Below, in pieces: positions 1 through 64,000 of a DNA stretch of 64,000 nucleotides. Within the stretch, counting starts at the first letter, position 1. Each line of letters opens with the position of its first letter. The DNA comes from Rhodamnia argentea (lineage: Eukaryota; Streptophyta; Magnoliopsida; Myrtales; Myrtaceae). Location: positions 21,272,934 through 21,336,933 of the forward strand of contig NC_063151.1 of NCBI RefSeq assembly GCF_020921035.1. Direction: 5' to 3'. The position numbers and the translations under genes are program-made. The notes below the pieces were generated by a model. The model was not told the origin of the DNA. It ran no database searches and saw only the letters and a program-made list of their open reading frames with translations.

Positions 1-3000
1 TTTTTAGCGATGATGTTGGAGATACCACCGCCACGGGTAGCGATGATTGACGATGAGGTAAGTTGGGGTACTCAAAGGTAAAAAGAACTACATGGGCTTT
101 GATTCTTCTATCCCCAAGAAGATATGTAGGCCGCTTAATGATAATTCATTAAGTTCAAGCCCATTCCTTCTTTTTTTTTTTTCCATATTTTATTACAATG
201 TACAATTTAATTGTATTTTATAATTTATAATTTATTATATTTATTTTATTATTTATTATTTTAAAAATTATTATTAAAAAGGAATCGGAATGAACCGGCG
301 GTTCCGAACCGGAACCGCCGGTTCCGAAGCGGAACCGGAACCGGCCCGGAACCGGCGGTTCCTGAACCGGAACCGGCGGTTCCACCGAACCGGCCGTGAC
401 TAGCTTAGACACTCCCTATCTTTTGTGTTTTGAAGATACTAACCCTTGCTTGAGCCACCACTTCAATTGTAGCCCTCACTTCTTTTGTTTTGTGTTTTTC
501 TTTTTATTTTCTTGTGGGTCCCACTTTCCTTTTTCTTCTAACTTCTCTGTTCTCTCTCCTGCAGGCAATTCTCTTATCAGTCCCACATTCAACACAATTC
601 TTTTGCAATTCAAGACTTTGTATTGCTTCTGAGAATTTCAATTTTACAATCCCATGAACTCCCACATGCTTGCATTCATATTAGTAAAGATTGAATGCAC
701 AAAGACAAAAGTAAACATCCAATGATAACTCCAACAAATCCCATAAAAAGACCCTTCTCAATGTCGTCACCGGCCCCTACCTCAAGCTGTCAAGTTCTCG
801 AGACGAACATCCAATCGTTGTATCGTGACTATCGTCAGCCTATGGCAACTTCTTGGGCCAAAACAGTCCTCATGCCACACACGGGACAACCAGCAGATAG
901 CGAAGGCGACGGGGCCGAGCACATCCTTGGACTCCAAAGGGACGATTTGAGGGGCTACAAATTGATCCGGTTGTGCTGCGAAATGCATCGATCTAGCAAC
1001 ATGGGTGGCAATGGAACAGTGGGGCGCAAATGGACCGCAGCTTGTCATTGATGAACGCAAACAAGTTAATGCTCTTGAGGAGCGAAGCTGGAGACTTAGA
1101 CCACACGCAGTGGCTGTGGAAAGAAGACTAGGAGGATGCGTGTGATAATGGAATGAGCATGGAAGATTTCATGGACAAATCTTGGACGCTTCTCACTAGG
1201 AATTGTTAGGTTTTCCTAATGTGGGCTTATATTAATTGAGATTGTAATTTACCGTTTTACGAGATTAATTCACCATTTACGAGGTTGGTCTAGTAAAGTA
1301 AGATGTAAAGATTCTTAACCAGTCTAATATGGGTCGGGCATTGTGTGGGCCGAGTTGAGCCCCGACTCGTGATGAGAGAGGCATGGCTGAAAACTTTATA
1401 AATAGTGCTCTAATTCTTCATCTAGTCCTATCGAACTTATAACAAACTCACATAAGGAACGTATACAGATTGGCGTCGTTGAGGGGCTAGCTCATTAAAT
1501 GAGGGAAGCAGAAGTTAATAAAGGAGAAGCACTTTTCAACCAAAACAAAAGGAGAAGGCCTGGCTTTGGATCGTCGCTATTCCGTATTAAGAAATACATA
1601 TCTCAAATTAGGTGCACAAATTCGTTTAAACCATTATTATATTTCTAGATTCTAGCTATGCTGATCCCGAGATGCCGTTCTAAAGTTTTTACTGACTTAC
1701 AGGATGATCAAGGTTCCATCAGCTGTTCTTACCCCTTACATGTTAAGATGCTTAATTGAAACTCTTTCACATGAACTCAAATTCATAAAAAAACGAGACG
1801 AGAACAGGGACATCAAAAGCATGGAAAGAAAGAATTGTCTCTGACAGAGAAGTAAGAAGAAAATAGAAGGTAGGACCCGCACAGAAAGAAAAAGAAGAAA
1901 CAAAACATATAAGAAAAAAAAAAAGTGAGAGAAGTGGTGGGCCACACAAGAGTTAGTATGGTAAAAAAAAAATTAAAAAAGAGTGTCTCAACTAAAAGAT
2001 GAGTGAAAAAAGCTCTAACCTAAAGAAAAAGATGAACAGGCCAAAACAAAGCTCTCAATATTTGCTTGAAATTATACATGTGATGAAAGTGATCGCACTT
2101 CGAATAATCACGTCGTGTCCATGCGGCTTTAACTTTTCTCCTTGGACGGTATTAGGGGATGTACTGTGTATTATACTAGTCCGTTTCAATCGGTTTACGT
2201 CTTTGAGAGAAGATAATCTTACCTAACACGCGTAAAAGTCAAGATAATCTGTTTGACATGGTCACGTCCACATCTCGTATTTACACTCCTCACATGGCCC
2301 ACCCACTCCAAGGAAAATGGAGTCGATGGTTAAGTCCCCCATTGAACGTCGAGTGCCGGTCCCCTCCATATTTGCAGAATTTGTGCGGTCTTCTTCAATG
2401 CCGTGTTTCGCTGCATGGAAGACTCTCCTCTAGAATCACCATCTCACTTCCAGTGGGACGTGGCCGACTCACAAGGAAAGTGGAAGTTCTCGCTTGGTTG
2501 ATTTACTGTTGGGATAAACTTGAGAATATGATAAAGTTAAATAAGTAGAAATAGATCCTTAATACTTTGATGCGTGATGACGATCGTTGTCCTTAAGATA
2601 TTATTTGCCCCCCACTATTGTAGTTATCGGGTTTAGAACAAATATATGTCCAGGATATGCACCAAAGCCGTAGAGAAAAAAAGTTCAGCAATTACTCAAT
2701 CTCTCTCTTAAAAATTTCATCTTGAATATGTTGTCAAAGTTGTGTGTGTGAAAAGAGAAGAGGAAGAGAGTTATATGTGTGTGCTTGCGCGCGCAGTTGC
2801 GAACAGTTATGATCATTATCAATAACGTATGATATGGTCTCCATTTAAAGATATCAAATCAATGCAACTCTTGAGAATAGGTATGTTATCCTTAACCATC
2901 ACCACTCTTTATATTTAAATTAACTTCCTTTCACAATTGCCAATAACCTCTTTTTGGTGACGAAGAGTCGCCTGTTTTTTAATTCAAAAGTCACATCCTA

Positions 3001-3330
3001 TCTTAATCAAGAGTCACCTCTTTATGATAACAAACTATTTCAATACTTACATCCTAAGTCCTGGCTCAACGAAAGACTAATAAGTCTTTCCAAATAAATG
3101 GCCACACATTAAACATACGATGTGTACTGCACATGAGGACTGAAAATGTAAAGGACAAAATAACGGCCGTAACAAAATGAGAATTCATGAAAGTAATTGT
3201 GTTAATATTGAAAGATTAGGGATAAACGAGTATTACCTCCCAAAATTTACGAGAGTTATGTGTAATTTCTCCCTAAAACCAAATTTGGAATTTTCTCCCA
3301 TTCACCAGGAAGAAGTGATTGTTGACTTGG
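1..3330. other. Gene-poor AT-rich spacer
   Basis: I recognise no gene here. The stretch contains a short run of GAACCGG-type repeats near 286-395 (listed separately), a TATAAATA-like box near 1399 inside a segment that looks LTR-like but has no provable ends, and a GT/GA-rich patch near 2735-2800. A reading frame at 695-1051 has no recognisable domain. Most of the rest looks like degenerate non-coding DNA. Confidence 0.5.
286..395. repeat. GAACCGG-rich palindromic fragment
   Basis: The stretch is built from alternating GGAACCG and CGGTTCC words, so it can fold back on itself many times. The same vocabulary fills the interiors of the hAT-type MITE at 51169-51730 and its relative at 37123-37640. 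I read it as an internal fragment of that family; termini and target duplication are not visible. Confidence 0.45.
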
Positions 3331-3339
3331 TTGTTTATT

Positions 3340-3567
3340 GCCTCGACGGTCCACCAATTTCTTCTATAAATACGTTGGTTGTAATTGGTAGATTTCAGCA
3401 ATTACGCAGCTAGAAGCGAGGAAAAGTCCACCCCGAGCAACTTAAACAACCTGTCATGGCCTCATCACGAAAACAACCCTCAATGTTGTTCCTCACTTGT
3501 GTTCTTCTCATGCTCATACAAGAATTGCCTCGTCTTAATCTCGAAGCTCTCCTCCACTGCCCCTTGC
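3340..3567 (+). pseudogene. Orphan promoter and signal-peptide exon of an LRR receptor kinase
   Basis: A TATAAATA box at 3365-3372 is followed 84 bp later by an ATG at 3456. The next 35 codons (start MASSRKQPSMLFL, ending near EALLHC) match the signal peptide and first LRRNT residues of the intact paralogue that starts at 4353. Both genes even share the words around the TATA box (CTATAAATACGTTGGT). Homology stops at about 3560, where a different repeat beginning TAGGGAAAAATATCG takes over. Nothing downstream continues the gene before 4353. This is a broken 5' end left by duplication or by an insertion; it could still drive transcription towards the intact gene. Confidence 0.7.
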
Positions 3568-3900
3568 TAGGGAAAAATATCGAAAAAGTCCTAAACTTTT
3601 CACATTTTTGTCAGTTCAATCCTAAATCATTTAAGTTTGCAGATTCAGTTTTAAACATTTTCACCTTTTGCCAATTCAGTCATATTGGCTGAAAATCACT
3701 AACATGGACGCCGGCCGTCATACATATCACCACTGGCACTAACCTAGATAATTTTAAATAATATTTCAATAATTTTATGAAAAAATTTGATATTTCTTTA
3801 TTTTTCTTCCCTTTTTTTTCTTTTCTAGGTTAGAGGCCGGCGACCCCAGGCGGAGCCAGGACTAAGGCCGGGCTTGCCCAGCGATGGCTGTTCAGTTTAG
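3568..3900. mobile_element. Partial fold-back (MITE-like) element
   Basis: The segment begins TAGGGAAAAATATCG, continues with AT-rich sequence containing degenerate words of the kind CAATTCAATCCTAAA, and reaches a GC-rich block near 3830-3890 (GGCCGGCGACCCC). This is the arm-then-core layout of the complete fold-back elements elsewhere in the window. No matching right arm follows, so it looks like half an element. It interrupts the orphan receptor-kinase exon. Confidence 0.4.
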
Positions 3901-4202
3901 CCCGCAATCTGTGGAGAGAAGAATTACTTGACATGTCACTTTTGTGCTTGAGACACAGTTTGTTTGGTCGAAGTGCTTGAGACAGAGTTAGTGTGTAATA
4001 AAATAAGAAAAAAGAGAGCTTCGTACTCTACTTAAATTAAGAAAAATGCAGGCCAATCACCTGCAACTTTTTGAAACACAAGGCCTCGGTAACTTTTATA
4101 TCTCACATGCATAGCGTTGTCCAGGGAATTGCCACGGAAAATATAACGGAGGGACAGACCGTATCAAAATCAAAATTCAAAAGATAATTGACTTGGCTGT
4201 TG

Positions 4203-4282
4203 ACTTGATGGTCCCGATTTCTTCTACAAATACGTTGGTTGTACTTGATGGTCCCGATTTCTTCTATAAATACGTTGGTCGT
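4203..4282 (+). promoter_or_regulatory. Core promoter of the receptor kinase, 40-bp tandem duplication
   Basis: A 40-bp unit (4203-4242 and 4243-4282) is repeated head to tail with two differences. The second copy keeps a TATAAATA box at 4265-4272, about 80 bp before the ATG at 4353. In the first copy the same box reads TACAAATA. A related single unit with an intact box lies upstream of the orphan exon at 3365. Calling it a core promoter is inference from the box and its spacing to the start codon. Confidence 0.65.
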
Positions 4283-4352
4283 AATTGGTCCATTTGAACA
4301 CATATGCGCCCAGCAAAGAAGAAAACTCACCCAAAAATAACCTAAACCTGTC

Positions 4353-7300
4353 ATGGCCTGCACGAAAGAACAAGTCTCAATTTTGTTCCTCGCTTATGTC
4401 CTTCTCATGCTCCCGCAAGAAATGTCTGTTCTTGCTTCAACGCGAAGCTCTTCTAAAATGGAAGTGGAGGCACTCCTAAAATGGAAGTCTAACCTAGATG
4501 AGGAGAGCCGCTCTATTTTGTCCTCGTGGAATCAAAGCAACCCTTGTTCATGGCAAGGAATCGTTTGTGATCCTCTTGGGAGTGTCGCCAGCTTGAACCT
4601 TTTGAACTCTACCATACACGGTACGCTTCATCATCTCAATTTCTCCCATTTACCCAACTTGGTCAATCTTCAGTTTGGCAACAACCAACTCCACGGGAAC
4701 ATCCCTCCGAGCATTGGTGATCTTTCCAAGCTCTCTCATCTTAACTTTTCTCAAAATAACCTTTCGGGAAACATTCCAACTCAACTTGGATGGTTGCGAA
4801 CTTTACAAGTTCTAGAGCTTCAGGGTAATAATTTCAGGGGTCAGGTTCCTTCTTTCATTGGAAACATGAGCAGCTTGTGGATGATAGATCTTAGCATGAA
4901 CCTACTCACTGGGATCCTTCCTAAGGAAATAGGAATGTTGGGGTCTCTCAATTTCCTTGATTTTTCAAACAATTATCTTAATGGACCTATCCCTACTACT
5001 CTAGGAAATTTGAGTACTTTGGAATTTCTTTACCTCTATGGCAACCAATTTTCTGGCCCCATACCTTCAGAAGTTGGAGGAATTAGATCCCTCAGACATT
5101 TGCTACTGCAATCCAATAATTTAACAGGTCATATCCCATCATCCATAGGCAACTTGACCAAGCTATATGACCTTCTCCTTTTCCATAACTCATTGTCGGG
5201 TCCTATCCCGTCCTCTATAGGTAACATGGGCAATCTACATGTTCTTGCCCTTTGCTACAATGAGTTGTCAGCCTCAATTCCGAAAGAGATTGGAAAACTA
5301 AGACTCCTCCATGAACTAGATCTTTTTATGAGTAACCTGGAGGGCTTTCTTCCCACAGAGATGAATAATCTCACATCGCTCACACAGCTACGTCTATCTA
5401 ATAACGACTTTGTTGGCCAACTGCCACAAGAAATATGCACTAGCCAAGCTCTTGTAAATTTTAGTGCATCAAACAATCACTTCACTGGACCCATCCCAAG
5501 AAGCCTGAAAAATTGTTCAAGTTTGTATAGAGTTAGGCTCCAACACAATTCGCTCAAGGGAGATATAACAGATGCTCTTGGTGTGTACCCCTACTTGAAT
5601 TACCTTGAGTTGAGTAACAACGAACTTTACGGTGAGCTACCACCGACATTGGGTCTATGTAGAAATTTGACGAGCTTGATGATCTCCAACAATAAAATCT
5701 CTGGTGCCATACCACCTCATCTTGGAAACCTGACGCAATTGCGAAGACTTGACCTTTCTTCAAATGGTATTGTTGGGGAAATTCCTAAAGAACTAGGAAA
5801 ATTGAAATTGCTGCTAGAGCTTTCGTTGGACTGCAACCTTCTTGCAGGCCAGATCCCTCAGGAACTTGGAGCATTGTCCAGTCTGCAGAAACTCAACATT
5901 GCAGCAAACAACTTGAGTGGCTCAATTCCTACCCAACTTGGGGAGGACTCCAACCTTCTATTCTTAAATTTTAGCATGAATATTCTAGAAAGGAGTATTC
6001 CCATTGAGATCAGGAATCTTCAATCTCTTCAACATCTCGATCTGAGTCAGAATTTGCTTACGGGAGAAATACCTGGACAACTTGGGAGATTGCATGTATT
6101 AGAAATACTCAATCTCTCACACAATCAGCTATCAGGTTCAATTGTGTCGACCTTTGATGGCATGACAAGCTTGACATCCATCGACATATCATACAATGAG
6201 TTAGAGGGTCCTTTGCCAAACATTCCCGCCTTTCATAATGCAACAATTGGAGTTGTGAGAGGGAACAAAGGCTTGTGTGGAATTGTTGCTGGTCTCAGCC
6301 CCTGTATGGCAACAACGTCGAAAGGCAGAAACAAAAATGAAAAGTTGCTGCTAGTTTTGATCCCTACTTTGGGTTGCCTACTATCTTTGCTTCTTGTTGT
6401 GGGAGCTTCAACTATTGAACGCCGAAGAGTGAGGAAAACAGGGGCTAGTTCAATTGATGGAGGCAATGAAAACCCATGGGCAATATGGAGCTTTGACGGA
6501 AGAATGGCTTATGAGAGCATTATTGAAGCCACGGAGGAGTTTGATGCCAAATATTGCATCGGTATGGGAGGATATGGGAGTGTCTACAAGGCCCAGTTGC
6601 AAACAGGTGAGACTATTGCAGTGAAGAAATTTAAGGAAGCAGTGGACGTACAAATTGCTAGTCGAAAAGCATTTGAAAGGGAGATTTATGCTCTGACCGA
6701 AACTCGGCATCGGAATATCATTAAGCTCTATGGCTTTTGCTCGAGTTCTCGACATTCATTTTTGGTGTACGAGTTCTTGGAATCTGGCAGCTTGAAGGAT
6801 GTACTGAATAATGAAGAGAGGATGGCAACATTTGATTGGAATAAGAGAGTGAATGTTGTTAAAGGTGTGGCTTATGCTTTGTCCTACATGCACCATGAAC
6901 GCTCTCCTCCTATAATTCATTGAGACATATCGAGCAAGAATATTTTACTAGATGAAGAATACGAAGCTCGGATCTCCGATTTTGGCACGGCTAAGGTTCT
7001 ACAACCTTATTCATCCAATTGGACTTCCTTTGCAGGCACCTTTGGATATGCAGCTCCAGGTAAGTTGGCTACTTCAAAATTTCACCCCACTTCATTTTAT
7101 TGATAGGAAAATGATCATAAAAGATCCTCATCCTTACCTACCTTCCATATATCTTCTCAATACCTAACACCAAGTCAAAACCTATTCATGCGATTTGAAG
7201 GCTCGATTAAAGATCAATTGGGTGAGATGTAGGCCACCACTTGAAATGGTTAAACTTTTTCCTAAAGTAACGGAATATTTTATATCCAATTGGAATCTAA

Positions 7301-7803
7301 AGTATGCGTTTATTTATACTTCATTCTCTATGTTTGATTTACTCAAAATCAGTTTAGATTTACAAAGCGTAGACATTGTAATAAAGCCAGAAAAATTTTG
7401 CTCTTCTCTTCATGTAGAACTCGCATACACAATGGAAGTGAATGAGAAATGCGATGTTTATAGTTTCGGAGTAGTGACTTTGGAAGTACTCATGGGAGGA
7501 CATCCAGGCGATCTCATATCTTCTCTCGCGTCCTCATGTTCATCATCATCTAGCAATTCAACAGCTTCTTGGCCACTAAAAGAAGTTTTAGATCAAAGAA
7601 TTCCATACCCGGACGATGATATGCGAGGGGAAGTGGTTTTGGCGACAAAGATGGCATTTTCATGCTTAAGTCCCAAACCAGAGCATCGTCCAAGCATGCA
7701 ACAAGTTTCTCGGGCGATATCAGCACGTAGCTCGACCATGTTAAGCACATCAGAGGACATCAAATTGGAAGACCTAGTTGATCGTACATGCTTCACTTAT
7801 TGA
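4353..7803 (+). CDS. MIK2-like LRR receptor kinase with a nonsense codon in the HRD motif
   Basis: Two exons, 4353-7059 and 7418-7803, join in phase 1 across a GTAAGT...TAG intron. The start codon leads a signal peptide of about 30 residues. An LRRNT region with EALLKWKS and PCSWQGIVC follows, then some twenty plant-type LRRs (LxxNxLxGxIP), a transmembrane helix near residues 664-686 and a Ser/Thr kinase domain. The kinase has a glycine loop GMGGYGSV (about 735-742), VKK with the catalytic lysine, DFG written as DFGTAK, and GYAAPE. The family is LRR-RLK subgroup XI, MDIS1-interacting receptor-like kinase 2 type, which perceives ligands at the plasma membrane. Codon 857 (6921-6923) is TGA where the motif IIHRD needs CGA; the duplicated copy at about 10,940 still has CGA. 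Everything after it stays open and conserved to the true stop at 7801-7803. Translation as read gives an 856-residue receptor without catalytic loop, activation segment or C-lobe. It is either a young pseudogene, a truncated receptor or a base-call error. Confidence 0.9.
7060..7417 (+). other. Intron of the receptor kinase
   Basis: The donor is CCAG|GTAAGT and the acceptor ATGTAG|AACTCG. Splicing restores the GAA codon of the conserved GYAAPELAYT stretch. The position, in the APE motif of the kinase, is shared with the decayed copy downstream, where the donor is altered to CCAAGTCAGT. Confidence 0.85.
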
Positions 7804-8324
7804 GATATTTCGGTCTTTCTACTGCAGCCTGTGTAGCAAACTGTCTCCTCTACTTTATTTATCTTAGCTAATTCCATTGTCTATTTCTGTAATGGCTCAT
7901 TAGTTACTTGAAAGCACTTGGGATTTACTGTCGTGTGCAATTCCAACCCGGACGAGATGGCCTACAGGCTACAGCCGCGACGTCCAATCCTTGAGAATGG
8001 CTTAAAAGATAAGAAGATCATGATATTTCTTGTAGCTATTACGTTTACTTGTTACAATTTGGCTTGTCATGGAGAATGGTGCACACTGACGGCAGAAAAT
8101 GCGATAAGCTTAAACGAGCACAATTGGTGTAATCTGGCAGCTAGTTTTGTGAAGCTTCGTCCAATTATTTTAGTTGGATGCGCGCCAACATCATAAATTA
8201 AGGAGAAATGAAATGCAGATCAAAGTATGATTTGTTTAGATCAAACTATTTGTGAGTAACTTTACGTGCTTCGGAAAGAAAGAACCAATTTTAGTAAGGA
8301 TTATTTTCAGAGATTAGTATATCA

Positions 8325-8832
8325 AAACTCCTAAAACTCAACCAAGCATTTGCACTCGAGTCTTAAAACTTTCAAAAAGCACAATCAAGCCATCGTAGAA
8401 TTTGTCAAATTGATGCAATCGACTTCTGTCACTAGCTCCGTTGCCTGACGGAAAAATGCTAGCATGTGATTTTTGTAATTTCTTAGTATACGTGGCATGG
8501 CGTCAATGTGGCACCAACTAGGCGCTGTGTCGGAAAAAACATTGAAAATTAAAGGAATTAAGTAAAAAAGATAAACTAAAAAATAAAAAAGCCAAAGAGA
8601 TTTTTCATTTTTTATTTTATTTTAAAAAGTGCAAACCAAGAGTTCGGGTTGTGGGGCAAGGGCTGCTGGCCTTTGCCTGACCTTTGCCGAAGAAGTTGGG
8701 GGCGACGGCATCGCCCTTGAAGCCACCTTCGGCAGAGTGTGTCTATCTTTCTTCTTTTTTTTCACTTTCAGTTTTTTTTTTAATTTATTTTTATTATCAG
8801 CTTTTTTTTATTTTTAATTTTAACTAAAGTTA
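8325..8832. mobile_element. Truncated fold-back element (family B)
   Basis: The left arm (about 8325-8480) contains GAGTCTTAAAACTTTC and CAAATTGATGCAATCGACT. A GC-rich core near 8640-8735 follows. The same arm, flank and core recur at 18485-19140 in the duplicated locus, and related arms bound the complete element at 62118-63119. Similarity to the downstream copy fades near 8832, and no right arm is found here, so the duplication appears to have ended inside the element. Confidence 0.5.
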
Positions 8833-9292
8833 GGGGTAAACGACATCGGTGCTCTTGATGAAGTCATAAGGTGAGCTTGGAGAGTGAGCCAATATCACTG
8901 GTATCGAGTGAACTGAGTCTCATTGCCCAAAAGAAAATGTTAAATGGAGGTATAAGAGTTTAGCAGCATTAACAGAGAAAAGAACTGCGCGTGCACGGCG
9001 CTAAAGCAGAGATGTCTGTTATGTGAAGAGGCTGAGAGCAACGAGAAACTGGCAATCCTTTGAAGCTAATGATGGTGGGGGATGAAAAGGCCGTGATGCG
9101 TCAAAAAGAGGTTTTTTCCGGGAAAGATTACAGAAACTTCAACGAAGCAAAGCATTGCTTTTGGACTTTCTAAGAGGGAAATTGATTATATTACAGTTTT
9201 TGGACGACTATTAATGATAACAATCTGTTTTGGGCCACAAAAAAAAAAACAGATAATAATTAATTAAAAATTGTTGTGGAGTCCGTACTTCT
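8833..9292. other. Unique spacer between duplicated receptor-kinase blocks
   Basis: This stretch has no counterpart in the other copy and no recognisable coding potential. It ends with an A-rich run (9239-9250) and AT-rich sequence just before the truncated copy begins. Confidence 0.4.
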
Positions 9293-9522
9293 CGGGACCG
9301 ATAGCATGAAGCCTAAAAAACTGTACGAGCTTGTATAGAGTTAGGCTCCAAAATAACCATCTAAAAGGTAACATTGATGTTCTTGGCTCATACCCCGACT
9401 TGGATTACCTTGAGTTGAGCAATAACGAACTTTACGGAGAGCTTCCACCGAGATTAGGCGAATGGAGCAATTTGACAAGCCTGAAATTCTCCAGCAATAA
9501 ATTTTCGGCCATCCTACCACGT

Positions 9523-9728
9523 TGAACCCCCGTCGGGAGGCGCTCGCCCCGAACCCCCGCCCGCTGACCGGGCAACGGGACACCCGTGTCGGGGGCGCTG
9601 CCCCCGAACCCCCGCATCCCGCGCGTAGGGGTCATATGTCGTTGGGTAACACTTCGGTTTCCCTAAGCTCACGTGGGCGTACCTGGTGTGAGAAACAAGG
9701 GTCCCCGAAGTATTCGCCAACTCCAACA
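9523..9728 (-). mobile_element. Short GC-rich solo LTR
   Basis: Comparison with the intact kinase shows a foreign block between LRR codons. It is bounded by the direct repeat CACGT (9518-9522 and 9729-9733). Read on the minus strand it starts TGTTGGAGTTGG and ends CGGGGGTTCA, the TG...CA termini of an LTR. The 206 bp contain nested palindromes such as GGGGGCGCTGCCCCC. There is no internal domain, so it is most simply a solo LTR left by recombination between the two ends of a retrotransposon. Confidence 0.75.
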
Positions 9729-11021
9729 CACGTGACCTTGGAAAGATGACTCGATTACATGAACTAGACGCATCTTTGAATGATCTTATTGGGGAAATAC
9801 CAAAAGAACTCGGAAATTGCAGTCTCTGCTGGAGCTTTGGCTGGATGGCAACCGTCTCGCGGGCTCTATTCCTCCCGAAATTGGGGCATTGTCTGACTTG
9901 GTACGAATTAACATTGCGGGAAACAAGCTAAGTGGCTTAATCCCTAGAGAACCTGGGGAGTATTTTGAACCTTCAGTATTTAAATTTAAGCAGAAATATT
10001 CTTGAGCAGAGCATTCCAAGTGAAATCGGCAATCTGCACTCTCTTCAAAGTCTCGATCTAAGTCTAAATTTGCTTACCGTAGATATACCTCGACAACTTG
10101 GAGAATTGCTCAGTTTGGAAACACTCAATCTGCACACAATCAATTCTCGGGTTCAATCTCACCTACCTTCGACGGTTCGATAAGCCTGGCATCTGTTGAC
10201 GTATCATATAATGAGTTAGAGGGTCCTGTACCAAAAATTCCAGCCTTTCATAATGCCACAATTGCTATTGTAAGAGAGAATAAAGGCTTTTACGGAAGTC
10301 TTACAGGTCTGACGTATTTTCCAGATTTGGCGAGGAAAGGGAAAGACAGAGACAAGAATTTGCTGCTCATTTTACTTCCTACTACTTCTGATTGCGTGCT
10401 TGCTTTGTTTCTTGTAGTTGGAGTTTCAAGCATTGTACGCCGAAGAGCAAGGAACGGAGAGCACACTTTGAGAAAAGCGAGCAGCCAAAGTATGTTCGAA
10501 ATATTGGGCTACAATGGAAGAACGGTGTACGAGAACATCAATGAAGCCACCGAGGAATTCGATGCCAAATACTTCGCCGGCATGCGAGGACATGGGAGCC
10601 TTTATAAGGCCACATTGCGATCGGGCGAGATTGTTGCTGTGAAGAAACTTAATGAAGCACCGGATGCCGAATCGGCGAGTCGAAAAGCATTCAAAAGAGA
10701 GATTCATGCTTTGATGGAAACCCAACACCGGAATATAGTCAAGCTGTACGGCTTTTGTTCGAGATCTCCCCATTCCTTTCTGGTTTTCGAGTTTCTCGAA
10801 TCGGGCTCCTTGGAGGATATATTGAAGAGCTAACAAAGGATAACAATGTTCAACCGGAAGAAGAGATTGAATGCTGTTAAAGGTGTGGCTTATGCTTTGG
10901 GCTACATGCATTTGGAATGCTCTCCTCCAATAATTCATCGAGACGTATGCGGCAAGAACATTTTACTGGACGCATGATGCGAAGCTCACATATCTGATTT
11001 TGGCACGGCCAAGGTTCTACA

Positions 11022-11687
11022 TGTTAGATATTTCAGTAGTTTTGAAACATTCTTGTACAATAATTTTGATAGAATTTTGACCGCAATGATTAGCCATTAT
11101 TATTTTCAACGGTCGATTTTCTAATGGTCGTATGATGGTTTTCTAATGACAAGCGCAGACGTTGGCGAGCTCGGACGTTGGCGAGTTCGGAAGGCGACAA
11201 GCTTAGGCTCTAAGGAGAGTCTCAGAAGTAACGTTCTCTATCCTCCATTAATATGTGACGGTTCTATAATGATTTTGCAACAGTCATGTAACGGTTTTCT
11301 AACGGCTTTATAACGACCATGTAAAAGTTGATTTATTTCTTCATAAACCCTCCATTACTTTACAATGGCTTCATAATGGTTTCTCAACGGCCATATTTTG
11401 GTTGAATATAAATTGAATTTCAAAAAACAGTCTTCCGAGGATTTTTGCATTACATAAGAGAGTTTTTCCCTTTTTTTTCATTTTCTTCTTTGCTAAGTTA
11501 TACACATAACGTTGTTCATGTTCCTTCAAATATTCAGTGCGGAATATAGAAGAGATATGTTGTATCTTGGGAGAATAACCACTAGAGCCTTACACACTGA
11601 GTATCGCACTTAGAGAGGTAGAATTATTCTTAAGGATAGTATTTGCACGCCTCGGACAATCTTATTTTTCCATCAATCATATCAACA
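11022..11687 (+). repeat. 5' LTR of the Copia element
   Basis: The 666-bp LTR starts TGTTAGATATTTCAG and ends CATATCAACA. It has a TATA-like AATATAAATT near 11406 and about two copies of a 16-bp GAGCTCGGACGTTGGC word near 11151-11195, where the 3' LTR has an extra copy. Confidence 0.85.
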
Positions 11688-14600
11688 ATCTTAAGGATAA
11701 TCCTAATGGATACTCCATTTGATACCAACACTGCTGTTGCTACTGCCGCCGCCGCCGCCGTCGCCGTCGCCATTATTGCTCAAGATGCATCTATCTCGCC
11801 ACTCCGGTTGCGCTGCCACAATAACCACATATGTCCTATGCTAAGCCATTTCCTGACATATCAAAGAGTGAAGTTTTTAATGGCAACAACTTCAAAAGGT
11901 GGCAGAAAAGAGTTTTCTCTATCCTAGATGTGCATGGCGTGGCTTTCGTACTTATAGAGGCCGAACCAACTAAAAATAATCTGCGAGAACAATGGATCCA
12001 TGCTAATAAGGTATGTATGTGACAATTATCAGTACGCTTTCTAATGAATTGTTTGATGTCTATTGTCCGTACAAGGAAGCAAAACAAATATGGGAATCCA
12101 TGATTGCAAAGTACACTGCCTAAGATGTGGGCGGACAGAAGTTCCCGATCGAAAATTATTATCATTGGGAAATGTCCAATGATAAGAAGATCCAAATGCA
12201 AATCAATGAATATCACGAGCTGGCAGAGGACTTGAAAGTGGAAAATATCAATTTGCAAGAAGAATTTGTTGCGGGGTTGCTGATTGAAAAATTGCCTCAC
12301 TTGTGGAATGACTACAAGCAATAACTCAAGCACAAAGACAAGCAACTTGCTGATCTAGTTGTTCATATTATCAATGAGGATACAACTTGCAAGGAGATCA
12401 AAGCTGCCAAAGCTAAGGAGATCGTTACAATGGCAAATTTTGTGCAAGGCAAACCTCAACATCAGCAAAAAAGGTACAATACAAAAAACCTGATTACAAA
12501 CCCAAAGCTGCTCACCCCACCTTCAAAAGGAAAGGCACTTGTTTTGTTTGTGGTGAATCAGGTCATCATGCAGCACAGTGTGGATCGCATAATGGGAAAT
12601 AACAATCCTACTAAACCAAAGGTTAATTTCATTGAAGCAGATCACCTTAATAACATCATTGTTGCGCTCATTTCCCAAGCCAATGTTATGGCCAATATGA
12701 AAGAATGGGTGGTAGACTCAGGTGCTACCAAGCATATTTGTGCAAACAAAAATGCCTTTTCCTCCTAATCACCAATAGGGGATGGAAAAGAGATTATTTA
12801 TCTAGACGATTCAAGAACAGCGCAAGTTCTTGGTAAAGGGAAAGCCCTTCTCAAACTTACATATGGCAAAACTTTGGCATTGAAGGATGTACTGCATGTC
12901 CCTAATATAAGGGCGAACCTGATTTCGGTAGCTCTTTTGGGAAAGGTTGGGGTGAAGGTGTCATTCGAATCTGACAAGATTGTAATGACCAAAAATAACG
13001 TCTTTGTGGAAAATGGTTATTGTCAACGGGGGCTTTTTGTTAACGTTTCCAATGTTATCAATGAAAATGCCACTTCTTTTACTTACTTGGTTGAATCTAT
13101 TGATTTGTGGCACAATAGATTAGGACATGTTAATATTTCTTATATTAAGAAAATGCAACAACAAGGTTTAATTTCTGGGATGGAAGATCAACATCTTAAT
13201 AAATGTATAATATGTGCCAAAACAAAATTAGCTAAGAGGCCTTGTATTTCTGTAAAGAGACAATCTAAATTGTTGAGCTTAATTCATACTGATCTAGGAG
13301 ATTTAAAACAAACTATGACTAGAGGAGGTAAACAATATTACATGACTTTCATCGAGGATTATTCGAGATTTACTAAAGTTTATTTACATAGACATAAAGA
13401 TGAAGGTTTTGATATGTTTCTTTTGTATAAATCTGAGGTAGAAAATCGATTGGAAAAAAGGATAAAAAGAGTAAGATCGGATAGACGTTGAGAATACGTC
13501 TTGCTTGATGAATTTTGTGAAAAGGAAGAAATAATTCATGAAACTACCCCTCCGTATTCTCCTGAATCAAATGGTGTAGCAGAAAGGAAAAATAGGACAT
13601 TAAAAGAAATGATGAATTCTATGATTGTTAGTTCTAAAGCTCCTAATAATTTATAGGGTGAAGCAATATTATTTGCTTGTCACATTCAAAACACAATACC
13701 TCATAAGAAAACCGGTTAAACACCTTATAAATTATGGAAGGGTTATTCTCCTAATTTAAAATATTTGAAAGTGTGGGGGTGCCTTGCTAAGGTTGTGCTT
13801 CCTAGTTCTAAGAAACGAAAAATAGGCTCTAAGATATCTGATTGTGTGTTTATTGGTAATGCTGAACCTAGTGCTGCATATAGATTTCTTGTATTAAAAA
13901 AGTGGTGTGCTTAATAGTAATACAATTGTTGAGAAAAAGAAGGCAGAATTTTTTTAGCATATTTTTCCGTTACGAATTGACACTGTTTCTCCTGCATCTC
14001 TTCATAAAAATGATTTTGAAAATTCAAATGATGAATTGCGGGGGAGTAAAAGAATAAGAAAAGAAACTTCTTTTGAAAATGATCTTTATACTTATCTTAT
14101 TGATAATGATCCTTTAAGATATTCTGAAGCCATATCTTCTAGAGAAAGCAATATATGGAAAGAAGCCATAAAAATTGAGATTGATTCTATTTTACAAAAT
14201 AAAACTTGGGAATTGGTTGATTTAACACCAAATGAGAAACCGATTGGTTGTAAATGGATCTTTAAGAGGAAAATTTACCCTTATGGTTCTATTGATAAAT
14301 ATGAAGCAAGATTAGTCGCAAAAGGTTATACTCAAAAACAAAATGTTGACTATTTCGATACCTTTACTCCAGTAGCAAGAATTTCCTCGATTCGTGTTTT
14401 ATTTGCATTCGCTTCAATTTACAAACTTGTTGTGCACCAAATGGATGTTAAAACAGCTTTTCTAAAAGGTGATTTAGAAGAAGAAATTTACATGATGCAA
14501 CTTGAAGGTTGTATTCTTCTTGGTCAACAAAATAAAGTTTGTAAACTTCTTATATCCTTATATGGCTCAAAGCAAGCGCCAAACAATAGCATGATAAATT

Positions 14601-16219
14601 TGATCAAGTTCTAGTCAATAATGGATTTTGCTCCATTGGAGTTGATAAATGTGTGTATACACAAAAACTATTGATGGTGAATGTATAATTATTAGCCTAT
14701 ATGTTGATGACATGCTTATTTTTGGTACGCGTATTGATGTTGTAAATGAAACAAAACGTTTCTTGACTTCTAAATTTGATATGAAGGATTTAGGAGAAGC
14801 TAATATTATTTTGGGTGCTAGAATCGTAAGAAGTGACCGTGGCCTTATGCTTACGCAAAAGCAATACATGGAGAGGCCACTTAAAAAATATGAGCATTTT
14901 GATGTCACACCTGTGAGTACTACTTATGATTCTTATACCCAATTAGTGAAAAATAAAGAAGATAGTGTGGATCGGTCTAAGTATGCTCGGATTATTGGGA
15001 GTCTGATGCATTTGATGAGCTATATACGAATTGATACAGCATATGTTGTATGGAGACCGAGCAGATATACATAAATCCCAATTGTGATCATTGGACTTCT
15101 TTGAGCAGAGTAATGAAATATTTGAAAGGAACCATAAATTATGGTGCCTTATATAGTGGATTTCCCACAGTATTAGAAGTATACAATAATGCTAACTGGA
15201 TTTAAATTCAGACTAGACAAAATCCACTAGTAGATATGTATTCACCCTTGGTGGAAGTGTTGTAACATGGAAGTCACCCAAACAAACAATATTTGCTAAA
15301 TCCACCATGGAGTTAGAGTTTGTAGCTCTTGAATTAACAGGTAATGAGGCTGAGTGGTTAAAAAACTTATTAGCAGATATTCCTTTGAGAATAAAACAGA
15401 CACCTTCGGTGTCTATGTATTATAATTGCTAAGCGGCAATACCCATTGCAAAGAATAACACTTTTAATGGTAAAAATAGACACATCCGGTTGAGACATGA
15501 TGTGATAAAGCAGCTGCTTAAGGATGGAATTATATCCATCAATTATGTAAAGTCAGAAGTGAACTTGGCCAATCCTCCGACTAAACCTTTGGGAAGGAAA
15601 TTAATTTTTGATACATTGAGGGGGATGGGAGTTAAGCGGGTTGAAAAAAATCAACAGTGATGATAACCCAACCTATATGATTGGCGTTCCCATGAATTAG
15701 GTTATATGGATAGTAACAAGTCACTTGTTGATCTTGTGATGCACTATAAAATTTAGGTCCCTCCTAAAGTGATAATAGTGCAAGTCTGCAAGGAAAAAGA
15801 AGTTGAGCAAAGCTCTTAATGAATTCCATAGCCATTATTGGTGGTGTATTAAGCTGCAGAATACACTTAATGGAATTACCTATTTGAGTGTGGAGTGAGG
15901 ACGCTGCTATGAGAATTATTGGCAATAATCTCTAGAGCACTTATGAATAAACTAAGTGCACGCATGGCCTATTAGTACAAAACCGCGTCAAACAACAAAC
16001 CTTATTGAAGTGCAATATGATTAGTGAAAATTATAATTCACAAAAAGGAATTCTTGGTTCATAGAAGTTTTAAACTTCAGCAATAATTTCGTGAGTTATA
16101 TTTCATTCTTTCTAGGCTGGTTCATAGCCTAATAAGCACCAGTTCCAATGCATTACGCTTCAATAACACACTTTATTTCAATTTTATCTTTTCAAAATTT
16201 TTTGAAATATGTGGACGAT

Positions 16220-16902
16220 TGTTGGATATTTCGGTAGTTTTGAAATATTATTTTACAATATTTTTGATAGAATTTTGACCGTAATGATTAGCCATCATTA
16301 TTTCCAATGATCAGTTTTATAACGATCGTATAAACGATTTTCTAATGACAAGCTCGGACGTTGATGAGCTCGGACGTTGGCGAGCTCGGATGTTGGCGAG
16401 CTCAGAAGCTAACAAGCTTAGACTTTGAGTAGAGTCTCAGAAGCAACATTCCATGTCCTTCATTAATATATAACGGTTCTATAATGGTTTTGCAATGATC
16501 ATGTAACGATTTTTTAACAACTTTATAATGACCATGCAAAAGCTGATTTATTTTTTCATAAACTCTCCATTATTTTACAACGGCTTTATAACGGTTTCTC
16601 AATGGCTATATTTTGGTTGAATATAAATTGAATTTCAAGAAACAATCTTTTGAGGGTTTTTGCATTACATAATAGAGTTTTTCCCTTCTTTCATTTTCTT
16701 CTTTGCTAGGTTATACACATAACGTTGTTTCTGTTCCTTTTAATATTCAGTGCGGAATATAGAAGAATGTCTGTTATATCTTGAGAGGATAGCCGCTAGA
16801 GTCTTCCGCACCGAGTATCGCACTCCAAGAGGCAGAATTATCCTTAAGGACAGTGCTTGCATGCCTCAGACAATTCCTGTTTTTCCATCAATCGTAACAA
16901 CA
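16220..16902 (+). repeat. 3' LTR of the Copia element
   Basis: The 683-bp LTR starts TGTTGGATATTTCGG and ends CGTAACAACA. The sequence just before it (GTGGACGAT) is a worn polypurine tract. It carries one more GAGCTCGGACGTTGGC-like unit (16350-16400) than the 5' LTR, which accounts for most of the 17-bp length difference. Confidence 0.85.
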
Positions 16903-17910
16903 CTACAACCTTATTCATCCAATTGGACTTCCCTTACAAGCACCTTTGGAAATGCAGCTCCAAGTCAGTTGGTTTCTTTAATATTTCACCCACCTTCATT
17001 TTTATAGATCGAAAAATGCTTATACAAGATCCCTTGCTTTAAAATTCTAAATACAAAGCTATTTACACTATTTGAAGGTTCGATAATGGATAACTGAGAT
17101 TTAGGCCGCCAATTAACGAAGTGAAATTTTTTCCAAAAGAAATGAGAAATTTAAAATCCCATTGGAATCTAAAGAATGTGTTGATTTATACTTAATTTTC
17201 TAAATTTGATTTTATTTTTCAATGCCAGCTTAGATTTACGAAGCATGAATATTTTGTACAAGCTAGAAAAAATCTGCTCTTTTCTTTATGTAGAGCTCGC
17301 ATACACTAGGGAATTGAACGAGACATGCGATGTTCATAGCTTCGGAATGGCGACTTGGAAGTAATCATGGAAAGACATCCGGGCAATCTCATATCTTCTC
17401 TCGTGTCCTCATCTTCATCATCATCTAGCAATTCAACAGCTTCTTGGCCACTGAAAGAAGTTTTAGATCAGAGAATTCCATACCCAGAAGGTGATGTGCT
17501 AGGGGAAGTGGCTTTGGTGACAAAGATGGCATTTTCGTGCTTGAGTCCCAAACCAGAGCATCATCCAAGCATGCAACAAGTTTCTCGGGCGATATCAGCA
17601 CATAGGTCGACCGTGTTAAGCGCATCAGAGGATATCAAATTGGAAGAACTAGTTGATCGTACATTCTTCACTTAGTGAGACATTTCAGTCTTTCTGCTGC
17701 AGCCTGTGTAGCAAGCCATCTCTTGTACTTCATGTATCTTAGCTAATTCCATTATCTATTTCTGTAATGGTTCATTAGTTATTTGAAAGCACTTGGGAAT
17801 TACTGTCATTTGCAATTCCAACCCGGAAGAGACAGCCTACAACTGTGACGTCCAATCCTTAAGAATGGCTTTAAAGATAACAAGATCACGATATTTACCA
17901 TCGCTATTAC

Positions 17911-18310
17911 ATTTTTTTTTATTGAAAGATAATTTCCATTCATTAAGCCTCGAGAGATACATTGAAGGATTTCAAGCCCAGCGAATCCCAAATAACTGCA
18001 GAAATATCGAAAAGCATTTAACAAAACACACTCTGCAGCTAAAAACACACTCTCATCCCTTCAGAACAGATCTATCATCGTAAATATTCGGCAGCCAATC
18101 ACCAAATCTAGTGACAAACACACGTCGAGATCTCTCACCACATTTGAACAGCTTGCAATGCATGTCTAGGTTCGACGTCCCACTAGTAACACCAACATCA
18201 ATATATTGAAATAGCACAGTCAAATACCTTTAAGGAACTCCCAAATCTATATCTCAATCTAGTTCGGACGAGTAAAACCCCCAAATCTTGCATCTAGTTT
18301 TGTGAAAATG
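17911..18310 (-). mobile_element. Possible minus-strand non-LTR retroelement fragment
   Basis: The block interrupts homology between the 3' flanks of the two receptor-kinase copies. It opens with a T run followed by ATTGAAAGATAATTTCC, so on the minus strand it ends ...TATCTTTCAATAAAAAAAA, like a polyadenylated LINE 3' end. No coding motif or clean target duplication was identified. Confidence 0.4.
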
Positions 18311-18489
18311 TGATAAGGTCAAACGATTACAATAGTTGTAAGCTGGCATCAAGTTTTGTGAAGTTTTATCCAATTAAGAAAAAATGAAATACAGATCAAA
18401 GTACAATTTGCTTAGATCAAATTATATGAGTAGCTTTACATTCTTCGGAAAGAGAGAGTAAGGATTATTTTCAGAGATTAGCATATTAG

Positions 18490-19420
18490 AAATTCCTAAA
18501 ACTCACCATGCAAATGCCATTGAGTCTTAAAATGTTCAAAAAATACAATCAAGTCATAGAACTTGTCAAATTGGTTCAATCGACTCCCGTCACAAGCTCC
18601 GTTCACTTTTCCTAATAGAAAATACTGGCACGTGATTTTTTTTAAATTTTTTAATGCAGTGGCGCCAATGTTGCACCAACAAGGTGCCATGTCCGAAGGA
18701 AAAAAAATTGAAAAATTCAACAGAATTAAGGGAAAATATAAAAAAAAAAAATAAGCCAAAATTTTTTTTAATAAAAGGGTGCAAACTGTTGAGAAAACCT
18801 CCTAATATATTTTGAAATTAACAAAAATTATTCATGATTTATATCAATCTTGATAAATACATAAAGTACCTGTGTTTAAGGTAATATTCACGATTAAGGA
18901 TAACAAGATCTTGATAAACACATAAAAATAATATATTTTGAAGTTGATAAAACTATTCATGACTTATATCGATATTGATAAATGCAAAAATAAAAAAGCC
19001 ATCGATAATTTTTTTTTTTTTAAAGGTGCAAACCAAGTGGTTTGGTTGTGGGGCCAAGGGCTGCTGGCCCTTGCCTGATCTCTGCTGAAGAAAGTCGGGA
19101 GCGACGGCATCTCTCTTGAAGCACCCTTCGGCAGAGTGCCTTTTTATTTCACTTTCATTTTCAGGTTCTTCTTATTTTATTTTTATTTTCAGCTTTTTTT
19201 TCTCGCTTTTGATCTTATTTTGATTAAAGTAACCTTTGTCATTATTACACTCTTCATTATCATAAAACTCACGTGGGAAAAAGAAGGTATTAAAAAGTTG
19301 CATCAGTATTTTCTCGTTAGCCGAAAGGATGGAACTAATGAAGAGGTTCGACTACATCAATTTCGACAAATTTTAATTTTTAATTACAATATTCGAAAGT
19401 CTTAGGACTTTATTTTGCGA
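18490..19420. mobile_element. Fold-back element with GC-rich core (family B)
   Basis: The left arm (about 18490-18640, with GAGTCTTAAAATGTTC and CAAATTGGTTCAATCGAC) is roughly complementary to a right arm at about 19270-19410, which ends GAAAGTCTTAGGACTTTA. The middle holds a GC-rich stretch (about 19025-19135) ending CCCTTCGGCAGAGTG. An AT-rich insertion with the repeated words AATATATTTTGAA and TTGATAAA lies at about 18785-18985. There is no reading frame of note. It is a non-autonomous DNA-element type; compare 62118-63119. Confidence 0.55.
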
Positions 19421-19663
19421 TTTATGATACACCTATGCTTTAATTTTACGTCTATTGCCATTTCAACTACCCAAACTCGCCCAAGGTAAAAACGATGGCG
19501 TGCAACGGCCCCATCAAGCCACCTTTTGTAATTTCTGTTTAAATTCCAACTTGAAAAAAGAAAATTATGGAAAATAAATTAAAAACTAACATTAGGCCTT
19601 TGTATTATTCTAATTTACTATTTTTTTCCCGATGACTTTCATACTATTTCTCTATCATATACT

Positions 19664-19711
19664 AGAAACATGGACTTACTTTTTTTTTTTGGCCAGAAAC
19701 GTGGACGTACT
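19664..19711 (-). mobile_element. Minute oligo-T insertion with 17-bp target duplication
   Basis: The repeats AGAAACATGGACTTACT (19664-19680) and AGAAACGTGGACGTACT (19695-19711) flank only T10 plus GGCC. Read on the minus strand, the insert is GGCC followed by a poly(A) tail, as expected from an almost completely 5'-truncated retroposon. Confidence 0.55.
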
Positions 19712-19799
19712 TTAAAGATTGCATTATTAGCTATACTTTCAAATGAAAATATGGGTGGGCCATATCTCAAAACCCTAGTCCAATCCAGCCCGGCCATTC

Positions 19800-20430
19800 A
19801 TTGGGCTTGAAAATTTTGGGAAAATTTTCAAATAGGGGTTCAAAGTGCCCTCATTTTTCTCAAATAAAAGCTTGAAGTGAATCTTATTTATCTTCTCAAA
19901 TAAGCGCATAAAGAGGCCATGTTAGTTTTAAATTTTAAAAAAAAAAAGTGTGACCCGCACATCATTGGTGGAGCCCTAGCGAGGGCCGGTGACTCTCGCC
20001 TAGACGAGGGGCGAAGCGAGAGAGGGCCGAGACCCTCTCCTAGATTTGGGCAAGGGTCGTTGGCCCTCTTCCAATTATGGCGAGGGCGAGCAAGCTCTTA
20101 TCGAGGCGTCGGCGACCCCGACAACCATCACGCCGCCCAATTGGCAATAAGGCGACCGTCACGGGCGAAGGAGGGCATAGGTTTCCTTTTTCTTTTTGGA
20201 AAAAGAAATACAATATATATGTATGTAAAGGACGAAAATGCATTTGACCACTTGGTAAGATCATATCCTTTTTTGAGATCGATATGGCTACTTCAGATTC
20301 TTATTTAAAATAAGATCCAATTCAAATTGTTATTTTAGAAAATAATAGCACTTTAGGCAATTATTTGAAATGCATTTCACGTCAAAATATTATTTGAAAA
20401 AAATGACGGCTGATCCAACTCTTATTTAAA
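19800..20430. mobile_element. Fold-back element with GC-rich core (family C)
   Basis: The left end (GGGAAAATTTTCAAATAGGG near 19818) is complementary to the right end (TTATTTAAAATTTTCT near 20420). Subterminal repeats of the type CTCAAATAA...CTTGAAGTG follow on each side. The core (19970-20180) is rich in GAGGGC, GGCGA and CGAGG words. The same design recurs at 61273-61905, where a 9-bp target duplication is clear. Here the target duplication is not readable. The right end is about 300 bp from the annexin start codon. Confidence 0.6.
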
Positions 20431-20733
20431 ATTTTCTAAAGAATTTGTCCAAATCCGACCATCGGGCTGGCCCGGCTGCCGCGTGCTGTCTCTCAAAATC
20501 TCACTCCGCGTCCCTCGGGTTTCCACCTCGAGAAAGTGGATATAGCAATTATAGAGACACGTGGCGCTCCGGCTTAGCGCTTTCCATGTTACGTTGCTCG
20601 CGCTCGCGCTCGCGCTCTCTCTCTCCTCAAAAGCGGAGGCCACTGCCAGCTTTCTCTCTCTGCTTTGTCTCCCTCTTCCTCTCTCGTTTTCTCTTCGACG
20701 CAAACACCCCAAATCTTCTCTGTTCCCTCAACA

Positions 20734-23310
20734 ATGTCGACTCTCAGAGTCCCAGAGCCAGTGCCCTCAGTGGCCGACGACTGCGAGCAACTCCGGAAAG
20801 CATTCAAAGGTTCGCTCTCCCCTCACCACCTTTTCTCTCTTCTTCGCGCTGCCTCCTCCGATTCCAGCCCTGCTTGACGTTTGACGATCGTGCGTTGTTT
20901 GGTCGTCCACGATCGTGTTTCTGTTTTCCGCGTCTGGATTTGTGATCCGCTTGGAGATCGTGATCTGATCGGAGTGATCTTTCGGTGCCGATCTGCTCTC
21001 GAGCTATGGAGATGATCCTCTGTTCACATCGTGCTATTTGTGGATCTAGGAATGTTCTGGAGATGCAAAAACAATTCGATCTTAATGATTTGTTTTGAAT
21101 TCGACCTGATCCTTCCATTGTGTCGGCGCTTTTTGGTTCTGTCGCTTCTGCGATCGCTATTCCTACTAGTTAATTCACTTGATGAATGGTCCGAAATGAA
21201 AGGAAAGATACAAGATTCTCTTGTACAGAGGATGTTTCCTGTAGCTGCAATATGTTGTTCGCTGGAACAAGTGAAGACAATTGTTTTCTACCTTGAGCCT
21301 GGGATTTAGTATGGTCTCGAAAAGAAAAATTGTCATACTTATTATCTAATTTAAGCTTTTTCTCATTTGATGATTCTCATGAACATCTTGAAGGATGGGG
21401 AACAAATGAGAAGTTGATCATATCCATATTGGGTCATAGGAATGCGGCACAGAGGAAGCTGATTATGCAAACCTATGCCGAGACTTATGGTGAGGACCTC
21501 CTGAAGGCATTGGACAGAGAACTTACGAATGATTTTGAGGTTTGATCTTCTTTAATTATTTGAATTCATTTCAGGGAGACGCGTCCCTCTTCCCTCGGAT
21601 TAATCCATATCTGTTCCTATATTTTCGTTGATCATCGAATGTGATTGTACATTCTGTTCATAGAGCATGACATGATTTTCTAAATTCTTTGCATCCCTGT
21701 AATTGCCATGTCATCAGAGGCTGGTGGTCCTTTGGACGCTTGATCCGGCTGAACGTGATGCGTACTTGGCTAATGAAGCAACGAAAAGATGGACTTCAAG
21801 CAATCAGGTTCTCATGGAAATAGCCTGCACAAGGTCTCCGCAGCGGTTGCTTTTGGCAAGACAAGCATATCATGCTCGATACAAGAAGTCGCTGGAAGAG
21901 GACGTGGCTCACCACACAACTGGAGACTTTCGCAAGGTACTGCTTTTATGCTTGCCTGAATTATGCCATGAAGTTTCCCAATCCCAATGGTTGTTCTTCT
22001 GAGTAACTGTAAAATGAAGTCTCTGTAGCTGTGTGATACTCAGAATAAAGTCCTGTGAAATATTCTTTGCAATTGATGAAAGGCAAGTAAAATCAAATCT
22101 GTCTGATCCATCATATTACAGGGATTCTGAGAACATAAGTTGCTGAGCGTTCTATCTTTAAGACAGTTTTGGAGTTTTGTTGAGAATGCTTGTGGGGATG
22201 CCGGTGTGATTGAGAGCACTTTCTGATATTTTGGAATAAGATGGTTTCGCGAAAATCTGCAGACCATATAAACGCTCTTTTATTGGACCCCTTTCTCCTA
22301 TCTTGAATGAAGAACCAGATCCATCATCAAAAGATTAGCCCTTTGACAACCTGTGAAATAACTCCTATCTGTCCCAAATCATCTCATTTTTCCATTAGGT
22401 GTTGATGTAAGTAATTTCCTTGCCTGTTGGGAAAAAACTGTATTTTGATATGGTTTCTTTTTCTCCTAGTTGCTGGTACCTCTCGTGAGCTCATACCGTT
22501 ATGATGGAGATGAGGTCAACATGACTTTGGCAAAAGCAGAGGCTAAGATACTCCACGAGAAGATTTCAGAGAAGGCTTACAGCCACGAGGATCTCATAAG
22601 GATTTTGGCTACTAGGAGCAAAGCACAAGTCAATGCTACGCTGAATCACTACAAAAATGAGTTTGGAAATGATATCAACAAGGTGAGTTGGAAATTTCTA
22701 CGAACCGGCCCTTTCATGTTGCTTTTACCTGTATGTCTAAAGTTTACAGTTCCTCAAGGATGAAAGTGCCAGTGAGTATTATTCTTTCATGAGCTTTGGT
22801 TAGAAGTAAGAGGCAAATTGACGATGTCTTGTTTTTAAACATTGAGATCTAAAATAGCGCCCGATTCCGACTTTTCCATTTTTCTGCATCGTGCTCTGTT
22901 CTGGCATGGGTCACTTCCAGACTATAACCTTTGGTAGTATGCATCAGAACATATTGAACTTATCTCTATTTTAGACTAAGAATTGACTAATTCTCGATCC
23001 TTCGTGTTCGCAGGATTTGAAAACCGATCCGAAAGACGAGTTCTTGGCTATACTGAGAGCTACAGTCAAGTGCCTGACTCGCCCTGAGAAGTATTTTGAG
23101 AAGGTTCTTCGTCTAGCCATCAATAGGCAAGGAACAGATGAAGGGGCTCTGACCAGAGTGGTTGCTACCAGGGCTGAAGTCAACATGAAGTTTATAAGTG
23201 AGGAGTACCAGAGGAGGAACAGCGTCCCCCTTGATCGCGCCATTGTGAAGGACACTACTGGAGACTATGAAAAAATGCTTCTGGCACTGATTGGCCATGC
23301 TGAGGCTTGA
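20734..23310 (+). CDS. Annexin (D2-like)
   Basis: Five exons (20734-20809, 21394-21539, 21718-21936, 22470-22682, 23014-23310) with GT-AG junctions join to a 316-residue protein, the normal length for plant annexins. Annexins bind acidic phospholipids in a calcium-dependent way at the plasma membrane and endomembranes, and act in stress and calcium signalling. Four annexin repeats are recognisable. Repeat I has the type-2 calcium site G26-W-G-T29 and H40, the conserved plant histidine. Repeat II has [15 protein letters not shown], repeat III has [13 protein letters not shown] and repeat IV has [11 protein letters not shown]. Repeats II and III lack the GxGT site, as usual in plants. The C terminus GHAEA and [11 protein letters not shown] fit the D2/D6/D7 group better than D1. 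The start follows a CT-rich leader typical of plant 5' UTRs. Nothing suggests it is broken. Confidence 0.95.
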
Positions 23311-23466
23311 TCCCCAGAAAGCTATGCAAAGCAAATTACATTTCTTATCATGGCGTTGGTTTATGTACTTTTGAGAAGTCTTTGATTTTGATCTTTAATT
23401 AGCGAGTGGTAAGTGACCCTGAACTTGGTTTCCTTACAATCATGTCATAGCAGTGCTACCAATTCA

Positions 23467-23667
23467 ATGAACAATGCTGCACAAACTGCCGATGCTCTGG
23501 CCGTTTAGTCAAATATTATTATAAGGACCGGAGGTTAAGTCTTGATTTCACTTAGTAGCTTGAGAAATGAACAATGCTGCACAAACTGCTGATGCTCTGG
23601 CCGTTTAGTCAAATATTATTATAAGGACCGGAGGTTAAGTCTTGATTTCATTTAGTAGCTTGAGAAA
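23467..23667. repeat. Exact-period 100-bp tandem duplication
   Basis: Two adjacent 100-bp copies start at 23467 and 23567 (ATGAACAATGCTGCACAAAC). They differ at only about two C/T sites. They lie some 150 bp after the annexin stop, so within or just beyond the 3' UTR. Confidence 0.85.
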
Positions 23668-23669
23668 CT

Positions 23670-25200
23670 ACCTATTTCTGTTGTTTTGCCAGACGATGTT
23701 CAACGGGGCGGCCAAATCTCCACCATATTGCTTAATGCTTGGGGTCATTTCAACTTCATGTGGAAACTACATATTACATTGCCTTTTTAATATTTTATAA
23801 CGTCGCATGGGCTGACCCTCGGTGATTTAGGCTTCTCTCGTGCAGTAATTAAGGCTTCCTTGGATCAAGAGAGTTCTCGAGAGAGAAGGAATGCTTTTGT
23901 ATCGTATTTCTTGGATCCCCTTTCTCTTGGACGATCTAGATTTGATCTAAAGACTCAGATTGCGTCTCCCATCTTCTTAATCACCGACAATTACCATCTC
24001 ACCTGCCCCTGAGAATATTCTAAAAAGTAGTAGAGACCCTAGAGGAAAACCCTAGAGGCCACGACACATGAATGCTATCCGAACCATCTGTATTAACATT
24101 AAACCAACCACTAGGAGCCTTGAAGGTGCTTTAGCAGTATCATGGCGATCTCCCCAGTTGCTGATCCCTGCATCCCCACTTCCCACAAGAAATTCAGCTG
24201 CTAATTCCAAATTGATGGGAAGGCAAATCTCAATAAGTGCAAGCATGATGCGATGGCCATGGAACATTTCGCAGCACACCTAAGGAAGCCTTATCAATTA
24301 ATCCGTGGCTTGGTCCAGATCAGATTAAAGGGAAGTGCCAACAGGCACGAGGCCTGCTGGGGGTCGGCTTCCAGGGGTGATTTCCAAGTTCAAAACTAGG
24401 AGTAGGCCCAAAAATTTTAAAAAAGCAGGGAAGCAAACTGATAGCCGAAAGAGCACCAACGTGATGGATGGACAAGCAAAAGTTTCCCTACCTGTCAGGA
24501 GCAAAGAGCAATTGGAGTACGTGAAGCGAGGCATGACCATAAGTAGAATCCACAGAATAATTTCATTGCAGGCCGGACAGTTCGTATTCTGATTGTCCTC
24601 CAATCTCCAAATCAAAATCGCGCTTGCCGGCAGAGGATTCTTAAAGTGGAGAAGATCATGTTGTAGCTGATAGTCAGACCAAGAGGAAATGAAAGATTCT
24701 ACCCCCAGAACCTGTTAATCCCCTGCACTTACATGAGGTATCAACAAGCCCTTGAGCAATACCGTCAGCAAGACCCATTCCCAGCACTAAGTGACTTTTC
24801 TTCGCACGGAGTTTGGGTTGGCATGGTTTTCTCATCTAGTGCTAGTAACATACTCAAAGCATATTGCCAAAGCCCTTGTGAGCATATACAGCATTCGAAG
24901 CTACATCTTCAACATAGATGGGATAAAGAGTTTTCTTAGAAAACCATTGATCTATTTGACACTTCCGCCTTGAAAAGAACCAGAGAATGCAATTTGAAGC
25001 ATAAATCAGCTGAGTTCTCCTCCGAATCTGAAGAAACCAATGCTATCAACATACCGGTCTGCAAACAGTTCGTACATCTAGTCAAGTTCGAAACTGAAAC
25101 ATCATTCCCAAACCCCACACTCCGGAAGTGTCAAATGAGACCAAATCCCACTAGGAATAACACAAGTTGAAACATAAAACTGTTCGTAAAACCGTTAAGC
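23670..25200. other. Unassigned stretch between annexin and DUF4057 gene
   Basis: Frames at 24335-24592 (+) and 24052-24279 or 24325-24615 (-) are open but show no domain I can name. The high-quality base composition around 24060-24300 suggests an old exon or a UTR rather than repeat DNA. The convergent annexin and DUF4057 genes should both terminate here. Confidence 0.35.
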
Positions 25201-25210
25201 CTAAGCTTGG

Positions 25211-27742
25211 TTAAACCAACGCAATGCTACTCTCGCCGCCTGGAGGCTTGCGGACGCCACCAAAGTAGTCTCTAGACTCTGCCTTTCCATCAGCAAATAT
25301 GTCGTTGCCGCTAATCTCTCTCATTTTAGCCGAACTCAGTGATCTCTCTGCAGATGTTGGAGGTGCATCACCTTTGAAGACGTTGTTTCCAGAGAGCTCG
25401 GAGAATTTCTTGTCATAGATTTTCTTGGCAGTTTTCATCCCAGGTTCCTCATTGGAGATAATACTGCTCTGACCTCCAGCAGGCTGATAAAGTCAGAGAA
25501 ACTAGTGAGGCTATTGAACTCCATTGCTGAAAAAAATAAAAGTGAAGAAACTATAACAGAACAGCATGCTAATGTAAACATAGATTTTGCTCACATTAGA
25601 GACTTTAACAGAAGTCCGGACATGACGCGGTGCAGGTTCTCCCATGTCTTGATTCGTGTCCAATGCCCGTGCAGCCAATGGCCTTGGCAAAATTTCTGGA
25701 GGAGGAGCAAAAATATCATGTCCACTCAATTCTTTGCACTTGGCATCAGATATTTGCTTATTCAACTTCATGTCAGCCTCACTTTCCAATGTTCCGCTCA
25801 GTTCTCGCTGCTTTGCAACCTCAGGAAGAGTGGTAGGCTTTTTGGGAGAAATGCTTTCTTCTTCAGCAAACGAGATGTGACTGATGCCAGCAAGGGCTTG
25901 CTAGTAATATCAACCACCGAAAGAGCTCACATCATCATGGACTCAACACCAATTTAACAGGTCAAAAACAATCAGCATTGTAAAACATACCTGGTACATC
26001 CTTATTCCTGTTTTGTTGTTTGAAGCAGGGTTAGCACTTCCAGGTTCTAATGAATCATCCTCTCCATTGGCAGCAAAAATCCCACTACCGCTGATTTCTT
26101 TCAACTTGTAGCCAGAACAAGGTTTCCTGGAAGATTGCAAAAGCACTATTCTTTGAAGGAGAAGACAAGGACAAAGCCACAATAAGCAGTATCAAAGTGC
26201 AAAGGCATTGTGAAAGCTTATGGAACTCTTTTGATAAGGAGGATATAAAAAGGTGGCACGTGTGTGTGCCCGTGAGCAAACATGCGTGCTCGTGTTCGTG
26301 GGTGCACGTGTATTTGTTGTCAAATATCTGTCCCCATTCTGTATGTGTACGAAAATAGATAGATAGATAGATAGATAGATAGCCAAGTAACTGGCTTTTT
26401 AGACAGACATGTTTGCGGGTGCATGCATTTGTAATTGTATGTATAATGACTTTTCTGTATGTGCATGTTTATACATGGATTTACGCTTCCCCCAATCTAG
26501 CAACAAAACAGTTGTCTTTTTTGCAGCACTTGAGAAAGATGTTGACCATGCATTAAGTGCGACTTACCAATGCTGAGCAAAATGCCGTCTCCTCTCTATG
26601 AATGGACTAAGAACAACCAAGTTTTACATGGACTAGAGCTTTTACATATCACAATAAGATCTTTCACAAAGCGTAAATCAAGAGGACATCAAAACGCAGC
26701 TTACATCAGCCAAGCACCTATTACAGTTGTATCTAGACCGGAGTTGGGTAGATTGTGAACGGGATGATCAGATCGGCATATTCATGATCACAGAAGCTCA
26801 GCAGACATTGAAGGAGCCCCCCATGATAGCCGCCAAAGAAATGTTCACTTCTCGAATCTAGACATCTAACAAACTCACTCTTTCCATCTAATTACCATCA
26901 TTTGAAGAGCCATTCAATAGAACAGGAGTGACTGAACTATCTCAACTAGACATCAGGGCTTGCGACAGGATCAATCTCAAGAAACCAACCAGACTTCTAA
27001 GGCCAAGGAGAGTGATCAAGCTCAACCTACCGAGGCATCTGACATTCTAAGATCCGCCCATTTGACCAAGATTACTCCGTCAACAGCCACCGAGAAAAAA
27101 TTACCCTTTTTTGGTAAATTAAATGGAGGTGATAAAGATTGTTACGTTGGAAATGAAGTTTCTGTCCTCATTTCCCGCAGATCGATCACTGCACATCCAC
27201 ACTGAACCTATCTTATACAATCCGACCATAATTTCCGAAGAAAGAAAATCTAAAGAAGTGGAGAAATGAAGAATCCGGACAAACAGCTAAAACGGCGGAG
27301 AAAAATCAAATTGCCACAACGACCCAATCAGCCAAATGAATCATTGCATTTAAGGGACAAAAAAAAAAACACAAAACATCATAAAAATAAAAAAAGGAGA
27401 GCAGATCTAACCTTTTGTTCAAATTCTCAGCTTCCTCATCAGTCACTTGACCTCCAAACACCACCTTGCTGATCCCATCCGAAGGCTAATCATCATCCCC
27501 CAGAACAACCCATCAAAGGAAAGCCAAAGAAAAAATGGAGAAGCATACCCATCGCATCGAATAGAAACTAAAATGAAAGATCAAGAACGAATCAAGTAAA
27601 CGTGTACCTGGTGAGAGCGAGCATTGGAGCGAGAAGAAGCCGAACCGTGCGCGACCAAATCGTGGGGAGGAGGAGTCTCCGACCATGTGAGCAGATCTGA
27701 AGTCGAAGTGTGAGGCTTCCTCACTGGCGTGCTTCTCTCCAT
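25211..27742 (-). CDS. DUF4057 plant protein with repeated E-[IL]-S-G motifs
   Basis: Five exons on the minus strand (27742-27608, 27485-27412, 26126-25991, 25900-25595, 25483-25211), all with GT-AG borders, encode 307 residues. The start MERSTPVRKPHTSTSDLLTW and the end GGVRKPPGGESSIALV are hallmarks of the plant DUF4057 family (Arabidopsis At1g35780 and At4g39860 type, recalled from memory). The molecular role is not established. The core E-[IL]-S-G occurs five times, starting at E80, E148, E172, E246 and E273. Four of these extend to K-x-x-E-[IL]-S-G-x-x-[IV]-F. The rest is hydrophilic with no membrane segment, suggesting a mostly disordered protein. The 1.3-kb intron between exons 2 and 3 holds an (ATAG)n microsatellite. 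A long leader with CT and GCT repeats precedes the start. Confidence 0.88.
26354..26382. repeat. (ATAG)n microsatellite
   Basis: About seven copies of ATAG lie inside the large intron of the DUF4057 gene, just after a GTG/CGTG-rich stretch (26250-26320). It is likely to vary in length. Confidence 0.85.
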
Positions 27743-28120
27743 TTTTTTTTCCCAACAGCAAACAAGAGCAGAAGAAGAAAAAAAAAAGAAACCCAAGAAA
27801 GAAGTCACGCCAAACAAAACCTTTCACGGATAAGAAAAAAGAAGGAAACGTCCAAACAGTGGCGATGGGTTATTTCTCTGGCAATGGCAAGAACCTGGAG
27901 CTTCTCCCGGGCAACAGAGAAGAAGAGAGGAAGAGATAGAAAAGCAGAGGGGAAGGGATGGGGAGGAGCGTGAAATGACGGGGTTGACCTCGAGATCTCG
28001 AGGATTCGTGTGACGGGGTTCCCTTGCTTTGCCTTTGAGTCTGAGTTTGAGCTGGATTATAAGAGAAGAAGATAGGGAAGTGAACAAAATGTATATTGGA
28101 GTAGCAGCTACTCTTCTTCC

Positions 28121-28225
28121 CCTCTCTCTCTCTCTTCTTTCGCCCTCTCTCTCTCTCTCTCTGCTGATGATGCTGCTGCTGCTGCTTTTTTATAAGCAAA
28201 GATAAAGGATTTGAATTGAATGCGT

Positions 28226-28262
<37 letters not shown>
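28121..28262. repeat. CT, GCT and GA microsatellites in a 5' leader
   Basis: (CT)n runs at about 28121-28162, a GCT/ATG run at 28162-28185 and (GA)n at 28228-28262 flank a TATA-like box. They lie upstream of the DUF4057 start codon on the minus strand. Such GA/CT tracts are common in plant core promoters and leaders. Confidence 0.8.
28186..28194 (-). promoter_or_regulatory. TATA-like box of the DUF4057 gene
   Basis: On the minus strand the sequence reads TATAAAAAA, about 445 bp before the ATG at 27742. It would give a long leader containing GCA and GA repeats. This is inferred from sequence and position only. Confidence 0.4.
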
Positions 28263-28263
<1 letters not shown>

Positions 28264-28499
28264 ATTGTATTAACGGATAAATTTTATTTGATGATCTGAT
28301 TCTGATCTGGGTATTCTCTCTGTATATCTCCATTTTTTTTTCAAACTTCGGTAGAAGAAGAAAGAGGGGGTTTGCGCAACAAACAAATCAAAGATACGAA
28401 TTTGAAATTTGGAACCGCCCCCCTCCTCCTCTACCATGGCCGCTGTTTTGATGTGCCCAGCATGTGCAAAGCCCACCAAAATCAGACATGAAATTATTG

Positions 28500-29740
28500 C
28501 ACCACTAATTTTGGCTTTTGCCAGAAGGGTAATTTAGAGCCTACTGTTGCTCTCTGGTTCAACTATAATCGCATTGTGAGCTCTGAATTTGGTATGTTTA
28601 GATATATATGGACTTGCAGACTCACAACTTCGGTTCTAAGGTTTTCGTGTATCGAGCGATTGGATGCTTTCCCATTGCTTAGATGATCGGCTTCTCCACG
28701 TTTGTGGCGACGCACGATATTATAAGTCGGACTCGAAAGAACGTGGGATTAAAAAGTTGAAATCAAGAGAAACTTGCAAGTATGATTTGTCGAGCAACCC
28801 ACCAATTCAACGCGGTGTACTTGTGGTCGTAAAACTTATTTTAATGCGTTAACATTACAGCATTAAGATTCTAGGCGTTGTATGAGGAGAACCTAGAGAT
28901 ACTTATAAGAAAATTCATGACATTTATCATTACAACTCTCCGTCGTCTTGAACCAATCACGTACGCTCGCCGGCCATTGGATGACCGAACATGTCGTAGT
29001 ATACTCTGTAATCATAAATTGAGGAATAGAATTGGATTCTCTCTACATCTTTTCTTCTTTTCCATTTTTGCAGTCTTTTTTTCCTCATTAACGAGAAAAT
29101 GTTATCTCATTTGGAAAAAGAAAATGGTTTGATCTCATAAACCCGGATGGTGCTTTGATGTAGCGGAACATGGGCCTAATTTTTTAAAGCCCAGGGTCGG
29201 TGTGTCTCTTGACTAGCCCACCGGTTCGAAGCTGGTTCAGATGGGCCGGGCCAAAGCATGGGCCACATAGGTAGAAGCCCAAGTGTGGATGGGTCGGCCC
29301 GAGGTCGGCTTCACAGTTGGCTAAACTAATGGGAGCGAGCAATTGAGGACAACGCAAAGTGAGCAGGAACTTACCGAAACAGCCAAGAAGATTATTAAGT
29401 GATAGAACAAAGCTAGGTATACTAGGGCAAGTATTGGTAGTTTCGTTTTACAAATCGAAACTGCAAATGCTCGTTAGGCGATAAATATGATCCGCTAATT
29501 TGCATATTCACTATCACTACAGACTTCTAATCTGTCGTATTACTTAATAAATGCATAGTAAGTCGATCTGAGCTCAAGTAACATTACTCTATGACTTCAA
29601 ATTGTCAAGTGGGCCAGACAACTGCCTAAATTTGTTGGGACACTAACGTTACTTTTTTGGGTGGACGGACATTCGGGCCGTTTCTTACTTAAAAAAAACT
29701 CGTCGACCCCAGTCGGGGAAGCCAAGCAGAACATTATTCA
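28500..29740. other. Intergenic spacer
   Basis: I see no gene or clear element here. This is the shared upstream region of the divergent DUF4057 (-) and methyltransferase (+) genes, so it should contain both promoters. A GGCCC-rich stretch lies at 29160-29320. Confidence 0.45.
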
Positions 29741-29806
29741 ATGTCCTGCGTGACTTCCTCTGTACCTCGTTACCTCAGTAGGGATAGAGAGCGAGAGACG
29801 AGAGTT

Positions 29807-32606
29807 ATGGCGACGGTCAACGGCAGCAACTTCATCACCGTGGCTCGGCCGAGTCAACTCGGTTCCCGGAGGCGTTTCGCTTCGGCCTCCGTGCCCAGCT
29901 CCTCGATCTTCAATGACCGCGTTCGTGCTGCGAAAGTGAGAGCCGCCGTTCAGACGGCGACGCAGGTGCGATGCTCCATCTCTCTCTTCTTTGCTTTGCG
30001 GTTTTCGTACGTCGTGTTTCAGTCCAAAGATACGTCAGATCGTGAGCAGCGTACGAGCAATTTCAAAAAGAAAATGAAATGAAATGAAATGACGAGAGCA
30101 AAAACATTGCTTCTGAGGTGGAGATCAAGTTTCTATCGGATTTCGTGTCCCTCAGTTTGATCATTTATATCATGTCTAGAAGCCGAGGTGATCCGAATCG
30201 CGGTACTGTCAAAAATATGCAATTTGATCCGTTTTGGTTACGGAATTGTGTGATCTGAAGTATTTAGTGCTCCCCCTGATGCATTGTCTGGCATTCTGCT
30301 TCAGTAGTGAAGGTCGTCAATTATTTTCAAGTGGAAAGGCGAGTGAGGAGTCTGAAAGGTAGAGCGCAAGACCTCATCCTTTGATATCATACGTATGTTG
30401 AAGATTCGGGGATGTATAAATAATCTTGCGAGGCATTGATAAACAAAAATTCGCCTAGTCGCTTAAAATAGTCGACTCTGATTCCAACATATCTACGAGG
30501 ATCAACAGATTCCAACACTTTGCAGCTAGAAAATCGGCTCCTAGTTTGATTTAGCAATCTGCTTGTGTTGCAGGATCCTATTGCAGTCGACAAGGAGGTT
30601 ACCTCCAAGAAGAGCATTTTAGCTTGCCCGATATGTTACAACCCTCTAACGCATGCGGGTCCAGCATTATCCATGTAAGTCCGTTAATTCCTCAGTTACG
30701 TGAAAGCTACAAGGGGCATTGACATTTTCATTAGTCAGAAAGATCTTAAGCTCTCAGTTTGGATTAATTCGACTCAGCTCCGTCATCGTATGACTTCATT
30801 GTTTCTGCAGGGATACTGTGTCTGAGTCTACTTTGCTATGTAGCACCTGTAAGAAGACTTATTTTGGCAACAAAACTCATCTCGAGCTTACGGCCTCGAG
30901 TGGAGCCAAGGAATATACCGAAGCCATGGCCCCGACGACAGAATTTTTCAGGTTTGTGGGATTTGTTCTTTTTCAGCAGGTATAACATTCGCGTTCTCAT
31001 GTATTGCCAGTTCTGTTGTGCCCTCAATGATTTCCTTCTTGGTTGAGGATGAATGTAGTGAGATGTTTATATGCCTAAAGAGCAGTGGTCGTATATCATA
31101 TTGATCGTTTCAGGTTACCACTGATCTCATATATCTATGAGAGGGGCTGGCGTCAAGGCTTTTCTGCAATGGGAGGATGGCCTGGTCCAGAAAAGGAGGT
31201 TAATCACAATCCCCTATTTCATGATTCCCTTGTCATTGCATTTCAAAAAAAATGAAAAGCAACAAGTTTTCGGGTAGAATTTAATCTATATCTCATCTCA
31301 GTCCACTAAAATGCACTTAATTATGAGTTAAGACAAATAACTTAGCCTTCTGATTTCAATTGTCTAGCTCAATGCAAATGTCTCTCTTTCTAATAGGGAA
31401 AACAGAGTGAACTGTCTTGCTGCTGCTGATTATAGCTCAATTTATTCGAATTCTTCTTGAAGAATACAAGTGAATTGTTTCATTTAGTTGGAATCTCTTT
31501 TTCTGCACTTGCTTATCAACTTAAAGACTTTGATTGCAGTTTGAGTTGATTAAAGGGTATCTTGGGCCCGTCTTAGGTGGGAATATCATTGATGCTAGTT
31601 GCGGTAGTGGTCCATTTACCAGGCTCTTCGCCAAGAGTGGGCTGTTTTCCCTTGTTGTCGCACTTGACTACTCAGAAAACATGCTCCGGGAATGCTATGA
31701 ATTCATTAGGCGGGAGGAGAACTTCCCTAAGGAGTGAGGCTTTGACCCTTATCTCATATAGTTTGGCGGTTGCTACTTCATCTAATTTAGGCGCAATAAG
31801 AAGAAATGTAGAAGGAATTGTGTACTCATCAAGCTCTCTAATATTGTATTTGGCTAAATCTTTCAATTTTCTTTAGGGACTTGATTCTTGTTAGAGCTGA
31901 TATTTCAAGACTCCCTTTTGTTTCGAGTTCTGTCGATGCTGTGCATGCCGGTGCTGCTGTTCATTGTTGGTCTTCTCCTTCATCAGCTGTAAGGATTTTC
32001 GAGTTCTTCTAACCCTGCTTTTTCTCTGTTGTACGAGCAACACATCATTCATTTGGACACTTGAGACTCTTTCACCAACAGAAAGCAGACAATATGTTAT
32101 ACTAATTCTCTGACTTTCACTAGCATATGATGTCCCATAATACCCTTTTGGTGTTGTAGGTTGCTGAAATAAGTCGAGTTCTACGACCTGGTGGAGTATT
32201 CATTGCGACTACCATGATCTATGATGGTCCTTTTGCTCTCAACCCTTTCCTGAAACCTATGCAAAGGGTATGTCAATTGAGCAAGTACTTTATATATCTC
32301 TATTCTGATACACCATGTTGTGATACACACTATATGGGAAAGATGGTTGTCTATCTCCAATTCTTGTTCTGGTTAAGATGTTTTTCTCCTCGAGTGATGC
32401 TACCGAACTCTGCAAGAGTAAGATAAGATTCACACCTGATATTGGAGATCTGTATGGAAATGTAGAATATGTTCCGGATGTCTGGAAGCCAGATTTTTCT
32501 ATCAGAACAAGAACTAGAAGATCTCTGCAAAACATGTGGACTGGAAGATTTTAAATGTACCAGGAATCGGCGTTTCGTGATGATATCCGCTACAAAACCC
32601 AGCTGA
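29807..32606 (+). CDS. Chloroplast-type SAM-dependent methyltransferase (At1g78140/At2g41040 type)
   Basis: Eight exons (29807-29965, 30574-30674, 30811-30951, 31114-31198, 31540-31733, 31877-31988, 32160-32267, 32466-32606) join in frame to 346 residues. The first 50 residues are rich in Ser, Arg and Ala and poor in acids, as in a plastid transit peptide. Next come two CxxC pairs (C71/C74 and C97/C100), probably a small zinc-binding module. A class I methyltransferase fold follows, with motif I IIDASCGSGPF (178-188), LDYSENML, the motif VDAVHAGAAVHCW and the post-motif RVLRPGGVFIATT. The C terminus SEQELEDLCKTCGL is typical of this family of uncharacterised plant methyltransferases, reported from plastoglobules. 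The substrate is unknown. An in-frame ATG at 29741 would add 22 residues; I prefer 29807 because it starts the transit-like segment. Confidence 0.92.
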
Positions 32607-35204
32607 AGTCAATGGTCTCTTCAGCGCTGATGTTCACCATCAATTTGCTTCAAGAAAAGTGCATTTGAGTGTTGTTTTGTTGTCTCTCTTGTTGGAGACC
32701 ATGACACCCCGCCTTTGTGCGGTAACAGGCATGTAATGCAAATAGCCTTTCCATTAACAATCTCTAGTAGACTTGCCTCTTGGAATTATTTTTGGGTCTA
32801 GTACCCTATTCCTTATTGTGCTTTGTCCCATATACTTTCTTTAAATTTAAAATTCCAGCTCTTAGTCTTATTGTTTTTTCTTTTTTTCGAATTTACACTA
32901 GTAAGAGCTTCTTAAACGTTTTGAACCGCCATCTAAAAGTCCATTTCTTCCTAATTGCCATCTAAAACTTATAAGCATGCTCATTTTCCCTGTTTAGAAT
33001 CTTAAAACTTTTCAATTGACTCATAGGATGATAGAATTGATGAACAAATTTTAATTTTCTAAAGATTATATTTTTCTCTGTAGTTCTATTGAGGGAACCC
33101 ATCGCTAGTTTGGGGGTTATTTGTGATGAGACATGCACATGGGAAACCCGATACGAGGCTGAATCATTCATTGGTGGGTCTACAAAGTTCCCAACATGTA
33201 TGAACTAGAAAGAAATGAATAGTTTTAAGAGATGCTCTTACTGGGGCCGACTGCAATATTCCACTTCCATTTTAGTTTTTCAGATGACTCCTCATTCTCT
33301 GAATTTTGTTAGTTTGGAAGTCCACACTGACAATTCTGTCATTTGCAACGTACCTTTTACGAATGCTAAAGTTGCACTCATATAGAACAGAAATTTGGCG
33401 GCAGCATCTGAATTGATTCTGGATCTTGGCGACAGATGCTTACCGATGGATGGAGAACTTAGATAGCTGAGATATATTCAGTAAATAAAGATTGTTCTAC
33501 GTTCAAAGTGCTCTTGATAGAGCAATCGCAAGCGATTCAACCTTAATCATGCGAGGTGAATCGTCCCGAGGGCGAAGGCTCGAATGCTGTTGTGTCGCAT
33601 TGCTATGGTCGAAGCCTAACTTGGGCAAGTAGTTGAATCTCTCCTGTTTGCTGTTCCAGGTAAAGAAGCAACTCATCGCAAATTGTCATTTTTTAGTCCT
33701 GAGAGGCCCCATACTGGCCTCTGTCAGTTCCCCTTCTTACAAGCACAAACACCGTTTGTTAGGTCAAGTCTAGTGTAAATGTTCTAGTTCTAGAGCTGCT
33801 ACTATGCCTATGACATAACAGACCATGATCAGTAGGAAGCTACTGGTGCAAAAAAAAACGAGGTTTGATAGGTTCGAGTTTGGCAGGACTAACTGGAAGG
33901 AAAGTCATACGGTTGCTCTATACAGTATTTATGCCCTTGACGTTTTTGGTATGTCCTGGGAAGATATTGGTACAGTAGAGTCTCCGATTGGATAATTGCT
34001 ATGGTACGGAACGGTTAAGGGCTTTGGAGGATACTGAATCCTTGATTTTATATAAATCAACGTGTGGAAACATGTCCAAACCCAAAACTTATATTACCAA
34101 TTGAACGACACATTACACGAGGAACGTAACGCGATAGCCACAAATTATATTTCGCCTTGCGTTATCGAGAGTCCTTTGCTTCAATCACAGTGCAACAGGG
34201 AGAGCTTCTTTTCTTATTCTCTATGTTTTTCTCATGAAGCAGGAACTGACAAAGGGGAGGAGAAACGACCTTGTAAACGTGACTTTTTCACGTTCAAAAA
34301 CATCCAATGTTTGTGAGGGGTGTGCAGCCTACGTGGGCAGATTACGGTACTTCCCGTACATCCCATAAAATCCAATAGACTTAAACTTTTGAATGAAATC
34401 GAGCGCATCTAGATATGTTGACGGTCGAACTTAGGTCTCTCGGTGATCTCCGTAGATGAGCTTCTGCAGCATGAAATCCTCAATTCTAAGAAAAAGTGAC
34501 TGCCACATGTTCGTTGTTTTAACGTTGGTCCATCCTGGTCTCTAACTTTTTTCCCCTCTACAGTCACTGGAAAAGCGAGCTTTGCCCCCTCAAGCCATGC
34601 TGTGTCCAGTTTGTTTCTCTTGCAGAATGTCCAAATGGAAAGAACAAATCCAACCATCCTGATGTTCCTGATATGCGAGACGAAAAAGTGGCAACGGTGC
34701 CGCACGGCAACATCAGTCGAGCATATCAGGCATGGATTCCTCAGGAAATTCAAAATGCCAGAACTCTTCCATGCTCAAATTATCTTTGTGATGGTACAAA
34801 TAACAATCCTCTGTTCGCGTTCCACCGGTTTGTCTATTCGACTAAAGCATATTCCTAACTCTCTTTCTTTGTGCATAAGACTCGGGGCTTTACTAAGTAA
34901 AGGACCCCATTGTCAAAATGTTACAGAATATGCAGAAGATGTTGGAGAATCAAACAATCGAAGCAACGCAATCTTTATATAGGTCAATGAGTACAATCCA
35001 AGATTTACACTGATGCTGATAGGATACCAGGAAGCTGTACAGTTGCAATCAATGTTAAACCGTGGACGAAAACGACAATACTTCTCGAGATTGGTATTAG
35101 CAGTCATCTGTCCCTTGGAAAGACAGAATATCTGGAGAAGCAAAGCACAAGAAAGCAAAAAAAGGACGACGGAAACAAAACAGAAAACCATATAGCTGCC
35201 AACA
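32607..35204. other. Intergenic spacer without recognisable gene
   Basis: This AT-rich stretch has scattered short frames and no domain. The 3' ends of the methyltransferase (+) and the 14-1-1-like gene (-) converge on it. No transposon termini were recognised. Confidence 0.45.
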
Positions 35205-36239
35205 TCAACTCTTGGAACTTCGACTTCTCAAATGTGCGTCTCTGTGTCCGCCGGATACCCAAGTTTCCTTTGCGATATCGGTTGAGATATTATAGTAATC
35301 TGCATCGTATCTCATCATGAAGCACTCTTTCTGCTTCCTCTCCTCCTCTTCTTCCCTCTTTGCCTCGTCGATTAGCAACTTCAAGTTCTTCTTAGTCTCT
35401 ATTTCTCTATCCGCGTCTTGCTCATGTTCTTGTTCTTCTCTTTCAACCAGCCAGGCCTTGGCCGGAGCAGACCGACACCGCATAAGCAGCAGAGCATTTG
35501 GCGGAGGAGCAACAGGTGCATCAAAACACCCATCATCCCAAGACCTTCCTTTCTCTTTCCTGTCGTGTTTGGACAAGTCTTTGATCTTGGTATTGCCCTC
35601 CTGTAACAACGTAAACCATTTAGAGAATGCGGTCCTTGAAGTCTCGCTGCTATCATTTCTGTCTGTCGCCGCGCGGTCGTCGTCATGGTCACGGCATTCG
35701 TCGTCTTCATCAACTTCCTCATCACTAGTGATCTGTGCATCAGGAAAAGAGCCAAAACATCGAAATTTAAACTTTATGTTCCTCAAACATGTCAAGAACT
35801 GCATTATGTCCTTGTTGAAGCCAAGCGCCTCCCCCCACGTTGGCCTCTTCTTACGCTTGTCATCGTTGTGAATCCTTTCGATCTCTGCCATCACCGACTG
35901 CCAGCTCTTGCAAGCTCCAGTCTTGGTCCTGACCTTGATCTGCCCGGCGCATGTGACTTTCGGGGAGGTCGGCTCAGACGTCACCGGGCCAATTTGCTTG
36001 GTTTTGACCCACAAGACAGGGCTTGCTTGGGCACCTTTGCTGAAAGACTTGGACCGGCAATGGCGGTGCCGCAGCAGCTGGTGTTGGTGGTGGGAATGGG
36101 GGTGGAGTTTGCTGGGTTCCGAGGGTCTTGCCGGGCTACTAACCGGCTTCGGCATCAGCTGTAAGTGGGCCCTAGGAGGGAAGCACACTAGGAAATCCGT
36201 TGAAGGAGCTCCTAGTTTGATTGCTTCTCTTCTTCTCAT
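35205..36239 (-). CDS. Plant-specific intronless protein, syringolide-induced 14-1-1-like
   Basis: A single exon of 344 codons. The conserved signature is VTSEPTSPKVTCAGQIKVR (86-104) with CKSWQSVMAEIERIHN (110-125), then WGEALGFNKDIMQFLTCLR (135-153) and FRCFGSFP (159-166). As I recall, this layout is shared with soybean syringolide-induced protein 14-1-1 and Arabidopsis relatives of unknown function. An acidic Asp/Glu tract follows (173-190). The C-terminal third has a Glu/Lys-rich helix likely to be a coiled coil (about 263-305). A His-rich segment sits near residue 48-60. There is no signal peptide or membrane span. The start MRRREAIKLG lies in the family's usual context; the frame is clean. 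Confidence 0.85.
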   Translation of the reverse strand: MRRREAIKLGAPSTDFLVCFPPRAHLQLMPKPVSSPARPSEPSKLHPHSHHQHQLLRHRHCRSKSFSKGAQASPVLWVKTKQIGPVTSEPTSPKVTCAGQIKVRTKTGACKSWQSVMAEIERIHNDDKRKKRPTWGEALGFNKDIMQFLTCLRNIKFKFRCFGSFPDAQITSDEEVDEDDECRDHDDDRAATDRNDSSETSRTAFSKWFTLLQEGNTKIKDLSKHDRKEKGRSWDDGCFDAPVAPPPNALLLMRCRSAPAKAWLVEREEQEHEQDADREIETKKNLKLLIDEAKREEEEERKQKECFMMRYDADYYNISTDIAKETWVSGGHRDAHLRSRSSKS

Positions 36240-37120
36240 GGTGTCTCCTCTGTTTTCCTTGTTTCTCTCTAGGGACTTCCTCCTTTGCTGGTTAAGTTTT
36301 GTGACTTGGATGATGTTTGTGAGTTGGTTCTGGACCGAGTGTGTGCTTTTGGGCTTTTGAGGTGTGATTTGCTGGTGGGTTTTTAAAGAAAGTTGGAGGG
36401 AGGAAAGGTGAGGAGGGACAGCTTTTCCTTGCCTTTCTCCTCTGCTCTTTCTTTTGGTTTCCTTCTTTTACAATTTGTTAGTTCATTGGGGGTGGTTTGG
36501 CACTGCTTTTTGCTTCCCAAATGAAATGGGGTCACGGTTCAAGGGGAATTTCGTTCTTGGCCTTTACTTTTTTCCATCAAAAGATTGCCAGACCCTTTAA
36601 ATATTTGGAAGTGATGCTAAGGTATATCGAGATCGGACTACAAAATTCGTACGCGTACCGACCGTAAGCCGGTCTTTAAACAAGGGGTTTCATGCTAAAC
36701 TCTTAAGAAGAATCTGCTTTACCGGTTAGTATGTTAATCTTGCAAATCAGTGTTGGCATACTTTAGCATTGTTTAATGTAAGTGGAAAGATAGATCAAAG
36801 TTAACAAAGCCCACCACACTGTCCTACCCCTCATCTTCTATGCCTTGGACAGATCATACTCACTGCCCATTTCCAATGGCCACTGGTACATCAGCCACCA
36901 TTCCATTGCCCTCTCCTTTTTAGCTTTACCTTTACCACTTTCAACTTGTGGTGATTCAGATTAGCTCGTTGTCGGGCGATACTTTTGTTGCAGTTTTTCA
37001 GCAAAACATGTAAAAGGTTGGACTTCACTCCTAGGACAACCAGTAGATGGTGTGGCGGTGTTTTTGAAGTATCATTCTCTTCTATAACGATGGAAAAAAG
37101 GGGGAAAAAGGTCTATTCAT
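36240..37120. other. Upstream region of the 14-1-1-like gene
   Basis: A pyrimidine-rich stretch (36240-36480) probably includes its promoter and leader on the minus strand. Nothing else is recognisable. Confidence 0.4.
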
Positions 37121-37122
37121 AC

Positions 37123-37640
37123 TAGGGGTAAGTATGGGTCCGGGATAGAATCGTGAATCAGATCGAACCGGCCATTGGAATCGGTCCAGTTCCAGGTTCC
37201 CGTGATTACTGGTCCGATTCCCGGTTCTAAAAAAAAAAAGTGGAATCGGATCTGTGCAATTCACTTCCTGTGTAGGAACCGAACTAAGAATCGAGAACCG
37301 GGAACCGAAAACCTTTTTATGTTACGTGTTTTGAACTTTTTATTGTTTATTTTATTTTATGTGTTCATCTTTTATGTATTGTTACTATTGATAAATGGGG
37401 ATTTTTGTTATTGCATTCACTTCATTTTGCCTAACTAAAAATGAAGAAAAAAAAGGAAGGAAAAAAAATTGTCGATTATTGGGTAGATTCTAGAATATAC
37501 CTTGGAACCGATTGATAAGGTAGGTCTCATATTCCAAGGTATGCAAGGTACATTTTAAGTTCCGAAAACTAAAGAACGGGTCCCGACATTGTAGGTTCCC
37601 TAGAACCTGGATCGATCTTGGAACCGATCATCCCATACAC
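37123..37640. mobile_element. Degenerate hAT-type MITE relative
   Basis: The segment starts TAGGGGTAAGTATGGG, fills with GGTTCC/GGAACC words, and closes GGAACCGATCATCCCA. This matches the ends of the well-preserved element at 51169-51730 (TAGGGGTGAGCAAATGGG ... GGGAACCGATCACCCCTA). The last bases and the target duplication are worn. Confidence 0.55.
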
Positions 37641-39440
37641 GTAGCAAAAACCGGCAGTTGAACATTCTTGATATGGGGAAAAAAGTACTTATTTTGTGTA
37701 TGGACTTGGACAATGTAAAGTTAGGAAGTGATTGGTTTGGCCAGCTTCGTAGAGAACTTATAATGTAAGGCTGAACAAAATCATTTGGTTTCGCTACTTT
37801 TCGTTATAGAATGGACGGACGCCCCCCCACCCCTCCCCCCAACCCTACGACATGATAAAAGTCAATATAAAAAGGAATATCAATATGAAGTTAGATTCGA
37901 TTCTAGCTCGAATTATTGGTTATCGACTTTTTGCTCATGACCATCCTCATTAATAAAGAAGGGGAATTCTTAGGGAGGGGCCACGAAGAAAGTTTGCGAG
38001 TGTGGAATGAGGATGCAATTATGGATGCGGCCAGCAATCGAGAGCATGCGAGACGGGGTTGGCCCCTCAACCCACATTACCCACCTTTGCGTGTTAGGAT
38101 GAGGATCGATTTTTTAGTTCGGCCCTCCCTTCGCCCCTTTTGGCCTGGGACCGACCCCCTCTCGGCTGTTCCAACTTTCGAACGATAAGCGAGACGCACG
38201 ATGCCGTCGTGGGAAAGATGTTCAGAAATGCTCGGAGAGCAGCGATCCGGAACGGGGTTAGGAACGCTCTGTCGCGAGAGGCGATTGGACTCGATTAGTC
38301 TTGTACGATGCGACCTTACACGCTCCATGGACTTGGGGTCCATGCGAAGCGAAGTCGATAAGCTTTGTGAACCTCACAAAGTTTGTGTTGCTTCGAAGAG
38401 AAAAGAGTTCCGAGTGAGAAAAAGCAAAAAGAGAGGGGGAGGGCAGAGAAAAGCTGCGCCAAAAGCCAGCAAATCGAATGTGAGGGACATTGTTTAATGA
38501 GCTTTTATGTTAGGAAAGGGGTGCATGCATGTGCTCCGCTCGATCCGGGGATGTGCATGTAATCGTTTCACTTTGTGGGGAAGAGAAGTGAGGAACTTGG
38601 CTTCCTTCCGGACCCATGAAGATTCCGACACTTCCTCTTCCTCTTCCTCCTTTCCATCATTTGGTAGACGCCGCCCTTTTTTTCTTTTTCCTATGTTTTG
38701 ATGTTTCTATTCTCTTTTTCACTGAGAATAAACGCCGACCCCGGATGTGTTTAACTCGGTATACATCGAGCGAGGGAGCTGGGCGAGTTGGCCACGACTC
38801 GAGTTTTGCATGTTGAGGTGCCCGCTAGGACCGCCTGGCGTGTTGATCCTCGGCGCCGTTCGGCTTCCCCGAGGACAACCAACGACCGCTAGGGACGGTT
38901 TCATATCATAGAATGGCCAAGTTTAGACTTGCTATTTGACAAAGATTGATGTGCTTCCTCGTTCATGTTAATCACATTTTCGGGGGATGGGACAATGAGG
39001 GATGTGAATATATGTTAGATTCGTACCAGTGGGCCTCGGGCCTATTGGTGCCAAGCCTTTCTAGACATTCGCCGAATGAGATTGAAATTCAGTGAAACCG
39101 ACCAAGGATTCCTGACCATATTTGGTATCATCCAACATATTTTTTCATTGTTTTTGGCCCAATTTGTCCATTATCAAATTGATGGGTTTCATCTAAATTA
39201 ACGTGATCAAGTCTAGGACTCTCACCTTACATCCCTTGGCAATATGCTAACGCAACGCTGTGTGGCAATGGTTTTCCGGCATGCTCTTGACAAAATTGCT
39301 AAGAGTAGGTATCGCGTGCGTTCGGATTATGTGACCCGGCTTACATATACTGTTGGATATCATTAAGTGCGTCTCACGTGAGATCCACATCATTTAAGTG
39401 GATCTCATGATTCGAGTGCAACTAACATGTTTTCGATTAT
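37641..39440. other. Intergenic spacer
   Basis: No gene was recognised. Several short frames (37916-38188, 38201-38497, 38507-38701) show no domain. A GC-richer patch at 38040-38480 contains a small palindrome near 38323-38345 (CCATGGACTTGGGGTCCATG). Confidence 0.4.
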
Positions 39441-39444
39441 CGGG

Positions 39445-39725
39445 TCCTTTTGACAAAGATCCAAAACCGGTACACATATGATAAATGTACTCTAAACTAT
39501 TGTTTTGACCATAATAAATCCCAAATTAGTACACATATAACAAATTCACCCCATAATGGTATACTTGTGATACATTTACCCTTCCGTTAGTTTTTCATTA
39601 AATTTTACCATCAAATTATTGAGTTGGATGACATGTGGCGATCGATAGGTGTACTATTTTGGAGTTTTTATCTTATATTTGTCACGGATGTATCAATTTA
39701 GAATTTTTCGTGATATTAACACGAT
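39445..39725. mobile_element. Small AT-rich fold-back element
   Basis: The left part repeats the word GGTACACATATGATAAAT in degenerate form (39469, 39518, 39559). The right part is its rough reverse complement, ending GTATCAATTTAGAATTTTTCG. Unlike the others it has no GC-rich core. The limits are approximate. Confidence 0.4.
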
Positions 39726-40247
39726 TTAACGAAAACGAAAGAACGGTATCTTCGGACCTGCCTTGCGCCAAAGGCTTGTAGAACAAACGCCATTTGCATT
39801 AGGTTAAGGGACGTTAAAGCCCCAAAGCCTATTTCAAATTCTATATCAAACAGGCCCTTAGTGTTGAGAATTGACCAAGTTTGAGTCTAGCTCGTTTGTT
39901 ACTTCCCAATGGTGTTCTTCCTCCTCGCGACGAGCTAGTCTTTCACACGATCGACCAGCGAATTGATGCTAATAAAACGATGTTGGACAGTCGTGAGGCC
40001 TTCAGCCTAGATGCCTCAGAAGCTCGAAAACGAAAAAGACTAATGCACATTAGAAGCGGTTAATGAAACCGATTGACCCAGTAAAGCAATCTCTAATTAT
40101 AACCTTTCCCTTGTGAAATTGTCTCTCTCCCACGAAATCCAGCAATTCATGCAACCACCAAACCCTCCCCCATGCAAGCCAAGCCAGCCTCTCCTCTGAT
40201 ATCACAATCCATCCCTCCCACTTCTCTCCACCGCTCCCCATCTCCCC

Positions 40248-41075
40248 ATGGAGGAGCGGTTCTCACCTCCCCCCCATGCGAGCGGCCGCCACGGCGGCAG
40301 CGTCGGCGGCGGCGATCACGAAGCCAACCCCGACCTCACTCTCGTGCCCAAACCCGGCAATCCCGAGCACGTGTTCGCCTCCGACACCTATGTCGTCCAG
40401 ATCCCCAAGGACCAGATCTACCGCGTGCCACCCCCGGAGAACGCCTTGATCGTCGAGCGCCACCGGAAGCCCGCGGGGGCGAAGAAGCGGTCGTGGTGTT
40501 GTTCTTCTTGCTGCTGCTGCCTCTTCGTGACCGTCATCGTGATCTTCCTCGCCTTGGGCGTCCTCGCCGTCGTTTCCTCCTTCTTCTTGAAGCTGAAAAA
40601 CCCTAATTTCCATGTCGACCATTTCCTCGTCAAGAACCTGACGAAGTCGCATGACAAAAACACCAAACTCGCATACGACGTCAAATTGAAGGTCGAGAAC
40701 CCGAATCCGTATACGAGCTTCATCTACGAGCAAGGCGGGGTCATCTCGCTCTCTTTCAAACAAAAGGCGGTCGCGACAGGGAAGTTCACGCCTTTCGACC
40801 AAGACAGGAAGTCGTCGAAGGCCATCGATATCGTCCTCAACGGTTCGAATACTGCATTACCCAAGGAGATGCAAAAAAGCTTGACAAGCGACCAAAAGAC
40901 CAAGAATCACGTGACGTTCGCGTTGCGTGTGGACGTTCCGGCCAGAAGGAAGATCTGGAAGCTAAACGGTTCGATCTCAAGGTATGTCGCTTCGTGCCAA
41001 TTCACGGTCGATACGCTGGGAAAAGATGCTCGTGTTCTTTCCCAGAGTTGCGAGACGGAGCGAGAGGACCTTTGA
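40248..41075 (+). CDS. NDR1/HIN1-like (NHL) LEA_2 membrane protein
   Basis: A single exon encodes 275 residues. The N-terminal 80 residues face the cytosol and contain VPPPENA and a basic stretch ending KKRS. Then comes a cysteine cluster (WCCSSCCCC, 83-91) likely to be acylated, one transmembrane helix (about 92-113) and an extracytosolic LEA_2 domain with ENPNPY (about 150). Several NxS/T sites are present. NHL proteins sit in the plasma membrane and many respond to pathogens and abiotic stress; the founding member NDR1 is needed for some resistance responses. Length and layout fit the NHL6/NHL13 branch, although I do not assign a specific member. The GC-rich 5' half is normal for such intronless plant genes. 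Confidence 0.9.
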   Translation: MEERFSPPPHASGRHGGSVGGGDHEANPDLTLVPKPGNPEHVFASDTYVVQIPKDQIYRVPPPENALIVERHRKPAGAKKRSWCCSSCCCCLFVTVIVIFLALGVLAVVSSFFLKLKNPNFHVDHFLVKNLTKSHDKNTKLAYDVKLKVENPNPYTSFIYEQGGVISLSFKQKAVATGKFTPFDQDRKSSKAIDIVLNGSNTALPKEMQKSLTSDQKTKNHVTFALRVDVPARRKIWKLNGSISRYVASCQFTVDTLGKDARVLSQSCETEREDL

Positions 41076-42464
41076 GAAAAATCATCAACTTACTAAAGAT
41101 GGCATGGATTGCAAGGATGTACTTTGACGTGGTGAAATGTGACGAAATCTTGGAATTGGAACGATCGAAATCGTCATTTTTATGAGGCCATGTTCTTTAT
41201 TTCTTCTATTTGAAGCTAGTGGTGAAAAAAAAATTGTGGTGATATTCAAATTGAAATTTTTTTGTTTTTGGCTAGCTTCTTCCTTCTTCGATTGCAGTGT
41301 TTGCAAGGGCGAACCCTAAGGAGGAACTTGTTCGAGTCCTTCCGTACCTCTTCTTCATCTTTGAAACCCTAAATTTGTAGAGTTCATCTTATCATCACTC
41401 CTGCCATGGGGCTGTACTGTATACAGGTTGTCTCCATCGTGTATATGTATATTTCACATGTTTTTGCACCTCTTATATTGATACTAGTTAGGTCGAGTTT
41501 TTTTTTTTTCTTTTTCTGTAATAGCGATCCTCGTTTCTTCTTAGGGTTTGTTTGTTTCGACCTATCAAAAGTAAGGAAAAAAATAGTTATTTTATCGCTA
41601 AAATATAACATATTAACCAAAGTTAACATAAAAAAATTCTGCAGCAATTATATGTGAATCTAGGTGTCAAGATTTACATTACAAGATTTATATTGCAGCA
41701 ATTCCCCACCGTCCGATTCTAGGTTCTGCCCTGGAAGTATGCTCATCCCTATTGTTTTTTTTTTTTTGGTAAGGGTGCTCATCCCTATTGTTTTTGCTGT
41801 GTTGCTCTAAGAAAAAGAAACGCTGCTTTAGAGTCGTAACAGCAACGTTTAATTTGTCGTATTACATCGAATAAACATGGGCAACTAATAGTACTATGAC
41901 AGCAATAGGAGCAAATGTTGCTTACTGAAACGGTTGTTGACTAATGTTTGGAAGTGTTGTCATGCCTTTAGACAAAAGTAGCATGAATATGCTCTTGAAA
42001 AGTGTTGATTCCTGTTTGGGGCAACGCTTGAAAAGGATTATGCAACATGTTTGGGGTGTTGGATTAAGCTAATTATATCAGCATATCTGCTTCAAAGTTT
42101 TGTTGGTGCGTTTAGTCGAGACCTTCTTATTCATTCCTTAATCACCAAGCCAATACCATGTAGCTAACTAAGCTCATATGTTTCCCTGATAAAGAAGCTG
42201 ATGGTACTTCATTGTCAACAGACTGCGAGATTTAACCTATTTCATTGAAGTTCCTGTGAGTTTGCTTTGAGCTTGAGCTGACAGAGTTTTAGTTCTGAGT
42301 CATCATTCAGCCTAGTTCAAGTTCTTTTCTAGGTTGTAACCATCTGATCAGTAGTACAAGCTCAATCTTTGTTGACAAGAATATCATGTATTTAATTAAG
42401 GGTCTGTCATCTTTCATATGGAACTATTACAAATTAGGCATCAAGACCAAATTTCCTCTGCTGC
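41076..42464. other. Intergenic spacer between NHL and TPP genes
   Basis: The 3' ends of the two genes converge here. The stretch has oligo-T runs (41499-41511) and a minute duplicated insertion at 41740-41795 (listed separately). I recognise no gene. Confidence 0.45.
41740..41795 (-). mobile_element. Minute oligo-T insertion with about 20-bp target duplication
   Basis: TGCTCATCCCTATTGTTTTT occurs at 41740-41759 and again at 41776-41795. Only a T run plus GGTAAGGG lies between them. Read on the minus strand, the insert is a few bases ending in TTACC and then poly(A), like the one at 19664. Confidence 0.55.
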
Positions 42465-45289
42465 TTACAGCACATGATGTGCTCGGCTCGTTTGCCGTTT
42501 CCACTCCACCAGGCGCATCAAAAAGCTCATCACCTGTTACATCACCACAAGTCGTAAGCATCTACAGGTAAGAATCCACCATTATTCAAAAAGCAAAAGC
42601 ACAATAATTGCAGGCGGGCGCAAGAAGTTCTCTGGGTATGTCAATACCTCCGGCGGGTCTTGCAAAGAATAAGAGGCACGTGTTTCTTTTGCTACTTTCG
42701 AGACGAGGATTCCAATTCCTCGTCCTCTGTCACGTAAAACCTAAAACCGTCGAACTCGTAAGAATCACTCCAACAATGCCAGGACCCAAAAATGCATTTA
42801 AGGAATAAGCATCATGTTTGTGCCCTAGAAATTATTGTACCTTAAACGCATCTTCGTCCGTCCGATCGTCTCCGATATAGATGGGTAGGACGTTGCTATC
42901 ATGAGCATATCCTACGTGAATTATATGTCACAGGATAACAGGCACAGTCAGTGCATGAATCAGTATAGTAACTCTTTCTTTCTGACATTGGTCTAAGCAG
43001 TAAACGTGCCCAAAAAATTCACATTGTGGAGGTACAGGAGGCAAATGCTTCTACTCATGCATTAAATAAGATAAGGAAACCAGTTGAGGAATATGTCTTT
43101 CAGTTATATGTCAAGTCCTGATAATCACAAGTACCATGAACAAATTTCCATGACTATAACTGATAAACGTAGGGTGCTTGTGTGGGATTAAGGAACTTAT
43201 CAATATGGACCAGAAACTCACCTAGCGACTCTAGCAAGTATTCAAGAGCCTTCCCCTTGTCCCAGTTGATAATCGGGCGAATTTCGAGCACCTGCTTAGC
43301 GTGAGAGTTATATCGTCGGTAATTTAAAACAAATAATCGGATCCTCTTTTGCTAGAACCACATAAGAAAAATTTATGTCGTAAGATAATAATATACCTTT
43401 CTTCCTTGAGTGAGTTTGAGCTTTGGGTACTCGCTGAGAACTGATCTTACTTGCTCAGCTAATGCAGCCCACCTCTGCAAAGGTGAAGAATGTATGTAGA
43501 GTGAAAAAGGGAGTGGCCAGTGATCTTAGAAGCCGGATAAAACAGGAGCTGATGAACGTTATCTGGTTTTAGAAATTACAGGTTATTCAAACATTTCGAC
43601 GGGATGTTATTTCCGGATTCGCTGTTTTACCTTTTCATCAACGTTGCGGTAGTGAACGGACAAACAAAATTTGTTGTTCTCCACTTTAGCATCAGGAATT
43701 GATTTTGTTCTATTTAACAGAGTTCTATACACCTGCATGGATGCAAGAAAAATTGGTATGATATGGTGACCACCTTGATGCCGGCCTCGAGTGGGACTTA
43801 TATAAATGATGGACATGAAATTACCTCATTGATCATGGGCAAAAATTCACTTGCGGGTTGGAAAAGGACACCTTCATCATCCTAGTGATCACATTAAAGC
43901 ATTTCGATTACTACTAAGCGGCAAAAAAAAAAACATGAAATATGATAGAATTATAGGTGAGGGGATCTTTTAGAAAAGAAGAACATGAAATGCTCACTTT
44001 CTTGCTTTTGAGTTGATTTTTGGAAGGTCCTCTTATATCCATCCCATGGCTTCCTGCATAGTACAGCCCCGGTAGCTTCACAAAGTCGTATACCTGCATG
44101 AGGCCAAAAAGAATAGAAAAAAAAAAAACAAATCAATATATGGAACCCAAACACATGCACAAACTCTTGGGAAAAAGGTAAAAAGGATCATAAAATAATA
44201 GGACAAGAAGAAGACGACACTATAGGAACAATTCAAACATGCATTTAGTTTTTACAGTAACCAAAGTGCACCTTGTCCCTGCTTCTCCCGCTTATTATTG
44301 CTGTTGGAAAATACCTTGCTGCTTCCTTGACAGCTTCTTTCATCTGATATGTGCAAAAGGAAAGAAGTTTATACATGACCGGAGTGATTATACATGCAAA
44401 CTAGTTCAGGACCACCTACACAGGTCATAGGCGTGGACTTATTCAGTCCGTGGGTTTGCAGGGTGTTTCATGACTTCATATAGCTCGGCTTATGCGTATG
44501 TACCCTTGAGTTATGAAAAAAACAAGTAATTATAATGGGTGAGGAAGAAAACAAACCTGACTAGACATGAAAGCTCGATCGGGGTCCTCAACAATTGGTG
44601 AGAGGGTGCCGTCGTAATCAAGGAAAATTACTATCTCCTTCCCCTTCGCGGCATTCGTTATCAGGTCGAACATCTTCAACGCCGAAGGATGATGAATCTG
44701 TCGAGTTTTTGAACTTATATGAGATTATATCAACCAAGATTCTCTGGAGATCTCGAGAAATATCAAAGTTCTCCTAGTCGTTTCATGTTACGGTACTCTT
44801 CAGAGGGTCTGGACTTAGAATTTCGAATCACTTTTCATGGCTTAATCGGAAAACTCCTTTTCAAACTCGATTTCTATCTTGTAAAGAATTGATTTTTAAG
44901 TCCTAAAGAGGAGAATCTTTCAGATTGTCCTCCTTTTAGATTGTTCCTATACCCTTTTAGTTGAAAGCTATGGAAGGGGTTGAGAGACTTGGCGTATGAG
45001 ACTGTGTACTTACATTCCAGGAATTATGTTCTCCGGTCCCCGGAAACTTGACGCGAGTTGGAGAAGAATCTCTCATTGAATCGACCCACGCATGGTTTTT
45101 TGCCACGCATTCACCTTCTTCTCCTCCGCCGGGCTCAATCCTCGGAAGCTTCTTGTTTCGGAACCATGACGACGGGCTTGAGAACATGGAAATGTTCGTG
45201 CGAACACCCGACATCATCATCTCTCTCTCGCTCTCGCTCTCTCTGTCCGCCAAATCCTTCCTAAAACCAAACGACTCATTCACCATCAA
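42465..45289 (-). CDS. Trehalose-6-phosphate phosphatase
   Basis: Eleven exons on the minus strand: 45289-45014, 44697-44557, 44343-44272, 44093-43998, 43881-43825, 43732-43631, 43474-43397, 43291-43222, 42911-42841, 42740-42648, 42533-42465. All have GT-AG borders and join to 374 residues, normal for plant class III TPPs. The enzyme removes phosphate from trehalose 6-phosphate, a sugar-status signal, giving trehalose. It belongs to the HAD superfamily. Motif [11 protein letters not shown] holds the nucleophile D119 and acid D121. Motif II is the SGRSRDK stretch (157-163). Motif IV is [10 protein letters not shown] (311-320) with metal-binding acids. [15 protein letters not shown] and FLPMINEVY are TPP family signatures. 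The first 92 residues are a variable, regulatory-type extension. A TATA box lies about 210 bp before the start. I see no defect. Confidence 0.95.
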
Positions 45290-45497
45290 GTTGATGTACT
45301 TAGGTCATACCAGACCTACATGAAAACAAATATGTACCTGAATTTGAATGGAGAAGAGAGGGCGAGAATGGAATAGGTTTAATGAAAAGAAATGATTGAT
45401 GAGATTGCGAAACTGAGAGAGAATCAGAAGCGCGCTTGAACTCTAGCTTGCAATTTAAGACGCAACCACGGTATGGGAGTTGGGGTTGTGCAGCAGG

Positions 45498-45505
45498 ATT
45501 TATAG
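45498..45505 (-). promoter_or_regulatory. TATA box of the TPP gene
   Basis: Minus strand CTATAAAT, about 210 bp upstream of the ATG at 45289, in a stretch otherwise GC-neutral. This is inference from motif and spacing. Confidence 0.55.
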
Positions 45506-45509
45506 AGGA

Positions 45510-48500
45510 GCATTATGCCTGGAACCTTCTTCATCAGACTCTTTTGCGCTTTTTCTCGCGAAGAATACTCGAATTTGACTCTTTTGCACTGTTTCTCCCT
45601 TTCTCACTGCACCAATTATTTCCGGCTTGCATGATGATCATGGCTTTAGTTTTCACTTTTTCCATAAACCTTACCATGCTGCAAATTGCATGGACTTATT
45701 TACGTAAATTCTCATATTAAGTTTCATTAAGAAAGTCCGACCCAAAAGTTTAAACTGTGAGGTGAAAGGAGGCCACAACAACAGAAAGAGTATGTAGGAC
45801 TTGTTGTCAAGCGAAATGGAGCAATATATTAATGCTTTTTATATGTCGATAGTGTGGTGTTGAAACGCCCATGCGGATTTCATCTTGCAATAAAATAAGA
45901 TGCACACTGTGGGACCCTCCCTCCAAAAGCTGGTGAAAAATTAGTGGGGACAACTAGTGTAGGAAAATTCAGAAAGTCATAAGCAACATTGGAGCAGAGA
46001 TGTAGCTTGTAAATAATTGTCCTAGAGAAGCTTCATGTGAACGAGTTATAGTTTAATTATCATGCTTTATGAACTGAGTTGATCGTTCAAGGGCAATGCA
46101 TCGAGATACGGCCCTTCCAGATGGTCAAAGAAGACCCTAAGAAAGATCCCCGCATTGATGTCGAAGGACTTTTCAAAGTTCTGGGCATGTGTACACCTAC
46201 AATTTTTCAATTTTGACGACCCAAGTTTTGAAAACACCGGCATATATTCGGACGGTAATAAAGATCACATCTGCCACCGCCCCTTGGAAAGACCATTGAA
46301 TCTGGTTGCCCGACCTAACCCATGTTCCCTTTTTGCCCAAAACCAACAGCAAGTGTGCACATTACTTGGACATGGCATGTCGCGAGGTTGTAAGGCTGTC
46401 GACAGCAGTCAAGAACTTTTGAGACTGTCTAAGGCCAAAGTGATTCAAAAATGAGTGTTATGTTGAGCGGTTCGAAGATTTGTCGTGCCGAGATTGTTCA
46501 AACAGGCTCTCTTCTATTCAATGCTTGAGTCTTTTCTGTTGACATATTGTCTTAAAAGGAAAACCAAATTTGTTTCTTTTTCTAAAGATTTCAACCGACA
46601 AGGAAGTATATAGTAAGTACTTTAATTATGGGGACTTTTCTAAAACTTTGGGGGACTCCTAGGTTTGTTACTAAGGAAAACTGAGAGAAAGTTAGCTGGG
46701 GATGAAGGATCGAGATTCTCATAATTTATGAAGTAACATTTTTAGTTTGGCATTTTAACCTTATAAAAGTTGGCAAATCACTCCAAATTTGGTAATTTCA
46801 TACGAAATGTTAGTGAGTTCGAAGCATTGGTAAGTCATGCAAACAAAATTGGTCAGTTTGTACAAAACTTGCTAATTTGTAAAATAAGAGTTTTGGCAAC
46901 TTCAGAAGAGTATCTCTAAGTAACAACGGGTTTTTCGAAAAATATATTCATCGGTGACTCTTTTACCAACAATTTTTTTACACTTGACAACTCATCACGA
47001 AATGTACTGTTACGGGAAAATATCCGCAATTTTTAGCAAGGAAAAAGAAGAATTCTGCCTTGAGATTGGATCTAACATTAAATACGGAATGGTACTAAGC
47101 GCAATTCAGTATGAGGTGAGTGCATATGTTCTCATCATTATATCGTAATTTCAAATATAAATCGACCCGATTTGTCTCCTCTAAATTGAGATCATTTGAC
47201 ATAAAGAGGGGAGAGAGAAGTATCTTGAGACTTCTGCAAATTGGTATCCTTCATTTCACTAGAACACTATTTCTTTGAATAATATGATTTGTAGGTGCTT
47301 TTCCATGTTCGTGCACTGGAGTTCTTCCTTAGCAACCAGAAATGTTGTCAAACCAACATATAAAAAAAATAAGAAGAGCACTTTATGATGTTCTTTTTAA
47401 GGGTTGGCCCAAAAAGTTAGACCGACAACTTCGCTATATAATAACTTGAAGTTCCATGTTTTGGGGCGAAAAAAGTAATTTGTGGAAATTATTTATCAAA
47501 GAAAGTTATTTTCAAAAGACAAGCAAATGTGAATGTTCTTAAATTATCCTACAGATGAACAGCTCGACAATTCACAATACAAAGCAAATAGATTATTTTG
47601 TTGAAGATTTTGCCCCTTGCTGACCATTGATTGACAATGTTTATTGCCATGTGATCCACCACGAATAGGAGAAGAACATTAAAAGGGTCCACGTCGATTT
47701 AAATAATATTCGACCGGTGACCCAACGAATGAAAGTCATCTTACGTTGTAGTCCATTTTAAAGGCAAGTCGAAGGTCTCGTACATTTCCCAATAGGCCCG
47801 ACATATAATACGATTCATACATTCTTGTATGTTCAGTTTGGTTTGCAACTTCACATATATTATTCTGCACAAAATACCACCTGTCCTTTTTGTAAAGGGT
47901 TTTAGTTGAGACCCCAATTCAATATTTTATCTTTTGAAAATTCAAACACGTGCAAAAGAAGAAGAAGAAGAAGAATCAATACCAAAGAAATTCTTAGCAA
48001 TTTTCTGTTTTAGATCTTTTTTTACTTTACTGTAGGGGAGCACTGGACTATTCCTCGAACGATAGCACCCGTTCGACGTACCGGACAGCCGTCGGATTAT
48101 TCAAAGATGGTAAAGAGAGGATGCACAAGTTTGAAATTTCGAAATTAGAGAGAGAAATGAGATTCTATATGTTTTTTTTTTTTCTTGGAAAGCTTGATAT
48201 ATTCTCTCTATTTAATAAGACCCTCGAATCAACCGTGACACCTCTTTTTCAGCCTCCCTTTTGAGCTGCCTAATTCTCCCCTTCCTTTTGACAGATCTCT
48301 CAAGCATTATGAACATTTAGAACCGTGGAATGAGACCCTCCCTTCTTAATTCTCCGACTTGGGGAGCCTCATGGCATCTCCAGGGCCACCTGGTTTGACC
48401 CTTTATGGGAGCGAAGAACACTCTGAAGGAACCTCAGAGGAGCTTCAAAGTTCCTTCACGTGGAATAAGAATGGACTTTCAGACACAAAAGACAGAGAAA

Positions 48501-48820
48501 TAGACAATGAAGAAGGAATCGATGCTTTCTTAAGGACGACAAAGTTCGAGTTAGTGTCGGTTTGCTTAATATTCTATGGCAATTTTCCATACATTAGTAG
48601 GTGTCAGCTTGCCATTTCCTTCTGGTCCTGGCGGTCGTTCAGTCCCAACCATTTTAGGTCAAGACTCTTTAACATTTGAGGAACAAGTTCAACCATGAAA
48701 GTAAGCACGCGGTCTGTTTTCGTATCGATGGAACGGAACATTGTAGAACTGTGTCAAGTGTTGAATATACAGTTAAACAGATTGACTTCATCGATAACTA
48801 TGTCGAAGAAAAGCTCAACC
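45510..48820. other. Long AT-rich intergenic spacer
   Basis: No domain was found in any open frame, including 46155-46454 and 48359-48679. A (GAA)n run lies at 47956-47974. The region is likely decayed transposon and spacer DNA with no recognisable ends. Confidence 0.4.
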
Positions 48821-48824
48821 CGAA

Positions 48825-50730
48825 TGTTAGAGAAATATTTGGGAGATTTTGTATATTTCCCTTAATTGGTCATGATTGATTGTAATTGATATTATGCTAC
48901 TTTAGACACAATTCTTAACTTGGTTTTAGAGCAAGTGCTTGCGGTGATACAACATCGACAGCTTTTGACATGTTTGCTCCATCCTCTAAATCAACCTTTT
49001 GTTCGACTTCGTAATTACCATTGCTTCTTTTTATGAACCCCGCACACATAAAACAGCAAGTACTAATCCTCTGTAGCAGCAAGAATGGCACATGAGTTAC
49101 AAGCCTTGGACAAATCTCATACGTGAGGTTTGGTTGATTTGCCTCTTGACAGGTATGATATAGGTTGTAAATGGGTATATTGGATTAAAACAATGATACA
49201 TGCTATTATGGATCGATAGAAAGCTCGGCTAGTGGTGAAAGATTTTACTCATGAACACATAATTGACTATGAAGAAACTTTTGATCATATTTTACCTCTG
49301 TCATACTCATCTAGTTTCTACTGCAGTCAAGTTTTGGTCTATATTTCATATGGATCTTCATAATGCATTCCTAAGTGGAAATCTCACCGAGGAAGTTTAT
49401 ATGGTGCCTCCTCTTAGATATCGTTCCAACAAAGTATGTCAATTATGTCAAGCATTACATGTCATGAAACATGTTCATCGTGTATCGCATTCCAAGTTTA
49501 GCTTAACCATGAAATGTCTTGACTTCAAATCTAGTCCTTGTGACCATGCTCTTTTTTGTTTGGAGAACATTTTGTGGGTGTATTATGCTGCTCTTATTTG
49601 TTGACGGCACGGTTTTACTAGCAATGATCATATTGACATTTCAAAATGCAAGCAATATCTTTATCAACAGTTTTTTTTTTTTTTTTTTTTTGTTGGTCAA
49701 GAACTCTAATAACAGTTTGAAACGAAATATCTTGGGTGATTCAACCACTTTTTTGGCTTGGAGGTTAATTCATATTCCTTTGGTTATTATCTTTCACAAT
49801 CAAAATATACCATCGATCTTCTTTCTCAAGCTATACTAATTGATACTAGGGCCACTACAACTCCTATTGAGACCAATGCGAAATTTGATGTCAAAGATGG
49901 GATTCATCTTCCGAATTTTGAACTCTATTATCGATAGTTGGTTGGTATTCTTATATATCTCACCGTTACTCTACCCGACATCGCCTATGTTGTTCACATT
50001 GTTAATCAATATATGCCCGTGCCCCACACAGCTCGTTTTGCTACAATCCTTTGAATTCTTCAATATTCAAGGATATGTTATTTCATAATCTTCACTTTTC
50101 TGCTAATTCTCCTTGTAGTTGATAGCTTATTCTAATAATGACTAGGTTGGTGACCCTCTAGATTGTAACTCCACTACAGCTACTATTTTCTTGGCAACTC
50201 ACTTATCTCATACCATAGCAAAAGAAAAACCACTATCTATTTCTCTAGTACATAAGTAGAATATCAAGTTCTTGTCGATATAAGAATTACTATGATTGTA
50301 ATGGCTATTAGAAGACATGGGAGTGCGTCATAATAGCGGAAGGGTCATTTATTGTGACAACCAAAATGCTATCCAAACAGCACATAATAATGTCTTCCAT
50401 GAATGCACCAAACACATTGAAATAAACTGTCGTTTCATCTGATATGACATTCTTCGTTGTACCATTAGACTTGTCCCTACTGCAAAGGAGGTGCTCTATA
50501 ATTGTATCTTGGTTTTCCCATCTTTACTTGTTCTAATGTGACTCTAAGTTGTTGTTGTGATACTTGAATTTACTCTCTCCCGAATAGACTATTGATATCT
50601 TCATCAAAACACATCCCCCTAGGCGTTGATCTCTTTCAAATCACCTCTAGTTTGAGGGGAAGTTAGAGATATACTTAGGAGATTATTTATATTTTCCTTA
50701 ATTGATTCTGATTAATTATAATGGTTATTC
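48825..50730 (+). mobile_element. Deleted Copia retrotransposon remnant
   Basis: A 5' LTR fragment (TGTTAGAGAAATATTTGGGAG at 48825) is followed at 48921-48935 by TGGTTTTAGAGCAAG, close to the Copia primer site that pairs with initiator Met-tRNA. Gag to integrase are missing. From about 49085 the reverse transcriptase is readable in broken frames (GCKWVYWIK, DYEETF, VYMVPP, with SKCKQYLYQQF near 49650). RNase H words follow (YCDNQNAIQTAHNN near 50350), then a polypurine tract TTGAGGGGAAG at 50651. A second LTR start (GTTAGAGATATACTTAGGAG) lies at about 50661. It is inactive. Confidence 0.75.
49656..49717 (-). mobile_element. Oligo-T insertion inside the Copia remnant
   Basis: Twenty-one T residues plus GTTGGTCAAGA separate two imperfect copies of ATCAACAGTTT/AATAACAGTTT. 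In the reverse-transcriptase frame the Gln-Phe codons are repeated on both sides of the insert. This is what a target duplication would produce. Confidence 0.45.
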
Positions 50731-51168
50731 TAGTATGGGAAATGATTTCTCGACGGTACTGTTAGGAACGGGACAATTTCAACCGCAGATCCACATACTA
50801 TTATCGCGTGTTTTACATAAAGCATTCGTTAATTGGAAAATCGCATGGCCAGAAATAACCGACAGTACTATCAAATTGTCAGGCTAGCGACTCCCTTCTA
50901 GTATTTTAAATAGTCACCCCATAAAGCTTAACAAATAAATCGGCTCATGTACTTTTTATTTGATAATGTACCGAATATTGCTGATTTCCTCTCTTGTATT
51001 GCTAATTCAAATGGCGAAATGGTAGGGAATGTTAAGCCTTCAAGGGACATTAGGCATATGATGCCCCATTCTTCGTGGAGGCAAATAGTTGAATCCTCGA
51101 CAATCGCTTAGAAAGCTTATTACCAAGCATCAAGCCGCCTTGTCCGCTTTCCGAGCAATTGTAGATAC

Positions 51169-51730
51169 TAGGGGTGAGCAAATGGGACCATCCGGACCGA
51201 TGGTCCGATTTCCAACTCTAGAGGGAGTGGTCCAATTCTCGATTCTAGAGTCCGCCCGGACCAAACTAATCGAAATTTTTTTTTATTTTGATCAAGAAAA
51301 CTCCATGCGCATGGAGTTTTCTCAATCTTGTCTTTTTAGTCCCCAAACGAAATCCTCATCTCAATCTTGCCTCGGTTGGTTCCTGAACCATTTTTGACTC
51401 GAAGGGAGATCGTTTCTGCTTGAATCACATATGCATTTGGAAACAATCTTCCAAAAAGTTCTCAACTTTGTCTTGAAAGACCCGTTTCGGAAAATGAACT
51501 CGAAATTTTTTTTATGTCCGGCCTCTATATTTTCTGGGCTAGGACAGTCCAGGAATGGTGCATTTTTTTTTTTTTTTTGCATGTCTTCAATCTAATGAAA
51601 CCGCTTGGGAACCAAACCGAATTGGTGGTTCGGTTCCCGATTCCGGAAAGTTGAGAACCAGAACCACCGGTCCGATTCTCGGTTCTTGAGGGGAATCGGA
51701 TCGGACCAGACCGGGAACCGATCACCCCTA
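51169..51730. mobile_element. hAT-type MITE with 8-bp target duplication
   Basis: The termini TAGGGGTGA and TCACCCCTA are inverted repeats, and GTAGATAC flanks both sides (51161-51168 and 51731-51738). The interior has palindromic CCGG/GGTTCC words and no coding capacity. Eight-base duplication and this end sequence are typical of hAT superfamily non-autonomous elements. Confidence 0.85.
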
Positions 51731-51738
51731 GTAGATAC

Positions 51739-52365
51739 ACCTCTTCATAATGCGGTGCATTGATGATTTATGATCCCAGCGGTTTGACCATAAGCAAGGT
51801 TGAAATATTCATTTGATTTGATACAATTCGACCCACTTTTGAAAAAAAAAAAACCACATTTTAATATATCCAAAAGCAAACTGAATTGACCAAAAAAAAA
51901 AAACAATGAAGCATGTGTTTTTAGCATATTTAATAAAGACCTTGATGTTCCGCAACGATGCGATCCGGGTCGAATTGATAATCCGAATTTAGCCCGCGAA
52001 CGCAGATTGTCAATCTCGATGATTATTCGTTGAATTAAACATAAGTAGACTGAATTTTTTGGAGATGGACCTCTAAACAAATTCGAAACTTGCACACTTG
52101 CACATTTGTCGGAGATTCTTTTCTCCTACTTGACAGCGTTGCCCTGTCCTAAAAATATTGAACTAGGCCATCGCGGTAGGCGGGCCAATAAAATTACGGA
52201 CTGGTTAGCTAAAGCCTAAACGGACAAAATGCCTTTCCTCATATCTGTCTTGTAAGCCCAATTCTCACGAGAGATCTACTTTGTTTGAAGTCTCATTTAT
52301 GGGCTCTAAGGTTCAAACTTGCACGTGATTTGGTAAAAGGAACGTAGGCAAGAGGCAGATTCGGG
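51739..52365. other. Spacer between two small DNA elements
   Basis: AT-rich with A runs near 51841-51902. I see no gene or terminal repeats. Confidence 0.35.
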
Positions 52366-52986
52366 CCGAATTCCCTAAAAAAATCCCCAATTTTAGGTCA
52401 AATTCTCGAATATGGCTTGAACTTTTTTTTTGTTTCGGAAAAAACATCAACTTTAGATTTAGTTCCAAACATGCCCCGAACATTTTTGTCCAAAAAAAAA
52501 TCCTAAACTTTAGGTCTAATCTCAAATCTACTCGAATTTTTTTTTATCTAAGAAAAAATCATCAATCTTTTTCGCTAATCTCAAATATGCTCCAATAGCC
52601 CTCTCTGTCCAAAACCCCGTCGTCGGTCGTCCATAATTTTCACATCTTGAAACGGTTTCATTTTGGATTTCTTCTTCATTTGGGTGGATTTAATATCCAC
52701 GTGAAAATGACACGCCGGTCCGTACCTATCGCCTCATTACTTTGCTAATGTGGATTTTTTGTCGACGTGGAAAGGCCACTTCAAATTGGGACTAGATCAC
52801 GAGGTAGATTTGAGAATATATAGAAAATTTGTGATATTTTCAGACAAAATAAAATTTGGGATAAATTTGAAATAATTCGAAACTGAATTTAAAGTTGGAG
52901 ATTTTTCTTAAAATTAAAATTAAAAAAAAAAGAGTCCGACATAAATTTAAGACCTGACCTAAAATTTGAGATTTTTTAAGGGAATA
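52366..52986. mobile_element. Fold-back element (family D)
   Basis: The left arm (from CCCTAAAAAAATCCCC) contains repeated AATTTTAGGTCAAATTC-type units. The right arm is its rough reverse complement, ending GATTTTTTAAGGGAATA. The centre (52600-52800) holds CCGTCGTCGGTCG and a GTGGA/TCCAC pair. A worn relative lies at 63175-63590. Confidence 0.55.
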
Positions 52987-54890
52987 AGGACGGTAAGTCA
53001 GTGGACAGGACTTGGTCGCCGCACACGAATCAAAGCGGCAAATCATCAGAGATCTGGCCTGCCCCGAGAGCTGCCAAAGAAGATGAGCCGCATGCTTCCC
53101 TCTCTTTTTCCCACTCGATCGGATTTTTGCTGGAATCGGTTGAGTCCCGGCGTTCATTAAATCGCGGGGGGGCAACGTCCCCACATGTTCAGACAACATG
53201 CGCGATTGCCGGAGACTCCCCCAAGTCCCGGCTATAATACTTTAGACAAAAAAAAGGCTTTGATTGAGGGAACAAGCTCGTGAGCCAGATTCAACGAAAC
53301 GAGCCTCTTGCCAATTTTGCTTTCATCGTACTTGTCTCGTTTCTTTAATCCCCTCCCCCCCCAAATGGTGAAGTGAATCCAATGGACTTGGACCTTTCCC
53401 CGGGCATCGCGCGGTGGCTCCGGCCGGGCGTGTTGGATCTGACTGACCGACCATGTGTGGGGTTTCGTTTAATAGTAAATTTCACCTTCTTGCTCACCGA
53501 CAGCAACGAATAATGAAAAAACAATTTGATGGATACACAGCCACAGGTACCCCGAGTTGAAGATTCCGTGGATATTCGCTCATTCAAGTTGTTGGCTTCG
53601 GATTTTTTTCTTTTATTTTTGGGTCTAATTTGTCTTAAGATTCAAAGTCTAGTAGTAGTTCGCAACAAGTCGAAAAAGACGGTCCATAAGTTATTAGATG
53701 AACCATGGAATTGAATCGGTGTGCAATTAAACAAAATATCGTGCGTCGACTCGGTCCAGAAAATATTTTTCGGGCAATTTTTTCGTGGGTCGAAAATTAA
53801 AAAAATAATACACAAAAAAATTCCACTTTTCGCAAGAAGGCACGCTTGTTTTCCCCATATTTTCACTCTTTTATGTTTCGTTAGTTGCAGGGTTGTGACT
53901 CCATCGATACCCTTCTTCTTCTTCTTCTTCTTTTTCGTCTAGGACAAGGCAACAAGTTCAACAAATCCAAAAGGCTACCGTTCTTGAAAGCCAATTCAAC
54001 TCTCGACTTTGTGATTTTCCTCTCCATTAGAAAGGATTGAAAGCTCGCCTGCTCATAACCTCAGCTACAGAGACGGTTCAGGTTCAACTTCATCCATCCC
54101 ATTCTACTCGCGATGCTTTCTGCTTGAGATAAACTTGGTGATAATAAAAATCGACGAGGTTTTGCGGTGATGACCCTCCGTCAATTTTCAGACGATAGAT
54201 GAACGCGAAACTCGAGCAAGATTTCTGAAGCAAAGCACGAAATATGCGGGTGAAAAACCACAGACGTGGCCACAGCCACCCGCACGCCCCAAGTTACGTA
54301 CAGGAAGGAAATGAATGACGTTCGACAAATTCACATAAACTAAGCAGAGCCCATCAGGCAAGCAAAGAATCATCCGACGTGCAAGAAAGGGTTCTTATGT
54401 TATCTGAAGATGGGGGGGTCAAGTTTCAGATGACAAATTTCTTTTACGCTTTCATCATCCGTCGATTATTACAAAACCAATGTTCTGAACTGAGCTATCT
54501 GGATCTGATTTTGCACTTGCTGTCGAGTCTCAGTTTACACAGCAGAAACGAAACTGAAAAGATTGTAAGGGACAAGCGGGGATCGTCATATTTATAGAAT
54601 TAGAAAAAGCCATAATCTTTACATAGACAAACGAATTACATAAGAGAAGTAAGAACAGCCATCGCCCAGCAGAGAAAAAACTTTCAGCTGAACAGGGCAC
54701 ACTTCTTAGCTACAGCCTGCTGCTAACTAGCTAATTACAATGGAATCCATGGTTTTGACCCAAAGTAAAACTATTAATCCTTCCTAACAACGGGGCAAAG
54801 AGAGAGAGAGCGGTCTCTACTGCGACTCCCAAAAACTCCATCGCAGCGACCACTCCCCGCCCTTCCTGAATTTTGATCTAAGCAAAGACA
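52987..54890. other. Spacer downstream of the ERF gene
   Basis: No recognisable gene. It has a CTT microsatellite at 53907-53932 and GC-richer patches near 53160 and 53400. The 3' UTR of the ERF gene probably occupies the last few hundred bases. Confidence 0.4.
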
Positions 54891-54951
54891 CGAGCTAACT
54901 ATTGACGACTACACAGAAACACAAACAGGAAAAAGAAACAATTTTTCCACA

Positions 54952-55938
54952 TCAGATTGCGTCCCAGTCGATCTCCGACGGATACTTCTCCAAGGTCGAC
55001 GTCTCCGTAAACGATATGCACTCCCACGTCGTCTCCGCGAAGTCGTCGAACGTCAGATCCGACAGCGGCGACGACCCCGCCGACCCTTCGCTCTCTGGTT
55101 CGGATCCCTTCACCTCCGTCGCCTCCGAGACCTCGGCCGAAGAAGCCTCCCGCGCGGCAGCGGCCGCTGCGGCTGCGGCTGCCGCTGCGGTGGCTCGGGA
55201 CCGGCCTGAGGCCGTGGGCTTCTTGGCGCCGTCGGCTTGCTTCTCGGCGAGGGTCTGGCAGATGGCCTCCAGCTTCGCGTCGACCGCCGAGTGCAGCGGC
55301 TTGAAGCTTCCGTCGCCGAGGTCGGCCGAGGCGCAGTTCTTGAGATGGGGGAAGTTTAGCCGGGCGAAGTCGCCCCTCAGCTTGTAGGCGGCCCTGTCGT
55401 ATGCGAGGGCGGCTTCCTCCGCTGTGTCGAAGGTGCCGAGCCAGAGCCGGGTCCTGTTCTTGGGCAACCGGATCTCGGCGACCCACTTGCCCCAGTGCCT
55501 CTGCCTCACGCCCCGGTACAGCTTCGTGGCCGGTTTGGCCGTCGAGCCCGAGACCTTCATGGACACGGGCTTCGGGCCCAGGAGCATGTTGGGGTGGTAG
55601 TTGTAGCTGCGGTAGGAGGGCACGCTGGGGCTTGGGAACTGCATCTGTGCTTGGATCTGGTTGATCTGAGATGGGGTGAGGTGGTTGAGCCCGATCGGAC
55701 CGGGTAGCTCGAGGCCGAGTAGGTTCGGCCGGACCGAGCAACCATCTGGGTACGACACGGGCTCAAAAGAGAAGAGAGAAGAAGGGGAGGAGAGGGAGGA
55801 AACAGAAGGGGTAGATGTGGAAACACCGTTGCCGCCGATGAAAGGGCAGAGAGCTTCCATCAGCTCATCACCGCCGTTGGAAAATGGATACGACGGGAGA
55901 GCCGACCTACTACTGTAGAACTCCATGGTAGCTGCCAT
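54952..55938 (-). CDS. AP2/ERF transcription factor, RAP2-4-like (DREB A-6)
   Basis: A single exon encodes 328 residues. The single AP2/ERF domain spans about 140-199 ([19 protein letters not shown] ... RLNFPHL), with WVAEIRLP and the WLG turn that contact GCC or DRE-type DNA elements. Flanking features fit the A-6 branch: the N-terminal [12 protein letters not shown] motif (88-99) and an acidic C terminus ending [13 protein letters not shown], a likely activation region. A run of 12 alanines encoded by mixed GCN codons lies in the C-terminal half, before a Ser/Glu-rich stretch. Members of this group respond to drought, salt, light and ethylene. The start follows [10 protein letters not shown], and a second Met at residue 5 is possible. 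It is nuclear by function. Confidence 0.95.
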
Positions 55939-56347
55939 AATAACACCTGGAAATCTGCAAGCTTTACAAGAAAGAACGAAAAAAGAAGAATTTTTTTTTT
56001 CACAAGGTTCAAGAGGTTAACAAATACACAACCTCTGTCACTCCAAGAACACCTAGAGATCAACCTGGGAGGGACCAAAAATCACCCTCTCGGCCGATTC
56101 AAATGAAAAAACAAAACCCAACAAAAGAAAGAGAAAACAGGGGGCTCCTGGATCTCGATTCTGAAAACACCTGGCTTTCGGGAAAATTCAATTTTTTCTC
56201 TTCTAAGTTTGTTTCTGAAAAAAATCCCGAGGACAAACCTTTGAGAAAGAAAGAAATCGCAACTTCGTAGAAAGACAGATGATTAACAGAAAGGGAGTCG
56301 GAGAAGCGGGATGTTACAGAAGGGGGGGGAAGGAGGAGGGAGCGTCG

Positions 56348-56378
56348 AGGAAGGAGAAGGAGAAGGAGAAGGAGAAGA
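56348..56378. repeat. (GAGAAG)n purine tract in the ERF leader
   Basis: A GGAGAA-type repeat of about five units lies between the TATA box and the ERF start codon. On the transcribed strand it is CTTCTC-rich, as in many plant leaders. Confidence 0.7.
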
Positions 56379-56464
56379 CGCGAGCACTCTTTTCCTGCTA
56401 CTTTTGTATGAATCACTCAGACCTCGCTTCTTTGATCGCACCATGGGCGCGTCGTCCCTTAACA

Positions 56465-56471
56465 TTATATA
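56465..56471 (-). promoter_or_regulatory. TATA box of the ERF gene
   Basis: Minus strand TATATAA within TCTATATAATG, about 530 bp before the start codon at 55938. This implies a long leader or a leader intron. Motif evidence only. Confidence 0.5.
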
Positions 56472-56479
56472 GACCCTTG

Positions 56480-59270
56480 GAGCATTGTTTACGATTTCTC
56501 CTCGTCTCGATCCTCCCTCGCCCGCGAATTGACCGTTATGCCCCCCGTGTCCAACTGTTTGGCCATCTACCAGTGGCAGTAATGATGAATGATGATGCCT
56601 CGCCTTCTCTACCACGCTGCCCTTTGCCGAACCACGGGGCGACGCGTGTCCCCAAACGGCCGAGGCGTCGACACGTGTCCGTCACCAACCCAAACGGTGT
56701 CGGTAAGGGCTTTCGGAGCCATCGAGGCGCGATTCGGTTTTTTTCTAAAGTTTCGTCTGCGGACGCGTTCAGACTGTGGAGTGGTTATGCTTTTGCCATC
56801 AGGATCACGTCCCCGATTTCTTCTTTTTTGCCCCTTTCTCCATCCCTAACCCCACCTTTTGACAAATTTGCGCACCTCGCCTTTGCCATGTGAAATCAGA
56901 ACTTCCGAGCTCCCCTTTTACCTTTCCCTTTCAGTAAAATTAAATCTTCACACGGCGCGCGTGACTCGTCCCTTTTGATCGATCTCGACCATTTTTACAG
57001 CAATCCGCTGACGCGACGCGACCCCGACCGGACCCTACTGAACGATTTAACATCAGCACACGTCCGAATGATTATCGGACTACTAATTTGAATCCTAATC
57101 ATCAAATAACTCCGGGTCTTTAAACCTGCGAGTCCATCTCTACTCTCTCCGAAATTACACCCTTGGAAAAAATGAAATTTGAAAAAAAAAAAATGAGAGT
57201 GGTAAGAACGAATATTTGAAATTTGCCAAAACGCCTATTCTAGATGAGGACTGTGAAATGAAGGTTCGAGAGGGAGTGAAGTGGTCAACAGCAAATTTGG
57301 ACCCCGCCACTAAAGCTTTGACCGGGAGCGTTGCACGTTACAATCAACATGCCAGCAGGGGTGGGGCCCCCACACTCCCACTAGCTGGAATCCCGTCAAG
57401 TACGCGTGAGTATGAAGCGAACGTAGCCCTTCACTCTTTTCTCTAATTGTTTGCCGTAATCGGTTGCCCGCTTGTCGAGCCCCGGGATTAAAATTAATCA
57501 TTGAATCTAATCATGATTAGCCTATCCTCCTAGATTGACTTTATGTCCAGCTTCAGCGTATAAGGGCCACGATCGATTTGTAGATAAGAGCCTCTAAAAT
57601 CAATTGTCTTTTTTTTTTTAAATTAGGCTAATGATAAAATAAGAATATTCGAATTTGATTTTTTATGCGAGCCGAAAGGGGCCTGAGGGCCACTCAAATA
57701 GAAGGGAAGTGTGTGGATTGTGGCCACTGGCCTCCGCACCACGTCCGAGTCATATGCCATCCACTTGTTTATTCGCCACCCCGTCAAACCTAATCCCGGA
57801 ACCTTAAAAGTTAAAAAAGATCGAAAAGGGAAAACGGTGGGTCGTTTAATTAAAAGGGAAGGGCCAATTCGCGGTTATTTGCGGCTTTTCGCGATTTGTT
57901 ATCTTATCCCCGCGCGCGAAGCAACGCGGAAACGAGATCGTCGGGAGAGGGGAAATTATTTGCGTGCTTTCGGAACGCGTGAGCTCGGTCCGTCTTGACT
58001 GTTGGATGTTGTGGGCTCCACGTATGATCCGACGGCTGAGGTAGAATGGCCTCACCGTGGGCTGAGCACATGCGATGCTTATTCGGCCGCGAGGGCGTCC
58101 CCAGCTGTCAAAATGTTCCTTTCGCCTTGTAGCTTGGCGAGTTTAACCGTGGTTGAGTTCTTTTTTACCATGGTTGGGCTGGGTTGGGTCGGGTCTCCCG
58201 TTTATTAAAGGCGAAAAGGACATTGAAGGCGGCTTTGATTGGCGGTTGCGGCGCAAGCTGCTGGCTCCAACGGGGCTAATAAGGCATCGTGTTTTTTTTA
58301 GTGTTTTCCACTTGAGGGTAATATAGTCTTTTTAATCACGACCCCTCTTATCTTGAGATTTGAAGTGGTATCGTGGGAAAGAGAAGATGGAAAGTGACCA
58401 CAAAATAAAAGACGCGAAGACGATCGCTAGGGTTCCTTTCAAAACATCTAAAACGAACAAAAGCATAATTATTCCAAGTGAAATTACATGGCTTATGGAG
58501 GAACACACATATATATAGATAAGATCGAATTAGATCGTGCCGTGATCACTCCTATGCACACGTGTAGAAGCAAGTGATACGAGAAGGACGCCTCCTTTGT
58601 AATGGCTCTCTAAAAGGAAACAGCTGGCTGAATCGCTCTTTTCGCTACGGTCAAAGCAGCAACAACAACGAAAAGGCCCGTTCATTGATAGGTTGAAACC
58701 ACGGCGACGTGAAGGGGCTAAATATTTTGGATTCGGATAGGCTAATATTGAGATTTTTATGATATGCGTGACATTATTCGAATCAGGCGGTCCAAATGAA
58801 ATTAGAAAGCCCGATTTGAGCCACGTTTGAAATTCAAAATTTTGCATACTCCAAAAAAATTACCGCCCATATTTTTTCTCTTCATTTCAATAAATAACGT
58901 GACTCAAATCAAGTTGTCCATTTTCATTTGCACAATCTGATTTGAGTAACGACATGCATGTCACGTAAATCTCAATGTTAGGCAATCCAAATCCAAATAT
59001 TTTCTAGTTGTTGTTGCTTTGACCGTCATCGAAAGAGCATTTTAGCCGGCCATTTCATTCCAATGAGCCATTAAAGAGTCGGAATGTGTCTCTCACTATT
59101 ACAAATATACACCGGAGTGATTGGAGCACAATTTAATTCGATTTTACCATATATCTATATATATGTGTGTGTGTGTGTTTTTTTTCCTCTAGAGCCATGT
59201 ATTTTTTATTTTTTGGCTTACTGAGCCATGTAATTTCACTTTTATTAATTATGATTGGTTTCTCTTAAGG
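56480..59270. other. ERF upstream region and spacer
   Basis: No gene is recognised in any frame. GC is raised at 56500-57060, and oligo-A runs occur at 57183. A TATATA/GTGTGT microsatellite lies at 59148-59179. Confidence 0.4.
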
Positions 59271-59284
59271 GGTCCATGACAATC

Positions 59285-60195
59285 ATTCCGTTCCGTAAAT
59301 AGATTTTTGGCCGAAATAGATTTTCCTATTTCTTGTTTTTGGATGAGTTTTTTAGCAAAAAAATGCGTTTGATAATGACATAAAATTTATGATCCTGAAA
59401 CCGAAGTTTGTTTGATAACAATTGAAAATTTCTACTTCTATAAATTATTATTTACTATTTTAAAATTAAAAAAATATTATTTATTTTTTATTCTGCCCGA
59501 GGGCGGCGGCTGCAGCGGCCGGTTGTGGTTGTCCTCTGAGGTCGACGATGGTTGGCAACAGATGGCGGTGGTTGCAACAACCGACGGAGGGTGGTGGTGA
59601 GTAAGCGGTGGCGATTGTAGGCGGTGGGTGGCAGCGGCCATAGGTGAGGCAGGAGGCGACGATGGCCGACGATGGGCAACCAAGGACAATGGTTGCCTAC
59701 GACTAAGGTCGGCGGTTAGCGGCGGAGAAAGGTTGTGGGTGGCCACAATGAGGCGGGAGGCGACTGCGGGTAGTGGTCGACGGTGACCGGCGATGGGCGA
59801 CCAAGGGCAGTAGTTAGCGGAGACAAAGGTCGGCGGTGGGCGGTGGTTGACGACGGCCGGCGGAGGTTGACAAAGGGTGGCGATGGGCAATGGTTGGCGA
59901 TAGGTGATGGTTGGTGGCGGCCAGCAATGGCGGGCAGAGGCCGACAATGAGGTGGGGGGCGACGGCAGGCGGTGGCTAGTGGTGATTGGTCATGACGGGT
60001 ATTTGAAAAAAAGTAAGGGGTTATTATTTCTGATTTTTGTTTCTTCGAAAAGCTGAAATTTTTTATTTTTGATTTCCCTTCAAAATCTATTTTTGGAACA
60101 AATTTTTATTTCAAAAATAGAAAAATAGAATTACGTTACCAGATGAGTTTCTGTTTCAAATCTATTTCAGAAATAAATTTGGAATAAAAATAGAG
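59285..60195. mobile_element. Fold-back element with GGC-rich repeat core (family E)
   Basis: The left arm (GAAATAGATTTTCCTATTTC near 59314) and right arm (ending AATTTGGAATAAAAATAG) are approximate inverted repeats. The 59490-59980 core is an imperfect minisatellite of words such as GGCGACGGC, GGTGGTTG and GCGATGGGC, strongly G-rich on the plus strand. No target duplication was found. The minus-strand frame 59477-59947 is a by-product of the repeat. Confidence 0.55.
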
Positions 60196-60199
60196 AAGT

Positions 60200-61260
60200 A
60201 AAATGGCCGTCATGCACTCCCTTAGACATTTGAGAGAAACCCTACCGATCTTCCTGGCACTTTCTTATCACTTTCCATCCTCTATTTTCCACAAGACCAC
60301 TTCAAATCTCGAGATAAAAAGCTCAAAACTGAAAAGACTATACTACCCTCCCTTCAAAAACAAAACACTTACCTCAAGCCTCCAAACACCCTAGTCAGCG
60401 AAATTTAATAAAACCCCACAAAGCGTGTTACATTCCAATCTCTCTCTTTTGGACCCCCCCCAGATGAGTTGGTGAGAGTGAGGGTTCTGTTCTGATCCAA
60501 TCGCATCCGAGCTAATTAAAAGCAGAACGAGCTTCAATTTTATTAATACGTGGTCCATACTCTTCATAGATAGAATGAAACGGGAATTCGAGGTTATCCA
60601 AGAGGATATTATTGGAGGCAGTGCTCCCAAAACGCTAGAGGACTTTTATTATTTGAATGCGTATTTCATTAGCAGTTTGGATATTGGCCCATGAGTAGCT
60701 AATATTATATGTAATACATTTTTTTTTTTATAATTGATAGTTGTAATAGAAATATTGAGTATGTTAATAATAGTCAAATTTTATGCTGGGTTACACGAGA
60801 TAAATTTTGAGTCTCGATTTATCTTCCTCGCATTTAGCCTCTATTTCTTTATATTCGCACGCCTGATTATAAGATGTTTTCGAATTGAAAACATTGAGGT
60901 GAGATGCAACTTGGTACCGGAGGTGAAAACTGATGATGCCGAGGTAGTATTTTGAGAAATAGAGGATGACGAGTAGTAGGTGAGGGACAAGATTTGGTAT
61001 TTTGTTCCTTAAAAAAAGAGGAAAACAACGTAAGATGTACGAAACCCACGTGCTGTCTTGACTTTGGGGAGTCGATGCACGTGGGACGAAGTACTACTGT
61101 TCCAAGAACTCTTCTTTACTTCAACGATGCATTGTATTTTCGTACATTTTTAGCTGGGAAAATATCTGGGTCATGCGTCGGGAAATGCTTGGCTTGGCTT
61201 CGATCAGACCTTAGAGCAATCCTCTTTTTCTTCCCTTTTTTTTTTTTTTTTCTAACATTG
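60200..61260. other. AT-rich spacer between fold-back elements
   Basis: Short frames only, none with a domain. I see no element termini. Confidence 0.4.
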
Positions 61261-61272
61261 TCTTTTTCGTTT

Positions 61273-61905
61273 GGAAAAATTTCAAAAAAAGAGCTTTAAG
61301 TGTCCTTATTTTCTCAAATAAAAATATGAAATAAACTTTATTTCAAATAAGGGCATGAAGTACCCTCATTATCTCAAAGAATGACATGAAGTACATATTG
61401 TTTTAAATAAAAACTTGAAGCAACTATATTTATCTCAAAAACAGGCTTGAGTTACTTTAGTTTAGTGCATTTTTTTTGTAATTTACTATTTTATTTTATT
61501 TTTTCTTTTTTCTTTTCAAGGTATTTTGGAAAAAAAAAAAAAAAAAAAAGTCGCCGCCCCACCACGGTTGGAACGGTAGTTATGGCCGTCGGGGTCGTCG
61601 GAGCTCGGTCGCATCCGGTTGGAGGGTTTATCGGCCCTCGTCGAGGCGTCGACAACCCCGGCGGCCACGGGCGGGAGGTTATAAAATTTCTATTTAGTTT
61701 TAATTTAATTTAACAAAAGTTTAGATTAAATTTATATTTTTACAAAAATGCCATTGATCGGCCGAAAACATTGGCCGACCAACGAGATCAAGCCTTTATT
61801 TAAAATAACCATAGCTACTTCAAGTCCTTATTTGAAACAAAATCAACTTCGTGCCCTTATTAAACAAAATGAAAGAACACTTGGGGTCCTTTTTGGAGTT
61901 TTCCC
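61273..61905. mobile_element. Mutator-type MITE with GC-rich core (family C)
   Basis: Exact 9-bp repeats TTTTCGTTT lie at 61264-61272 and 61906-61914, as expected for Mutator-like insertion. The ends GGAAAAATTTC and GAGTTTTCCC are inverted repeats. Subterminal 30-32-bp units (CAAATAAGGGCATGAAGTACC and variants) recur on both arms. The core (61550-61680) has CGTCGAGGCGTCGACAACCCC. The element at 19800-20430 shares this layout. Confidence 0.8.
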
Positions 61906-62117
61906 TTTTCGTTTAATAGAATATCCATGAATATTGACATAATTGCGTACTTACTTATGTGGATCACAAGATTTGGGGTGATCACTGAACTACCTTTAAT
62001 AAAAATGAAAAAAAAATTGATCAAAAAGGGCAAAAAAGCGCCTAGTACCTTATCATCATTCAAGCATATGATCTCTTACGTGGTCACATGACTTTTTGAG
62101 TAAAATGAGTACTATAA

Positions 62118-63119
62118 AGGGATATGTTCACTAAACACCCTAAACCTTAGTATTAAAATGTAATTGAGTCATAAAACTTGTAGAATGTACAATAAAGTCT
62201 TAAAACTCATCAAATTGGTGCAATTGAGTTATTCCGTTAACTCCGTCTAATTCGAATAATGAAAAATGCCGATGAGGCATTTTTTTATTACTTTCTCTCT
62301 CCTATTTGGCGTTAATGTGGCTGAAACTAAAAAGATAAGTCCAAAACAAAATTATTTTGGTCAAAATTTGATTTTTAATATATGTATTAATTAAATTAAA
62401 TTAAATTAAAAAAAAGAAGAAGCAAAACTTGTAAGGGACCCTATTGACCCTCGCCACCTCCCCCCCCTCCCACCCCTACATTGTTGAAAGGGCCGATGAT
62501 GGTGGGGTGAGGGTCAACCAAAGTCACTGGGCCCAAGCTAGTGGCCAGCGACCTTTGCTGACAACAAATGAGAGCCTGGAAGCCCTCACCCAGAGGTTGT
62601 AGCCCTCTCGCACATCGAATAAGGGGGTCACCGGCCCTCACCCTGACCAAGCTGAGGGCCATTGTTGGCGGGGTCGCCACCCGGACCTATCTTGGCTAGC
62701 CACAGCCCTCGCACTGGTCTAGGCAAGGGTCACCGGCCATTGGCCGAAGCCCACGCGACTCCAATCAATCCTAAACCCACCATTGCAGGCCCTCCAGTGA
62801 TGGTAGGGGGCGACAACAACAAGGACCCTTGGCCTCGCTGCTTTTGCCCTTTTTAAAAAAAAAAAATTAGGTTATTTTTAATTTAATTTAACTAGTATTT
62901 AAAAAAAAAATAACCAAAACGACGTTGTTTTAGACTTATATTTATTGTTTCAACCGTATTAGTGCCACATAGGAGAGAGAAAGTAATAAAAAATGCTACA
63001 TCAACATTTTTCGTTAGTCAAATTGGACGGAATTAACGGAATGACTCGATTGCATTTTATGAAAGTTTTAATACTCAATTACAATGATAAGTTTTAAAAC
63101 TTCTAGTAAACATATCCCT
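62118..63119. mobile_element. Long-TIR fold-back element (family B)
   Basis: The left arm begins AGGGATATGTTCACTAAA and the right arm ends TTTACTAG complemented as CTAGTAAACATATCCCT. The arms are about 200 bp of imperfect inverted repeats, including CTTTCTCTCTCCTATTTGGC against its complement. Flanking ACTATAA(A) repeats (62111-62118 and 63120-63127) give a 7-8-bp target duplication. The GC-rich core (62430-62850) contains CCACCTCCCCCCC and GGTGACC-like words. There is no transposase. Confidence 0.75.
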
Positions 63120-63174
63120 ACTATAAAATAGGCACGACTTATTTGTTGAATTACCAGTATAAAAATTGGGCCTA

Positions 63175-63590
63175 ATTCCGTAGAAAAACCATCAAAATTC
63201 CAATTCTATAACAATTTTTTTTTGTTGCCTCGGAAAAAACTCCAAATCCCAAATCTGCCTCAAACTTTTTTTGTCTTAGAGAAAAGATTCCCAAATTTTA
63301 GGTCTTGCCCCAAATTTAGCTTTGTTGAAAGAAATTATCTACTTTTAATCTATTCTGAAATCTAACTCCCACGATCCAATCCCAATTTGACGTGATATTT
63401 CCGAGTCGATAACAAATTCACATCAACAATGTGGCATGCAAAATTATCTCCAAAAAAATAAACGTTCTTAGATATGAAGACTAGAGGCCACTAATGGCAT
63501 TTTGGCCATAAGGCTAATGTGGGGTTACATTTGGGATTAGAGTATGAATTGGTGATTGACGTTGGGGAAAAACGGGAGAAATTATCGAAC
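63175..63590. mobile_element. Degenerate fold-back element (family D)
   Basis: The left part repeats the theme AAAAAACTCCAAATCCCAAAT seen at 52366-52986. The right part is a weak reverse complement ending GGGAATGGTTCGAT on the minus strand. The ends are uncertain. Confidence 0.4.
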
Positions 63591-64000
63591 CATTCCCACA
63601 ACCAGCATTGACTATTAGATGAAGCAAAAAAAAAGCAACGTTAAATGTCAGTTTACGTCAAGGTTTTTCGCTTTTGACGCGCAGATAAACATGCTCGTCT
63701 TTCTCCAAGATGGCTTTTAGGTTAATCCTGCCTACAGCTCAGATTTAAAGCGTGCCAGATTTAACTTCGTCCCGACAGTAATTGCTTGCGATAGCGGCAC
63801 TTTACCATCTCCCTCGCTTCTTTCCTTCTACACGAAGTTTGAAGATGAGCGAGCACTGTACATGACAATGACATCATTATCCTAAATTAAAGGAACCCTC
63901 CTGGAAATTTCTCCGAGCCTCCGACAAGTCACGCCACCTTTTATTTAATGCGGTTGACTCGACGATGCTTCCTTTGCTGGAATCGCATTCGGGTATCTAT

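Follow-up and report, generated by a model that had tools for sequence, protein, structure and literature searches.

Several described receptor systems invite comparison with the locus analysed here. Arabidopsis MIK2 is an LRR receptor kinase for SCOOP peptides, and its SCOOP pocket includes residues D246, N268, S292, H294, and H316 (PMC11331138, in excerpt); the same excerpt reports neither MIK2 homologues nor SCOOPs outside Brassicales. An engineered kinase-less ERECTA, in which a stop follows the TM, acts as a dominant negative (PMC8148577, in excerpt). Arabidopsis RLK subclades with presence/absence variation tend to come from tandem or proximal duplication, according to the available part of PMC12382012. 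Recent single-nonsense pseudogenes in tandem LRR-RLK arrays form a further point of comparison. The gene described here lies in a window (i.e., the whole 64,000-nucleotide stretch of DNA analysed, C2:21272934-21336933, in an assembly of 346.7 Mb) and is very probably a recent null, or nascent pseudogene, in a tandem LRR receptor kinase array.

The initial annotation had placed a nonsense codon exactly at the HRD arginine of a receptor kinase, and direct reading of the sequence bore this out. The frame runs ATA ATT CAT TGA GAC, in which the TGA at window positions 6921-6923 (codon 857) replaces the arginine of the kinase HRD motif, and the open reading frame 4353..6923, encoding 856 residues, terminates there. 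The ectodomain frame is fully open, and reading is uninterrupted up to 6920. Joining 7059 to 7418 yields a coding sequence (CDS) of 3,093 nt in which only codons 857 and 1031 are in-frame stops, and no premature stop or frameshift besides codon 857 was found in the gene (4353-7803). LRRNT_2, LRR, and Pkinase were identified by Pfam, and the Pkinase match extends beyond the stop. Among solved kinases, BRI1 is nearest, and its residue aligned to the stop is the R of HRD. The features of the gene are as follows:

4353..7059, plus strand: exon 1 of the LRR receptor kinase (signal peptide, LRRNT_2, LRRs, TM, and kinase N-lobe to APE; donor CAG/GTAAGT; Pfam)
6921..6923, plus strand: premature TGA, codon 857, at the HRD arginine (CGA in sister copies L010 and L011)
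7060..7417, plus strand: intron, GT..AG, phase 1, with splice sites retained in L011
7418..7803, plus strand: exon 2, open up to the natural stop

Two near-identical sister copies were central to the interpretation. L011, located 50.3 kb upstream (C2:21226963 onward), encodes an uninterrupted 1,030-residue receptor with CGA at the HRD site; its CDS of 3,093 nt has a single stop at the end and GT/AG splice sites, and aligns with the window copy without gaps. This ungapped alignment confirmed the earlier statement that the remainder of the gene is intact through exon 2 to the natural stop. The TGA had also been called the only lesion, which holds for stops and indels (0 gaps relative to L011 over 3,093 nt) but not for missense changes: 40 codons differ between the two copies (25 missense, 14 silent, and 1 nonsense), so that 25 codons differ by residue. 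L010, which also has CGA at the HRD site, lies approximately 250 kb upstream, and its 5' half begins at 21027487. Its sequence has one extra nucleotide after window position 5845, and its match to the window gene breaks at 5980-5986 and restarts about 13.4 kb further on. The insert is probably a transposable element, because the portion read is 93-95% identical, over about 3 kb, to repeats found at other places in the array. L010 is a mosaic (L010/L043 compared with 4353-7803): in its 5' part it has derived letters in common with L011, and from about 5551 onward with the window copy; read from these letters, the pattern represents a recent exchange between array members.

The window also contains remnants of other copies, as follows:

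3322..3553, plus strand: upstream fragment of another copy, matching the promoter and signal-peptide start of the window gene at 73-80%
9286..11021, plus strand: 5' part of a decayed downstream paralogue, with CGA at the HRD arginine
11022..16902, plus strand: element inside the decayed paralogue, with LTR-like ends (11022-11687 and 16220-16902, about 83% identical) and a CTACA target duplication
16903..17914, plus strand: 3' part of the decayed paralogue (end of exon 1, intron, exon 2, and 3' flank)

The decayed paralogue is a composite. In its 5' part, identity is about 86-87% to copies of the L021/L022 type and only about 73% to the window gene; in exon 2, identity to the window gene is about 92%. 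This pattern suggests gene conversion or exchange.

As previously noted, the decayed downstream copy carries CGA at the position in question (CAT CGA GAC, read as IIHRD). The accompanying proposal that arginine is ancestral and that the change was C to T in a CpG was likewise upheld because both sisters, which are 99.3-100% identical to the window copy across the kinase exons, read CGA. A CpG transition in the window copy would thus have converted the HRD arginine codon to TGA. The window CDS contains seven further CGA codons, each one CpG transition away from TGA. The HRD arginine is one of eight such hot sites in the gene, and therefore a stop there needs no special cause; special selection of the HRD codon was rejected on the same count. 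The CpG observed/expected ratio is 0.45 in exon 1 and 0.83 in the whole window, and the low value for exon 1 is compatible with past methylation without being proof of it. The ratio of the window gene (0.45; 4353-7059) is also lower than that of the decayed paralogue (0.95; 9286-11021), which is the opposite of the pattern of a long-methylated pseudogene.

To place the codon within the array, the assembly was compared with a 301-base probe around it, which gave 40 scored matches, some of them two pieces of one copy; 24 of the 40 lie on C2 between 20.5 and 21.3 Mb. Twenty loci, including the window's own, were fetched, and the privacy of the TGA refers to these 20 loci read of the 40 matches and to the decayed paralogue. 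In the 19 other loci, the HRD codon is CGA (13), CGT (4), AGG (1), or CAT (His; 1), such that 18 of 19 encode arginine and none has a stop; TGA was seen only in the window copy. The histidine codon belongs to L024 (C2:21109600-21115400), an otherwise decayed-looking copy whose near relatives have CGT, so that the same CpG seems to have mutated on the opposite strand.

Gene models transferred from the window copy were open in 9 of the 20 loci (L011, L013, L014, L015, L017, L020, L023, L025, and L026, with the ATG of L023, L025, and L026 one codon ahead of the aligned start). By the same models, one nonsense codon interrupts each of the window copy and L018, and L012, L016, and L021 have one 1-nt frameshift each, L021 also lacking an aligned donor; hence, at least four other loci (L012, L016, L018, and L021) have a single frameshift or stop as their chief coding lesion, and decayed copies are common among array members. 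The remaining loci (L010, L019, L022, L024, L027, and L028) fail in several ways, although the transferred model may itself be wrong for the distant L028 and for rearranged loci. The LRR count differs widely among array members through in-frame steps of 72-648 nt, and the open L017 (C2:20702500-20708300, minus strand; 1,307 residues) has an expanded run of near-identical LRRs.

These comparisons bear on whether the TGA could have arisen in assembly or base calling, or could be a polymorphic allele (a heterozygous or cultivar variant) at a locus that is normally intact. Such an origin would fit a sole disabling change that falls in a CpG and differs from both sisters by one base, and the near sister copies make read mapping hard. 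However, the window copy has other differences from both sisters (6651 and 7289), comparable single lesions occur in other array copies, and CpG to TpG is at the same time the most frequent natural mutation. We therefore regard an error or a segregating allele as unlikely.

The sister copies also provide a relative age for the stop. The 3' tract shared by the window copy and L010 spans about 2.2 kb, and between 5551 and 7803 the window copy is unlike both sisters at 6651, 6921, and 7289 only. At 6651, the derived state of the window copy is backed by eight of eight outgroups; at 6921, C is present in seven of eight outgroups and A in one (an AGG codon); at 7289, the window copy has the same letter as four of five outgroups, so this site may be old and need not be derived there. 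The TGA therefore arose after the last exchange with L010. As far as these alignments indicate, the TGA is young and private to the window copy, in relative terms and with no absolute date.

The window copy and L011 give an NG86 omega of 0.49, which is inside the range of two open-copy pairs (0.40 for L013-L015 and 0.54 for L023-L025); thus, no long unconstrained period appears to be visible in the window copy. Polarised sites amount to 12 nonsynonymous (stop included) and 5 synonymous changes on the window branch, compared with 12 and 5 on the L011 branch; seven coding sites that differ between the two copies have no resolved polarity, and one intron site differs as well. With so few changes, the branch counts and omega point neither to decay nor to selection favouring a truncated form. 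The suggested comparison of LRR dN/dS with an intact paralogue was run on these pairs (0.49 versus 0.40 and 0.54) and proved uninformative for a change so young. By these counts, the L011 lineage would have changed as much as that of the window copy, and the intactness of L011 is no proof of function.

The exon junction follows the stop by 136 nt, and the transcript downstream of the stop comprises 522 nt derived from coding sequence together with the former 3' UTR. In plants, nonsense-mediated decay (NMD) is promoted by a distance of at least 50-55 nt to a downstream junction or by a 3' UTR of at least 300-350 nt (PMC5040709, in excerpt), and by its geometry the TGA lies beyond both values given there. 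NMD of the window-gene mRNA is predicted because the stop precedes the junction by that distance. The truncated protein, if made, would presumably end after kinase helix alpha-E and would be without the catalytic loop, DFG, activation segment, and rest of the C-lobe. An in-frame splice that skips the codon had been raised as a way around the stop. Among potential donors between 6301 and 6921 that score at least 7 of 9, two candidates are in phase with the normal acceptor:

6607..6608, plus strand: candidate donor-like GT that matches 8 of 9 consensus positions and is in phase with the acceptor at 7418
6865..6866, plus strand: candidate donor-like GT that matches 7 of 9 consensus positions and is in phase with the acceptor at 7418

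Skipping of the TGA in frame is thus formally possible from 6607 or 6865, but 151 or 65 residues would be lost, including HRD, DFG, and the activation loop, and no active kinase would result. Rescue by splicing was rejected because both candidate donors would delete the catalytic loop. The base after the TGA is G, which is not a strong readthrough context. It is thus extremely improbable that readthrough or alternative splicing preserves a full or near-full receptor.

The initial annotation had proposed a decoy or dominant-negative receptor for MIK2-type ligands, and neither part of this proposal was supported. A truncated receptor consisting of LRRs, TM, and kinase N-lobe could be made from the fully open ectodomain frame, and the kinase-less ERECTA (PMC8148577, in excerpt) provides a precedent for its action. 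Like ERECTA delta-Kinase as described in that excerpt, the window product would keep LRRs and TM and have no working kinase; unlike it, the window stop is not engineered, expressed from a transgene, and set right after the TM, but falls within the kinase domain, with an exon junction downstream of it. The product would accordingly end within a folded domain and not cleanly after the TM. Moreover, NMD is predicted from the values excerpted from PMC5040709, the TGA is private and very young, omega is not shifted, and none of the measures indicates selection for a truncated form. It is very unlikely that such a truncated receptor is produced and functions as a decoy or dominant negative. We hold in equally low regard the fuller version, in which the truncated copy would escape decay and compete with the intact sister L011 for ligand or co-receptor, as a natural decoy that one CpG transition created in a newly formed segmental duplicate. 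A stably expressed truncated form, if true, would be a natural test of decoy receptors; nothing here points that way.

With respect to ligands, the window gene has the LRR receptor kinase architecture of MIK2 and shares its LRRNT, LRR, and C-cap layout; by sequence, its ectodomain is MIK2-like, at about 44% identity. The nearest solved ectodomains are GSO1 first and MIK2 second for the window copy, and MIK2 first for the paralogue L013. Most paralogues of the window copy contain more LRRs than it does, with in-frame length differences of 72-648 nt. None of the five SCOOP-pocket residues is present in any of nine family members aligned with MAFFT, or in L013 aligned with HMMER, the LRR register being uncertain in both alignments as repeat numbers differ. 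A MIK2 ligand pocket in the window gene was therefore rejected (0/5 residues).

The reading that we favour, a recent null, corresponds to the first step in gene loss mentioned in the initial annotation, which is supported by a young, private TGA in an otherwise intact gene with an intact sister. Segmental duplication would have produced at least three near-identical copies, of which one then acquired the stop, and with L011 intact 50 kb upstream, the loss is probably tolerated. Directly established are the premature stop and its restriction to the window copy, the existence of an intact sister, the youth of the change, and the exon geometry. We infer mRNA decay, redundancy, and loss of function. 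The change is best described as a young CpG-transition null in a redundant duplicate because the sisters have CGA, L011 is intact, and the TGA is private among the loci read.

The locus thereby offers a snapshot of receptor-kinase gene death, in which one copy is intact, a second is stopped at a CpG, and a third has a frameshift and an insertion. Its annotation should read pseudogene or null allele, and work on ligands or immunity should be directed to the intact sister L011. The closest likeness is to recent single-nonsense pseudogenes in tandem LRR-RLK arrays, with which it shares a near-identical intact sister, a disabling change confined to one copy, decay in other copies, and a neighbour broken by a transposon. 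No departure of the window gene from that pattern was found, the stop happening to fall on a famous catalytic residue, and the locus represents ordinary birth-and-death evolution in a redundant, fast-turning array.
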